Assembly: GCA_030247885.1 (NCBI GenBank)
Contig: JAPDRO010000008.1
Coordinates: forward strand, 1,116,001-1,180,000
Length of the DNA stretch: 64,000 nucleotides
Reading direction: 5' to 3'
From: Taxawa tesnikishii (nom. ined.)
Lineage: Eukaryota; Ascomycota; Dothideomycetes; Dothideales
Every line of letters begins with the position of its first letter. Within the stretch, counting starts at the first letter, position 1. The notes under the pieces were generated by a model, which was not told where the DNA came from, did no database searches, and was given only the letters and a program-made list of their open reading frames with translations. Both the position numbers and the translations under genes were made by a program. Below are positions 1 through 64,000 of the stretch, piece by piece.

Positions 1-511
1 CGCTTCCATGTACGGATGGATCAATTCGGCTAAGTTCTAGTGTCTGATCTGCGAGCCAATCCATGACACGGTCGTTGTCTTGCTTCATGGCTGTGAAAGG
101 GGAAGGCGAGGTAGACGCACATGATGGCTCAGAGCGTGGGACCTCGACACTGCTCAACCGCTCAGAATCAACGGCACAGAGCCCAGGCGCCGTCTCTTCA
201 ACCCGACGGTGAAGGTACTTGGCCGGATCAAGTCCCTGACTCAGCGCTATTCCCTCTAATATTGTGGCAGCCTCTTCCGCTGCACGAGTCTGCTTGAGCA
301 GGGCATCCCTTGTAACTTCATATATTTTTTGGGATATCTCTTCTGGGAGATCCAACTGCTGCCCCTGATGTGCCTTGAGTTGCCGTGATACCGACTTCTC
401 TTTGTACTCCTCTTCCAGGTTATTGAGCTGCTCTTCTAGTAGCTTGATATCTCCCTTCTTGTCGTAAAAGGCATCAAGGACGACTGGGATGTTGGAAGAT
501 CCATCGCTCAT
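1..511 (-). CDS. Coiled-coil family protein, paralogue A (partial, runs off left edge)
   Basis: The minus strand is open from an ATG at about 511 to the window edge (about 170 codons). It is the same family as the genes at 1277-2752 and 7528-8841: the start (AFYDKKGDIKLLEEQL) matches LFYDKVGDMKLLQSQ near residue 228 of the 7528-8841 protein. The later segments ALSQGLDPA and RVMDWLADQ match CLSKGYDIN and GIQRWLAEQ. The charged heptad-like segment suggests a coiled coil. The N-terminal half seen in the paralogues is absent: upstream the frame closes near 556, and only about 765 bp separate it from the next gene, with no recognisable coding. It is either a 5'-truncated copy or has 5' exons I cannot define. 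Function unknown. Confidence 0.55.
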   Translation of the reverse strand, partial: MSDGSSNIPVVLDAFYDKKGDIKLLEEQLNNLEEEYKEKSVSRQLKAHQGQQLDLPEEISQKIYEVTRDALLKQTRAAEEAATILEGIALSQGLDPAKYLHRRVEETAPGLCAVDSERLSSVEVPRSEPSCASTSPSPFTAMKQDNDRVMDWLADQTLELSRIDPSVHGS

Positions 512-1276
512 CAGTTCTTGGGGAGCCCCTGTAGCACCCTGGATGGCGAAAACTCATAACAACGGTCGGAATGGTTGGACGTAGTACAAGCGCAAAATTG
601 TTGGGTGATGATCGTTAGAGCTGTTATGGTCAGCAGGCACCAAAGCCCGACTGAAGTGAAGCATCCATCTCTCGTCAATACATGGTCGACATGAGCAGAA
701 GCGAACGATAGAGCAGCATGCGACGAACGTGGTTCACCACTACGGATGATTGTCACTTACTTCAGGGTCCCTCAAGCTAGCTGCAGACAGCGAGGTAAGG
801 CAGCCGTCACACGCAGACTAAGCGTAGTCGAGTGGGAATCGGGCTTAACCAAAGACGAACAATAACGTCTAATGACCTCTAACATGTAAGCAGGAATGAT
901 CGCTTTGTGTGTTGGTGGGCACTCCGCAATGCTAGTTGAGTGGTTTGCGGATATACACCCTGGCCGTTCTGTGCCACCTACTCTAGCTGGTTGCGCTACA
1001 TTGTTAGAAAAGCATTAGCAACACGGGAGGACTCCACCACAGGTGAAGATGGCACAGTTCATCATGTTTGTCCTCTAACGGTCGCTGTCATAGCTTGGGG
1101 ATCTGCCAATAAAACTCAAATATAATAACTTGCCGATTGTTGCACTTCAGTCAATGGAAACAAGACAGCGAAAGACACAGTATATCGTCTTTGAGGCAGC
1201 GGATTTTTCAGTTCGGCGCCAGGTATCTACTTCCTGAGACAGACCGTACATGGCCTCTGGAAAACACCTCCTTCCC
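512..1276. other. Intergenic, no gene seen
   Basis: Short spurious ORFs only. A possible splice donor (GTAAGT on the minus strand near 760) could belong to a 5' exon of the partial coiled-coil gene to the left, but no coding segment with family similarity was found upstream of it. Confidence 0.5.
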
Positions 1277-2752
1277 TTATATGTGACATGAGCGCGTTTG
1301 GCGGATTAATGACACAAGACGCTTTCCTAACCCATCAATTCCAGGATCACAGGGCCAGGAGGCTGGATCTGTATGACATTGAGAAGGAACCAGCTCAGGA
1401 CGACCGTCGCCACCGTCTGAAAATCCCGTGTCGGAAGAACCCACCCAAAGGCCCAGAACGGTTTGATCTGACCACCAGAAGTCCCGCGCTAGTCCAGCCA
1501 AAAAATTCTTATCTGAAGAAAACTGCACTTGGGAAGTACTCAGAAAGTTCCGATAGAGAAGTCTTTCGATGCTTGTGGATTCCAAGATATCTAACAACCA
1601 CTTGTTAACCCTGTCTCGACTTCGCCTTATGTCGTCCGAATGTCGCTCCACGCTGATAGCGCTATCACTCCCAGTGCAAGATTCCGGGGCCACATGCTGA
1701 CTGTAATCATCTTGATTGACAGAGAAGAGGCTCGCATGACTGATGGATGCAAAGTGACTGCTAACGTCTGGATCATAGCCATCTTCAAGACAAGTCTGCC
1801 GCAGGATTCGACCTCTTCGCCGTGCTGTTTCCAGTTTTTGAACGACAATCTTCCTCCGAGCATTGAATGCTTCTGGCACATTTCCAAGCCAAGAGTAGGG
1901 AGACGTGAAGGGAAAATCCATCAGCGTATCGCTGTCGCTGTCACTGTTGTTCCCGAGCTGAAGTGCGAGAGGAAAGTCTTCTTCTGAAGAGCCCTCTGTC
2001 CGCGTGCCAAGGAAGGGAAGAGTCGGAGAAGCAGATCCTGGCAAGATAGGAATGTGCTGACGGTAGTCCGGATCATCCGAGCTAGGGATACCGTTGAGCG
2101 ACCCTTGAGAGCCAGTCCATTGAGACGCTAAAGGAGTTTGCCTGACTTGCAGCCCAATCATCCGGTCATAAGACTCATGCGTTGGGTCAGACTTTGGCGT
2201 TGGAAGTATGTATTTATGAGCTGGATCAATGCTTTCAAGCTTATCCTCTAGCTCTTGAACAGCACTCCGCTCCAGGAGATATTGATCAGCCGCGGACAGG
2301 TAGTAACTGGGCGCTACTGATCGTTGACTCTGTCGGGTTGAACGTTCTGAATCGTTTTCCATGGACCAGGTGCTGTCATGAGCATTGTAGAAAAGCGCAA
2401 GCGTTGAAAGCAACGCTGTCTCCGTATCCTGGTATTTGCATTCCAAGGCCGTAGTAGAGTCCTCCAAATCTGTCAGGCGACAATCTTCCATCACAAGATC
2501 ATCACTTGTCTGGCGGACCTCCTCATATAGTGGACTCAATCTTGATGAAGTATCTATTCCACATTCGATCTCAGCCATCCTTATCGCTTCCAACAGCGCT
2601 ATCTGGGCATCGCGGGCGAGGCCTCTGAGCTTGTTACATCTCCGTCGCTGTTCACTCAAAACAAAACGAGCGTATGACACCTCCGGACGCAGATTTTGCA
2701 CCGCTCTATGTTCCTCCCTGAGCCGCTCGAGAAGCCGTGTCGGCGAGGTCAT
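1277..2752 (-). CDS. Coiled-coil family protein, paralogue B
   Basis: Single-exon gene. The start is taken at the second methionine (MTSPTRLLERLREEH, 491 aa); the ORF is open to an earlier ATG at 2806. The N-terminal 200 residues are charged and helical, with heptad-like leucines. The middle is Ser/Asp-rich and probably disordered. Near the C-terminus are LRQTCLEDGYDPD and RVNKWLLDILE, which match the 7528-8841 gene and the partial gene at 1-511. There is no signal peptide or membrane segment. It is divergent from the DUF6590 gene starting at 3385, with about 630 bp between. No known domain was recognised and the function is unknown; the repeated association with DUF6590 genes is the main clue. 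Confidence 0.7.
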   Translation of the reverse strand: MTSPTRLLERLREEHRAVQNLRPEVSYARFVLSEQRRRCNKLRGLARDAQIALLEAIRMAEIECGIDTSSRLSPLYEEVRQTSDDLVMEDCRLTDLEDSTTALECKYQDTETALLSTLALFYNAHDSTWSMENDSERSTRQSQRSVAPSYYLSAADQYLLERSAVQELEDKLESIDPAHKYILPTPKSDPTHESYDRMIGLQVRQTPLASQWTGSQGSLNGIPSSDDPDYRQHIPILPGSASPTLPFLGTRTEGSSEEDFPLALQLGNNSDSDSDTLMDFPFTSPYSWLGNVPEAFNARRKIVVQKLETARRRGRILRQTCLEDGYDPDVSSHFASISHASLFSVNQDDYSQHVAPESCTGSDSAISVERHSDDIRRSRDRVNKWLLDILESTSIERLLYRNFLSTSQVQFSSDKNFLAGLARDFWWSDQTVLGLWVGSSDTGFSDGGDGRPELVPSQCHTDPASWPCDPGIDGLGKRLVSLIRQTRSCHI

Positions 2753-3384
2753 CTTGCAGACAGATGCGAATCGCGTGAAGCGTGGTACGATCAATCTGAA
2801 AGACACCCATCAGGCTCTTTCGACCGAGTGATATACGTGCACCTGGCGCAAGAAATGTGTGAATATATGAAAGCCTGGGGAGATGTTCGTTGATGTACTC
2901 GGTCGATGGAATCGTTTACACGCTGAGGACGGGTGGAGTAGATGCCGGTGAGGGATTTACTATTGCCGCGGACGTCGGCGCACACGAAGACTGTCCTGTA
3001 AAGAGACTCTTAAGTGTTGTTTGCGGTACGTCTCTCCGGTAGTTAGGGGTTCAAGATGCGGAAGTAGAAGTAGAGCCGAGCGGGATCCCTATGATAGGTA
3101 AGCAAGCTGCACGATGCACATCATGTCTTGGACTGAACCTCCTTGGCAAGCTCGGGCCATGACACCACTACCACCTACAAGGGGTATATTCGTACCGATG
3201 GAATCGCGACATGATAGGTGCAACGCTCACCGGAATACGTTGGCATGGGCAGCAATGCAGCTTTACGGTCTGCGTTGGCACCATCATGGCTGGCCAATTC
3301 TACGATTGAAGTGGCGATATATGACAGGCCGTCCGCAACCAAAAGCGTTTGACAACAGTCCCGGAGAGACAGGCCTGTACGAGC
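2753..3384. promoter_or_regulatory. Divergent intergenic region between a coiled-coil gene and a DUF6590 gene
   Basis: About 630 bp between two divergent genes, so it must hold both promoters. No clear TATA box or repeated operator was recognised. A plus-strand ORF here (from 3114) has the composition of a chance ORF. Confidence 0.35.
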
Positions 3385-4971
3385 ATGCCGCCGCAACACT
3401 CGAAAAGAGGCAAAGGTGGTTACGTGCAACCATCAAGGAATCTAGGCGTATCAAGCCGTGCTTATGGAGATCCGTCGTCCAGCGCTCCATGCACTGATAC
3501 TGCATCAAGGTAAGTTGCAAGAGCTTGCCTTTGATTCTGTGAGCTAAAGAAATGCCTATCTAGCCAGCGCGACCCCAGATACGGTAGCACGGGTAGCATT
3601 GGTCCATTGGCTGGGTCTGAGCAGTATTTCAGCGCTTCAATGTCGATCGAAGCGCAAGACGCCGCGCGAGAAGCCCTTCGCAGCCCTGACTTCGCGCAAG
3701 CGGAGGCTGATCACCTCTCTTCATCTCCCAACTACCACCAGGCAGGCCAGGCTGAACAAGCACCTCCGGATAACCAACACATAGGCTCAGAAGACGTCCG
3801 TGAGTCACAACAGTTCAATGCACGTCCTTGTCGTGAGAAGGGCAAGCTCGATGAGAGTAAGTACTCATAATTAGCACGTCCTGGCCTTTTCCTGATGATC
3901 TAAGATTTTCACCGTGCGCCTAACTCATGGTTCCAGCGCGGCCGGGTAAGCCACAAGTGTTGTCCTGCTTGACCTTCTGCTAATGCACCGTCGAGGTCGT
4001 ACGAATCCTTCTACAAGAACCAGCAGGAAATAGCAACCGAGGCACAACCATCTTTTCCGACCCGATTTTCCCTGATGAACTAGTGTCGTCGAAAGTCCGT
4101 TTCTTTGTCATCGTCAACATATCAAGATGGTCTTCGGTTTGCTTGTAAGCGTTTATATTGTTATCGTGTCGATTGGCTTACGCAGAACAGACCGATATCT
4201 ACGTACGGAGGGCAAGGCGTCGCCAAACCAGGTCTAGACCGAGCCGATCATGCCATCATCTATTCCCATGATACTGGTCCCGTACTCTCGCCACTCGAGC
4301 AGCGCTTGGAAAATCATTGGCAGTTGATGAAGACCCCAATCCGGGTCATCATGAATCCCAATGAACCGTGGCTTGGCCACTTGCATCTTTCATCTCGTAT
4401 CAACTACGCAGAACCTCGTACCGTACAGCATAACTGGAAAGTACACCATGTGGGTGATGTTGTTGCAGAGCAGCTTGACTTGCTCTTCAATACTTGGATG
4501 TTCATAAACCAGCATCATGGCCAAACGCCGACCTTTGGACAACAGCCATATTTTGGATCGGCCGGCTTCCGCCCGTCTCATTTGCCTATGAACATAGCCA
4601 ATCGCTCTGCAGGTGATAGCTCGCGGCCCATCAATCGCCACCATGCGAACTCTGGCTCCAGTCCACAAGCTTATGCCATGGCGAGACGTGATTACGATGT
4701 TCCAGAATCCAATAATGCGACCTTACCAGATCCTGTCGCGCAGCTCTTCAATCATCGGACGCCGGCAGGAACGCACTATTGGAGAGAACGCAACCCGACG
4801 TCCAACAATGCGCAAGCAGCAACAGCACATTGGGCCGATTCCGAAACTTCTCCCTATACTGCAACAATATCGGATATGAACCGAGACGTTAATATGACCT
4901 TGAACCATGGCGTAGCCGAGGCCAGTGGAGTAGAAAAAGCACAGCCATCGACAGAATATCCAGAAACTTGA
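3385..4971 (+). CDS. DUF6590-domain protein, paralogue 1
   Basis: Five exons fit without any frame break: 3385-3509, 3564-3856, 3905-3945, 3996-4144, 4191-4971 (462 aa). The DUF6590 core spans about residues 140-307: FHRAPNSWFQRGR, a strand ending SKVRFFVIV, then PISTYGGQGVAKPG followed by DHAIIYSH, a SRINYAEP segment and a hydrophobic helix. Introns fall after LDE, after GR and inside the C-L codon before PIST, exactly as in the two paralogues. The N-terminus lacks the Tyr-rich motif that opens paralogues 2 and 3, so the first exon is the least certain part. The C-terminal third is low-complexity (Gln, Asn, Ser, Pro). DUF6590 is fungal and of unknown function. No signal peptide. Confidence 0.75.
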
Positions 4972-5462
4972 GCTATATTCTTGGCAGGAGATTTCAGATT
5001 CGGGAGCGCTTGAGATTCAACGTTGTGTTGTAGAACTGTCGCGTCCGTTGTAATTAGTGTGTTGTTGAGCGCAAATTGTTGTCATTGTACTTCGGTTATC
5101 TGAGCGCGATCCGACTTGAATGTGTTGTTCACTGCCCACAAGTGTAGCTTCGAATACCACTATACTGAAATAGACTTTTTTTACCTATTGAACATGATTA
5201 TACACTAATAATGGACAAACTTTGATTAACTTGTGCTCGAGTGTTAATGGGTTTCCTTCGCACGATACTGTAGTACTACTACAGCGTTGGGCATCGGCGC
5301 GCATCAGGCGACCATGTTGCCTTACCCAGCCGTGGCACTTCAACCCTTTTCCAACAAAAGACGATCAACCCGCCAACATCCTCGTCCAATACGTTCATCA
5401 GGGTCTCTAGCACCCCCGAGACACGATACGCGAATGATATTGACATCACTGCTCCTAGCGCG
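4972..5462. other. Intergenic between tandem DUF6590 genes
   Basis: About 490 bp, AT-richer than its surroundings, probably the 3' UTR of the first DUF6590 gene and the promoter of the second. No feature recognised. Confidence 0.4.
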
Positions 5463-6978
5463 ATGTCCCAAACGCACGCGAACCAGATGTATCAGGACAG
5501 AAGCACGGGCGAATACTATTATTACTCTACTGCAGAAAGTTGCTATATCTACGTAACGAGTGGACGTAGAGTTTATCCTCGTAACATAGCTCATCTACAA
5601 GGGCAGGGCGAATATACTAGGGCCGAAAGGTATTCCATGGTTTTGGCGGTTCTATCCGTATGTCGCTCATTTTCGCAGACACGGTGCGGCGAGTTTGCCA
5701 AGGAATGACACTGCTACGATGTCCCAAGGCATTGCCTACAGCTCACCCTTTTCCGTGAATGGCGGAACCTCCCAACAGGAGCCTATGCGAAGCAACTATC
5801 AAGGTTTGTACAGGTTCACAGCTCCCAACCAGCTCACCAATAATTCCGAAATGAACAGGGCCGCAGCAGCAGCTTTATCAATCAGATCTCTACGGGGGCT
5901 GAGTCGCCCGAATATCCTTGATCTAACGGCAACTCAGGCGCAAATGGAACCAAAAGGTGCCGGATATGCTGACATTCAAGGACAGCCCAGCCTCCAGCTA
6001 GCTTCATCTGAGTTGCAATCGCTACGGTCACAAGCTAGAGCAAACACTCCAATCATGCATCACGACATGCTTGATTCTTGTACGTGATCTGCTGAAATAA
6101 CATCAGTCAATTCAACCATGTACCTGACTTGAGGTAGCGTTCAGGGCACGGCCCGAGGAATATTATAGCGTTGGCAGGGTAAGCACGTTCTGCTTCGGCT
6201 TCCTGTCGGAGCTAAAGCGGTGGACAGGTGTTCATGGTTCTCTGGTCTGAGCCAGCCGGATCCAGCATTTCCTCTGGCGTGACTGACGTCAGACTCGGGG
6301 AGCGGATATGGTGTAAAGTTAGACGATTTGTGGTGATCCGAGCAGCCTCCACCTACTGTTCATGCCTGTAAGAATTTTCTAGTAGTCCAAACATGGTGTT
6401 CCCATGACACGACTGATCGGAAAGACAGGCCAATAACTACCTACCAGGACAGAGGGGTAGGAAAACCCAAAGTGAACAAATCGGAACACGCAATAGTGTA
6501 CACGACGAAACAACCGCCCAGACCGTTGCCGGGCGAAAGCCCTGCGCCAGATGAGGCCCCTTTGCGTTCCGCGCTCATCAGAGTGAAGCCAGATGACCGA
6601 ACGGACAAGCTTTCTCCGACATCACGAATTAATTTCGGGAAGGTTTACACGATAGAGCATAACACGAAGGTGCGGAACTTCGGGGTAGTGCATCGCGACT
6701 CCTTGAAAGCCCTTCAAAGGACCTTTCAGGAGGTTTGGTTTGGCACAAGCGAGGTCCACCCTTCCAATCCCCTACCGGAGGTTCGCACAACAGCGCCCCC
6801 GGCACAGCAGGCCGAAGCGGGTCCATCGTTCCACATGTCTCAACAGGCAGACAGCTCTCCTCAACTCCAGTATCGCGAGGTTCACGACTTTCACGACGCG
6901 CGGCAGCGTGGACCGGAACTCAAAGCTGCAGCGTCTCCAGCTCCACAAGAGGGACATGTCGAACAGCAGAGTCTGTAG
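5463..6978 (+). CDS. DUF6590-domain protein, paralogue 2
   Basis: Five exons: 5463-5629, 5679-6079, 6138-6178, 6228-6367, 6429-6978 (432 aa), all in phase. The N-terminus carries STGEYYYYSTAESCYIY followed by GRRVYP, a Tyr-rich motif like OCRE/WW-type repeats. The DUF6590 core is about residues 190-355: FRARPEEYYSVGR, VFMVLWSEPAG, CKVRRFVVIR, PITTYQDRGVGKP, SEHAIVYTT and SRINFGKVYTIEHN. Exon 3 is 41 nt, the same length as in paralogue 1. The tail is rich in Pro, Gln and Ser. It is in tandem with paralogue 1 and convergent with the coiled-coil gene at 7528-8841. Function unknown. Confidence 0.82.
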
Positions 6979-7527
6979 ACTCCCACGCATCTGCTTGGCT
7001 TCTGGCTCAGAACAACTGACTCAATTCCTTGTGCTGCAATCGCTCAGTAGTATCTAACCTAACAATTTTCCAACAATCGCAGGCGCGATACGGTAACGTC
7101 ATCGCATTGTCTGGTTGTTGCAGAGCGATCGCTATTGAGAGTATATGACGAAGGGGTGTTTGCTAGGCAAGAATCGCACCTTTCTTTCAAAGAGGGCCCG
7201 GTTGTGCAAGTCCTTGTATATGTAACGCCAAAGCCTCGTATGCCCTCACCTTCCATGCAAACAGGCACTGCTACTCTCCTGAGTCGTGAAACCACCACCA
7301 AGTTCGGATGCTGGGCTGTCAGATGATCTTTCTCTCTGGGGATCTCGAATGTCAGTCACTGCACGGTCGGCCACGCAAATAGCAAGCCACTCAGTTGTGC
7401 CGCATACAGAGCTTGAACACAATCAGCGACGACGCACAAAAGCAGCAGTGTCTATGCAAGTACCTTTGTCAGCGAATCCAGCGGCTTTAGTATCTCGGGT
7501 TCACCGTGCTTGTGACTATACGGGCAA
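6979..7527. other. Convergent intergenic region
   Basis: About 550 bp between the 3' ends of a DUF6590 gene and a coiled-coil gene. Only chance ORFs; presumably the two 3' UTRs. Confidence 0.4.
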
Positions 7528-8841
7528 TCATGGCCTGCGCGCAGTATTTCTTCTTCCACCTTTAGTCCCATATCCTTTGTCTTCGAGCGTGAACGGAGCA
7601 GCTTCCCCAGGATCGCTAATGGTATAGCTGGATTCACACACCGGCATCCCCTGCTCCCATCGCTCGATCGAGTTGCTAGGCTCGCTCAATAACATCAATG
7701 GCTCTGACTGCTCCGCTATGCTGCTGGATTCGGCTGTTGGCATTGATTGCTCAGCCAACCATCGCTGAATGCCTCCAGCGGGAACATCCACTTCATTAAG
7801 ATGGAAGTTCTCAAGAGTGGTTTCCACTGCCATGGTGGAGTAACCTGAGGACGGAGTCGACGATGGCTCAGGTTCTTCGCTTGATTGAGATTGGGGCGGA
7901 ATCCGCGCATTGATATCGTAACCTTTGCTGAGGCATATGCTGCGCAGTTTTGCAGCAGCTGTTTTAGTCTCGTTGTACTTATCAAGTATCGATTGACTTT
8001 GCTCTGGGTATCGACGAATAAACTCTTCATCAGACGTTTCGAGCGCTCCATCCTGGTCAGCCAACAGGTCGTGCTTAATTGACTTCTCGCAGTACTTTTT
8101 GTGCAGTTTCGCGCGCTGACTCTGTAACAACTTCATGTCCCCGACTTTGTCATAGAATAGCTCTAGTTCTTCAGGTAGTTCCGTAGAAGCGTTGCTTGTT
8201 GCTGATGTGTCATCTCGCACAGGAAGCTGAGGATTGCTCTGTACGCTGTTGTAGCCGTTCAGTACAGCGACTGCATCCTGACAGGCGATGACAAAATCCG
8301 TGTCTGCACGAGACAATCTATCTTGGAGTTTCCCCAGCATTACTTTCCAGCCCCTGGTTTGCTTTGCTTGTGCCTCCAGTGTCATCCGGCTGTTCTGTAC
8401 GAATTTCTCAAGTTCCAGGAAGGCCGCATGACTCGGGTCAAAGCGAGAAACCACGGAACCCAGCGACGTCATCCTGGTGTAAATTGAATCCAAAAGACCG
8501 ACCTGGTTCTGGTAACATCTTTCCCACTCGTCGTCGAGCAAGTTTCGGCGCATCTGAACTTCTTCGCGCAATTGAGAGAGTCCTTTCTCCTTCTGCTGCA
8601 ACTGTCTATAACACGCAGCGGAATCAAGGACAGACTGGTTGATGTAGGCGCCCGAAGGCAATGACCGTAAGTGGTCGTCTGCTTGGTTCAACGTCTCGAT
8701 ATTGGGCAAGGCTGCAAGCTCTTGTTCTAGATGCAGAGGAGTCTTGATAACAGAATCGTTCCTGGAAGCCCGACGCGAACGCGCTCCAGCGGTCTTTCCC
8801 GCAGCATCCCTATTGGAATGCGTGGACCGATTCTGTGGCAT
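7528..8841 (-). CDS. Coiled-coil family protein, paralogue C
   Basis: Single exon, 437 aa, starting MPQNRSTHSNRDAAGK with a basic Ser-rich leader. Residues of about 35-200 are strongly charged and helical (for example QLQQKEKGLSQLREEVQ), a likely coiled coil. Then come LFYDKVGDMKLLQSQ, a second helical stretch, LRSICLSKGYDINARI and GGIQRWLAEQSM, all shared with the genes at 1-511 and 1277-2752. The C-terminus is acidic and Ser-rich. No catalytic motif, signal peptide or membrane segment. It is head-to-head with the DUF6590 gene at 9462, about 620 bp apart, the same arrangement as the pair at 2752/3385. Function unknown. Confidence 0.75.
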   Translation of the reverse strand: MPQNRSTHSNRDAAGKTAGARSRRASRNDSVIKTPLHLEQELAALPNIETLNQADDHLRSLPSGAYINQSVLDSAACYRQLQQKEKGLSQLREEVQMRRNLLDDEWERCYQNQVGLLDSIYTRMTSLGSVVSRFDPSHAAFLELEKFVQNSRMTLEAQAKQTRGWKVMLGKLQDRLSRADTDFVIACQDAVAVLNGYNSVQSNPQLPVRDDTSATSNASTELPEELELFYDKVGDMKLLQSQRAKLHKKYCEKSIKHDLLADQDGALETSDEEFIRRYPEQSQSILDKYNETKTAAAKLRSICLSKGYDINARIPPQSQSSEEPEPSSTPSSGYSTMAVETTLENFHLNEVDVPAGGIQRWLAEQSMPTAESSSIAEQSEPLMLLSEPSNSIERWEQGMPVCESSYTISDPGEAAPFTLEDKGYGTKGGRRNTARRP

Positions 8842-9461
8842 CGAATATATATGTCACTGCTTTTGAGACATGAGCACACTTGTCGTGTCCGCAATCTCGA
8901 GGAGTTTACCTGAATAAACGGGTCATTGGTGTCCTTTCGTTAAACGAAACACGTAGCGATATTCCAAGCTAATAGGGCATGCTGAACAGAAGTACGGGAA
9001 AACGATGACCAAGGAAGCTCCTCAGACTGTGTTGCTGTGACACGTCCATACAAAAGCGTGACGCCTCAGACAGCCAAAAGGGGAACCTTGGTATCGATTG
9101 TTGGATCGAGCCCAATTCTTCGGCAAGGGGTGATCGGTAGGCGCGTGCCGGCCGCATTGAGGTGTGAGTAGGTGTGGGTAGCTTGGGAGCTTGCTTGCTC
9201 AGACCAATCAAATCGGGCTGCAGAGCTCACAACACCGCGTCTTGCTTGGCAGCGGGAAACTGCAGACTGCTGAACGTGAACCAAACGATATCGAACACGT
9301 CTCTACCTGAGCAGGCGAGATGCTGTAGGCCGTATGCCTATCAGCACGTTTGAAATCTATGTTTCTTGACTAAATTCCTCACCTGACGTTCCCGTCAGCG
9401 CATCCTATCCAGGTGTACGAGGGGCTCCAACTATAATCGTTTTGACACAGCCTTTACCATC
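8842..9461. promoter_or_regulatory. Divergent intergenic region between a coiled-coil gene and a DUF6590 gene
   Basis: About 620 bp, the shared upstream region of a head-to-head pair. Its length is close to that of the 2753-3384 region that separates the other head-to-head pair. No specific binding motif was recognised. Confidence 0.35.
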
Positions 9462-11254
9462 ATGGATATTCGCTCGACGCAAGACAAAGAGACCGGCAAA
9501 TACTATCACTACTCTCCTGAAGAGGGCTGCTACATCTTTCAAGATGGACGACAAGTCCCGTGTCAACAACAGTCAACGAAGTCTGCAGCAGGCATGCACG
9601 CAGCAAGGAGATTACATACTCAAAGAAGCAGGTAATCAATGTCTCGTCGTCGAATGTTACGGTCACACTCATCTTCCGAAGTCATCCAGCAGGTCCGCCT
9701 TTGCAGCAGAGCGTTGCCTTTCCAGCTATCTCGAAAGGTGTCGCATTTACTCCCCAACTGCTGCCCAAGACCGACGACTCATTTTCGGCTTATGTTGCTT
9801 ACACAGGTGCGAATCAGCTCCCGCCCACAGACAAGGCCGGGTCCGGAAACTAACCAATGGTGGACAGGACCCACCCAGCAACCAAGACTTACCACAGTCG
9901 GTAATGCCGGCGAAGGTTTAACGTATTTAAGAGGCTCCGCGCCCGTTTGGTTGGGACAACAGCAAGCACACATCTCGCCTGCTGTTGCTCAGATACGGGA
10001 AACCACAGGTCCTCCTGAGTATATCACCGATCCAGCACTGCTGCGGCCAGAGCTCAAAGCCCACAGACTGTTACACACAGCTGGTCAGCAATCTGAGCAG
10101 CTCGACTCTCGTAAGCCCCTTGCAACACCGTTCCGTCGTTCGAGGCTGAGTAACCAGGATTCAGAAGACAGCGGAATGCAGCGGAGTTTTTCAAGCGTTT
10201 CAGGGTAAGCCTCACTTGTTCTAGCTTATTGTGTGCTCACCTCAGCAGGTTTTCCTTGTTCTGTGGACAGAGCCCGCTGGTGACGTCGGCAGCAATACGT
10301 CTGTGGTTACAGATATCCGTTTCGGAGAGAGTTCGTATTACAAAGTCAGAAGATTTGTAGTAATCCGTGAAGGCCAAGGCTATTGCACTTGCATGTAAGG
10401 CCTCTGTCTATCTTCTCTAGGTCTATGTTGACACAATTAGACCTATACTTACGTACGCAGAGCGCGGTGTTTCGAAACCAGGTGTCGTCAAATCAGAGCA
10501 TGGTATCATCCACACTACCAGGTACGCACCAGCGCCAGGTCCTGGAGAGTCACCAAGGGCTGGAGAATCACCTATGTTGCCAGAAGCGATCAGAGTCAGA
10601 GCGGACGATCCGACCGATAAACTAAGCACAATGTCGCGTATTCACTACGGGAAGCTATACACCGTGGAACATAACCTCAAAGTACGCAACTTTGGTATAA
10701 TACATCAAGACTCCCAGGGCACCCTCACACGCAATCTCAGAGCAGTCATGGTCAATATGTTTAGCCCACCCTCAACAGCAGGATCTTCGAGTGCTCCAAC
10801 GATGATCAATGCTCAAGCCTCAGTCGCCTCTACTCGTTCACCGAACGAGCAACAGGTTCCGCTCGCGCAAAGTCCACCGAGAGCTATGGTGCTTCCAGGC
10901 CAAAATCAGCGGGGCAAGGCACCGGTATACGCCCAAACGACTCCCCAGGCCCAAGGACCTCAAATGATTACCCGCTCACCAACGCAGGGGTTTGCAATCA
11001 CCAAATCAGCTTTCCAAGAATTGCAGCAACAGCCACAATTGTTTACTTCCGCTCCCGCTAGGACCTCTTATGTCGGTCGTCCCACACATACTTCATCCAC
11101 TGCCAAACAAGTTCCTGCACAACCTCTTGCAGCTGGAGAAGCCGAGGAAAGTGAGGGAACCAATGATCCTGATGAGACGGATGAATCGGAGGAAGAAGAT
11201 GAGTCTGACGAGACCGACGCGTCCAATGAGCCGGAGCAAGCCACGGCGACTTAA
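9462..11254 (+). CDS. DUF6590-domain protein, paralogue 3
   Basis: Six exons in phase: 9462-9631, 9682-9806, 9868-10110, 10158-10204, 10249-10394, 10441-11254 (514 aa). The N-terminal motif TGKYYHYSPEEGCYIF plus DGRQVP matches paralogue 2. The DUF6590 core, about residues 180-347, shows EFFKRFR, VFLVLWTEPAGD, YKVRRFVVIR, AERGVSKPG, SEHGIIHTT and SRIHYGKLYTVEHN. The tail is Gln/Pro/Ser-rich and ends in an acidic Glu/Asp run before TAA at 11252. After that stop the same frame stays open for 43 more Ser/Lys-rich codons to TGA at 11386. Either that tail is part of the protein in some alleles or by splicing, or it is a recent relic. Introns 1 and 2 are less certain than introns 3 to 5, which match the paralogues. 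Confidence 0.8.
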
Positions 11255-11386
11255 CAAAGCTCGAGCAAGCAAGGCTCGGCAAAGAAGAGCTCAAGCAAGA
11301 AGAGCTCGACCAAGAAAGGGTCGAGCATATCGTTCTTTGGTTTCGGAGGTTTGGGTGAGAAAGGAAGCGGAAAGGAAAGGAACTGA

Positions 11387-11857
11387 AAGTAGGAAATCGA
11401 GTATGGACAGGTTTTACCAACCATGTTAGTTGACACGATCTTTTGCAAGTTTTACCAATCAAATACGGCGGATTGAGGACTGGCGCCCAAAGCCTCTTTG
11501 AACCCTTTACGATGGCGGCGAATCTGTTATCATTGGCTGATTACGTTCGCGGGCCGAATGATTATAACAGACTTGTTTTGCCTACGGATTGGTTTACCGA
11601 GGGTGGTTGTTTCCTACGAAACGACGTCGTGGTTTTTAACCCAAGAATGAACAGTTTGGTAACGATTTCGATTCTCTTTTGTACAAACAACTATCTTTGT
11701 GTACGTTGATGCTGTTTACTCTCAGCTTCAATTCGGTAGATGAAATCCTATCGTAACTCGGCACAAAAATTGGACGATGCAACGCTGTGCCCGGCCACCG
11801 AAATTATAGCAGGTTTGCAAGTGCACAATGGTTCTACGATGGCAAAAACAAGATGTT
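11387..11857. other. Intergenic, no gene seen
   Basis: Region between the end of the DUF6590 reading frame and a tRNA gene. Only chance ORFs; presumably 3' UTR and the downstream flank of the tRNA gene. Confidence 0.4.
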
Positions 11858-11964
11858 GACGAGGGTGGGACTCGAACCCACGCTCCGAAGAACTAGTAGA
11901 TACCCTGGTAGAACCAGGTAGTTCGTACCTGAAACTAGCGCCATAACCACTCGGCCACCTCGCC
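11858..11964 (-). tRNA. tRNA-Leu (CAG anticodon) with intron
   Basis: On the minus strand the acceptor arms GGCGAGG and CCTCGTC pair (one G-U). The D arm is of A-box type (TGGCCGAGTGG) and the T arm is GTGGG-TTCGAAT-CCCAC with a standard B box. The anticodon stem CTAGT/ACTAG encloses TTCAGG with anticodon CAG, followed by an intron of about 29 nt just 3' of position 37, the usual site. A variable arm of about 11 nt fits the class II structure of tRNA-Leu. Confidence 0.9.
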
Positions 11965-12135
11965 TGTTACTGCGGAGTTGCTAAAATTTCTAATATGGGA
12001 TAGTTTTGGCTTATCGTACGCATTACCGCACCAACTCTAGGCTCATCCAAATGAACAACACTGCAACTTTATGAACTGGGTTATGCGTAGGTATGAACAT
12101 GGACAAGAAGTTTTCAGATGTCTCGCTGCATGCTC

Positions 12136-15100
12136 TCATGCGTCCGGAACACAAACAGGACACCTGAACCCGCCCCCTCCCTCCTCCGCGGCCTCTCTCC
12201 GCCCGAGGCCTTCAAGACACACACGATGACACACATGGCGACAGGCGAATACGATCAGCGCGAGTTTGCGCTTTCCCTCCAGCTCCTCCTCACTCCTGAA
12301 TGTGCCCGTTGTGTCGTTGGCCTTGCCTTTGCCTCTTCCCGCCGCATCATCGTTGGGTATATTTGCCGCCGCTCGCTTCCGCTTATCCACTAGTCGCTCC
12401 TGCTCGGTCTTCGTCCACTCGTCCCATACGCTTTCACCCACGCCAGGGCCCCATGCACGCCGCTTACATTGTTCGCACACCTGCGTCCGGGGTCGCCATC
12501 CGCGCTGCCGGAGTTGACGTGCCTCGTCCACATCGCCGAAAACATCACGGCCCAGAAGCTGATTGGCAAGCGAGAGGACGCCGGACTCATAGTTGTAGGC
12601 TGAGAATATGTCGAGCAAAACTGCTCGTAGATCGGACAACGATGGTGCGGTAAGTGTAGCTCTCGTCAGGAACGCACGGAAGACACGCAGGAACGACTGG
12701 TGGTTCTGGATACGGGAGGGTGTCATGCGACGACCGGCTGAGGGGTCTTGCTCAGGCTTGCCATCGCTTGATGCAGTAGTTGCGAGAAGCGCCGTGAACG
12801 TCTGCTGAACTGTGCTGCGCAACCCGTTGTTGATCTTCTCTCCATCAATGGTTTCGACGTGCAGTGGCAGCTGAGCAATTTCGGAACCCGCTTCTTTGGC
12901 AACGGATACCACAGCGTCGAGGAGGTTCAGCCACAAGAACTCATCCAGATCCAAATCGTCTTCTTTGACATCCCACACAGCATTTGTTCGATGTCGAGGC
13001 CCCTCGTTCTTGATGAAGTCGCTGTTTGACCTTGACAAAGCCAAACACCAATCCTGCTATATTTGTCGATAGCCTCTGTGAGGTCCGTGGCTGCCTCTTC
13101 CGCATTGGCAGTATCTGGAGTCTCGGCTGCAGCTCTGAGTAAACTGCATATTGCGCTCTTCAATGTTTGCATGTGCTTAACCAACCGGTCCATGGCGTCC
13201 CGAGCCAGGCCATCCTGAGCTAGTAGCAACACAGCCGCATCGATGATACCGTTCTCTTCCATGGCGGGGATCACTTCATCAAGCCGCAAATCTCCGGACT
13301 TGAGTAGGCCAATATAGTCTGCAACATGCTTGGGATCATGAATGCACATAAGCTGGACATATTGCTCGCCAAACTTAGTGATCATCTCATCGGAAGCCGC
13401 ACGAGCGGTCGGTGGTTCGCCATGGTAGTGAAGAAGTGACGGTTCAAGGAGCGTTCTGAGGAAGACAAAGCAAGCGTGGGAATCGGTCAGGGCATCAAAA
13501 ACTGTTCTAAGATATCCGGCGCATATCTTGACAACGTCCGCACAGTCTCTGGCAGGTCAATGGCCGCCAGATCCTGGGCATGTTGACATAGGAGAGCCTT
13601 GATGTCTGGAGCCTGTCGTGATGTAACATCGTTGCGTAAGCACTGAACAACATCTTCGAAAATGGATGACTTGTCGTCCGGGTCAATGAAATAGGTCTGA
13701 AGCAGGTAGACACACTGGTGTTGGGAGCGGTACTGGGACTTCAAGACGCGGTAGAAGCGAGCGTCGTGCAACAGCTGTATTAATTCGGGAGTGACCGGTG
13801 GATGATAGACCGATAGTAGATATTCCACGCTCAGCTGGCAATCATTCGCAAGGTCCTCAGACGGGAACGTGCAGAGCCGATCTAATACCTGCTGGAGTGC
13901 TGATCCGGAAAGAATCATAAACTGCGGATACTTCGGAAGGCTCCTTGCGATGAACATGTCAAGATAAATTGTTTGCTCGGGCGCGAATTCTTCGTCGGAC
14001 ATGATATCCAACAAAATTCCGATGATATGTTGCCTTGTCATTGAAGAATTTCCACGTCTCGTTGTGCCGTTGAGCTGTGACGCTAGGCCGTCGAATTCAT
14101 CTTCCTGCACGCCGTTAAGGAACGGATCTTCGAATGCCTCGTTCAGCATGCTCATAAAGCTAGCTGAGTCGTACTGCAGCAGCAGCCGAAGATAGGGGAA
14201 GGGTGGCTCATCTACACTCTCGGCCTCTGTTCGTACTTTGGATGTCGAGCCGGGTGGCCATGGTAAGATCTGATGCGAGAACAGGAATCTGTAGATGTCC
14301 GTCTTGACGCGGTCAGCATCTTGCTCGTCGATAGGCTCATCCTTCGGATACAATCGACCAGTCAAAGAGTAAGCCAGGTAGGCAAAGATCTTTCGTGCTG
14401 ATTCTATGATGGATTCATCAGGGGTCTCCTCGTTGTATGCGGACATCTTGAGTTCTTTGACTAAAGCAAGAAGGTCCACCAGCGGTGTAACAAAGTCAAG
14501 GAGTGCTTCATTCCAGACAAAGATGAGCGCGTCGTAGAGATTGTGCTGTTTGCATAGTCTGGTAATCTGATCGATGTCGAAAGCTCGGGGATCCAGCCTG
14601 CAGAGGAGTTCCTCTAATCGGCTGCTCTGGCGCAGCTCCATGAATCGATCCACCAGGTCCTTCACGACTGGAGGCGGCAAAGCCGTGATCTCTCCCTCGA
14701 GTATGTCCGTTTCGAGTAGTTCGAGGATGACTGCTTGTTCGCCTGAGTCTTTGTATGCATCGTACACCTCATCGAAGAGGAACGACTGATCGTCTATGGT
14801 GATACAGGCTGCAAAACACGCGATTGCCAGATCTTTTAAGCGGTCAGGATCTCGCTGCGCGGCTTGGGAGAAGGTGTAGCGAAGAGATGCAGAGATGAGT
14901 TCCAAAAGTCTTCCTTGCACAAGTGCATGGCGTGCAGCATCATCTTCCGGTAGGCCGACCGCCACACGCCCTACCTCGCCAACATAGTAGTTGATGGCAA
15001 GCCGGATGGCTGAGACGTCATCCCCATGCTCCACAAGTGCTGTGAGTCGATCCGCCCAATTAGACATTGTCCCTACCGCAACGTCGTTGAAGCCTAGCAG

Positions 15101-16957
15101 GAACAGCCGACCCTTGTACACCCGGAAGCTCATAAAGAAAGCGTCTGCCACCACACCATGCATGGCCGATTCGTTTTCTGTCTGCTCCACAACAACATGC
15201 AGCTGATCCGAGAATACGTTCTGGTGGTAAATATGCTTCTGTAGTAGGTCAACAGACTCCATGACATGGAGCGCACCGTCTTCCAGTATCACTAATCTCT
15301 GGCTGATTGTAAGCACACCAATGACGGATCTACTCAACCATTGTACCGCAACAATGGCCTCTTCACACTTCCAGCGCCTGCGAGGATGGAAGAAAAGATT
15401 CGGCAGCTTGTCTTTCTCGCTTTGACCATCTTGCGGCCGAGACTCTACTTCCAGAACGGTGAGGACGTTCGACCAGCAGTATACCAGCTTAGTTTCTGAC
15501 ACATCTTTTCCGGCAGTTGCCGTCTTTAACTTCACTGCCGGAAACCAAGCCAAGCAGCCACTTAAAGCACTGTGCGGAGTGATCTCCTTTGGTCTGGGGG
15601 ACTTGTGTTGCGTCTGCGCGATAGGGGTAGTGGATACTATGACGAGGAGATACGGCGTCAACATGGCAGTTAATCCCATAGTATCTGTAGGTTGTTCCAC
15701 GTTTCCTAGCGGGAGCGATGCAAATGCGAGCACCGAGCTTGGTTTACGATTGGCAACATCTTGAGGCCCAGCAGTTGGGTAGCGGCCAAGCAGCCGAGTA
15801 GTCTTCACCGTCCTAGAAACAGCACCCAACCCGCGCGTAGCAAGATGTGAGAACGCCATACCTCCATCATCTGCAGAGACGAGTGCAGTATGCCTGGTGC
15901 CCAAGAAGCCCACATGCAAGATGGCGCGACCGGGAACATGTCCATCCGGAACCTGCCTTGACTGGCCGGGCCTACTGACCGGAGGAATTTGAAGAAATGG
16001 CTTCGCAGGACGTGAAAGCTCCCAGGTAAATATGGATCCATTGCCGTGACCGCCAGCTACGGTAGAGTAATCCGCTGCTATGGCTAGAGACGTGACAGCG
16101 CCTGCTTCAACCGCCTTTGTACCTTGACCGATAATACTCTTTAGTGTCTGGTGATAATCAAACACTAGAATCAATCCTTTCGACGTCCCTATGACGATTG
16201 AGGCGGAGACGGCCAGGCAAGTAGGATGTCCGAAGTTACGTTTTCCGGCTTCTGAAAATGCCTGACTGGTTATCTTCTTCAGTCGAGTCCACCTCACGAC
16301 TTCCCACGGAGCCTGTGGAGTTCCTGGCAGATCACCGTCTTGCGACAATAGTTGAGAAGAAACAGAAGATTGGCGCGAATGCGGGCTCAGGAACGCCGGA
16401 GATTGAGCACGTGGCAATGAAGAATCTGAGAACCTTGACGAGAATCGCCGTTCAAACGGCTGTAGAGCTCCAGATGGACTGCGAAAATAACTCGACCGAG
16501 GGCTTAGTGAACTCCTTATAGGTGTACCGACCGGTGTCCCCTGCACAGATGGTGTATCGTCCGGAATTGATCCCGAATCCGTAGGGCTAGCAAGAGGTGC
16601 AGGGGAGACTGCTGGCTCAAGGACAATATCTGGTATATCGTCTGCCGTGGACTCCACACTCTCACTGTGTACAGACTCGCTGTAGGACAATCCTTCCTCG
16701 TCCCCAGCGGGCTCCTCTTCGTCTGGGTGCGCATAGTCCCCGAAGCCATGTTCTAAAGACTCTCTAGAACCCACTTCTTCCTCCTGTGTGTTGACCGGTA
16801 TTCTTTCCTTTGTATCTTTTGACGCTTCATCCGCCTCTATATCTTGGTTTTGACCCCCGCATCGCTGCCTCCAGCTGTAGAGCTCATCGACCTTGCTGAT
16901 GGGTCCGCATCGCCCGGCCTTCGTTCCAGTATCGCGCCTTGAGGTCCTCCCTAGCAA
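12136..16957 (-). CDS. VPS8: VPS8, CORVET tethering-complex subunit
   Basis: About 1607 aa once two frame breaks are allowed for. After a disordered acidic N-terminus, APWEVVRWTRLKKI and GTSKGLILVFDYHQ mark the Vps8 beta-propeller. A long alpha-solenoid follows, and the C-terminus carries a RING-like zinc finger: CEQCKR, CRHVCHRVCLE and CPVC. Vps8 is the Rab5/Vps21-binding subunit of CORVET, which tethers early endosomes on the way to the vacuole. The frame breaks after residues DILEQ (A-run 13497-13501 on the plus strand) and after WLCQGQ (T-run 13024-13026). In both cases one extra base restores the next conserved block, and the gap is too short for an intron. It is divergent from the GPALPP1-like gene. 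Confidence 0.88.
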
Positions 16958-17316
16958 CTGACGCGTTTACCCGGTTCTTTCCCTGCAATCCCCTATGTCT
17001 CGAATACGTATTGGTGTTAGGCGGCAGTTGCGGAGTTGTGGTGGGAGTTGTTCAATTGGAGCAAGATTCGACTGCCACGTATACTTTGCGCCGTATGTCT
17101 AAAGCCAAGATTCACGGCAGTTCTAGAACTGGATTGGAATAGAGATAGTTCAATCGTGTCTTTGTAGGTGGCTTATCCTACCACAGCTCCCAGCCTGTTA
17201 CCCGGCGCATTCACTCCAGATCGACGCCGTGTCGTTTCCGCAGTTTCCCCGCCAGCCATCTTCTTACGCGTGAACACCACCGAACTTCCCTGTTACTAAT
17301 ACACATATTCCTAACC
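16958..17316. promoter_or_regulatory. Divergent promoter region VPS8 / GPALPP1-like
   Basis: About 360 bp between two divergent genes. It must contain both promoters; no motif was singled out. Confidence 0.35.
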
Positions 17317-18207
17317 ATGACCGGAATAGGTCCAGCGCTCCCCCTCATCTACTCGCAAAGCGAAAGCGCCAGCTAGAAGAGAGCACGGAAGATGACACCC
17401 CCAGCGCTTCCGGCGCAAAGCGACAAAAGAGCCCATCCGAGCCAGAGAAGAGAGCTCGCGTGATCGGACCTGCGCCTCCACCAGCACCTCTCGATGAGCG
17501 ACCCGCAATCGGTCCCGATGAAGATGATGAAAGCAGCAGCAGCAGCGATGACGACTGTTTCGGGCCTGCGCTACCTACAGGTCCAGTGATCGATATCAAT
17601 GATGAGGCTGCTGGTGACCGCTCTACCCATTTACTTGAGGAGCAAAAGGTGTCACGGCGGTCTGCGAAGCGAGACGAATGGATGATGGTACCACCTAAGC
17701 AAGACGACCTAGCTGCTCGGCTCGACCCAACGAAACTACGCGCCAGAGGTTTCAATACCGGCAAAGGAGCGAAGGGACCTGCTGGGGGTGGTGGAGACAG
17801 TGCTATGTGGACAGAGACACCAGAGCAAAAACTCAAGAGGTTGCAGAATGAAGCAATGGGCGTCAAGACAGTCCAAGAACCATCTGGACGGGATGAGCGA
17901 GGTCAGTCAAAGGCCAAAGACGAGGAGACTGACAGAAGGATACGGGAGCATACGGTACGTTTGCTGGAACCTTTATTCGTATTCGCGAATGTTGAACTGT
18001 CTCTAGGAGAAGACACGAGGCAAGTCATTGTACGAACAACACCAGAAGACTTTTGATAGAGAAACGGAGGATGATCCAAGCAAGCGAGCCTTTGACAGAG
18101 AGAAGGATATGGCGGCAGGATCCAGAATTGGCCAGGCTCAAAAGAAAGAAATGCTCAACAAGGCAGCAGGCTTCTCGTCGAGGTTCTCTAGCGGCAGCTA
18201 CCTATAG
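17317..18207 (+). CDS. GPALPP-motif protein (DUF3752)
   Basis: Two exons, 17317-17954 and 18007-18207, about 279 aa. It shows the IGPALP, IGPAPPP, IGPDEDDE and FGPALPTG motifs typical of GPALPP1 proteins. A Ser/Asp-rich linker, RRSAKRDEWMMVPP, LKARGFNTGKG-type spacing and a C-terminal DUF3752 block follow (SLYEQHQKTF, FDREKDM, KKEMLNKAAGFSSRFS). Family members are nuclear, poorly characterised and linked to RNA or splicing factors. The ATG frame leaves the coding frame after MTGIGPALP; one extra C in the run at 17340-17344 would continue it as PHLLAKRKRQLEE, so a consensus error is likely. Confidence 0.82.
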
Positions 18208-18978
18208 AGAGCGCCGTCTGCCGTCGCGAGAAGGTCCCACTACTTGAACCTGAACGTTTTGCCATTGGGAGACACAGGTGTGTGAGGGCATCTGTACTCT
18301 TTCGAGCCACAAACAAGCAAGGAGTGCTCCTAAAACCACGATCCGGTTTCTGAAGATGTTGCCACCAATACTTGTTCAGCGAAACGAAAGACCCGTTTAC
18401 GATTGCTCATGATTGCTTTCCCTTCCTTCTCGATAAACCATGTCTTAGATAGGACCACTGAGACATAAACTATCATCGCTTACATGTGAATGATGAGGAA
18501 GAGCGTCTGAGAGTCCGGGGCTTGCCACGCCACCGTTGGCTGACAGGTTGTGGTCCATGCGTTCCAGCCGTCCTTCAGCCACTGCAGATCAACCAGCTCC
18601 CGCCCTTGTTTAGCCGTCTACCTCTGGTGTCACCACCTAACACTGACACCTTCCCTCCTCTCCTTGCTACAACAACATCTGCATCTCCCTCGCTCGCAGA
18701 GAAACACCATTCGTTGAACTGAGAGGCGTTGAACTGAGAGGCGTTGAACTGAGAGGCGCTTTGAGTTTCGTCTGCAGTGAAGCGCGCAGCATCCTCAGCG
18801 GCAAAGACCAACAACACCAACATCCCTGCCCTAGGCAACGGGAGGACTGCCTTGCTTTGGAGCTTCGCTGCGCTCTTGAAGGACCTTCATCGCTCGTGTT
18901 TGAGCGACTCTTCCACGGCCAGTCATTTACCGGCTCACCCTACATCAGCCCTTCGGATCTCCTCACCTTCCATTCACA
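18208..18978. other. Intergenic / 5' region of the RCR gene
   Basis: About 770 bp with no gene. The right part is pyrimidine-rich and looks like a 5' UTR or promoter. It holds a perfect three-copy 15-bp tandem repeat (18712-18756, listed separately). Confidence 0.4.
18712..18756. repeat. Three tandem copies of a 15-bp unit
   Basis: The unit CGTTGAACTGAGAGG occurs three times in perfect head-to-tail order, about 220-270 bp upstream of the RCR-domain gene start. It lies in noncoding sequence, probably promoter or 5' UTR. Confidence 0.85.
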
Positions 18979-19552
18979 ATGGCTTCCATACTCTACAAGC
19001 GGCAATGCAGCATGTACGGTGGCGACTACTGTGACGACTCATGGTGGTGGAGCGATGTAAGTCCACGGCAAGAAACGAATAGGATAACCCATGCACTGAC
19101 TACCTCTACAGACCGGTATGACCGTCCGCTACGTCGTCGTCGCCATTGTCTTCCTTGTCCTCGTTGCCTTCCTCGTCGGATCCTACTACCATGCAAAGAA
19201 GCGCATACGTCAAGGACTTCCACCGCTCGCCTACCACCGCTGGCTTGTCGCACGCAGGAGACATCCGCAACAGTTTCAACAGCAGCATGGATACGCTACT
19301 TACTACCAACAAGAGTCAAATGGCCAGGCGTACCCAATGCACGGCTACCCTCCAGCACCACCCGCCTACAATGCATGGGACGCTCCACCACCAGTCTACC
19401 AGCCGCCAGAGGGCGCTACCAAGGTCGCCGGAGATCAGAACTTCCCAAACACCCATCACAACAATGGCGAAAGCAGCAGCAGCGCTAACGTCGCTGCACC
19501 GCCTTCGTCCCACCAGGCCACGCGGCCTTACGGCGGCCACGTCACCCAGTAG
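18979..19552 (+). CDS. RCR-domain membrane protein (Congo red resistance family)
   Basis: Exons 18979-19056 and 19112-19552, 172 aa. A short Cys/Trp-containing N-terminus (YGGDYCDDSWWWSD) is followed by one strong membrane helix (VVVAIVFLVLVAFLVGSYY). Then come a basic juxtamembrane stretch (HAKKRIRQGLPP) and a cytosolic tail rich in Pro, Tyr and Gln with PPAY/PPVY sites. This is the layout of RCR proteins (PF12273), ER/vacuole membrane proteins that in yeast recruit the Rsp5 ubiquitin ligase through PY motifs and affect chitin deposition. The PPxY-type motifs in the tail fit that role. Confidence 0.85.
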
Positions 19553-19871
19553 GATTGTTCCTGGTGCGTGCTCTGAGCCCAAGGTTTTCGTCCTGGTCAA
19601 ACAGACGGGCCATTCTCTACCTTTCCTTCTGTTCTCCCGTATAGGTGGCATGCAAGTGGGTGGATACTTTTGCTGAGATTGCGTCGATATTCAAGATACC
19701 ACTGGGGGCGTCTTTGCTGAGTCGGGTTCAGGATGGCGTATGTCGGTTGACTGAGCGATGGAAACACAGGACGTACTCGGCGCATCTTCACCGGTTGTAG
19801 CATTTGCATGAAATCAAGACATTCATCAGTCGTATTGTCCGTCACTCTTGGTGCCGTTCCAGTTCCGTGCT
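19553..19871. other. Convergent intergenic region
   Basis: About 320 bp between the 3' ends of the RCR gene and CIA2. No feature seen. Confidence 0.4.
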
Positions 19872-20483
19872 TCACTCGCAAGTCGAAAGCATCTTCCTGA
19901 TGACTCCCACAAGCGTTCCGTTCTCCATAGCAGCGGCAACCCTCTCCTTGTCACCCAGCTGCTTGTTCACCGCTTCGCCTGTGCTGTGCGTGCCCTCCTT
20001 GATCCTGACATCGATCCTGAACCGCGGCGGCAGAGCCTGCTCCAACCGCACCCTCACGCCCAACCCAATGACCGTAGCAAGCGAACAGTGCGTGATGGTC
20101 GGCGTAACCAGAACCTGCACGGTACTGATCTTGCTCCTGGGCGACGAGGGAGGAATGATCTTGATATCCGGCAGCGACACTACGGCCAACGAGCCGAGCG
20201 AAAGCGGGTGTTCCGGGTCCGAGATTGTGGAGATCAGGTCGAAGACTTCCTGCTCGTCGATTTCTTCTGCTTCGTCGTCGTCGTCGTCGGTTAGAGAGGG
20301 TGTAGAGGGAGAGGCGGGAGAGGGTGGCGCCGCGAAGGCGGAGTCGTAGCTGGGGTAGGCGGAGATCAGGCCATCGAAGAGTCCGCTGCCTTGGTTGTGC
20401 TTCTTCGTCGCGGACTCGTGGCGGCGAGAGGGAAGGTCGGAGGGGTTGAGGATGGTGGGGTTTGCGTTGTCCTTGTCGTCCAT
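19872..20483 (-). CDS. CIA2: CIA2 / MIP18-family cytosolic Fe-S assembly protein
   Basis: Single exon, 203 aa, from MDDKDNANPTILNPSDLP (the frame is open further upstream). After a Ser/Pro and Asp-rich linker, the MIP18 domain reads EVFDLISTISDPEHPLSLGS, VVSLPDIKI, VTPTITHCSLATVIGLGVR with the conserved Cys in THCS, then RFRIDVRIKEGTHSTGEAVN and KQLGDKERVAAAMEN. It is the targeting subunit of the CIA complex that hands 4Fe-4S clusters to cytosolic and nuclear enzymes. Full length for the family. Convergent with the RCR gene. Confidence 0.92.
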   Translation of the reverse strand: MDDKDNANPTILNPSDLPSRRHESATKKHNQGSGLFDGLISAYPSYDSAFAAPPSPASPSTPSLTDDDDDEAEEIDEQEVFDLISTISDPEHPLSLGSLAVVSLPDIKIIPPSSPRSKISTVQVLVTPTITHCSLATVIGLGVRVRLEQALPPRFRIDVRIKEGTHSTGEAVNKQLGDKERVAAAMENGTLVGVIRKMLSTCE

Positions 20484-21294
20484 TGTGTGGATGATTCTTG
20501 TGTGTTGTAGGGCAGCTGCTGGATTCTCGTATGGCAGGCGTGTCTTTGTAGGTTCAAGGTGGGACAGTCTTCGATCTTCAATCTTCAAGGCTAGATGCCA
20601 CTATCTCGAGGTTAGTTTCGTCATCGGAGATCGGGTTGCCGTGGTTGGAGCTTCTACTCAGCGGCACAAGGCTTGGTTGAAAAGGTCAAATATTTGCGTA
20701 TCAATGTTTCGCTTCAGAAAATTTGAACTTCTTCAGCGCGTTAACTTCCTTGCAGTTACGAGCTTGGTTTGACTTGCAGACACGGTGCAGATGTTCTCAA
20801 CAACACGACAATCTTCTGAAATCCTTGCAAGGTGAGATTACATTCTTTGCAGTTTAAATGCATGTTCTTATCGCCATCACATGATGAGTTTCTTCATACC
20901 CATATAGCTTTAGGAAGAGCCGGAAAAGGTATGGCTAGTATCGACATATACTTGCTGTCGCTGCTTATAAACGGGATTCTGAGATGTTTTCCTTTATTGT
21001 GCTTGCTATTACGCCCGCATTTGTGTGTATTCACTGCTGACGTATTAAAGGCAATATAGACAGCCCCAACCAATATGGAACCATCGTGTCAAGCAGAGTC
21101 CATTCCCACATGTGTCTATGTTTGTTAAGTAGAGACGGTATAGCACAAAACAAGTCTCACTTTCCCAATATTGCTCGACTGGCAGTCTAGCTACGTGATC
21201 AACTGCTATTGCGCGCCAACGGAACCGTTGCACAAGTGTTGGGGAACTGACTGTATAGATGCGTTCCTCAATTACATGCACCTAATATTTAACC
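20484..21294. other. Intergenic, no gene seen
   Basis: About 810 bp between CIA2 (5' side) and the 3' end of ATG17. Chance ORFs only. Confidence 0.4.
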
Positions 21295-22822
21295 TCACTT
21301 GTCTCCCTCCATCTCCTCTCCCTCTCCACTCACGGTCCTGACCTCCCATCTCTTCGGCGCCTCCACCAACCCCGGCCAGATATCCCTAGGCAAATACTCG
21401 CCTACGTCATTGACAAACTGCTCCCTCATATCCCTATCCTCCTGCCACAGCGCCTCAATCTCCCTCCTCGCCTTCTCAGCAATCTTCCGCATCTTGTTCT
21501 CCACCATCTGGCGGCGCGTTACCTCTTTCAGCAAACTGGAATACGAGCTCTGGAACGAGATGTAGAAATCGGCCAGATTAGCTAGCTCCTCGGTCCGTGC
21601 TACGATGGTCGACTTGAGTGTTGACCAAGTGTGGCGGAAGGTGCGGGCGGCCACTACGTGAGAGCCAAGAGAAGTCCCTAGGCTACTGAGGTGTGAGAGG
21701 ACGGATGCGAGACGCTTGTGTGCGCGTCGGGCGCGTAAGGCATGCGATTGGAGATGGTTGTACGAGATCTCCATCTCGGACAGGCGTTCTCGGATCTCGA
21801 GCATGACGTCTGAGACTTCGCCGGCATCGGTCTCGAGTACTTGAAGCATCTCAGTTCGTTCTTCGTCGGACATTGGCTCGCGCACTTTCTCGCGGTAGAG
21901 GCTCTCTTCTACAGGAGATTGCTCCTCAGGGTTGGTTCGGGTTGTAGCTGCGAGTGCAGCAGCACCTCCGCCTTCGGTATGCTTGAGAGCGGTCACGCAC
22001 AGGTCGTAATGCGAGATCAGGGATTGCAGAAGGGAGGCGGTTTCGGCGGCGTGGGTTGTGAGAGAGTGGAAGAGGGAGGGGATAGAATTGATGTCCTCTT
22101 GCGACTGCTCGACACTCTGGTCATAGTGTTGTGGGATGGACAGTTCGTCAACAGCTGCTAAGGCCTCGTCGAGCGAACTAAGAGAGTCGTCAAAGTTGGA
22201 CTGCGAGTTCTGGAGGGAGGCTTGTGCATCGTTGTACGAGTCAATAGTCGCGCGCAGCGAGTCTAGCAAGTTCAGGTGTGTGGACTCGTCGATGAAGTCG
22301 TGTAATGTCTTCTGTATCTCTTCATGAGACCCGGGTGGTGAGGCGTCCTCATCGTTCTCGTCCTGGAGGCGGGGAGACTGAGGGTTGAGAGACGGGTCGA
22401 TAATGGTGTTACGGAGCGAGGTAAGAGTTGCTTGGAGGCGATCATTTGCAATATCGAGAGACTCTATGACTGCCTGGACAAGATATGAGCCTTTAGTATA
22501 TACACTTCGGCAGTGGAAAACCGACCTTGAACTCGAGCTCTGCAGTCCTGCCTACAGTATCCAAGCCGTCTCTTACAGAGTGCAAAGCATGAACTTCTTC
22601 GTCCACACCCTTTCTCAGAAACGTGTTCTTGGCTTGGAGCACAGCGCTCTCCTCGATATGACTTCTAGCGCCATTTACGATCTCGTTGGCCCGGTAGACT
22701 TGATCGGTGGATGAGAGTGAACGCTTGGCGGCTAGAAAATGGGTTACCAGACGTTCGAGAGTGGGTGTTTCCTCGTAGCTATGAGAGGGAGAGTCATGAG
22801 GGAATGCTGTAGCGTCTGTCAT
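21295..22822 (-). CDS. ATG17: ATG17, autophagy scaffold protein
   Basis: Exons 22526-22822 and 21295-22473, 491 aa, with a 52-bp intron between LEFK and AVIESL. The N-terminus (TLERLVTHFLAAKRSLSST, RANEIVNGARSHIEES) and the long, almost all-helical body match fungal Atg17. Typical segments are IANDRLQATLTSLRNTI, HLNLLDSLRATI, FIDESTH and LPRDIWPGLVEAP near the end. Atg17 is the crescent-shaped scaffold of the Atg1 kinase complex at the phagophore assembly site. Intact. Divergent from sconB, about 710 bp apart. Confidence 0.92.
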
Positions 22823-23535
22823 TAGTGTACTATCAGATACACCTCTGTGTCCTGCCTAGAAGCAGTCCTCAAGTATACATGTATACATGCACAGGTGGGG
22901 GCTATGCTCTAACGGTAGGCGGAAAGCGAGCCGAAACGCGGGGTGACAGGGCCTTGCCAAGAGTCCGTACGTTGGTTAACCCAAAGTCGATCAGAGTTTG
23001 CGTGTAAAAGAATTACGGAGTATGGTTGGAATTGCGTGACAGCCGCCATTTCCAAGCAACTTGAGTGACAGTACCATAGATGCTTTATGTGTATGTCCCG
23101 AGTAAGCGTAGCCTTATTGGCGACAAAGAAAGATATGGTCACGTGTGCATTTCGACCGCCGCCGCTCTGGTTCGAGCGTTACCCAGGGTCGGGGATGGCG
23201 TGCTCCCTCTCACAATCTGTCGCCATAAGACGTGCATCTTGCAACACTCCATTCCCTGCACACATCTCAAGCACTGTCAGCGCAGTTCCGTCTCGCCGCG
23301 TTCCTTGCAGCCCCGTGCAACAGTTCTTCCCTGATCTGTCCTGACTGCTCAAGGACAAGGAGCGACACCACTCTCCCCGTACTCCGAAGACCTTCGACAG
23401 TATCGCATCCGACTTATCACACTCCCCGCTAATCCTCGACACCAACCGGGGCCCCTTCCGTTGCGATCCTGTTTCGATCGCGTGCTGTCTCATCTCTCAG
23501 CGCAGAACCCATGCGTTTATGAGCCCTTGGCCAGG
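22823..23535. promoter_or_regulatory. Divergent promoter region ATG17 / sconB
   Basis: About 710 bp between divergent genes; the right half is pyrimidine-rich, as expected for a 5' UTR. No specific element was recognised. Confidence 0.35.
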
Positions 23536-25904
23536 ATGGCGTCAAAGTCGCACACCGAGACGCAATCGCACGTATCGCACGTGTCCGATACGAATCACAA
23601 TGTCCAGCACCGCCGCAAACTGTCTCTGAGGCAGCAACAACTCGCCCTGGATATGAGGACATCAGATTCTGAGGACCACGAAGGTTTATGTCATCACGAT
23701 CACGACCACGAGGGTCTAAAGTCGCACCATCAGCACCAGCCAGGAAGCGCTCACACTATGGACGCCTCTGAGGAAAAGAACATCTCAATCTCCACCGCCT
23801 CAAGGCACGCGGAGCAGACAGTAGCCCCTTCCTTGCAAAGCACATTCCCACGCAGTATAATCCTCTTGGCCATACTCGACCACCGCAGAAACAGCCCGAC
23901 AGCGAGAACAGCTCAAGCACGAAATTCTGCTACAGGCATAGACCGGACCTCAAGTGCCGTCGACAGGCCAACGAGCCGTCCATGGAGCAGCTCCAGAATG
24001 TGGGTGGAGAGCAGCAAGCGCACGTACATGTTCCGATACTGACTTAGTACAGGAGTTGGGAACGCTCTCGCAATCCGACCAGCAAGCCATATCCCACGTC
24101 TGGTCGCTCTTCTCCGCCGCACCTTCGAAACATCGCAACCTCATGCTACAAGGCATTCTCACCCAGTGTTGTTTCCCGCAACTGTCCTTTATCTCCGCAA
24201 ACGTTCGCGACCTTATCAAGATCGATTTCCTCTCGGCTCTGCCACCAGAACTAGGTTTCAAGATCCTCTGCTTTCTCGATACCACGTCGCTTTGCAAAGC
24301 CGCACAAGTCAGTCAAAGATGGAGGAGCTTGGCGGATGATGACGTTGTTTGGCATAGAATGTGCGAACAGCATATTGATAGGAAATGTACAAAATGCGGG
24401 TGGGGATTGCCTCTACTAGAGAGAAAAAGGTTGCGAATAGAAAAGAGACAGATACAGCTGCGTGCTACAGGAAGAGGTTTGAATGAGTGGTCACCAGCAA
24501 TTACCCCCTTGCGGAACAGCCCCCGGCGACACAGGATACGGGAAGCACAACGAGTGCAGACGGAGTCACGGATAGTGCACATGCGACTGGTGCGAAGAGA
24601 GCCCACGAGGTCGCCTTACCCGAACCTGCGCTGCCTGTCAAGAAAGTCTGCACACAGTCGCTGAGGGAGGAGCATGACGATTCCTACTTTAAGCCTCGTG
24701 TCAGGCCATGGAAAGATGTTTACAAGGATCGCTTTAAAGTGGGCACAAACTGGAAATATGGCCGATGCAGCACCAAGGTGTTCAAAGGCCATACGAACGG
24801 GGTCATGTGCTTGCAGTTCGACGAAAACACCCTGATGACTGGCTCATACGACACTACTGTCAAGATCTGGGACATTGAATCGGGAAAGGAAATCGAACGC
24901 TTCGCGGTCATGCTTCAGGTATTCGGTGTCTGCAGTTTGACGACACGAAACTCCTGACCGGATCGATGGATAGTACCATCCGCCTGTGGAACTGGAGAAC
25001 CGGACAATGTATGCGGACTTTTCGTGCGCATAACGGAGGAGTGATCAGTTTGCATTTCGACAACCACTTCGTAGCATCCGGATCCATGGACCAAACCATC
25101 CGTGTCTGGAACTCGAAGACAGGAGCCACTTTCCTCCTCCGCGGACACACAGACTGGGTCAATGCGGTCAAGATTGATACTGCCTCTCGAACACTCTTTT
25201 CGGCATCCGACGACTGCACGGTGCGTCTTTGGGATTTGGATACCCGTCAATGCATCAAGATCTTCGAAGGCCATGTCGGACAAGTCCAGCAAGTTCTACC
25301 TCTCCCACCGGAGTTCGAGATCGACGAAGCAGACCTGCTTGCAGGCGATAAAGAGGATGACGGCTCATCCACGGCTTCCAGCCCGCTCGCCACGCATCGT
25401 CCAGACCACCACCATCCGCACAGCCAGTCTAGCGCGGCAGCAAGCAACACGCCAGTCTCCGTCCCGTTCTGGCCCAACGATCCAGACCGCCCGGCACCAC
25501 CACGCTACATGCTCACCGGTGCGCTCGACAGCACGATCAGGCTATGGGACGTGCACGCACCTTCTAGCTCCACCACTCCAACCCCCTCTGCGCCCTCTGC
25601 CAATCCTCTCGCTCCGACGCCTCAACCCCTGCCCGTCTCGACAGCCTATCTGCGGACCTTCTTCGGGCATGTCGAGGGCATCTGGGCGCTGGCAGCCGAC
25701 CACCTGCGTCTAGTGTCCGGATCCGAGGATCGCATGGTCAAAATCTGGGATCCGCGGTCGGGCAAGTGCGAGAGGACGTGGACGGGTCACGCGGGACCGG
25801 TCACGTGTGTTGGACTCAGTGATAGCAGATTGGTCAGCGGGAGTGAGGATTGCGAGGTCAGGATGTTGGTTTTTAGCAATGCTGGGATGGAGGAGCGAAA
25901 GTAA
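23536..25904 (+). CDS. sconB: F-box/WD40 protein, sulfur controller (MET30/sconB type)
   Basis: Exons 23536-23999 and 24053-25904, about 772 aa if three missing bases are allowed for. Landmarks are [32 protein letters not shown], the F-box ([36 protein letters not shown]), [20 protein letters not shown] and seven WD40 repeats. It is the substrate receptor of an SCF ubiquitin ligase that represses sulfur assimilation through the Met4/CYS3/MetR activator. The frame breaks at 23825-23828 (C run), 24504-24508 (C run) and about 24900 (CGC-TTCG); conserved sequence resumes directly after each. Sequence error is likelier than a pseudogene, because Met30 is essential in yeast and nothing else in the gene is degraded. 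Confidence 0.9.
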
Positions 25905-26452
25905 ACACAAGACAAACAGTGGAGGAGAGTAGGAGATGGGCAGGAGATGGGCGTAAGGATGACGATGAACCTGGTTCAGCGGCTATCGGTGCAAAGGGCA
26001 GTCTGGGCGTGCATAGGATCTTTGAGATGTGTTGTCGGTCGTTGTTTAGCGTTGGCGTCTGGGTATTTTCGGGCCTCCAACAGCGCTCAACCTGCGATAC
26101 GGGAGCTGGTGTCACTGAGGAAAAGCTGTTTTGGGATACCCATGGAAATCAGGTCATTAGGTTTAGGCAGGCGTTTCAGCAAGATATTTTCAAGCAAAAT
26201 ACAGATTTTCGAACAAGGCTTTCTCGATAGCGTGACCCGAACGTGGAGGTGGACGAGTCTCGAATCACCAACAAGAGCATATGTTGGCTAAGAGCCTGTA
26301 TCTGAAAGTGCTACCGTAACACTACTCTAGGTAAATGTGTGAACGGGGAAACGAAACGCGCAGTCTATGCCTCCACTGATCGCACGCGTTCTGGTCTGGG
26401 CAGATGTTACATTTAGTATATATTCAAATATTGATGAACTTAAGCATCTACA
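25905..26452. other. Intergenic, no gene seen
   Basis: About 550 bp between sconB and a tRNA gene. Chance ORFs only; probably the sconB 3' UTR. Confidence 0.4.
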
Positions 26453-26552
26453 TCCGAAATGGTCTAGTGGCTAGGATTTACCGCTCTCAAGCGTCGAGTA
26501 CTCACTCGATCAGAAATCCGGTAAGGCCGGGGTTCAATTCCCCGTTTCGGAA
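26453..26552 (+). tRNA. tRNA-Glu (CTC anticodon) with intron
   Basis: The acceptor arms TCCGAAA and TTTCGGA pair perfectly. The D arm (TGGTCTAGTGGCTAGGAT) and T arm (GGGG-TTCAATT-CCCC) are standard for fungal tRNA-Glu. The anticodon stem TTACCG/CGGTAA encloses CTCTCA with anticodon CTC, followed by an intron of about 28 nt 3' of position 37. A T-run follows the gene, as expected for RNA polymerase III termination. Confidence 0.93.
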
Positions 26553-27142
26553 GTTTTTGCCTTCTTAGCCGCATACACTGGTGAGCTCAAGTGCTATGTA
26601 CAGTGTAGTCCTTTGGTTTTTTGTGCAAATTGGATAGTTACCCTAACTAGGCATAAGCAGAGCTAAAAGCAGCCATCAAGGAATTGGACGATAGCATCAT
26701 CTATATATATGCTTTTGTTCTTCTCTGAATGAGCGGAAATACAAAGCTGCCACTTCGAAGATGAGAAGAAGTTGCTTGGTCGTAAACCTTGGACATAGGC
26801 AAGAAAAGCGAGGGGATAACCTCGACCCTTGAACTCCACGGTGAAGGGCAAGGGTTGCGATGTATAAAAGAGACTAGATTGCAGGTAGGCAGGTGCAACT
26901 CTAAAGCTGATGGAGCGATATCTATATAGGGTATCTAGTAAAGCAAGCAAACTCCTGAGCGGCGTCAGCGTCTTGTTGTACGTGTTGGTCCTCAGACGCA
27001 CCTGTAAACGCCAGCAACTGTGCCCAGGGCATCTCTGAGGAGATAAAGTGATACATCAAATTCGCAATGCAGTTCGGAGACGTATTCGACATCCACTTTC
27101 TCCAGATGTACGAGAGCGAAGAAAAGCAGTCTTCATTCTGAC
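26553..27142. other. Intergenic, no gene seen
   Basis: About 590 bp between a tRNA gene and the 3' end of the MEI5-like gene; no coding signal. A short T-run right after the tRNA is the likely Pol III terminator. Confidence 0.4.
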
Positions 27143-28097
27143 TCATTTCACCCATCGCTGCTGTTGGCGGTCGTATCCGATAGAGTCCAGGTCGACGTTG
27201 ATCGTACGTAGCATCATATCCATCGTGAACTCCTGCATCCCGTTAGTACGTAGCGTCTGGAACCGAACTCTCTGCAATGCCATTACTCACATCATCATCT
27301 CTCCCTCCTCCATCCAAACCTTTTTATCACTCTCTTCCCCTCATTTTCCTCTACCGGCTCTGCCTCATCCATAGCATCCCTCTTCTCCTGCCTCACCCTC
27401 CTCACCTCTGCCCTTCTCGCCTCGATCTCCTCCTCCGGCAACTCAATTCCATCCTCATCAAACTCATCCACCTCGTCCTCCTTCGCCTCTTCCTCCTTCC
27501 TCGCCATCTCATCCATCTCCTTAAACCGGTCGAACTTGCTCCTCTCCGCATCCCTCCACGCACCAACCCCACCCATGCGGTTCACCTTCTCTTTCACGTG
27601 CCCGAAGACTTCTTCGGCGCACGACTGCGCGCAGATCCGCCATTTCTCGATCAGAGCCTCGAGCTCGGCGTCCGTGGTGGACGATGAGATCTGTGCGGCT
27701 TGCGTCAGGCTGTCGATTTCGTTGCGCAGACTCCGGACCCGAGCTTCGAGGGCCGAGACGGACTTTTGAGTCGCCGATACTGCTGGATCGATGAGTGTCC
27801 GGGCCGAGTATGGTGTATAGCTTACACGCAGTGGTGTACGCTTCGGAAGAGGGGTCTTTGGTGGTAGTAGAGCGGCCTGCGTCTTCTGAGGTGGAGAGGA
27901 TTGCGGTGAGCTGAGGATTGTGTGTGCGAGCGTGCTCGGCCTGTAAGGTCTTGACAGTGTGTTTGCGGCATTGCGGTTTGGAGCAAGAGGAGCGGTTTGA
28001 GCAGTGCTGGGGTCTTTAACGGTGAGCGAAACGGTTTGGATAGTGTGTTCGCGGCATTGTTCAAGCGGCGGCGCTTGGCCGGAGTTTCGGATGACAT
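27143..28097 (-). CDS. MEI5/SFR1-like recombination mediator
   Basis: Start at MSSETPAKRRRLNN, then the short motif KPFRSPLKTP found in Sfr1/Mei5 proteins. A coiled coil follows (VSALEARVRSLRNEIDSL), then ALIEKWRICAQSCAEEVFGH and MGGVGAWRDAERSKF. After an acidic stretch the last exon (27143-27232) reads EFTMDMMLRTINVDLDSIGY. The intron 27233-27290 has a perfect TACTAAC branch point. The partner Swi5/Sae3 and this protein together stimulate Rad51/Dmc1 strand exchange. The frame breaks at a C4 run (28009-28012 on the plus strand, seen as G) and does not join cleanly to the last exon, so one more base-level problem or an alternative donor near 27300 is likely. Confidence 0.68.
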
Positions 28098-28352
28098 GTC
28101 CTCATCAGTTGAGGTGATGCAGTTATGTTCGTTGGAGAGAGGACGACGTGCGCATGTATGTATGGGATGTGGTAGGAAGTGAGAACGAAACATGCGGTCG
28201 GATTTCACGCGCTCGGGAAGACGTGTCGGAACACAGTGACATCACAGCCAAAATAAATTGCTGATTCAGACAACGCTGCGACAGGAGCAGTTGCAAGCTC
28301 AGAACCATGTACACTGAATAAAAGTCTTTATATATTTGCGAATGTGTATGAT

Positions 28353-29948
28353 CTACAACTTGATGGAAACGTTGTAGCGGTTGAGAAGCAGGCCGACGCC
28401 AGCCAGGGTGCCCAAGTAAACCATCAACACAGCCATCGTCGCTACATCTCCCATCTCCAACGTGTTCATCGTCATGTTGATTAATCCAGTAAGAAGGTTT
28501 GCCAGCAAAAAGATAGCAAGTCCGTTACGGTTGAAAGCTTGCAAGACCTTGCTCGTCGCTTTGGCAATCTTCTCCCTCTCCACAGCTGGATCCTTGGATT
28601 TGTAAAGGGTCGGCCACACCAGCTGCTCGATGGCGCAGAAAAGAGTGAGAAGAAGGCAATTAGCTGCCGCAATCCACACGACGTAGGGCTCATTGGCCAA
28701 ACGTCTCGAGAGTAGCAGGCGAGGGCCATATTTTGCAGATCCGCAGCTGAAATAGTACACCACACACCAGATTCCGGACCACTTTGCAAGCTGAATGATT
28801 GACGCGAGGCGGTCCGGACGGTCCGTGACAGGTTTCTTAACTTCTTGGCCCGGAGCAAGGACGGCAGACAGCCATTCTTCCTCCTCGGATAGAGCACGGG
28901 TAGTCTCTTCGTCGCGTGGAAGAATGTTCATGCCTGTGCCTTGGCCGATCAGGAAAATTGCAAGGTAGCCAATGAAGGAAAAGACACCTTCCCTGTTTTG
29001 CGAAAGCCAGTCCACACGCGGAGCAGTGAGAATGAAGTGAGGAAGGTTGCTGTTGCACAAAACTGCCTCGTAGGTAACGGATAAGGCGAAGCCAAGAATG
29101 GCGTAGGACGGGATCAACTTGAAAAGGGGCTGGAAAAGGCCACCGCAGGCGGAATAAGGGCGAGAGTGAAGAAGAAGTTCCAGTGCACGCCGTACTCGGT
29201 GACATGCTCCTGGTAGTCCAAGCCCTTGACGCTGTATAGACGAACAAATCCGAGGGCCATGAGCGGCAGAGAATGTCTGATAGCGTCGTTTAAGCTCTGG
29301 AGGAAAGCTCCGAAGCTGAAATTTGGCTCCTTGAGCTGCTTCCGGACTGAAATGACGCCGGCTGAGAAGACGAAAGATCCAACACCGAGATCCATCAGCG
29401 AAGTTCCCCAGGTCTCAACCTTGGCAAAACGACGGGGAAAGACCTTGAAGTCGACTGCAAGAATGCAAACACAGGTGATGATCATCATAGTACCTCTGTA
29501 AGCTGTGATGAATGGCTTAAAGGGAAGAGGGTCATGCTCTTCGAAACCTGAGGGCACACCCTTCTTATCCGCTGGCTTGGCTTTGGGTCTCTCTCCCAGA
29601 GTTGGTTGGTTTAGGAAGGCCGCGATGGTTGGCAGGAGAATCAAGCCATTGAGTACCACAGGCTGATCCGAATAGACGGTCGTGACAAACAGCAAGGACC
29701 CGCACCAGATCAGAAAATCGGCCAGATATGCTGCTGGGGTGTAAGGGTTGAAGAAGTTCTGCCGGACCTGAAGAGTTCCCCATAACAGAAATGCTGCCTG
29801 TGCTAGATGTCAGCGATGTGCTGCTGCATGGCATCAACCAACGTACCGGGGCGACCAGTGTCACCTGAGCTATATCCCAGATGCTGCTGCCAGCATGGCC
29901 GGTGACAAAGGCTTCCTTCGCCAACTTCTGGGTGTTTATTTCCGCCAT
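28353..29948 (-). CDS. GWT1: GWT1, GPI-anchor inositol acyltransferase
   Basis: Exons 29847-29948 and 28353-29797, about 515 aa. It starts [20 protein letters not shown] and has many membrane helices. Conserved blocks include [71 protein letters not shown] and [21 protein letters not shown]1 acylates the inositol of GlcN-PI in the ER, an essential step of GPI-anchor synthesis and so of cell-wall mannoprotein attachment. The frame breaks at the A-run 29134-29137; one extra base joins ALIPPAVAF to [12 protein letters not shown]. Consensus error is likely, since the gene is essential in related fungi. Confidence 0.92.
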
Positions 29949-31052
29949 ATCGGGTCGACTTGACTTGGAGCTGGCTGCAGGAAAGGAAGCGCCCCTTTTG
30001 TATATTATATAAAGGCCAGACCGGAAAGTTTTTCGTAGGTGTCCACAACAATTATCGGCGACAGTTGTTTTGAACGTCGTGGCCAAAGCTTTGTGGAGCG
30101 GGTGTGTCGGAGATTTGTCTGCAAGCTCCCGAGTCGATTACCAACCTCACTTCTTCCCACGGCCTTCGTTTGGCTTCTAAACCCTATCCAGAGAGGTCGC
30201 AATACCTCTACACACGCTGCATAGTGCTGCATCGGGGTCCGCCACCTGATACTTCGCGGAAGCAGCATAAGAGCCATACTGCTGTTCATAGCCCGGTCAC
30301 GCTTGTCCGGATCGTTGGACTTGCACACTCGGGGGTCGATAGGTAGTCATTGAGCTGGATGTGACAGAGCAGGACAGCGTCGACGAGTCCGATCATGTTC
30401 TAGTTGATGCGAGATGTTGATCGAACTTTGCTGCAATGACAGACGGTGAGGGCTGACAAGATACCAAACCATCACAGCACGTAGGACTTTCACGTTGCTT
30501 GCAGATGGGTGTTGGTCGACCCCATCGGGTAGCCATGTTGCGAGCAACGCAGTTCGGTAAACGATGGAGCATGGATGATTCAGTGAGTGGCTCATCTTTT
30601 GTGTGATGTTAATGGAATACTCCTGTTCGGTCGCATCGTGTCACATGTAGGAGCGGCTTATCTCAAAGAGAAGCTGAAGCTCGTGTTATCTCTCGTCTTT
30701 GTGTTGTGTGCAAAAACAACGAAGGCTGGAATCAGAAGTAACCCCGCTGTCGTAGTGAGTGTTGTATTCGTTTGTGTAGGGGCTGCAACTTAAGGTACAA
30801 ACGCAAGAAAGGCAAGAGCGACCAACGCCAGATTCTTCACCGTCCCCCATCATCTCAATTTCACAAAACACTACCACCACGCACTGTAATCTCTCACTGC
30901 GCCTACATCTTGCCTTTGCCATTGTTCCAGGTGTTTGTCCATTGAACCCATTCCCCTTCGATTGACATTTCTCAGCACATTCTTCCTTGATGACTTGACT
31001 CCTCCGCCACAGAACGAACACGCCGCTGTGAAAGGAGCGCGTTGCTCAGATA
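29949..31052. promoter_or_regulatory. Divergent intergenic region GWT1 / disordered protein
   Basis: About 1.1 kb between two divergent genes. Short ORFs on both strands have no recognisable similarity and non-coding composition. A pyrimidine-rich stretch at 30820-31020 is probably the 5' UTR of the right-hand gene. Confidence 0.4.
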
Positions 31053-34003
31053 ATGGCTCCATTGACCGAGCGAGACATCAATACTCCGACGACAACACCA
31101 TTGTCGGCAAAGCTCACAATGTCTCAGATACGCGCCAACGACGAGAATGCCACGCCTCAATCGATTACTTCCAAGCTGCCCTCAGCCTCCCGCCTGGTGT
31201 CTCACACGAAGTCTTCCGCCGCCCGCATTGCTACGATGATCACGCCGCAGGGCGGTACCCCATCGTCAAAGCTCCCGCGCCTCACGCGCACTCCCACCGA
31301 CCAGCCTTCCAGCAACGGCAAACCTCGTGTCTGGTCGCAGACCGTTGGCAAACGCGCCTCTGCGACGCGACTCTACGCGTCTCCGCGCCCAGCTCTGCGT
31401 GCTCCCTCAAGCGCAGACACGGTCACTATTTACTCGCACAGTCAGGTAAGTGCAGGTTCCCGCTCATACCATACACCGTTGTCGGTGTGTGCTCGAGCCA
31501 CTCAACATCTTCAAGCCGCCGTTGGGAAAAGTGCAATAGGTCTCCGGGCGTGAGAGTCGTCGAAGAACATGCTGGCAAGGTGCTGACTAGCCTAAAGAAC
31601 AACAGACCAGCTTCTCGTCTACCATCACCTGTCGACAAGCCATTACCACCACGGCCTGTTGCTCAACTAGTCAACACTCCTAGCCCTACCAAGAACGGCC
31701 GAACGATCATCGATGCAAGCGAGCAGCCTCTTCGCAAGGCACTTGGCACCACTCAAGAAGAGGAATGGAAAGCGCTATCTCCGGAACGCAAGGCGCAAGA
31801 CAACCTAGTACAATGTTTCACCAACAATGGATGGAGTTGGCCGGTCGGCCCAACTGAAGCGGAATCATCGGAGAAAGTCCAGGCTGATAGTGTGTGGCAT
31901 TCGTCGCCCCTGCAAAGCTTCAGCGACTTATCTGATGAATATATGAAGCCTTTCCCACTCCGTACATCCTCCTTGAGTGACTCCTTGAAGGATGAGACAT
32001 CCTACAACTCGCCACGTACGCTGGATACAAACAGCCTGAGCTTCACCGATCACGTGAACAAGCACATTCATCATGACGACGAGCGCCCTCACAGCCCGGC
32101 ACCGCTGAGTTTCTCGCAGCCGCACGTCAGAGCTCGGAACAACCCTAGACCGGCCAACCCACATGCAACAGCATCTCGCATCCCAATTCACGATCCAAAA
32201 AGAGCTCCACAACTTGTAAATATCCGAAGCAAGTCATTGACGGGTTCTGAGCTTCCCAAGCTAGAGAAGTCAGAAAGCATCCTCTCTTTCGGCGGACAAC
32301 GTCTCAACAGTCCAGAAGCACTCGAGGCTCTTGACCATGGCTTGCCGGAGCGCAAGCAATCCGGATCTTCGAAGAGAACAGTCACCATGGCCCGTACTCT
32401 GATTCATCAGGGCTCGGTTATGACTATGCAGTCTTCCAAGCGGGTGCCAGATGCCATTGTCGAGAGTGGTCCTTCCAAGGGTCCTTGTTCCACCAGTTGG
32501 AGTTCGAATTCGTCGAGTTCTTACCCTTCTTCGGAGATCAGCGTCAAACACATATCGGGCCAGTTGCTATCCAGCTCTTTTTCCGGCAGTACTTTGATGA
32601 TCTCTAAGGATGCCGACGCCGTACTACTTGGCAAGAGCAGCGTGAGCGAAGCTGTCAAGAAAGCCGACGCTTCTCTAGCTCTAGCTTCGTCTGGCCATGC
32701 CGGAGCCCAGTCAGACGACCCGGAAACCGACTACAAGAACACATCTAGCACGAACGCGGAGCTTACAGTGGATGTAGCCGCTAACACCACAGCGAGTAGC
32801 GGCAACACTTCGTTGCGCACTCGTGTACAGGACCTCCTCAACCAGTCGTCAGCTGAGGATGGAACACTACCAGACACTGCCGTTTCCGCTCAAGACCCGG
32901 AGACCCAGAGACACATCACTGCCGCTCTCTTTCTCCTTGAAGGCACGGCTGAGCCTCCTGAACCTACTGACTCCGAGATCCATGCCTTGAATAACATCCT
33001 ACGTGAACGCTGCCGCCAACAAGTTCCTCAAGGTGCCCCAGCGCTCCATCCTGCTCATCGTGACGAAAAGACCTCTCCAGATATCAAAAGCATAAGACGT
33101 GGACCTAGTGGACCATCTGGCACAATGCGAGGAACTACCACCACCCTTCCGCAGTACACCCCACAATACACAGAAAGGGTTCTTCCTACCACCCACAATA
33201 CTCGGGATGGCAGACAACAGACCATCCCTTCTTCTATGCCCAAGCGAATGGACACACCCCCAAAGGAGGTCGACTCCATCGGCTTCCCGTCTCGTATCCC
33301 GTCCAAAGCATCAGCTATCCTAGGACCGGCAGGAGAGACCAGACGCTCGATGTCCCGCACGTTGCGCACTCCTGGCAGTCCACCAAATCCGGTATCCCAG
33401 TTCTCGACCAGCACGGATGATTCCAAACTCTCGGTCAATAAGCCTACGGGCTTCGATCACAAAAGGAAGACTACTCACTCTCAGTCGAAGAGCAAGGCCG
33501 TCATTCACAACATCAAAGGACTGTTCACGGGTGGCAAGCGGGAGCACAAGGCCGGCACCTTGATCCCACCAGTGCAACGCACCAGGACTAAGGTTACTCC
33601 GACAGGCAGTCCCATTGCGAAGGCACAGAAGACAAAGTGCGTTCGCAGCCCTGCCAGCCTCGATGCAAGCAACAAAGCACCTCGTCCCGTGTCGGTGGAC
33701 GAGGTCTCGAAGCTCAGAGAATACGCGTTCAAGCTCATCGAGGAAGGCCGCAATGAAGTGAACGCTGTCAAGAAAGAGCAAATGCTGACGCTGGCTGCGG
33801 TAGTCACTAACGCCATCTCGAGCGCAAAGGAGGCAGAATTGAGCATGCACGAGGCCAAGAGAGCTGCAGACATGGCTCACCATTCGTACCAGATGACCCA
33901 ATGCAGCCTGGCCGAGATGGGTCGATTGATGGCAGCGTCTCACAACATTGCGGGCATGCCGGGTTTGATTCGAAGGCTGGCGACCAGGACTGTGCACCGC
34001 TGA
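31053..34003 (+). CDS. Large disordered protein with conserved C-terminal helix, function unknown
   Basis: Exon 1 is 31053-31445 (MAPLTERDINTPTTTP), ending at GTAAGT. Exon 2 begins at 31580 or 31532, both in phase, giving 938 or 954 aa. Almost the whole protein is Ser/Thr/Pro-rich and lacks predicted folds. Many basic-Ser patches (KRASATRLYASPRPA, HKRKTTHSQSKSKAV) look like phosphorylation or microtubule-binding type sequence, but this is an inference. The last 120 residues form a long charged helix (VDEVSKLREYAFKLIEEGRN, AISSAKEAELSMHEAKRAAD). No known domain or catalytic motif. The reading frame is very long and intact, so the gene is real. Confidence 0.72.
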
Positions 34004-34690
34004 ACGAAGACACGATGAGCGGGGGCACTTGCTTGCCGTGGTTTTGCGGACTACCGCGTGGTTTACGATGATTGCTGGGTTATTATGGCGTTTAGCTAGG
34101 CCATGTGTCGGAGAGTATTATGAATGTGTGGGGGGATAAGGATGGTTGAAGTCGTGTGTCAAGTCTGCAAGCGATGTTTGTAGCGTTTCCAGAAAATCCA
34201 TGTCCATGTATCATCGTGCAGCTGCTGGACCGGCGGCGGACGTGGGGCTCTGTGGGAGGAGGATGCCAAGGCTCGGCTCGAGTTGGGCTGTTTGGCTCTG
34301 AGGATCTGAGGCCTCCTTTGAAACTGCACCATCATCACACAACAAGCGCGGAGACATGGGAAAGGAGGCTGCCGGCTGCCTGCCGACACGTGCCGAGCGT
34401 GCATCTGCCGCCATGAGATAGATTGGCCATGCGCTCAGTCCCTTGGGACGATCGCGAATGGGACGACAATGCTGTTTAACCGAGCACAGTGGAGCAGAGT
34501 CCATGACGTCGCGGCATGCCCATGGCCTCGTTCAGCCTGACGTAGTGGGGGAGTGCTATTGCGCTCTCGTATTTTTGCAGGTACATATACAGCAACAACC
34601 GCTCGATGTAGGAGAAATCCCATCTTCGTCCCTCACCCAACTGAAGGATCTGTTATCAACCAATCCCATAATCACAACAAACCGCCCAAG
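34004..34690. other. Intergenic, promoter of the dehydrogenase gene
   Basis: About 690 bp; no coding signal. The last 100 bp before 34691 are rich in A/C and look like a 5' UTR. Confidence 0.4.
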
Positions 34691-36197
34691 ATGATGTCCC
34701 AAGCTGCATACAAGCTCGAGCAGGCTATAGGCCACGGAGACAATGCCACTACTGTTCAGAACGTCACTAACCCCGCCAACGACCGCGAGAAGTACGGCGA
34801 CCCAAACGTTACCATGAAAGCCTTGGCCTGGATGGGTAAGAACAAGGTCGAGATCAGTACGTATCATCTGCCCCTCCAACTTGCAGAGTGCCCTTCACCC
34901 TGACTGCTACTCCCCAGTTGAGTGCCCCAAGCCTAAGCTCCTCGAGGACCGCGATGTTATCCTGAAGATTACCGGAAGCACCGTCTGCGGTAGTGACCTG
35001 CACTTGCTCCACGGCACCGTCGTTGAGCTTCAAAAAGGGGATATCCTTGGACACGAGTTCTGCGGTGTTGTCGACGAGCTGGGTCCTGGCGTCAAGAACC
35101 TGAAGAAGGGTGACAGAGTCGTGGCCTCTTTCCAGATTGCTTGCGGAGACGTATGTCCTTCTTTCACGCGAGGGACGGATGACGCGCTGACACATCCCAG
35201 TGCCCCATGTGCAAGAAGAAGCTCTCGTCTCAGTGCACCAAGACCAACTCCAACACCATCGAGAACGCCATGTACGGTGGTCGCACCGCCGGAATGTTCG
35301 GCTACTCCCACTTCACTGGTGGCTTCGCAGGTGGCCAGGCAGAATATACCCGTGTTCCATACGGCGACGTTAACCTCCTGAAGCTCCCAGACAGTGTCCC
35401 AGACGAGAAGGGCCTCTACCTTTCCGATGTCATCAGCACCAGCTGGAACTGCGTTGTTGACACCGGTGTCAAGGATGGCGATGTTGTTGCCGTTTGGGGT
35501 GCCGGCCCCATCGGTCAGATGGCCGCCGAGTTCGCTTTCATGAATGGCGCCAGCAGAGTCATCGTCATTGACTCCAACTGGAGACTGGACTACATCAAGT
35601 CAAAGTACCCTAAGATGGAGACTATCGACTTTAAGAACCTCCCAAGGGGCACTACCGTCGTTTCCAAGCTGAAGGAGATGGTTGATGGCCTCGGCCCGGA
35701 CGTCTGCCTCGAGTGCGTTGCTGGCGAGTACCCTAAGGGTTGGGCCCACGCGCTCGAGATGGCCGTTGGCCTCGAGACCGACACGAGCGAGATCATCAAC
35801 GAGATGATTGAGAGCGCCAGGAATTTCGGTCGCTGCGGTATCACCGGTGTCTACGTCGGCTACGTAAATCACTCCTTACTCTCAATCCGTCCCCAACCGT
35901 ACTGATTTATTTCGATAGACCAACCACTTCAACATTGGCTCGCTCATGGAGCGCGGTATCCGCCTGATTGGTAACGGTCAAGCCCCCGTTCACCTCTACT
36001 GGGAGGACCTGCTCAAGAAGATCGAAGCCGGTGAGATCGACCCGCTCAAGATGGTCACCCACCGCGTCCGCATGGAGGATCTCGACAAGGTCTATTACAA
36101 GTTCGAGAAGAAGGAGGATGGCATGCAGAAGGTTTACGTTGAGACCAAGTTCTCGTTCCCACCTGCTGAGGGCAGCCCAGCCTTGACCACTTACTAG
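34691..36197 (+). CDS. Zinc-dependent alcohol dehydrogenase, formaldehyde-dehydrogenase type
   Basis: Four exons: 34691-34856, 34918-35150, 35201-35863, 35919-36197 (446 aa), intact. Catalytic zinc ligands sit in STVCGSDLHLLHG and GHEFCGVVDE. Structural zinc cysteines are in CGDCPMCKKKLSSQC. The Rossmann motif is VVAVWGAGPIGQMAAEFAF followed by VIVIDSNWRLDYI. The insert length and the GSLMERGIRLIGNGQAPVH block resemble glutathione-independent formaldehyde dehydrogenases and other large zinc ADHs of fungi. It probably oxidises an alcohol or aldehyde with NAD(P) in the cytosol; the substrate cannot be read from sequence. The clean codon use and short regular introns suggest good expression. Confidence 0.9.
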
Positions 36198-36763
36198 AGC
36201 TGTGTGGTGGTTCAAGTGCTGATGGAATGGAACATGTTGAGATTGGAAGATTGGAGTGGACGAACGATCCGAACGATCTGATGTTGGGGCGCTGGAAGCC
36301 TTTGGCCTTTGTTGGAAGAAGATTGGACGTGTAGCATGTAAAATACCCTCACGAGTGAAATGCACCAGAATCTTGAATATCCATTTTCATGTTTGTGAAA
36401 CTTCCCAATTTCGTTCGGCCTTTCGGTCACGTCCCATACATCAAACCAGAAAGCAAATGTAGCTAAAACAAACCACCACTTGGCACTCACGCCTTGATCA
36501 GCACCTTTTGGTGACTGGCAATACCGACCGGCAGCTTTTGCTCCAGTGAAGATGACACTCTTTGGGGTTCAGACTCAGAGCAATCCTGCGCCATACGGGA
36601 AACCCGACCACAATGATAGAGGCCTTGGAAGAGACAAATGGAAGCACAAGGGAAGCGAGGGCCAAAGAGTTTCTGCAAGATATGCTAACGCAGGCGGCAA
36701 AGGAGCAGTGGTGCTACGCAATCTCCCTCCCTGTGACCGTGGGGAGACCTTCTGGGTCACTCG
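36198..36763. other. Convergent intergenic region
   Basis: About 570 bp between two 3' ends; presumably both 3' UTRs. No feature seen. Confidence 0.4.
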
Positions 36764-37778
36764 CTATGCATCTGGCATCGCGTCCTCATCCACCTCGCCG
36801 ACCTTACTCAAGCCATCTCGGACCAGTTTCACATCTTTCTCCGCACTGAAGAGTTCGTGAAGTGCGGTGTTGATGTCCGTTTGCGCCCTCGAAATCTTGT
36901 CTTCCGCTTCCTGCAACCCTTTCCGGAGCTGGGCCAGCTGCTGCCTGACGGATACAGAGGCCTTGCGCTGCTGAGTGCTTGATCGGTCGGAGGTGGATGC
37001 CGGACGGGCAGGCAGCTGGATCCGTGACGCGGGCTCATCGATTGCAGGGACCTCTGATTCGGAGAACTGTTTGCGTCTTTTCCTGCTCGGTTTGCGATAC
37101 CGCACATGCTTGTCCTCCCCGCGACGTCCACATCCTCGCCTTTATCTGCGGTTTCTATGCCGGAACCGTCCGTGTCCGGAACGACAGCAGGGGGACCCAG
37201 CAGGTTGGTGAAGAAACCACCCTTTTCTTGGAAATCCTCCACGATGGTCATCAGCAGATCCTGCGCCATCTTTCGACACGAATCTCTTTCGTGCGCTCGG
37301 AAGATCCCCACGGGGCCCTCGGTTTTGGCCAGCAGCGCTGATGTGCGAGCCGTGAGTCGCAACGCGTCCCAGTCCCGCGTGTCTGCTCCTCGGCACTGGT
37401 CCGCCGGTCCTTGCAATACGTTTCCATCTTCTTGAAGGTGCTGCAATCTTGACTCTTCTCGTCGTGACAGACTCTCACCACATCGTCGAGGGCGGCACGG
37501 CGACGGGGATCGTCAATGCATTGCACCTTCCAGGTCTTGAGGAGAGCGAGGGGTTTGCCTTCTGACAGCCATGCTTGCAGATCGTCGATGAGGCAGAGCC
37601 TGAACAAATCTTTGAGGAAGAAGTCGTCGATAACCGGCTCGTCGTCGTCGGGACCTGGTGGTGTGTATCTGGTTCTCTTCACTTTGTAGACAGTTCGTTG
37701 GTCCTAAGTTTTGACGTGAGTGTGTTTTCTTCTTCGTTGATATGTAGATTTTACCATGTCTCTTCCTTCCCCAGCCAT
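36764..37778 (-). CDS. Uncharacterised coiled-coil, probably nuclear protein
   Basis: Exon 1 is only 24 nt (37755-37778, MAGEGRDM), joined through a 51-bp intron to exon 2 (36764-37703), about 321 aa. The N-terminal half holds FFLKDLFRLCLIDDLQAWL and LLKTWKVQCIDDPRRRAALD, a helical region of no recognised family. A basic cluster (RYRKPSRKRRKQ) could be a nuclear localisation signal. The C-terminus is a coiled coil (SVRQQLAQLRKGLQEAEDKI) ending in an acidic tail. The frame breaks at 37374-37376 and 37117-37120 (C runs); one extra base at each keeps a single coherent protein. Function unknown. Confidence 0.62.
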
Positions 37779-38270
37779 CTTTCTGCGCTTGAACTACGTA
37801 AATCTGCTCCGGTAGCATGGTGGTCAACCCCGGCTATTTGTACACTAGCATATCTTTGATCGTCCGGACACTTTTGTGAAAAAGAAAATCGGGAGGTAGA
37901 GAGGCAAACACATATTTACAGTGAACAAAGCGACCGGCCTTCTTGCAAAACTCTCATGATCGGAAAAGATCACGGATCTGAGATTGCAAGTGGCGCTTCA
38001 AAGCCGATAAATTGTTTGTCGTACCCAGGCGGCTTCTTGGACGGGACCTCTATGGGCTTAAGGGAGCAAACTCAATCAAATAGTGAGTCCCTCCAACGAT
38101 GCCAATTTATTATAAAGGTTAAGAACTTATCTCCACTCACTGCAATCTCGTGTTGCGACGGTGTTTTCCTCCGTTACCCAAGGGAAAGTATATCGGATTA
38201 GTAATTTTCCAGTATTCTGTGATGTGGGGTGGAGAGGCTGCCTTACGGTAGACATATCAGGGAAAGTAAG
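37779..38270. other. Intergenic, no gene seen
   Basis: About 490 bp, AT-rich in the right half; chance ORFs only. Confidence 0.4.
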
Positions 38271-38612
38271 ATGTCCCTCGATACGTTTGCGGCCTGCTTA
38301 TTGCAAAGAGACTTACGGAACGTTTTTGTTGAATCTGCTGAAAGGCGAGATGGCATACTTACCCACCTGGCTCCTGCAACACTGCGTTCTTGCGCAGCTC
38401 GATTCTTCGAAATGCAACTGCACTCCATTGAGGGATTCGAAAGAAAAGGAAAAGAAAAACTTGGGGACCTTAGCCCAGAGGAGCTCGCTATACTCCCTCC
38501 TTCTTTACCTCAGCTCTGGCAGGATTTTTACCGCAAGTGGCAGGATTTGATCGAGGATATGCTCGCTTACCATAAACGACCGGGATTTCAGAACGAGAAG
38601 ATCGCATTGTAG
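38271..38612 (+). CDS. Small hypothetical protein
   Basis: An ORF of 113 aa starting MSLDTFAACLLQRDLRNVF, with regular, helical, protein-like composition (EKLGDLSPEELAILPPSLPQ, WQDFYRKWQDLIEDML). It is not a shadow of another gene. No family recognised, no signal peptide or membrane helix. It could be a small real gene or the C-terminal exon of a degraded one. The high Trp/Leu content and lack of low-complexity sequence favour coding. Confidence 0.4.
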   Translation: MSLDTFAACLLQRDLRNVFVESAERRDGILTHLAPATLRSCAARFFEMQLHSIEGFERKGKEKLGDLSPEELAILPPSLPQLWQDFYRKWQDLIEDMLAYHKRPGFQNEKIAL

Positions 38613-38870
38613 CGATGGGACGTACCCAAGCTCTTCTGCAAATCAGCCAAATAGTCAGATTTTGGCGAAGAGTCAAGCAAATTCAGGTTGAGTATCTGAT
38701 TGCAGACGAGGCGGATGGGCGGAATTCTGCGTCATTCTTGGCACTGCCTCCCCTCTTCCGACTTCACCTGGTACTGGATTCGCGCTGTCCATGCCTTCTG
38801 AATGGTTTGACTACTTCCACTTGCGCATGCTGCGCGCCAGCATGCCTCTGTCTCTTCTAAGCACCTAAGA

Positions 38871-40493
38871 ATGAAACCTTCCAGATGGATCAGCCGCGGG
38901 ACTCTCCAGAGCAGTTACCAGATCCAACAGCGATGTCTATTCCATGACTACTTTGTAACCCACCTACCGTCTTCCTCTCTTCATCCAGACTCGCGCTCCG
39001 CTACCGGACCCAACCATCACAAGCTTCCACGTCAAGCCTCTACGCCTGCTGGACCCTTGTCACGTTCTCCAACCTCCATACCGCAGAGCGTCGGCGTTTC
39101 GCGTGAGACCACAGTTGTGCGCATACCGCTGAAGTCAGCGAAGCATCATTTCGGCGCCGGAGTGTCGCGTGGGAGCAGGCCATACAATGAAGACACTTTC
39201 CAGGCTGGCACAATAGAAGTGCCTGCTTTTGCAAAGAGACAGCCGATGAGCTTGACGAGAAGGGGTGCAATTCCACAGCAAAAAGGAGCAGATAGCGCCA
39301 GCGGTGACCCGCAAGTCTTCTACTTTGGTGTGTTTGATGGCCATGGCGGGTCGGAATGCAGCAAATTCCTCCAGGAGAGGTTGCATACCTATGTAGAAGA
39401 GGCGGCAGTGAAGTTTGACATGCAGAGTAGTCTGCGGGATCGAAAAGAGGAGGCGGACGGCGCCCAGGATGCAAAACAGAAAGAGATCATGAATCTGGAG
39501 CGGAAACTTGTGGACACGTGGAAGCGCACAGTGGGAGGCTATTTCAAGCGCTTCCGCCCAGAATACTTCACAGCATTGCAAAGATCAGGAAACCCGGAGC
39601 GGACGACCTCATCCTCTGCAACCAGCTCTCCCGAATCACCCTCATCAATTGAAGCTGTCCTTACCTATGCTTTCCTGCACGCCGACCTTGATTTTACCAG
39701 CGCCCAGGCCACTAAGCACTCTCCATCCCCTACCTCCGATGATCCTGTCCTGGACGACAAGCCTCTCAATGAAAACGACATATTGTCTTCGCCCTTGAAA
39801 CCCGCATCACAGAACCTGACATCGAAGCTCAAAGAACCGATTGGCGGCGACACTAGGTTCAAGGGCGGCTCAACTGCTTCCATAGCCATGATCTCGACCC
39901 CATCACCCACTCCTTTCTGGAATCCTGCGTCGCCTTCCACCATCGTTGTGGCACACGTCGGCGACACACGTATCCTGCTCTGCAAGGTCAGCGACGGCGA
40001 ATCCGTCTCTCTTACAACAAACCATCACCCCTCCACCCCGGTTGAGGCAACCCGGCTACGACGCTACGCCGCAACATTCGTCACCGACTCCTTTGGCGAA
40101 GAACGAGTTCTTGGTCTCGCGAACACCCGCGCATTTGGCGACATCAGCAGCAAGCGTATCGGAGTCTCAGCAGAACCCGAAATCAACATTGTCCAACTCG
40201 CGCCTAGCGAATACAGTTTCATGGTTCTGATGTCCGATGGCGTGTCCGGCACACTGTCGGACCAAGAAGTCGTGGATATCGTGAAGGAGGCCAAGACGCC
40301 GGAGCAGGCGAGTCGGGACGTGGTCAACTTTGCGACTGAAGTCAGCGAAGACGCCGATAATGCTACTGCACTCGTCGTTAGACTCGGTGGGTGGGAGAGA
40401 AGAGGCGAAGGTGGTGCGGGCAGCTTGGGGACAAGAGAAATGAGGGATTTCAAGAAGAGCGAGGCGGAGAATCCCAGGGCGAGGAGGCAGTAG
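38871..40493 (+). CDS. PP2C-family protein phosphatase (PTC6-like, mitochondrial type)
   Basis: Single exon, 540 aa, intact. The N-terminus is basic and Ser-rich without acidic residues (MKPSRWISRGTLQSSYQIQQ), a likely mitochondrial presequence. PP2C motifs run in order: GVSRGSRPYNEDTF, VFYFGVFDGHGGSECS with the metal-binding DGHGG, FKGGSTASIAM, VVAHVGDTRILLC, LANTRAFGD, LMSDGVSGTLSDQEVV and DADNATALVVRLG. A long Ser-rich insert (about residues 230-330) interrupts the fold, as in fungal Ptc6-like enzymes. It is a Mg/Mn-dependent Ser/Thr phosphatase; the yeast relative acts in mitochondria in mitophagy and pyruvate dehydrogenase control. The organelle is inferred from the presequence. Confidence 0.85.
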   Translation: MKPSRWISRGTLQSSYQIQQRCLFHDYFVTHLPSSSLHPDSRSATGPNHHKLPRQASTPAGPLSRSPTSIPQSVGVSRETTVVRIPLKSAKHHFGAGVSRGSRPYNEDTFQAGTIEVPAFAKRQPMSLTRRGAIPQQKGADSASGDPQVFYFGVFDGHGGSECSKFLQERLHTYVEEAAVKFDMQSSLRDRKEEADGAQDAKQKEIMNLERKLVDTWKRTVGGYFKRFRPEYFTALQRSGNPERTTSSSATSSPESPSSIEAVLTYAFLHADLDFTSAQATKHSPSPTSDDPVLDDKPLNENDILSSPLKPASQNLTSKLKEPIGGDTRFKGGSTASIAMISTPSPTPFWNPASPSTIVVAHVGDTRILLCKVSDGESVSLTTNHHPSTPVEATRLRRYAATFVTDSFGEERVLGLANTRAFGDISSKRIGVSAEPEINIVQLAPSEYSFMVLMSDGVSGTLSDQEVVDIVKEAKTPEQASRDVVNFATEVSEDADNATALVVRLGGWERRGEGGAGSLGTREMRDFKKSEAENPRARRQ

Positions 40494-41135
40494 GGCCGCT
40501 TTGTAAGTATCACAGCACAGGAATGTGATGAGGCGTACGGCCGTTCATCTCTAGGGGGCTACATGGGCATCATCTGCATATCGAGGCGCTTGTTGGATTA
40601 AGGCAGTGAGTGTTGTACATTCGTAATGGTATCTGTACATTTTTCCCCATTCCCATCCTACCTTGATGTCACTTTTGTCGTAGTGGATGTGCATTCACCT
40701 TTCCAATACGAACATGAAGAGGTGGGTTGTGTTTTTTGTCTGCTGGGTGAAACACGCTAGTCATGCGGGACCACGTGAATTTGTAGCAATGCGTGTTGTT
40801 GATGGGTTCGGACTCAAGCGCATCCGGGCTTGCTGTCGGTTGGCCCTGACAATCTCCTGGCACAGAAACGTTGACTTCGTTCGCCAGGACACTGTATATG
40901 ATCAGCTTACCCATTGCGGACAGTTTTGCGGTTTTCACAAGTGGCAGGCGCTGATACACGAACTTTCAGCTTTCTTCTTTTGTTTCCAAGACACCTTGTC
41001 GCGTTCCTTCTGGCTTCTACGCGCAGTAACCACGTTCCTTGTAAGTGCTTTCCACCGTCCCACGACCGATTATCATTCAAGACAACTTATGGGACATTGC
41101 AACTCACACCTGCAGTCGTCAATTCAGTTTCCACA
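40494..41135. other. Intergenic, no gene seen
   Basis: About 640 bp. An open frame leads into the next gene from 40914, but its composition changes at the ATG at 41136, which is taken as the start. Confidence 0.4.
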
Positions 41136-41905
41136 ATGGAAGCCAAGGCCATCCTTCCGAACGGTTATTTACTGTCTCGCCGTCTCGCTCTTTCGAAAGA
41201 TGAACTCTTCGCAACCGTTTCTGAAGCCATCAAACACGCTGACGTTCAACTGTTGTTACATAACTGGATCCAGGATCTGGCCGCGCATCTCCGCCACAAC
41301 AAATCGTTTCGTAGTCTCTTCAAGCGGGCGCCCGAAGCAATAGGAGACCTCGTCTACACTATTACCACCCAGTGTCCAAGGCCGGACATTCACACCCTGA
41401 ACGCGGATATCTCAGTATTCGATCCCGTTGATCTGACCGCGTGGTACGCTGTACATCTCATCGAAGAAGTCCAGGACCCTTCTTCGGGAGGTGATGGCTC
41501 CTTTTCGGCAGAGATGCGGAGGGAGATGAGGGGAGGGATTGGTGTCATGATGTCTCGGTGCGGTTGCTGCTGGAGATCTGGCAGGACCTAGTGAGATCGT
41601 GTCCCTTGCACGGGTTCTTCTACGTCGTGCTAGGCGAAGTGCAGGAGGATGAAGGTTATTGGAATTTGCGGGGACTGATGCGTCCACTGCGCAACAAAAA
41701 CTCCACCACATCGTGCATCCACTGCCAGGCGATGACAAGAGTGGATGGCGAAGCGTCTGTTCCCAAGACAAAAGCGAAGGGAGAGAAGCTCATCCGGAAG
41801 GGCCCAGGCGCACACAAAGAGCCGTCGAACAGGATGGCGCGATCCCATCTCCTACGAAATCACGAGAATCAAGGTGACCAAACCTCACCTCACTTTACTT
41901 CATGA
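41136..41905 (+). CDS. Uncharacterised protein
   Basis: It starts MEAKAILPNGYLLSRRLAL, about 256 aa if one missing base in the G run at 41530-41533 is allowed for; otherwise the frame ends at 41591. The helical N-terminal part (LLLHNWIQDLAAHLRHNKSF, LFKRAPEAIGDLVYTITTQC) and the continuation (RLLLEIWQDLVRSC, FFYVVLGEVQEDEGYW) read as one protein. A CIHCQ motif occurs near the basic C-terminus. No domain recognised. The last 60 residues are less protein-like, so the exact end is uncertain. Confidence 0.5.
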
Positions 41906-42014
41906 GTAAACACACTGAGTAAACATACTGAATGAAACCCGCAGCAGTCGTGCCCCAACAAGAATCCGGGACACACTCAGCCGTGCGGCAAAAAGCAGAC
42001 GGTCTTCAGACACC

Positions 42015-42416
42015 ATGAGTCTGAGTGCCACCGACGTCTCCAAAGAAACCACAACCAGAAACCCCGCCGCGCTCACGCGAGCCGTCAGCCACATCAGCAC
42101 CAACACCGACGACGAGAGTTGCAGCATCGACGATACAGAAATCGTGGGCGAGGATTCAGAGTCTAACAGCGATGACGATGCAGACGAGATTCCGGCCAGA
42201 CAGATACTTGACAGCGCGACGTATGTGCGCACTCTCACCGTTGCATATAAGACGGACCGTAACTGACGCAAAAACAGTATCCACATGGAGCCGCTAGTAG
42301 TGGATGATGAAGTCAAGGCGCAGCAGGATAGAATCTGGGACGGGATGATGAAGGGCAAGCAGGAGCGGCGGAAGCAGTGGGACGAGGAGAGGGAAAGGAA
42401 GTTGCAGAAGGGCTGA
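42015..42416 (+). CDS. Small acidic hypothetical protein
   Basis: Two exons, 42015-42220 and 42278-42416, 114 aa. The N-terminal two thirds are Ser/Thr/Asp/Glu-rich (DDTEIVGEDSESNSDDDADE). The C-terminus is a charged helix (QQDRIWDGMMKGKQERRKQ). The intron has good GTATGT and CAG borders and a CTGAC-type branch point, and joins the exons in phase, which supports a real gene. No family recognised; probably disordered and nuclear by composition, but that is only a guess. Confidence 0.55.
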
Positions 42417-43165
42417 GCTACTTCTAGTAAGAACATGGACCGAGTGTCAACGGCTGAAGAGAATGTTAAGTAAGGCAAGGTATGGGCTTGCAAGTGGAGT
42501 CCGTCGCCGAAGTGTAGTGCTGCGATCTGCGAATAAGAGAAGTGTAGAGGAACGCCAAGAGACTACAACGATCACAAACACGTCTTCGGCTTGAAACGAT
42601 CGTGCCTCCATCCTTCTCTCACTGTCTGCCAGCGAGTTGTGCCATGCCTCATCATCCACGGTTCACACCGACCCAGTCTAACCCTCTCGTTCTCGTACAG
42701 CCAAAGCCTCCGCTGGTAACAATGAGAGGAGTGGCTTGCCATGCCGCTACCATACTGGCCGAGTCAACTACTCGCCTTTAACGAAAAGCTGTCTATATAG
42801 ATTGAACCGAAGAGCTATTGTGGACTAGGTGTCTGTTCAATCTTCAAACTGAAAGATCGGTGGGTTGTCGTTGGAGGCGGGGATGGAATGCTTGGCGCAG
42901 AGCGGAGTTTGTCCCAAACCGGAAGGTGTGATTCTCAGCATTTCGACCTCAGCTCATTCGTTTGGTAATTCGTATAGGGCGTATCATGATACCAACTCTC
43001 TCATGCACGACCCGCTAGCATTCCTAGAACACACATAGAATATATCTGATTACATACATCCACGGCACCATTTACCGTCATCTCCTCCGAACATTGTAGG
43101 TTACAGCCCTTCATGATTTTGTTGTCGTTATCACTAACACTTCCATCACGGAGTTGAGAGACAAG
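42417..43165. other. Intergenic, no gene seen
   Basis: About 750 bp; no coding signal. It includes the promoter of the aminotransferase gene. Confidence 0.4.
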
Positions 43166-44703
43166 ATGACTGAAACTTTTGACGTCGCGACTTACCGCAA
43201 GCACTTCCCAGCCCTCGGTAAGGAGCAGGTGTACTTTGACAACGCTGGTGGCAGCCAGGTCTTGAAGGAGGTCATTGATAGGTATGCACTACAGTTTTGC
43301 GCCTACGTGTCCGTTACAAAAACAGAGCAGAGAAGAGATGGAAATTCTCACTACCAACGAGATCGCTGATGGACAAGAGAACAGCGTTTCGGAATACCTG
43401 TCCAACAACAACGTTCAACTTGGCGCCTCATACCCGGTTGCCCAGCGTTCGACGCAGCTTTTCGCAGCTGGCTCGGAAGCGGTGGCGAAGTATGTCAACT
43501 GCGATCCAAGTGAGATCGGTAAGGCTCATCCTCTCTGTGCTATGTCTCCCCTTCATCTAACAAGAAGATGCAGTCATTGGCCCCTCAACGACCCAACTCT
43601 TCCGCAACCTCTCAACCGCCCTCTTCGACCACGTAACCCCTGGTTCTGAGATCATCCTCTCGAAGCTAGACCACGAAGCCAACGTTGCCTCCTGGCTGCA
43701 GCTGGCGTCCTGGCGCCAGTGTACCGTCAAGTGGTGGAGCTCTTCTTCCCGCACCAACCCCAAGCTAGAGGTTGAGGAGCTGAAGAAACTGCTCAGCGAG
43801 AAGACGAAACTCGTCGCTTGCACGCACACGAGTAACATCCTGGGCGGCATCACGGATGTCAAGGGTATCGCGAAGGCGGTGCATGAGGTTCCCGGCGCCC
43901 TATTCGTCGTTGACGCTGTGGCCTTTGCGCCCCATAGACAGGTTGATGTTAAGGAGTTTGGGGTGGATTTCTATTCATTTTCATGGTACAAGGTGAGATT
44001 ACGTCTTCCAACGATCCATCCTATTCCCTTCTTTCCCCACAACGCGCTCTCTCCTCTTCCAACCCGGTCAACCCTTCCCCGTTCCGGCGTCCATAGTGGC
44101 GTCCCTTCTTCTCCCCGGTACTCTACACTGTAATCATTAGCCCTCACTCACGCGTCTCTCTGTTACAACCCAGGTCTATGGCCCTCACATCGCCTGCCTC
44201 TACGCCTCCACGCATGCTCAAAATCCCTCTCCTCGCTAGGCCACTACTTCAAATCCGGCGCCACACTGGAAGAAAAACTCGGCCTCGCCGCCTCCAACTA
44301 CGAGCTCACCGCCTCCATCCCCCAGGTGTGCTCTTACCTGGCCTCGATCCCCTGGACCAGCATCGCGGCCTACGAGCAAAAGTTGCAAGGCATCATCATC
44401 GACTACCTGCTCTCGCGCCCGGACATCCAGATCTACGGCGAGCCCGTGGCGGACAGCACGAAGCGCGTTCCAGTCATCAGTTTCACGGTCAAGGGACGCA
44501 GCAGTCGGAGCGTCGTCGAGGCGGTCGAGGCGAAAAGCAACTTCGGCTTCAGGTGGGGCAGCTTTTATAGCAATAGGTTGGTGGAGGAGGTGTTGGGGTT
44601 GGATCCGCAGGATGGGGTTGTTAGGGTCAGTTTGGTGCATTATAATACTGTGGATGAGGTGAACGGGTTTGTGAAGGTGCTGGATGAGGTGTTGAACTCT
44701 TAG
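43166..44703 (+). CDS. Class-V aminotransferase / cysteine-desulfurase-like PLP enzyme
   Basis: Exons 43166-43281, 43385-43518, 43574-43992, 44174-44703, about 399 aa. It starts with FPALGKEQVYFDNAGGSQ, typical of the family. Other blocks are TQLFRNLSTALF, LDHEANVASWLQLA, LVACTHTSNILGGITDVKGI, VVDAVAFAPHRQVDVKEFGV and DFYSFSWYKVYGPHIACLY; the lysine in SWYK is the expected PLP Schiff-base residue. The C-terminal domain ends with FRWGSFYSNRLVEEVLGLD and VRVSLVHYNTVDEV. It probably acts on an amino acid such as cysteine or selenocysteine; the exact substrate is unknown. The frame breaks at the C3 run 44225-44227, where one extra base restores it. Confidence 0.85.
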
Positions 44704-44865
44704 TTCGCCCGGTGCCTTTGTCACTATGCATGGATCTAGGCAAATGGTAGAGGACCCGAAATCATCATCGTGCCTGGAGCCTATCAGAGCAACCCTCTGC
44801 TAAAAGTAATGTGGCTCAAAGCGAGGATGAACTTCTCGGGTGGCCCGGGTTCGTTTTCCAACGCA

Positions 44866-47837
44866 TCAGTAATCTAGCATATCGCCCATGAGCAAGCGCT
44901 GGAATTTCTCCACAACCTCCCTCGTCTTCATCAGCACACCGGCCGCCAGCATCCTGACCTTCTCACCCTCTTCATCTCCTCCTGCTGTCCGCTCGAACAC
45001 CATCTCTACCCACTCCTGCGTCTCGATCAGCTGTTTCGAATGCTCCTCCGCAACCCGTCTCTTGTCCTCGTTCACCTCCAGCAGCGTCAGGAACGCAAAC
45101 AAAACGGCCTCCATAACGGTCACATCGCCCACCGCATGCGTCCTGATACCGAGCAGCAGATCCCAGAACTCGGCCGTCATCTGCGGCAGACTCAGCGTGC
45201 CGGATCCGGATGCGTGCAACAGTAGCGCAAGCGTTTTGATGTACGTCGAGAGCAAGAAGGGCTGGAAATGGACATTTTGGCCGGCTCGGCCATAGGCTTG
45301 CGTGGTCTGCCACCAGCGGCCTGTGAGCGGGAAGAAGAAGCCCTCTGCGACGACCTTGGCGAGCGCGTTTGGGATGGCTTTCTTGCGCTTCTTCTCGACT
45401 TCCATGCGCGAGGAGAAGGTGCGGACTTTCAGTATGTTGGGGCCGGAGACGTCGTCGGCGGCGCGCAGGGCCATGGGTTGGATCATCGAGCGTTCGAGTC
45501 CGGAGGCTAGGGATTGCACGGGTGTCTGACCTTGTGCGTAGAGTTTGTGGAGCCGCTCGGGAAGCTGTTTGCTTGGGAAGTTGGAAGAGGTCACGCTGGG
45601 ATTGAGTTCGTCATCGTCTTTGAAACCGGCCAGTTCTCTCGCACCAAGACCGAGCACACTAAGGAGCGTGGCACGTTGACTCATAGAATAGTCTCCGTCG
45701 AAAACCTGACGGGCGAACCACGGTGCAAGATTAGCTGGGTCGGACAGGAGTAAAGCTATCAAAGCCTGAAGACGTAGCTCCTGGAAGTTATCGATATCGA
45801 ACGGATCACCAAGACCGGTGAGTGTACTTGCCAATACGAGCGCATGATCGCTGACCTCTTTGCCAAACTGGCTTTTGCGGCGGATGAGAGGGGCGGCATT
45901 GGTCAGGGCCAGTTTGTAGTGGTCGTAGTTCTCGGTGTCGTGCAATCCTGCGATAAGATCGCGTATGTATACTAGCGCCCTGGGCTTGTTCCGGTTGACG
46001 AGGGTGGGGTCCTCATCGTCATCCTCAGGGTCGGAATCAGGCTTGTCGTACGGGATAAGGTCATCATCCTCATCCGAGGCATCCAAAACTTCTACAATTT
46101 TAGGACCAATGACTTGAGTCTGCGATGGCTTCACCTCCTCGGACACTTTCGGCATCTTGACTTTTCCATGTGTGGTCTTCTTGCCTTGAGTAGCAGAACG
46201 AATGGCCAGATCGTTGCGTGGGGAAAATGCTGCCATGATGGCACTGTAGTCGCCCACTGTGTCATTCACGTATGTGAGTTGCAGATACCATTTTGCTTCC
46301 TCCGTCCTTATCTCTTCAAGATCGAACGTCATCCTGTGTCCAGGCTTGTCGACCAGTTCAGAAATTGCCATACCGGCTACCAGACCAAGAAAGCGAGCCC
46401 GGAGTGAGGAGGCATGCATCCGGTTTGATATTGCATTCAAGTGGATGCTCGAACGTGCTAGCGTGAAGAGAAACATAGGCTGTTTTCTGTGAACATATCC
46501 ACAGGCCATGAGCAGAACCTGTGCTACGGCTTCCTGTTGCAAGATTGGAGCATGCTTGATAAAGAGGGCTGTCCCGAAGTTTTGCATGCTTTTCTCCATG
46601 ATGTCCTGCATGCGCTCTTCGTCGTGCGCGAGAGCAGCAAGAGCAGCTCGCCTGATAGCGAACGGCTCGCTAGCGTTCATAGAGGGATCCGTGAGCCATG
46701 CGATTAGTTTCTCGGTGAGAAAAGTGTTGTTCGTGGTCAGCCCTGACAACAAGGCCGAAGCACCTGCAATCTGTGTTGGACTGCCTCTGAGCGCCTCCGG
46801 GCTTGTTTCTTGCTGCTGTAGAGACACACACCGCTGTGTCATAAATCTTGTGGTATGTTCAAGAAAAATGCGTTGTTCATGCCCGGTGAGATGAGCAGCA
46901 AGGGATTGCACTGTTGAGAGAGACCCTGACTCATGCAGGGTGAGCATAACATGAATCTCTTCGACTACCCGACCTAACGACGCGATTAATGAAAGAATTC
47001 CAGTATGAGAGATGGCTGTTTACCTGGATAGCCGATACCGAAGCTCTTCCCGCATAGTTGAGAGGCCGCTCTACATGCTTCTTCATCCTGCTGGCCCACC
47101 GCCTGAGCCATAGTAGCGATGTTGCGCCCGAGCCATGCGGAATATGCGGCGCCTGCCGACAGCCATGAGGGAGGGCTGTCGGATTTGATGCTCTTTAGTG
47201 CATCTTCAGCTTCTGCAACTACAGACACGACCCGGCCAGATGCTACGAGGCCAAGAAATTCTTTCCAAAGCAGTCTTCTCTGCTGTTGGTTCTTTGCAAA
47301 TCCGCCGCCATCCTTCCAAACGCCCTGGACGAGATGGTCCTCGCCAAGTAGTTCAGACAGAACAGCAACTAGTTGCGTAACCGGTTGAGCCGCGTCTTGG
47401 GACTGCAAGCCTTGCTTCTTCGCCTGAAGCCTAGGTATCAAGAGCTTCAGTCGGGCTAAAATAGCGCCAATGCCAGAAACACCCTTGAGGCAATCCAACA
47501 ATGGCCTTTTCACGTCACTAGTAGTGCTTCCCCAGAAGTCGGGTATGATGGTGGCAACCAGCTCATTGATGATTTGAGCAGAAACAGGGCTTGGCACCTT
47601 GAGACTGAAATCGCCGTTCCACTGCCTTGTAAGATATTGTAGCGTATCTAAGAGTGTGTCTTCATCCGGATGAGAGCGCAACACGTGCAGTGCATCCCTG
47701 GGTCCTGAGATGGCCGAAGAGGCCTTTCGTTCTTCGAGCTCTGCAGGCGAAGAAGCAACCTTGACAATGACCGGTTCCTCACTTGCTGTCCCTGTTCGGA
47801 GAGGGACGGTCTTCACCGCCGTCAGAAAATCACTCAT
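44866..47837 (-). CDS. TEL2: TEL2, telomere-length / PIKK-stability protein
   Basis: Exons 47024-47837 and 44866-46973, 973 aa, with a 50-bp intron between GIGYPG and RVVEEIHVML; intact. The alpha-solenoid is all-helical. After an acidic linker (DEDDDLIPYDKPDSDPEDDD), the conserved C-terminal TELO2 domain reads NRNKPRALVYIRDLIAGLHD, LPERLHKLYAQ, AEGFFFPLTGRWWQTTQAYG and FLLSTYIKTLALLLHAS. Tel2 forms the TTT complex with Tti1 and Tti2, the Hsp90 co-chaperone for Tor, Mec1/ATR and Tel1/ATM kinases. It is convergent with the aminotransferase and divergent from UBA3. Confidence 0.93.
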
Positions 47838-48084
47838 CCTCTGTCCGGACTCATGTTCCGGTGGAAGTTTGAGATAGTTGGATCTCCGAGCTGCGCAGGA
47901 GCGCATTCAATGAAGTCTACGGCTTCATGGAGAAGATGTATCTAGGACAACGCGCCAAGCCCACGTGAGAACGCGTTGTCCACTTATCGATAGCAAACGA
48001 CGTCAACGCCATGAGCAGCTCCAACTCATAGCATCCACCCCTCTTGAACGCATAACCCAGATGGTCACGGCTCCGCTGCAAGAC
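47838..48084. promoter_or_regulatory. Divergent promoter region TEL2 / UBA3
   Basis: About 250 bp between two divergent housekeeping genes. An upstream in-frame ATG at 48061 is an alternative start for UBA3. Confidence 0.4.
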
Positions 48085-49528
48085 ATGTCTGTTGCAAACG
48101 GCGAAGGCGTGCCGCGTGCAAAATGGCAAGTATGCAGCGTCTACTGAGTCAACAGCAGCTCATCGAATGCCAGGAAGTACCTCGACAACCTCCTTCGGCG
48201 TCCCGGCCCCTTCACGGATCCTGACTGGGTACCAGGAGAGGCACCGATACAAGCGCTCGATAACGTCAAAGTTCTCGTCATTGGTGCTGGAGGTTTAGGA
48301 TGTGAGATCCTGAAGAACCTTGCGCTCTCCGGTTTTAAAGACATCCATGTCATCGACATGGACACGATCGACGTCTCGAACTTGAACCGACAATTTCTGT
48401 TCCGTCAATCGGACGTGGGCAGCTACAAGGCGGAGGTCGCTGCACGTTTTGTCCAGCAGCGGGTCAAGGGAGTCAAAATCACGCCATATGTCGGCAAGAT
48501 TCAGGATAAGGACGAGGATTATTACATGCAGTTCACCATGGTCGTATGTGGGTTGGACAGCATCGAAGCTCGTAGATGGATCAACGCGACTTTGGTCGGC
48601 ATGGTTGATGAGGAAAACCCGGACAGCTTGAAGCCGCTCATAGATGGAGGCACGGAAGGTGTGTGGTAAACCGCTGTCGTACGCGCTGCGGGCCTGACAC
48701 GATACAGGTTTCAAGGGCCAGTCGAGGGTCATTTTGCCAACAATCACCAGCTGTATCGAGTGCCAATTGGATATGCATGCTCCTCGCGCTGCTGTGCCTC
48801 TGTGCACGCTCGCCACAATCCCACGACAACCGCAGCACTGTATCGAGTGGGCGCATATTATTGCGTGGGACGAGGAGAGAAAAGACATCACCTTGGACAC
48901 TGACGATCCTGAACACATCACATGGCTGTACCAAAAGCTCTGAAGCGTGCGCAAGAGTTCAACATCCCTGGAGTCACATACTCTATGACACAAGGTGTAG
49001 TAAAGAACATCATCCCGGCCATTGCTTCCACCAACGCGATTGTTGCCGCCTCTTGCTGCAACGAGGCCTTCAAGATCGCCACCAACACCAACCCCTTCCT
49101 TGGAAACCCTGGTACAAACAACTACATGATGTACAGTGGCGATGACAGCATCTACACTTACACGTTCGAGCATCAGAAGAAGGACGACTGTCCGGTCTGT
49201 GGTAACCTGGCCAAAGAGATCCAAGTGAAGAAGGACTGGACACTGCAAGAGTTCCTCGATCATCTTGCAGAAAGACCTGAAGCGTAAGTGTCTTCGCTTT
49301 GCGCCACTAACCATGAACGGAAAGCTAACGGCAAACAGGCAGCTCAAAAAGCCATCCATTCGTACAGAGGAGAAGTCACTCTACTACGCGGCCCCGCCGA
49401 GCTTGGAAGAGCAAACACGTCCCAACCTCAAGCGCAAGTTGCATGAGCTGCTAGCGGACGGGGAAGAGGTAGGTGTTAGCGATCCGGCGTTCACAATCGA
49501 CTTCAAGTTCAAAGTTCGCTTTGGCTGA
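48085..49528 (+). CDS. UBA3: UBA3, catalytic subunit of the NEDD8-activating enzyme
   Basis: Exons 48085-48125, 48174-48658, 48708-49283, 49339-49528, about 430 aa. The first intron (48126-48173) starts with GC rather than GT (TG-gcaagt ... ccag) and is needed to form the conserved [17 protein letters not shown] binding is shown by [20 protein letters not shown]. The catalytic cysteine is in [10 protein letters not shown], and structural cysteines are in SCIEC and CPVCGN. The C-terminus is the ubiquitin-like fold that binds Ubc12. With Ula1 it starts neddylation of cullins, which serves SCF ligases such as the one built on sconB in this window. The frame breaks at the A4 run 48933-48936 (WLYQK to ALKRAQEF); an extra base restores it. 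ATG 48061 is an alternative start. Confidence 0.92.
48126..48173 (+). other. GC-AG intron in UBA3
   Basis: Donor GCAAGT and acceptor CCAG, 48 nt. Splicing here joins RAKW to KYLDNLLRR, which matches the conserved N-terminus of Uba3; no GT donor gives this. GC-AG introns are a known minor class processed by the major spliceosome. Confidence 0.8.
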
Positions 49529-50171
49529 GAGGCGGCTGCGATCTCACATGTTGCTGCATTCCTGGCTGCATAGCGACGGCGTTGTGGTGCGTAATTCGGG
49601 TGGCTAGATGAACGCGAGACAAGCTCTCAGCAATTGGTTGCGAAACAAAGTACAGCTAAACAGGCATCTTTGAGTCTTTCCGAGCGTGTTCTAAGTCTAG
49701 AGTCGAGAGTGGAGCGAACTCGAGGCTGAGGGAAGGTTCGAGCTTCGGAACAAGGTTAAAATGACCCGAACGGGTGGTGCCACCTCACGCCGCTCGTGCC
49801 TGGATGCGGAGAAGCCACCTTTCGCCGATCCCATGGCGAACCGTGACGCTGATTTTGATTACATAGCCACATGTTTCTCGACTTGCTCGAGGCGACAATT
49901 GTCACTTCTATATAGACACGTTCCACCACTCTCCTTTTCTCGTGCAACAAAGAATCGCTTCTTCTGATACACGTAATCGCAAGTCGTTGTTTCTTTCACG
50001 CCACAGTTGCCGCATGTTCTCTCGACAATAGACTCTCTGCCCAGAAGGTTAGTCGTGCCTCGTAAGCATTCTGTCCTCTCCACATGTATCTTTGTGTACC
50101 TGTGCCACTTTTCAGACAGAGCCACCGTTCCAGCGCTGACATCTGGCTAGCAACGAAACCCGCTTTCAGCC
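49529..50171. other. Intergenic, promoter of ERO1
   Basis: About 640 bp, no gene seen. The right part before 50172 is the likely 5' UTR of ERO1. No clear UPR element was identified by eye. Confidence 0.4.
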
Positions 50172-52113
50172 ATGCGGAAGTCTGCTGCTCGGTCATTCTT
50201 CCTGGCCGTGTTTGCGTTGCTGAGAACAGGACAAGCAGCCCACACTTCCGGCAAGGCCGGTGATTCCAGTCCAGATGTTTGCGCAGTAAGCAAAAACATC
50301 ACCTGTCGCCTTACGAATTGCGCAACAACCAAACCTAACTGTCTTTATCAGTTTGACCCACGCGCTACAGTGTCCGATGCTTGCGCCTCCTACGCCGACC
50401 TCGACAAGCTAAACACAGCAGTTCACCCGTACGTCAGGGATCTGGTCAGAAACTCGGATTTCTTCTCCTACTACCGGCTCAACCTTTACAACAAGAAATG
50501 TCCTTTCTGGTCGGATGAGAACGGCTTGTGCGGAAACATCGCCTGCGCGGTCACCACGTTAGAAAACGAAGAAGACATACCAGAAATATGGAGAGCGGAG
50601 AAACTCAGTAGGCTAGAGGGGCCCAAAGCGCATCATCCGAGCAGGAAGGAGCAAAAAGAACGACCACAAAAGCCGCTTATGGGAGGATTGGGGGAAGCTG
50701 TTGGAGAAAGCTGTGTTGTGGAATACGATGACGAGTGCGACGAGCGGGATTACTGCGTACCCGAAGACGAGAGCGCGAGCGCCAAGGGAGACTATGTCAG
50801 TTTGGTCCAGAATCCGGAGAGATTTACTGGATATGCTGGGGAGGGCGCGCACCAAGTTTGGGAAGCCATCTACCGGGAGAATTGTTTCTCGAAGCCCTTG
50901 AACAGCGAACAGAGCCTTGCTGTGCCAGGCATGTCGTCCCCATTCTCGGGACTTTCAGGACTTTCCGGGCATCGGGGACAGGCGGCACAAGACCTTCGCT
51001 CAGTGATGAAGGAGCACGGCAGACAACAAGCACTCCAGACCGGGTCACTCGAGGATTCTCTCGAATTCGACGACGAGTGTTTGGAGAAGCGTGTGTTCTA
51101 CAGAGTGATATCCGGAATGCACGCCTCCATCTCCACGCACTTGTGTTACGACTACCTGAACCAAACGACCGGCGAGTGGGGACCAAATCTGGCATGCTAC
51201 AAGGAAAGAATACACGAGCACCCGGAAAGGATCTCCAACCTTTACTTCAATTACGCCTTTGTCCTCCGTGCAGTCGGCAAGCTGAAGGACCATGTTCAGG
51301 ACTACACTTTCTGCACGGGCGATCCGGTGGAGGATGCAAAGACGAAGGAAATGATCACCAACCTGGCCGAAGCACTCCCCGCTGGTCCGGAGATTTTCGA
51401 CGAAACCGTCATGTTCCAGGATGGCAGCTACACTGGCATCAGCTTGAAGGAAGACTTCCGCAACCGATTCCGCAATGTTAGCCGCATCATGGACTGCGTA
51501 GGCTGCGATAAATGCAGGCTCTGGGGCAAGTTGCAAACCGCTGGATTCGGTACAGCGCTCAAGGTACTCTTCGAGTTTGGCGATGAGGATGCCAGCAAGC
51601 CAAAAGCACTGCTCAGGCGTACGGAGTTGGTTGCTTTGATGAATACACTGGACAAGATTTCCCACGCGCTCAAGGCCATCGAGCACTTTCGGAAAATGAT
51701 TGACGAAGAGCAGCGCCCTCAGCCATCTGCACACGTCGTTGAACCGAAAGACAGGATCCTCGAAGCGGCCAAGGAAAAAAGGTTGATGTAGAGGACTTGG
51801 ATTGGGATGACCTCGACGACTTTGACGACGGAATTGATGAGGCGCCTAAGCTGAATCACACCGTCAGCGACGAATTCTGGGCGGAGTGGGACAACTTTGT
51901 GTTCGCCTTCAAATACGTCCTGAAGAGCTGGGCTTCCCTACCGGCAAAGGTGTAAGTCACGGTCGGGACATGCTCTGTGAAGGCAACGCTAACCAGAAGC
52001 GCAGATTGGTCATCATCGTCAGCGAGCTGGATAGGTTTTGGTCGTACTTCCTAGGCCTACCGGTCAGACCGCGGAGTTGGGAAGTGAGTTATCCAACACG
52101 CGACGAGATCTAA
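50172..52113 (+). CDS. ERO1: ERO1, ER thiol oxidase
   Basis: Exons 50172-51951 and 52005-52113, about 629 aa. A signal peptide is visible (KSAARSFFLAVFALLRTGQA). Ero1 landmarks are CLYQFDPRATVSDACASYAD, FFSYYRLNLYNKKCPFW with the shuttle region CGNIACAV, GYAGEGAHQVWEAIYRENCF and HASISTHLCYDYLNQ. FNYAFVLRAVGKL and the active-site CVGCDKCRLWGKLQT follow. FAD-dependent Ero1 reoxidises PDI to drive disulfide formation. The frame stops at 51791 after the A6 run 51775-51780; one extra A continues it into VDVEDLDWDDLDDFDDG, an acidic tail, and the second exon (LDRFWSYFLGLP), so the short version is probably an artefact. Confidence 0.92.
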
Positions 52114-53602
52114 ACGGCATGACCTCACTGTCTTGCACATCATCTATACTGCACTGAATTTAGAGTCATGTCTTGCGGCATAGCGTTAGGTTTTGGCAAC
52201 GGTGACATCAGCGTTTGGCGTGGGAAGATCAGCCTCATTTGAGACGAGACAACACTATTGGGAGGTGTTCTCTGTGAGCAGTCTATCTGAACGTACGATG
52301 AAGCAGTTACGATCCGTTTTCCGTTTTCCGTTCCTTGTCATTACCGGGGGTGACTCGCTGGCATGTTCAACGCCTGTTCGAGTGTGATGACAAGCCACGA
52401 ATGTCAGTCGTTTGGCATCGAACGGCTTCTCAGCGGCCAGGCCGTTCGGCGCAAGCCGTTCCGCCGTTGGGGAACCTCTAGCTGGGGTGGGGCCCTGGTC
52501 GAGATTGCTCAGAACAGGGTCTGTCTGTCTGTCTGTCTGTCTGCTCATGTCAGGGTTTGCGGCAGCTGTTCACCGATAAAATCGCAGAGAACGAGGCTTT
52601 TGCAAGAGTGGATCGGTGAACAGATGCTGTCTTCCTTAGCAAAGTGTGCCCAGTATGTTCATTCTGTTCTTCCCCTTTGTCGAGGACTCCTGAAACGTGT
52701 TTGTCGCAGGACGCGGCCACTGACGCGACCCTCTCGCTGAGAGACCGAGACCCCGCTTTAACAGATTGTTTCTGTCGCAAAAGCAGCCGGATGATTGGAC
52801 GTGAGCTGAGCCGAAGTAAAATGGCGTCTGCACCGGGCGTGAGGGATGTGAATGATTCGTTGCGGCCCCTGGCGGCAAGTGCGGATGGCGGCGCTAGTGC
52901 ATTTTATGGGGGTTGTTGAAACCATCGGCACATCCACACGTTGTTCTCTTTTCTTGTCCCTTCGCCCTGCGGCGCACACCCTCCTTCTCCCCAAGCGCTT
53001 CTCCATCACACGCTCCTTTCCCCCTCTGTCGCTCTCTTCGTTCCAGGCGCGTATAACGCTGCTATCCACCGGCGCTGGTTGTTCGCTCTCTAAGACAGCC
53101 AGTCTGCTCTACATTCCTTGTATCCCAACACACTACCGACGAGACAGCGTCCCGGTAAACCATTCATTTCGATACCGCACAGCATCCACAAACACACTCA
53201 ACAAACGACAAAGGCGACCATCATTCACACACCTGCGAGCCAGTTCTGCGGTTGCTCCAAGACGATACGTTGAGTGAATCAGCAGTCAACGTGAGGAGTT
53301 TCATCGCACGAGGCCAGCCAAGTACCACCACTTCGGATCACAAGCACACTGCACCGTCACAAGATCGTTCAAACGGCAGAACACTTACTTCGAGCAACTC
53401 CGCGATTTGATATCGAACAGTTGCACGTTTCGTTCCATCACCCAAGTGTTCCTTCAAACGATCTCTGCAACAGTTTATCCGCGGAATCACCCCGCAAGCC
53501 TCGAACGCAGTCCAACGCACGCTACTGCAGCGCACACGGAGCAACTGTTACCGCTCCCCTCGGCTTAAGCAAGAGACCTATATACCCGGCAATACCGTTA
53601 AC
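52114..53602. other. Long intergenic region, no gene seen
   Basis: About 1.5 kb. Left part: ERO1 3' UTR and a GTCT microsatellite (listed separately). Right part (about 52940-53600): pyrimidine-rich and free of long ORFs, consistent with a long promoter and 5' UTR for the Ser-rich gene at 53603. Confidence 0.45.
52519..52543. repeat. (GTCT)n microsatellite
   Basis: Six perfect GTCT units plus one base, in noncoding sequence. Confidence 0.9.
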
Positions 53603-54435
53603 ATGTCTCTCATCCGTGCCCTCACTACCAGGCGCAACCGCCCTCAAAAGCTCGACAGTTCGTTCAGTCGCACTGCTAGCCAACGCTCTCCCGTTATGCG
53701 TCACCAGATCTCGTCGCCAGTGGCCTTGATCTCTTCCACCAATACGCTTGCCTACGAGGCTCCGGACATTGTTGGAACCATGCCAGTGGCTACCCCGACC
53801 ATCGTTCGCAACGTGTCCTCTTCGTCCTCGATCAACTCGAGCGGTAGCAGCTCGGCCGACGACAGCGATGCCAGCAGCACCAGCATGCACTCCAGTGGCA
53901 CCATCACCGATGCGTCCTCTGTTGACGAGCCAACCACCCCGACCTCTCCAGAGCCAAACCACCTCAGCTGCTACTTCAAGCCTGCTGTCTCCACCTCCGG
54001 CAGGGAAAGCCAGAGCAACTCGGCCACGTCGTCGCCTCGTCCGTCTTTCTCCTTCGATGCGCCAGCCGTTCCACAACGTGCCCCGTCACACAGCAAGAAG
54101 GCCCACGTCCAACTGAGCCGCAAGAGATCCGTTCAGCGCGGGGTTGCTCCCCTAACACTGCCAATGAGATGGTCAGGAACTCTGCCGATATGTTCAGCGC
54201 CAGCATCGAGCCACCAGTCACCCACCCCTTCGGTAAGGAGCTCGAGCAGCTTACTGAGGTTGCAGAGGAGTTCGGCAGCACATGCCGTGCCGCTGAGGCT
54301 GATGCAGATCGTGTCTTCATGGAAGCTCACGGTCTGGCTCGCTTCACTGCTGCGGAGTACATGACGGAGATTCAGGACCTCTGGAGCGACTGCTTTCAAG
54401 ACGAGCCTGCGCCGGAGTATGCCGCTTGGATCTAA
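53603..54435 (+). CDS. Ser-rich protein with helical C-terminus, function unknown
   Basis: It starts MSLIRALTTRRNRPQKLDSS, about 277 aa if one missing C in the run 54149-54152 is allowed for. The middle is very Ser/Thr-rich (NVSSSSSINSSGSSSADDSD), with Pro-directed SP/TP sites. The C-terminal 90 residues are helical and acidic (GKELEQLTEVAEEFGSTCRA, LARFTAAEYMTEIQDLW) and look like a conserved fold. No signal peptide or membrane helix. No family name can be given with confidence. The long pyrimidine-rich leader upstream suggests a regulated or highly expressed gene; this is inference. Confidence 0.65.
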
Positions 54436-54693
54436 GTCCTCGGCAGACGAACGTCAGCTTGGGATCAGCTTCTCGCTGAACTCGGCGGAAGGAATCAGTC
54501 TTCAAAGATGACTAGGTTTTCACTTCGTGTGCATATGTTGTATTCTTTTCTCACATATATTCTTTCCTTGACTTGTTACTCGGAGGGAATACACTGACTT
54601 GGGCCGGCGTCATCTGGTAGGAATTGGGCGAGGGCTATGGCAATACACGACCACAACCGCCGCAGAGCGCAGCGCACAATGATTGCCAGGGGC

Positions 54694-54722
54694 CGGTCGG
54701 TCGGTCAGTCAGTCAGTCAGTC
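54694..54722. repeat. (GTCG)(GTCA)n microsatellite
   Basis: Tetranucleotide tract: two to three GTCG-type units followed by about four GTCA units. Confidence 0.85.
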
Positions 54723-55819
54723 TTCTGGGAGGATCTGCATGCGAATGATCACTCCTGTACGCTCATTACACTCACGACTCCTCACGAAACAACCAGAGAG
54801 GGAGGCGTTTTTCCGTTTGGAGGGAACGGATCCGTTGATTTAGAGGGCGCTACCTTTTTTTGTTCTCCTTGCGTCCATTTCATGTTCCTTATGTCCATCT
54901 AGAAAAGGCAAATGCGAAATGGTCTTCTTCGATGCACTTCCGTGTCAGTGCTCGCCGTCATCCCCCTTCCCTTAGTCGTGCAGCGAAGGCGGTCTGCGAT
55001 GTTAGTAGTTCGGTTGCCCTGCCATGGTTCGTGAAGACGCTTGCGCGCAGATCGGTGTACGTACATCCGGTGCAGGGATCGCTGCGGTTGCCGGACTATA
55101 TATCCTTGTTGTTGTAGGCTATTACACAGCAGCCGAAGCACAAGTCCCTGTTGCATGCACGATTGTTCCATTACTCGAGACGTACGTTTACTGCGTTTGC
55201 TCGGCGCCTGCCAAAACGAAAACAAGCGGCAGCGAGCGCCAAGTCGCTTCTTCTTTCACGTCTACTGTTTTGCTCGGGCTCGGAACGTGCGGGCCACGCT
55301 CGGCTATTTGTTAGCGCGGCGGGCACAAGAGTATCAACAATGAGAGAAAGTGGCTCGTGTGAGATGTTTACAGATCTGTTCTTGTGCACACTTCCGGCCA
55401 GATACCCACATCTGGCTCCCTTTTCCACTCGTTCCCGACAACCGTAAACAAGTTCCTATACCTTCCCCCTCTTTCACCGCCGCAGCAGTCCCCACACTTT
55501 GTTTACACCGACAATAACACCCGTGCTATAAGACGTGTGAATACGCCCGCGTCTCGAGCGACAGCCAGGATTGCGAACTTTCTTCTACCCCTCCCCTCCA
55601 TCGAACCACTCTGCCGTCAGCCGTGACACGAAGCATAACTCGCGCTAGACATCAAACCACAACAAAGGCCGCACCGCCGCGTTATACAACTGCACATCCG
55701 GCTTACTCCGCCTGCGTTGCGTTATCCAAAACCTCCTCGCCCGTGAACACGGCACTCGCAACTTCTGCCACAGGCTGAGCAACTACAACGTCATTGGGCG
55801 AAGCGCAAGAGGTTCAACA

Positions 55820-55838
55820 AACACACACACACACACAC
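55820..55838. repeat. (CA)n microsatellite
   Basis: Run of alternating A and C in the CKS1 leader, about 65 bp before the start codon. Confidence 0.85.
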
Positions 55839-55902
55839 CGAAAGTCTCGACTAGCAGCAGCAGCAAGGCCCAACTGCAGGGGCTACAAACACAGGGAGCA
55901 AG

Positions 55903-56489
55903 ATGAGCAACATGGACATCGACTTCACGCGACGCAACAAGAAGCCGCGCATCCTCACCGAGGCGGAGCGCGACCGGTTGGAAGAGTTCATCGAGAGCAT
56001 CCACTACTCGTCCAGGTAAGTTGCCGTACCCTTCCCTCCCCGCACACAAACACACATCCACCGTCCCTCCCAGCCCTAACCCAGTATACTTCGTCGTGAA
56101 CCCTTTAGAAATAAAAAAACTCATATGCTGATCGTCAAACAAACGCAGATACTCGGACGACAATAACGAGTACCGCCACGTGCAGCTGCCCAAGCAGATG
56201 CTCAAGGTGATACCGAAGGACTACTTTGACGGCTCGCGCGGCACGCTCAAGCTGCTGTGGGAAGAGGAATGGAGAGGTCTGGGCATCACGCAGAGTCTGG
56301 GTTGGGAGCACTACGAGGTGCACGAGCCGGAGCCGCACATTCTGCTGTTCAAGTGAGTGCTCAGCCGAGGAAGGGGGAGGGGAAATGGGATGGAAAGGCG
56401 AACAAACGGAGAAAAGACGAGCCCATTGCTAACGAAATGGGATTCTTTGCAGGCGACCGCTGAACTACCAGGCTCCCGCGCAGCACTGA
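55903..56489 (+). CDS. CKS1: CKS1, cyclin-dependent kinase regulatory subunit
   Basis: Exons 55903-56015, 56149-56352, 56453-56489, 117 aa, intact. Suc1/Cks landmarks are [52 protein letters not shown], and [20 protein letters not shown] with the HEPEPH hinge. Cks1 docks on the main CDK and promotes multisite phosphorylation and SCF-dependent destruction. Introns use GTAAGT/GTGAGT donors and a GCTAAC branch point. No histidine-rich or glutamine-rich tail as in budding yeast. Confidence 0.96.
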
Positions 56490-57170
56490 GCGCCAAACCT
56501 GGCTCTGCGGATTCGAGAAAGGGAACGGAGAACCGATTTTTCTTTCCGGGAAAAGCAAACTTTCTCGACCCCGTGTGTGTGTGTCTCCCTTTGGTTGCGC
56601 GCGCTTTTTCGGGTTACGTTTGCGAGGGGAAGGAAGTGGGCTCCCCCCATTGCAACTCGTGCACGGCACGGGAACACGACACGCTTTTCTGGGCCACGAA
56701 CGAACGACTAGAAACAAAACAGAATGAAAAGAGTGTAGGACAATGTGGCCCAATCTGCTCGCGCTCTTCCTTCTTCAGTCAACGATGTTCTCCACTCTTG
56801 ACGACATGATCACACGGCCATTGGGTGTAACGGGGTGGGGGAAACATGGAAAGCACTGCATAGGCGCTGGAAGGAGTTTGTTGCATGTTTGTTTCTTTTC
56901 ACGTCCCCCATCTTCTGCCTCAACATCGTCGTCAACACGCGAGATGGACTGCGAGTGGGAGAAACGACGAGAGATTGACGTTGATGGGGGGTCGGAATTA
57001 TCTTCAGATTGGCAAACTGTATAAAGAGTGAAGGGCGCCTTGAACTGCGTCTGTAATTAGGGTTTTCGAGGAACATTCCGAGTCCACGTTCTGTTTCTTC
57101 CTTTCTTTCTCTTTGTAGAGAAATGTTTTTTTGGTGGCATGGGGTGTCACGCTCGCGAACGCTATTGGGC
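56490..57170. other. Convergent intergenic region
   Basis: About 680 bp between the 3' ends of CKS1 and USB1; presumably 3' UTRs. It includes a short GT run near 56573. No gene seen. Confidence 0.4.
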
Positions 57171-58261
57171 CTAACCAAGGATCCCCTTCTCCTCGGTCCT
57201 CCTCCGGTTCAGCGGTACGGTACTTACGTCTTTTCCTATCCTGATCTTCACGTGGGAGAAATCAATCTCCATCTCTCGTATCTTCCTCATGATCGCTTGG
57301 ACGTCGGCATCTCGTCTCAGAGAGTCTGCGTCAATGGCTGCGTCGTCGACGTCGAGTGACCAGGCCAGGCTGACGTGGAAGAAACGCGAATAGTCTTCGT
57401 CGGCGTCCGCATCGTCTTTTTCCGCCTTTGTCTTCTGTGGCTGCGCGTTCGCTGCGGCGGCACTACTACTACTGCGGCGGCGGCCTGGATAATCCGTGTA
57501 CAGGGCCGGCAACCCAAACTCCCTTGCGACCCCATTGCAAGCCCCAAGCAATGCACTCAGCGCGTTCGCCTCGCCTTTCGACCGCACGCGCAAGACGAGG
57601 AAGGCGCGCGTCCCGTGCTCGTTCGGGTGCCAGCCCAGCTCTTCGGGCCGCACGCGCAGCCGGCCGTCACCATCTGAGCCGGGCCCGGGTTTCGGGCCGC
57701 GGGAGAGCAGAGCGGAGGTGAGGGCGGAGAGGAACTGGCGCCTGGACTCGGTGCGCAGGACCAAGGGCCGCGACAGGGAGATGTGCAGGGGCAGCGGGAC
57801 GCCGAGCGAGTCGTGCAGGAGCGTGGACAGCGGCGGTCGCGGACTGTGTTGTCGCGCGGAGATGGTCGAGAGGAGGGTGGTCAGGAGGGCGGATTGGGCG
57901 GGTGTGGGATGCCCTCGGATTGCGTTTAGTAGAGGAAGGCGCAGCAGGGGTTAGTGGGAGGGAAGGAGTGCAGAGAAATGAGACGAGACTCACACTCGAG
58001 ATAGACGTGCGTGGCCCAGTTGCCCTCGACGTGTGGGATTGCGCGCTTGCGACCACCGTGCAGGCTGGGATCGTCGCGGGTGCTGACGCGTGCGGCGGAC
58101 GAGTAGAGGTCGAGGAAGCTTGCGGGGAGCGGAGGGAGGTCGGCGTTGCGGTCGGCTTTCGCGCTGTTTGAACTTCTTCTCCTCCTCCTCTTGGAGACGT
58201 GTTTCGCGTCTTCTTCGCTTTCCTCGGAGGAGGAAGAAGAAGAATAGCTGACCAGAGCCAT
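57171..58261 (-). CDS. USB1: USB1, U6 snRNA 3'-end phosphodiesterase
   Basis: Exons 57994-58261 and 57171-57913, 336 aa. A Ser/Glu-rich N-terminus and [19 protein letters not shown] lead into [13 protein letters not shown] across the 80-bp intron. The two catalytic HxS motifs of the 2H phosphoesterase fold are [14 protein letters not shown] and [10 protein letters not shown]. Usb1 trims the U6 snRNA tail in the nucleus, leaving a cyclic or plain phosphate, which stabilises U6. Intact. Convergent with CKS1 and divergent from PAL1. Confidence 0.92.
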
Positions 58262-58702
58262 TGCCGGCGTTTTCACATGCGTTCGTTGGAGGAGTAGCCA
58301 GTGATGGACCAACGTGCAGGACGCAGGGCAGGGGTTGTTCCTGCCGATCTGGGATTGTTCTTGGTCGGTGACAGAAGTCTGGCCTTGGCTTTGACCGAGA
58401 CCGGCTGTCCCGCAGCCGCAGCCGCAGCCGTCGACGTCAGGGTGGGGAAGGAAGCGACGATGATGACAGGATGGGAAGTCGCGGATGTGAAATTGAGTAC
58501 GCGGCAGCAACGACCACCACCGCCCATTCCGCCCATTGATTGAGTGGTGTCTTAGCTGCCTGGTCAGTTGATAACAATTCACTGTCCCATACTCAACACT
58601 TTCTATATCCTCATATTCTCCCCTTCTCGTCTCCATCACGTCTCAGAATATACCAGACACCACCCCCATACAATTGAACAGAAACCAGACATCTCGAGCG
58701 CA
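58262..58702. promoter_or_regulatory. Divergent promoter region USB1 / PAL1
   Basis: About 440 bp between divergent genes; no element recognised. Confidence 0.35.
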
Positions 58703-60003
58703 ATGGACTCGAAATCGGTAAGTTTGAGCCTCTTTCTTGTGCTTGGCACATGCTGACCACCGCACAGGCTGCCGCATATCTGATCGACCCTCTGAACGGG
58801 CCAGAGCCGTCGCAGGAGACTGGTCCTGGAGCCTCGCTCGGCACAGTTACATACGCTCAACCCTCCTCATCCGCCTCTCCAACCGCTTCCTCTCCCATGT
58901 CCTCGAACAACCCGTACCGCAAGAGTTCCGTGAGCAAGCAAGACTTCGCGACCAGCTCTCACTCGCGCCAAAGCAGCCGCGACCACACCCACAGCCCAAC
59001 CTCAAAGTTCCCCAACTACCGCGAAGAGGCTCTCGGCGGCCTGAACGACGGCCCAGCTCCTCGCCGCAGCCAGGAACAGACCCGTCCGCCGAATTATGAG
59101 ACTGCCACCACCGGTCGTCGCAGGGGCAGCTCGCTCGCCGAGCGCTTCCCCGGCGACCACTCCCACGAGCCACTGAGCATTCTCCGCCGCGAGAGCAAGA
59201 AGGCGAGCAGATCTCCACATCTCAGCAAGCGCCACATGCAAGGTCCCGACATGATCGACCGTCTAGATCCCACCCTGAACAAGGTGCCCTACCACCATGA
59301 GGGTCCCTACGATGCCGCGTCTCTGGCACGCAACAGACCGGGCGACAAGATGGCGCCCGTTGCAGCCCTCTCTTCCACCAACGAGGAAGCGCTCAAGGCC
59401 ACTCCAAGGGAGAACATCAGGGATGCCATTGAGAAACACAGGCCGCTTGACGGAACCGCTGTCGTGCCTCCCGGTGAAAGGGACTCTCTTGGCCGCACCT
59501 ACAACTACGAGGAAGGAACCGACATGATGAGGACAGAGGATGCGCCGGGTGGACCATACAAGCGCTGGCCTGGAGAGGTAACAAGCCATCCACGTTTCTT
59601 CCCCTGTTTTTTTCTTTTTCAATTAAATTTCCCCACCCTGACCGCAACGCAGGACTACCACCCCGACGACCTCGCCGGCCAGTCCGAGCCCTCGTTCTCG
59701 CTCGACCGCGCCCTGAGAGCTCACACCATCCACGAGCGCGACTTCGACGGCCACCGCGGCATCGAACTATCCGACAGGCCCATGATGAGCGACTACGACA
59801 AGATGAGGGACCACAAGCAACTCGACACCAGGGACCCCATCGCCATCGCCGGCGACGACGCCAAATACGTCGACATGCAGCACTCCATGGGCAGCGCCGA
59901 CACCGACGCCTTCGTCAAGCGCACCGGAAGCCTGAGACGCGCGGGCGAGGGACTGAAGAAGAGGATCGGCAGTCTGAGGAAGAAGGACAGGGATGATGAG
60001 TAA
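58703..60003 (+). CDS. PAL1: PAL1-family cell-morphology protein
   Basis: Exons 58703-58717 (MDSKS), 58768-59577, 59653-60003, 391 aa. Typical Pal1 features are NNPYRKSSVSKQDF near the start, SLAERFPGDHSHEPLSILRR, the core MIDRLDPTLNKVPYHHEGPY DAAS, and a disordered basic tail (GLKKRIGSLRKKDRDDE). Pal1 localises to growing tips and endocytic sites in fission yeast and helps maintain cell shape. The second intron (59578-59652) is 75 bp, a multiple of three, and has no stop, so retention would add 25 residues. Confidence 0.88.
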
Positions 60004-61166
60004 GGATGCCTCGTCCCTGCTCCGTGATGATGGGGCTTGTTGGGGGTTTCCAATCGATAGTTTTGAAGGGTGAGATGCAGCCTTAATGGAGGAAGGGGCC
60101 GACTGCGGATTTTTTTCCGGTCTATGGGCTTTGTATTATAATGGGATAGAGAGACTGGGACCGGCCCTCCCTCCCCATGATGAGCGGGGACGCGTGTAAT
60201 CTGTATGTACGACATGCGAATTAATGAGATGTGCAAAATTCATGAGTCTGCCGTGTCTTTTCGTGCAGCAGTACGCTCTCAATCAACAAGAATTCGAGCT
60301 GGGATGTGGTGGGAGATGGGGTAGGAAGTCGATGGTGTGTGCTTGCAAAACGTATGAGCGCAGCGCACACTCTTTGGAGACTTCTTTTAATGTAAGATTG
60401 TGGATTTGCCGGAGATGGTGTGGATTTGAAAGTCACTCGTGCGAATGTTGTTCACAGCAAGCGTGCAGGAGCCTCGACGCGTAGGCACTATATAAAAGAG
60501 AGAAGGGAGGGAGAGGAAGAAAGAGAGAGAGAGAGGGAGGGAGACAGAGAGAGAGAGAGAGCTCCAGTACTGGCTTGTTGGTGCCTTTGTCTGCGATCAA
60601 TTACCAGAAACAAGCAGATTAATCGGAATCGACTACACCAACAGAGATACAAATCTCATAAAGGAAAAGCTCCATTACGGCCGTTACCACACACACACAT
60701 TGATGGGAGGAAATTCAAGGAAAGAAGGTTCACGCCACGAGTCTTCCACGGCCACACATCCTTTCTGACCGCGCGATGCGTGAGATGGGGGTCGCAGTAT
60801 GTGCCCTGCCGCCTCGTGTCTTGCAGACTTGTGGAGCTCGGCATGCTTGGTCGTATCAACCGGGTAAGGAAGATCTTTAGGTTAAGGGGGGCCCAGAGAA
60901 AGTAGTGCTCATTTCGAGGGCGCGTTCCAGATTAGCGATGCTGATGAGAATCGCACGGGAGGACGGTAAAGAACGTTTTCGCGAGTGCTGCGTTTCCCGC
61001 AAAGCGAAACTGTGATGAGGAGTCGGGGATATGGCTTGACGAGCAGGATTGCACCTGCACAACCGGAACTGCTGCTCTTTGTCTTGCGGTCCCGGCGCCT
61101 GCGTCTAAAGTGGCCCTCTCCCCCAAGAGAAGGAACTGCGGTTCTGGTCACTGCACGTGACAGTTC
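60004..61166. other. Long convergent intergenic region
   Basis: About 1.16 kb between the 3' ends of PAL1 and the HET-domain gene. It holds a GA-rich simple repeat (60498-60562). A plus-strand ORF through that repeat (60420-60905) is rejected as a product of the repeat. Confidence 0.45.
60498..60562. repeat. (GA)n-rich simple repeat
   Basis: About 65 bp almost entirely of GA, GGA and GGGA units on the plus strand. Confidence 0.85.
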
Positions 61167-63412
61167 TCAGATTATCTTGATCGTTTCCACCACGGCGTCT
61201 CGAAACTTGTGTGGAAACAAGTCTCGAAAGTCGTCTCCATGTGACGTCCCCGCGGAGTGGTAGAGGCCAACTCTTCGATATTTGTTGTCGCCAACATGCT
61301 CCAGCATGAGCGCAGCTCTAACTGTAACACGGAAAAGCCAGGCCGATCGGGGGCGTTCAGGTACCTCATGGTTCTCGAGGTCGAAATAATTCCAGCGCCA
61401 CGGCTGATCTTTGTCTTCTTCCTCAACCTCGAATGCGTACTGCAAGAGCCCTCTAACGGTGAGAACGCAGTTCGCCACGTCTACTTCCCCAAATCTGTCA
61501 AGTGGGGAAGCGGGTGGAGCGCGAGCATCAACCACCTCGAAATGAGTATCCTTCTCCTGGTCTGACCCATTCAGGGATGCTATTCTGCCATCAAGTGAGG
61601 CCCAGGACCAAGAAGGCGCCCATGGCACTGGAACCGGTGTTGCAACCGGACAAAGTACATGCCAGCAGAGCTGAAGCGGAAGATCCTCTTTCCACAATCC
61701 CGCAAGATACTCATCTCCAGTAGAGCGGTAAACGAGTTTTGCGAGCCCAGCAAGGGCTTTGAGCTTGTCCTCCGGTCGCGACATTGACCGCCGGGAATAT
61801 TCTTGTACGGCATGTGTCCAATAATCTGCAGCTTTGTCATACATCTGCATGTCCTGAGCCTGCACAACCCCGTCGTTATATGGTGTGCCATCTGGTAGGC
61901 GCTCGCTGTATACAGACCATTTGTAAGACCACTGCGCGTCTGTCGGACAGTGCCAGGTAACCTGATAGCCTGAGTATGTCAGGACACGTCGAGACAGCAC
62001 ACGTTCTTGGAACGTCCAGGCGCGATCGGCTAGGTAGTTGATGGATTCAGGCAGATCCTCTTGTACGTAGACACTCTTGCTCGTCTCGGACTGGTCATAC
62101 GGAAGACAACATTGCCGCTTCTCCCACCGCCTGAATAGCCCTCCGTGGACTGATTCGGAGGCTGCTGCGGCTATTGTCATCGTAGCATTGCCGTAGACCT
62201 GGTCCATGAGGCCTCCCTCTCGTTGAAAGTCAAGTCCTAAGTCGTCCTGTATAATGCATAGGGCGTCAACCCAGAGGAATGGGATCGCCAGAGATCTAGC
62301 GGTCTGAATGGCCTCTACAATCGTCCTCGGAAGAGATGACAAGGCGAAGGTGGCTCGTCCGGCTGCTAATGCATCTTTGCGGAGGAAGTTTTCTTGAGGT
62401 CCTCCCCAGCAGTAACTGAGCGCAGCGTAATAACTCTTAGTACCAGGCTTGGGAGTAATTACTGATATCGTATCACCAGTGCGGTGCAGGTCCAGAACTC
62501 GGGTCGGTAACTCTGGAGGTTCTGACAAGTGTTCAATGCATATCGGGTGGTCTTCTTTACAGCTGTGAAACCAGGACTCTACTAGGTTGAATGCAGCTGC
62601 AGAACCAGTATCCTTTATGGGAGGTCGATAACTAACCTTTCCACCGGGAAGAGGGTCGCCTTTCTTCCGTTAGTCCTCTCATGCCTTCAAACTGTTCTCA
62701 TGACCGGGGACTTGCCATCGCTCGTGGAACAATGAAACCAGAAGCGGTTCCCCCATTTGCAGTCAAAGAGCCTTCTTGTATATAGATATACATATGGTTG
62801 ATCAGATGTCATGACTACATCGAATGCGAATAGGTCGTCACCGCGGAAGCGGTGAAGCGCCGGTTCAGCGATGATTGCTTCTTTGACCAGAGTGCAAAGA
62901 TCGCAACCCGGTTGCGGCTTGCAAAAGAATAATCGTCCGTCATTGGCTCCCTGGAAGCTGATCTTGCTGCAATCTGAACAAAGACTTGAGGATGACGGTC
63001 GGTCTCCGGAGACTAGGTCTGCAGCACCTTCAACATCAACACGCTTCGATTCCTGCTGCACTGGCAACGTCTTATTGCACGAACAGGGAGGTACATCGTC
63101 CCAACCCGCATAATCACGTCCAAGACACTGTGTCACTGATTTCGTGCACGGTACCGAGACTTCTCCGCCGAACAACTCGTGATATTTCCCTTCTATCTCG
63201 GGATTGACCGCACAGCATACTTCGCATTCAGGCGGGTAACAACGACAAGTCTCATCGATAAAAGGGTAACCCCACTTTATGAGGTTTTTGAAGTCTCGCA
63301 TGGCAGAATCGCGGATCCAATGGTGTCTGGCATTCCCGCAGGACCATTCCCATGGGATGTTAGGCACTCCTAAATAGTCCGGTGCTGACGAGCTAAGACC
63401 TTTGAGGTCCAT
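61167..63412 (-). CDS. HET-domain (heterokaryon incompatibility) protein
   Basis: Proposed exons 62705-63412 and 61167-62663, 734 aa. The HET domain shows YAALSYCWGG, LPRTIVEAIQTARSL, FLWVDALCIIQDD, MDQVYGNATMTIAAAASES, RAWTFQERVLSRRVL and, at its end, DKLKALAGLAK. The N-terminal 230 residues are Cys-rich (CRCYPPECEVCC, CSDCSKISF, CDLCTLVKEAI), partly the usual zinc-knuckle-like lead of HET proteins. Joining the two parts needs a 41-nt intron with a weak GTCATG donor but a good CTAAC branch point; it joins the exons in phase. HET proteins trigger cell death after fusion of unlike strains. The partner allele cannot be predicted. Confidence 0.8.
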
Positions 63413-63814
63413 GCGAGCACAAACTAGATGGCCGTGCTTGAATGTGGGTTATGTGTTAACGGTATGGCTTTCTTCATGGTTGATGGAGATGGTAGGCTGC
63501 ATTGATTGACGGGCGTCAGCGCCAGCGGCTGCGGCTGTACTTTCCTCATCTGTTCATTCTAGAAAGTTGTACCGATAGCAACCTCACTACCCTCAATGCA
63601 CCACACCAGACCTACATAGTCTAGGACACATGCAGATCCAATGGCTTTGACCCTTTGCCCAATGGAACGTGGCCGATTTGAGACCTGGGTGTATGTGTAC
63701 ATGATAGGTATCACTGGCCCTAAGATGATGCAGGTGTAACTGCATGCAACAAGTGGGTATACGTTACAAATCATATATCAATCGACTTTTCTGTCTCCCT
63801 TCCCCATCAACTCT
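63413..63814. promoter_or_regulatory. Divergent promoter region
   Basis: About 400 bp between the HET gene and the oxidoreductase gene; no element recognised. Confidence 0.35.
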
Positions 63815-64000
63815 ATGTCTTCCATGGCTGCTCCGACCTCTGCACCTCGCCTCCTCCGCGTCGGCGTCCTGGGCATCGGCCGCATAGGCCGTCAGCAGGC
63901 CCTCAACTGTCTCCGCGCCTTCTCCCAACTCAAACTCATCTGCGCCTGTTCTCCGACCCCAGACGACATCCAATGGGCTTCAACTCACCTCGCACCCTAC
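63815..64000 (+). CDS. Gfo/Idh/MocA-family oxidoreductase (start only, runs off right edge)
   Basis: Starts MSSMAAPTSAPRLLRVGVLG and continues with the Rossmann motif GIGRIGRQQALNCLRAF, then a strand (LKLICACSPTP), as in myo-inositol 2-dehydrogenase and relatives. Only 62 codons are in the window, so the substrate and the C-terminal domain cannot be judged. Confidence 0.75.
   Translation, partial: MSSMAAPTSAPRLLRVGVLGIGRIGRQQALNCLRAFSQLKLICACSPTPDDIQWASTHLAPY

Follow-up and report, generated by a model that had tools for sequence, protein, structure and literature searches.

A 23-24 kb fungal array of DUF6590 genes and genes for putative helical proteins, partly arranged in divergent pairs

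The window analysed here is a stretch of 64,000 nucleotides (C33:1116001-1180000) from an assembly of 29.4 Mb in 34 contigs, and its genes and short introns have a fungal look. Open reading frames, a Pfam scan and genome searches revealed in its first 11.4 kb the gene order ccA(-), ccB(-), D1(+), D2(+), ccC(-), D3(+), in which D stands for DUF6590 genes and cc for members of a putative coiled-coil family (Table 1). This is the order given by the initial annotation, and its count of three plus-strand DUF6590 genes and three minus-strand cc family members within 11.4 kb is likewise borne out. The near-equal spacers of about 630 and 620 bp that it had described in two head-to-head pairs measure, between the two start codons, 632 bp in ccB/D1, where the start of D1 is tentative, and 620 bp in ccC/D3.

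Upstream, the array reaches about 12 kb beyond the window edge. It spans about 23-24 kb (C33:1104.0-1126.7 kb) and comprises in total six DUF6590 loci, one of them frameshifted, and four cc genes, in the complete order Da+, gene X+, cc0-, Db+, Dc-, ccA-, ccB-, D1+, D2+, ccC-, D3+. The upstream part contains a third head-to-head pair, cc0(-)/Db(+), with a spacer of 563 bp. Three of the four cc genes lie head-to-head with a DUF6590 gene, and Da and Dc have no such cc partner. Gene X was considered as a third array family and rejected, being single-copy and matching no Pfam family. The left neighbour of the array (window coordinates -15030 to -13462) is presumably a Cdc37-like gene and the right neighbour is Vps8. 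The G+C content of the island is 51.7%, compared with 55.0% in the left and 53.7% in the right flank; 12-kb windows on the right side range from 52.9 to 55.5%.

Table 1. Genes and intergenic spacers of the array. Plain numbers are window positions; C33 coordinates lie upstream of the window.
Feature	Position	Strand	Remarks
ccA, 5' part	1..511	-	similarity to ccC E 1.7e-9, to cc0 7.5e-10
ccB, 491 aa	1277..2752	-	most divergent cc member; genome-wide relative cc0 only, E 0.011
Spacer ccB/D1, head-to-head, 632 bp	2753..3384		no similarity at DNA level to either of the others
D1, multi-exon DUF6590 gene	3385..4971	+	start codon tentative
D2, multi-exon DUF6590 gene	5463..6978	+	domain 6222-6371 + 6430-6717
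ccC, 437 aa	7528..8841	-	predicted helical hairpins, last third low-confidence
Spacer ccC/D3, head-to-head, 620 bp	8842..9461		start-codon distance
D3, multi-exon DUF6590 gene	9462..11254	+	domain 10246-10395 + 10442-10729; acidic C-terminal tail
Dc	C33:1114862-1115350	-	reading frame shifts inside the DUF6590 domain; ends soon after the domain
Gene X, between Da and cc0	C33:1106099-1107022	+	long open frames, single copy

The exons of D1, D2 and D3 match the Pfam family PF20233 with E values of 1.4e-22, 1.5e-31 and 5.8e-28, respectively. Throughout the genome, 14 matches to PF20233 define at least eight loci, all over the curated cut-off of 27 bits, with one of the 14 matches passing it only jointly with its neighbours. 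The array holds six of the eight loci found in the 29.4 Mb genome; the other two lie at C17:65.7-66.2 kb and C12:1384.8-1385.2 kb. PF20233 is absent from 14 control genomes. The label "lineage-specific" formerly attached to the family has to be dropped, because DUF6590 is a general Pfam family. Its Pfam entry gives no function, no PDB chain matches it at E≤10, and a search of open full text returned no paper with its name, PF20233 or five neighbouring DUF numbers.

The D1 domain lies in two exons (~3997-4144 and ~4191-4485), its divergent first half having been read by eye; reading by eye also revealed an intron in the codon after a C-x-C motif in all six array loci and in the C17 locus. The members of this intron-sharing group are 28-58% identical, whereas the C12 copy carries its domain within a single exon and is distant (14-22% identity). 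An N-terminal aromatic motif, [YH]-[WY]-S-x-x-E-x-C-Y, also read by eye, opens Da, Db, D2 and D3, and acidic stretches follow the domain in Da, Db and D3. The frame of D3, previously taken to end at 11386, stops at a TAA at 11252-11254. Right behind this stop lies an in-frame open stretch of 43 Ser/Lys-rich codons (11255-11386) that ends SISFFGFGGLGEKGSGKERN; since the frame stays open behind the TAA, the end of D3 is doubtful and may involve an intron, read-through or a recent stop.

Outside the array, the C17 locus (L012:4499-5200) shows a frame shift near a run of A that may reflect either decay or a sequencing error. Neither by eye nor by profile was a cc gene visible in the 10 kb surrounding it. 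Divergently upstream of the C12 gene lies a minus-strand coiled-coil-like gene spread over several frames (L013:2189-3922). To the eye it looks suggestive, but the core profile scores it at 1.3 bits, a value reached by 46 of 500 shuffles, and a second profile test likewise gave a chance-level result, so that profiles lend its kinship with the cc genes no support.

The assignment of the cc genes to one family holds for ccA and ccC, and also for cc0, and applies to ccB only as a distant member. In single-protein searches of the genome, ccC found ccA (E 1.7e-9) and cc0 (E 2.0e-8), with nothing further at E≤1 and no match to ccB. At E≤10, the ccA piece found ccC and cc0 plus a chance-level match at C12:950569 (E 1.4), cc0 found ccC, ccA and weakly ccB (E 0.016), with nothing further, and ccB found cc0 only (E 0.011). 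Genome-wide, the mutual similarity of cc0, ccA and ccC thus lies at E 2e-8 to 6e-10, and that of ccB at E 0.011-0.016. Because ccC misses ccB and ccB matches only cc0, and weakly, we regard ccB as a distant member. Every cc gene detected by these searches lies inside the array, although they score the best candidates only and may have missed more remote cc genes.

The cc proteins, cc0 included, are 18-29% identical to each other and match no Pfam family over cut-off. The open frame of ccA runs past the window edge to C33:1115492 and encodes 340 aa from a Met at 511; the core YDKxGD segment and the WL motif are present and the N-terminal helical part is absent. An AlphaFold2 model of ccC, based on three sequences, is long-helical, with predicted helices at residues 67-131, 137-202, 224-263 and 279-305; the pLDDT is mostly about 70-80 over helices 67-131/137-202 and below 50 for residues 310-437, with a mean of 53.8. 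A crude heptad test for coiled coils was convincing for cc0 alone, its score being reached by 6 of 200 shuffles, compared with 18 for ccA, 66 for ccC and 79 for ccB. A Foldseek search with the ccC model returned 382 matches at E≤10, none of them at E≤0.001, and the best 50 of the 382 are mostly elongated helical proteins. Among solved structures, the cc core weakly matched three, two of NUP62 (best E 0.073) and one of a designed protein. No homologue was confirmed in viral contigs searched with two DUF6590 queries and ccC.

The initial annotation had proposed that a pair, not a single gene, was duplicated. The third divergent pair, the clustering and the agreeing quartets speak for this proposal, while the unlike spacers, an orientation P of 0.07 and a chance level of 1/3 for the quartets weaken it. 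When all ten genes were given a random order and strand, three or more divergent cc/DUF6590 neighbours arose in 7% of trials; the value was 1% if the cc gene was required on the left and 10% when the observed strands were shuffled. Fisher's test on the strand preference of the two families gives P 0.048. The head-to-head pattern alone is not beyond chance, whereas the kinship and clustering of the genes are. The three spacers were compared for promoter DNA in common, an idea that was rejected because they have only short chance matches and no 8-mer present in every one. Since the spacers are without DNA similarity, any joint duplication must be old.

FastTree column bootstraps recovered the quartet {D2,D3}|{Db,D1} in 193 of 200 replicates in both runs and the quartet {ccA,ccC}|{cc0,ccB} in 197 of 200. 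The two agree under the pairing cc0-Db, ccA-D2, ccB-D1 and ccC-D3, an agreement with a chance level of 1/3 for which the pairing ccA-D2 was picked after the trees were seen. Taking D2 as the partner of ccA would imply an insertion of ccB/D1 between the two genes of an older ccA/D2 pair. Addition of Da lowers the D1-Db grouping to 110 and 104 of 200 in the two runs, and with Dc and the C17 copy in the tree D1 groups with the broken Dc (193 and 177 of 200). Dc, the closest relative of D1, has no place in the cc-D pairing, and IQ-TREE on all eight D copies gives weak inner support (30-82). Co-amplification of a cc/DUF6590 gene pair is partly supported, and the pair model is favoured over its alternatives, not proven.

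A quite plausible alternative is that two unrelated families were each tandem-duplicated in one fast-changing stretch, in which case the head-to-head arrangement would be accidental and the proteins would not cooperate. The 7% of random arrangements, the non-homologous spacers, the lack of a visible cc gene beside the C17 locus and the position of Da and Dc without a head-to-head cc gene all fit this explanation. It is countered by the single-protein searches, which found no cc gene elsewhere in the genome, by the agreement of the quartets of both families, and by the rarity of two independent arrays in the same 23 kb, which a rough post hoc estimate puts at about 0.1%. If it is correct, the locus is an ordinary fast-evolving one.

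The possible relation of DUF6590 to the PemK/MazF toxins came from reading the sequence and was written down before any test. Among 24,736 Pfam models, the second-best match of D2 is PemK_toxin (E 0.14, domain positions 97-149 on profile positions 57-108), and D2 is the only one of the six DUF6590 domains scanned with this match. D2 matches "Read-through" almost equally (E 0.15) and another member matches LEA_2 (E 0.079); therefore the E value of 0.14 alone is at chance level. DUF6590 fails membership of PF02452 with 12.8 bits against a cut-off of 23.1, and PF02452 has no match at E≤10 in the genome itself.

Six DUF6590 domains were compared by hhalign with three PemK/MazF alignments, with ParE and PIN as controls. 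The alignment of 33 PemK/MazF proteins scored 21.8 locally (probability 7.4%) and 21.8 globally (15.6%), the latter headline whole-length score being the best of the three PemK/MazF alignments. A 25-protein PemK set (same loci) scored 22.0 and 11.5, respectively, and 80 close MazF proteins 19.1 and 3.0, at whole length no better than the controls (ParE 12.0 and 2.9, PIN 8.9 and 1.9). The scores of the 33-protein alignment were reached by 1 of 130 profiles with shuffled DUF6590 columns locally and by 0 of 130 globally (1 and 0 of 150 in the other run). Shuffling blocks of eight gave 17 of 130 locally and 1 of 130 globally (16 and 0 of 150). When a six-member DUF6590 profile was used to rank 1374 bacterial ORFs of 80-260 aa, the best of the 29 PemK ORFs took ranks 1, 2, 6, 9 and 10, with a best E of 0.15. 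The PemK ranks yield P values of 6.7e-8 against unlabelled ORFs, 0.0007 against ParE and 0.0002 against PIN, which are not strict probabilities because the ORFs are mutually related. An eight-member profile places a ParE ORF at the top and does not clearly separate PemK from ParE, with a P value of 0.089 (0.19 in the other run).

In the underlying PemK alignment, itself weak, an arginine aligned to the catalytic Arg of MazF (R25/R29) is found in all eight DUF6590 copies. The catalytic threonine of E. coli MazF is T52, the equivalent of Thr48. The position aligned to the catalytic threonine is not conserved, being T, L, Q, Q, S and F in six domains; a threonine occurs one residue later in 6/8 copies. 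Catalytic roles of MazF Arg25 and Thr48, and a serine in place of the threonine in one MazF, are described in PMC7354611. An AlphaFold2 model of the single-exon C-terminal half of DUF6590, made with three sequences to look for the SH3-like barrel of PemK/MazF, reached a pLDDT of 40.6. From these profile comparisons, DUF6590 may weakly resemble PemK/MazF at the level of the fold, which we take as an unproven lead. Searches of open full text for eukaryotic MazF/PemK returned, among the matches listed, papers that are all bacterial by title; those for PemK in fungi returned papers unrelated by title and the start of the abstract, the one match for divergent gene pairs concerns Fusarium effectors, and no paper was found that links MazF-like proteins with allorecognition.

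Tentatively, and ahead of the other readings, we propose that a divergent module of a DUF6590 gene and a helical-protein gene multiplied in place, and that its PemK-like barrel is held by the helical partner. In the ancestral module, a DUF6590 gene and the gene of a helical protein would have been transcribed divergently; six DUF6590 loci and four cc genes would have arisen from it by multiplication in place, and some of these copies would later have been truncated or broken. We infer that the duplicated unit was the pair itself and that its two products cooperate, with the helical protein as the binding partner of the DUF6590 protein. As the weak profile evidence suggests, the DUF6590 domain might form a small PemK/MazF-type beta-barrel that lacks the catalytic threonine. 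Because this threonine is missing, the barrel would more likely bind nucleic acid or protein than cut RNA, with the helical partner holding or inhibiting it. Divergence of matched pairs might keep the copies specific to each other. A fold and a partner would make a family without assigned function testable. The faint and unproven likeness to the toxin fold would give a first hint at its function, and a PemK-like fold in fungi, if true, would represent a new instance of a eukaryote co-opting a bacterial conflict domain.

The eight loci found here belong to Pfam DUF6590 by its curated cut-off, but no amplification of this family with a divergent helical partner is described in open full text. 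Divergent gene pairs in fast-evolving fungal arrays are known for head-to-head layout and tandem amplification with decay, and the array resembles them in both respects. It is improbable, though conceivable, that the locus is a fast-evolving self/non-self recognition locus whose copies represent alternative specificities; its amplified and strongly diverged copies (cc 18-29% and intron-sharing D 28-58% identical) and its truncated and broken members would suit such a role, but Pfam scans detected no known allorecognition domain. Nor did these scans reveal a known effector domain in the array proteins, and inspection of their N termini found no obvious signal peptide; in these points the array differs from the fungal divergent pairs mentioned above. 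We consider it similarly doubtful that DUF6590 descends from the PemK/MazF fold in fungi and forms with its helical partner a multiplying module, similar to toxin-antitoxin or effector-inhibitor systems, with matched and diversified specificities.

The array shares with the PemK/MazF toxins and their antitoxins (PF02452) a weak whole-length profile likeness, the invariant arginine and a two-gene layout, but differs from them in its score below the cut-off, the variable catalytic-threonine position, genes that are divergent instead of operon-like, introns and long low-complexity tails. That DUF6590 is an active MazF-type ribonuclease with the helical protein as antitoxin, in a eukaryotic toxin-antitoxin array, would agree with the shared features and is very unlikely in view of the differing score, threonine position, gene orientation and tails.

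Two Rfam matches were noted to the right of D3. At the right array edge, between D3 and Vps8, Rfam identified a tRNA gene of 108 bases (11857-11964), which probably contains an intron and was missed by ARAGORN at its bacterial setting. Farther into the window, 20867-20995 matches the A. fumigatus snoRNA Afu_198 in Rfam with 52.2 bits.
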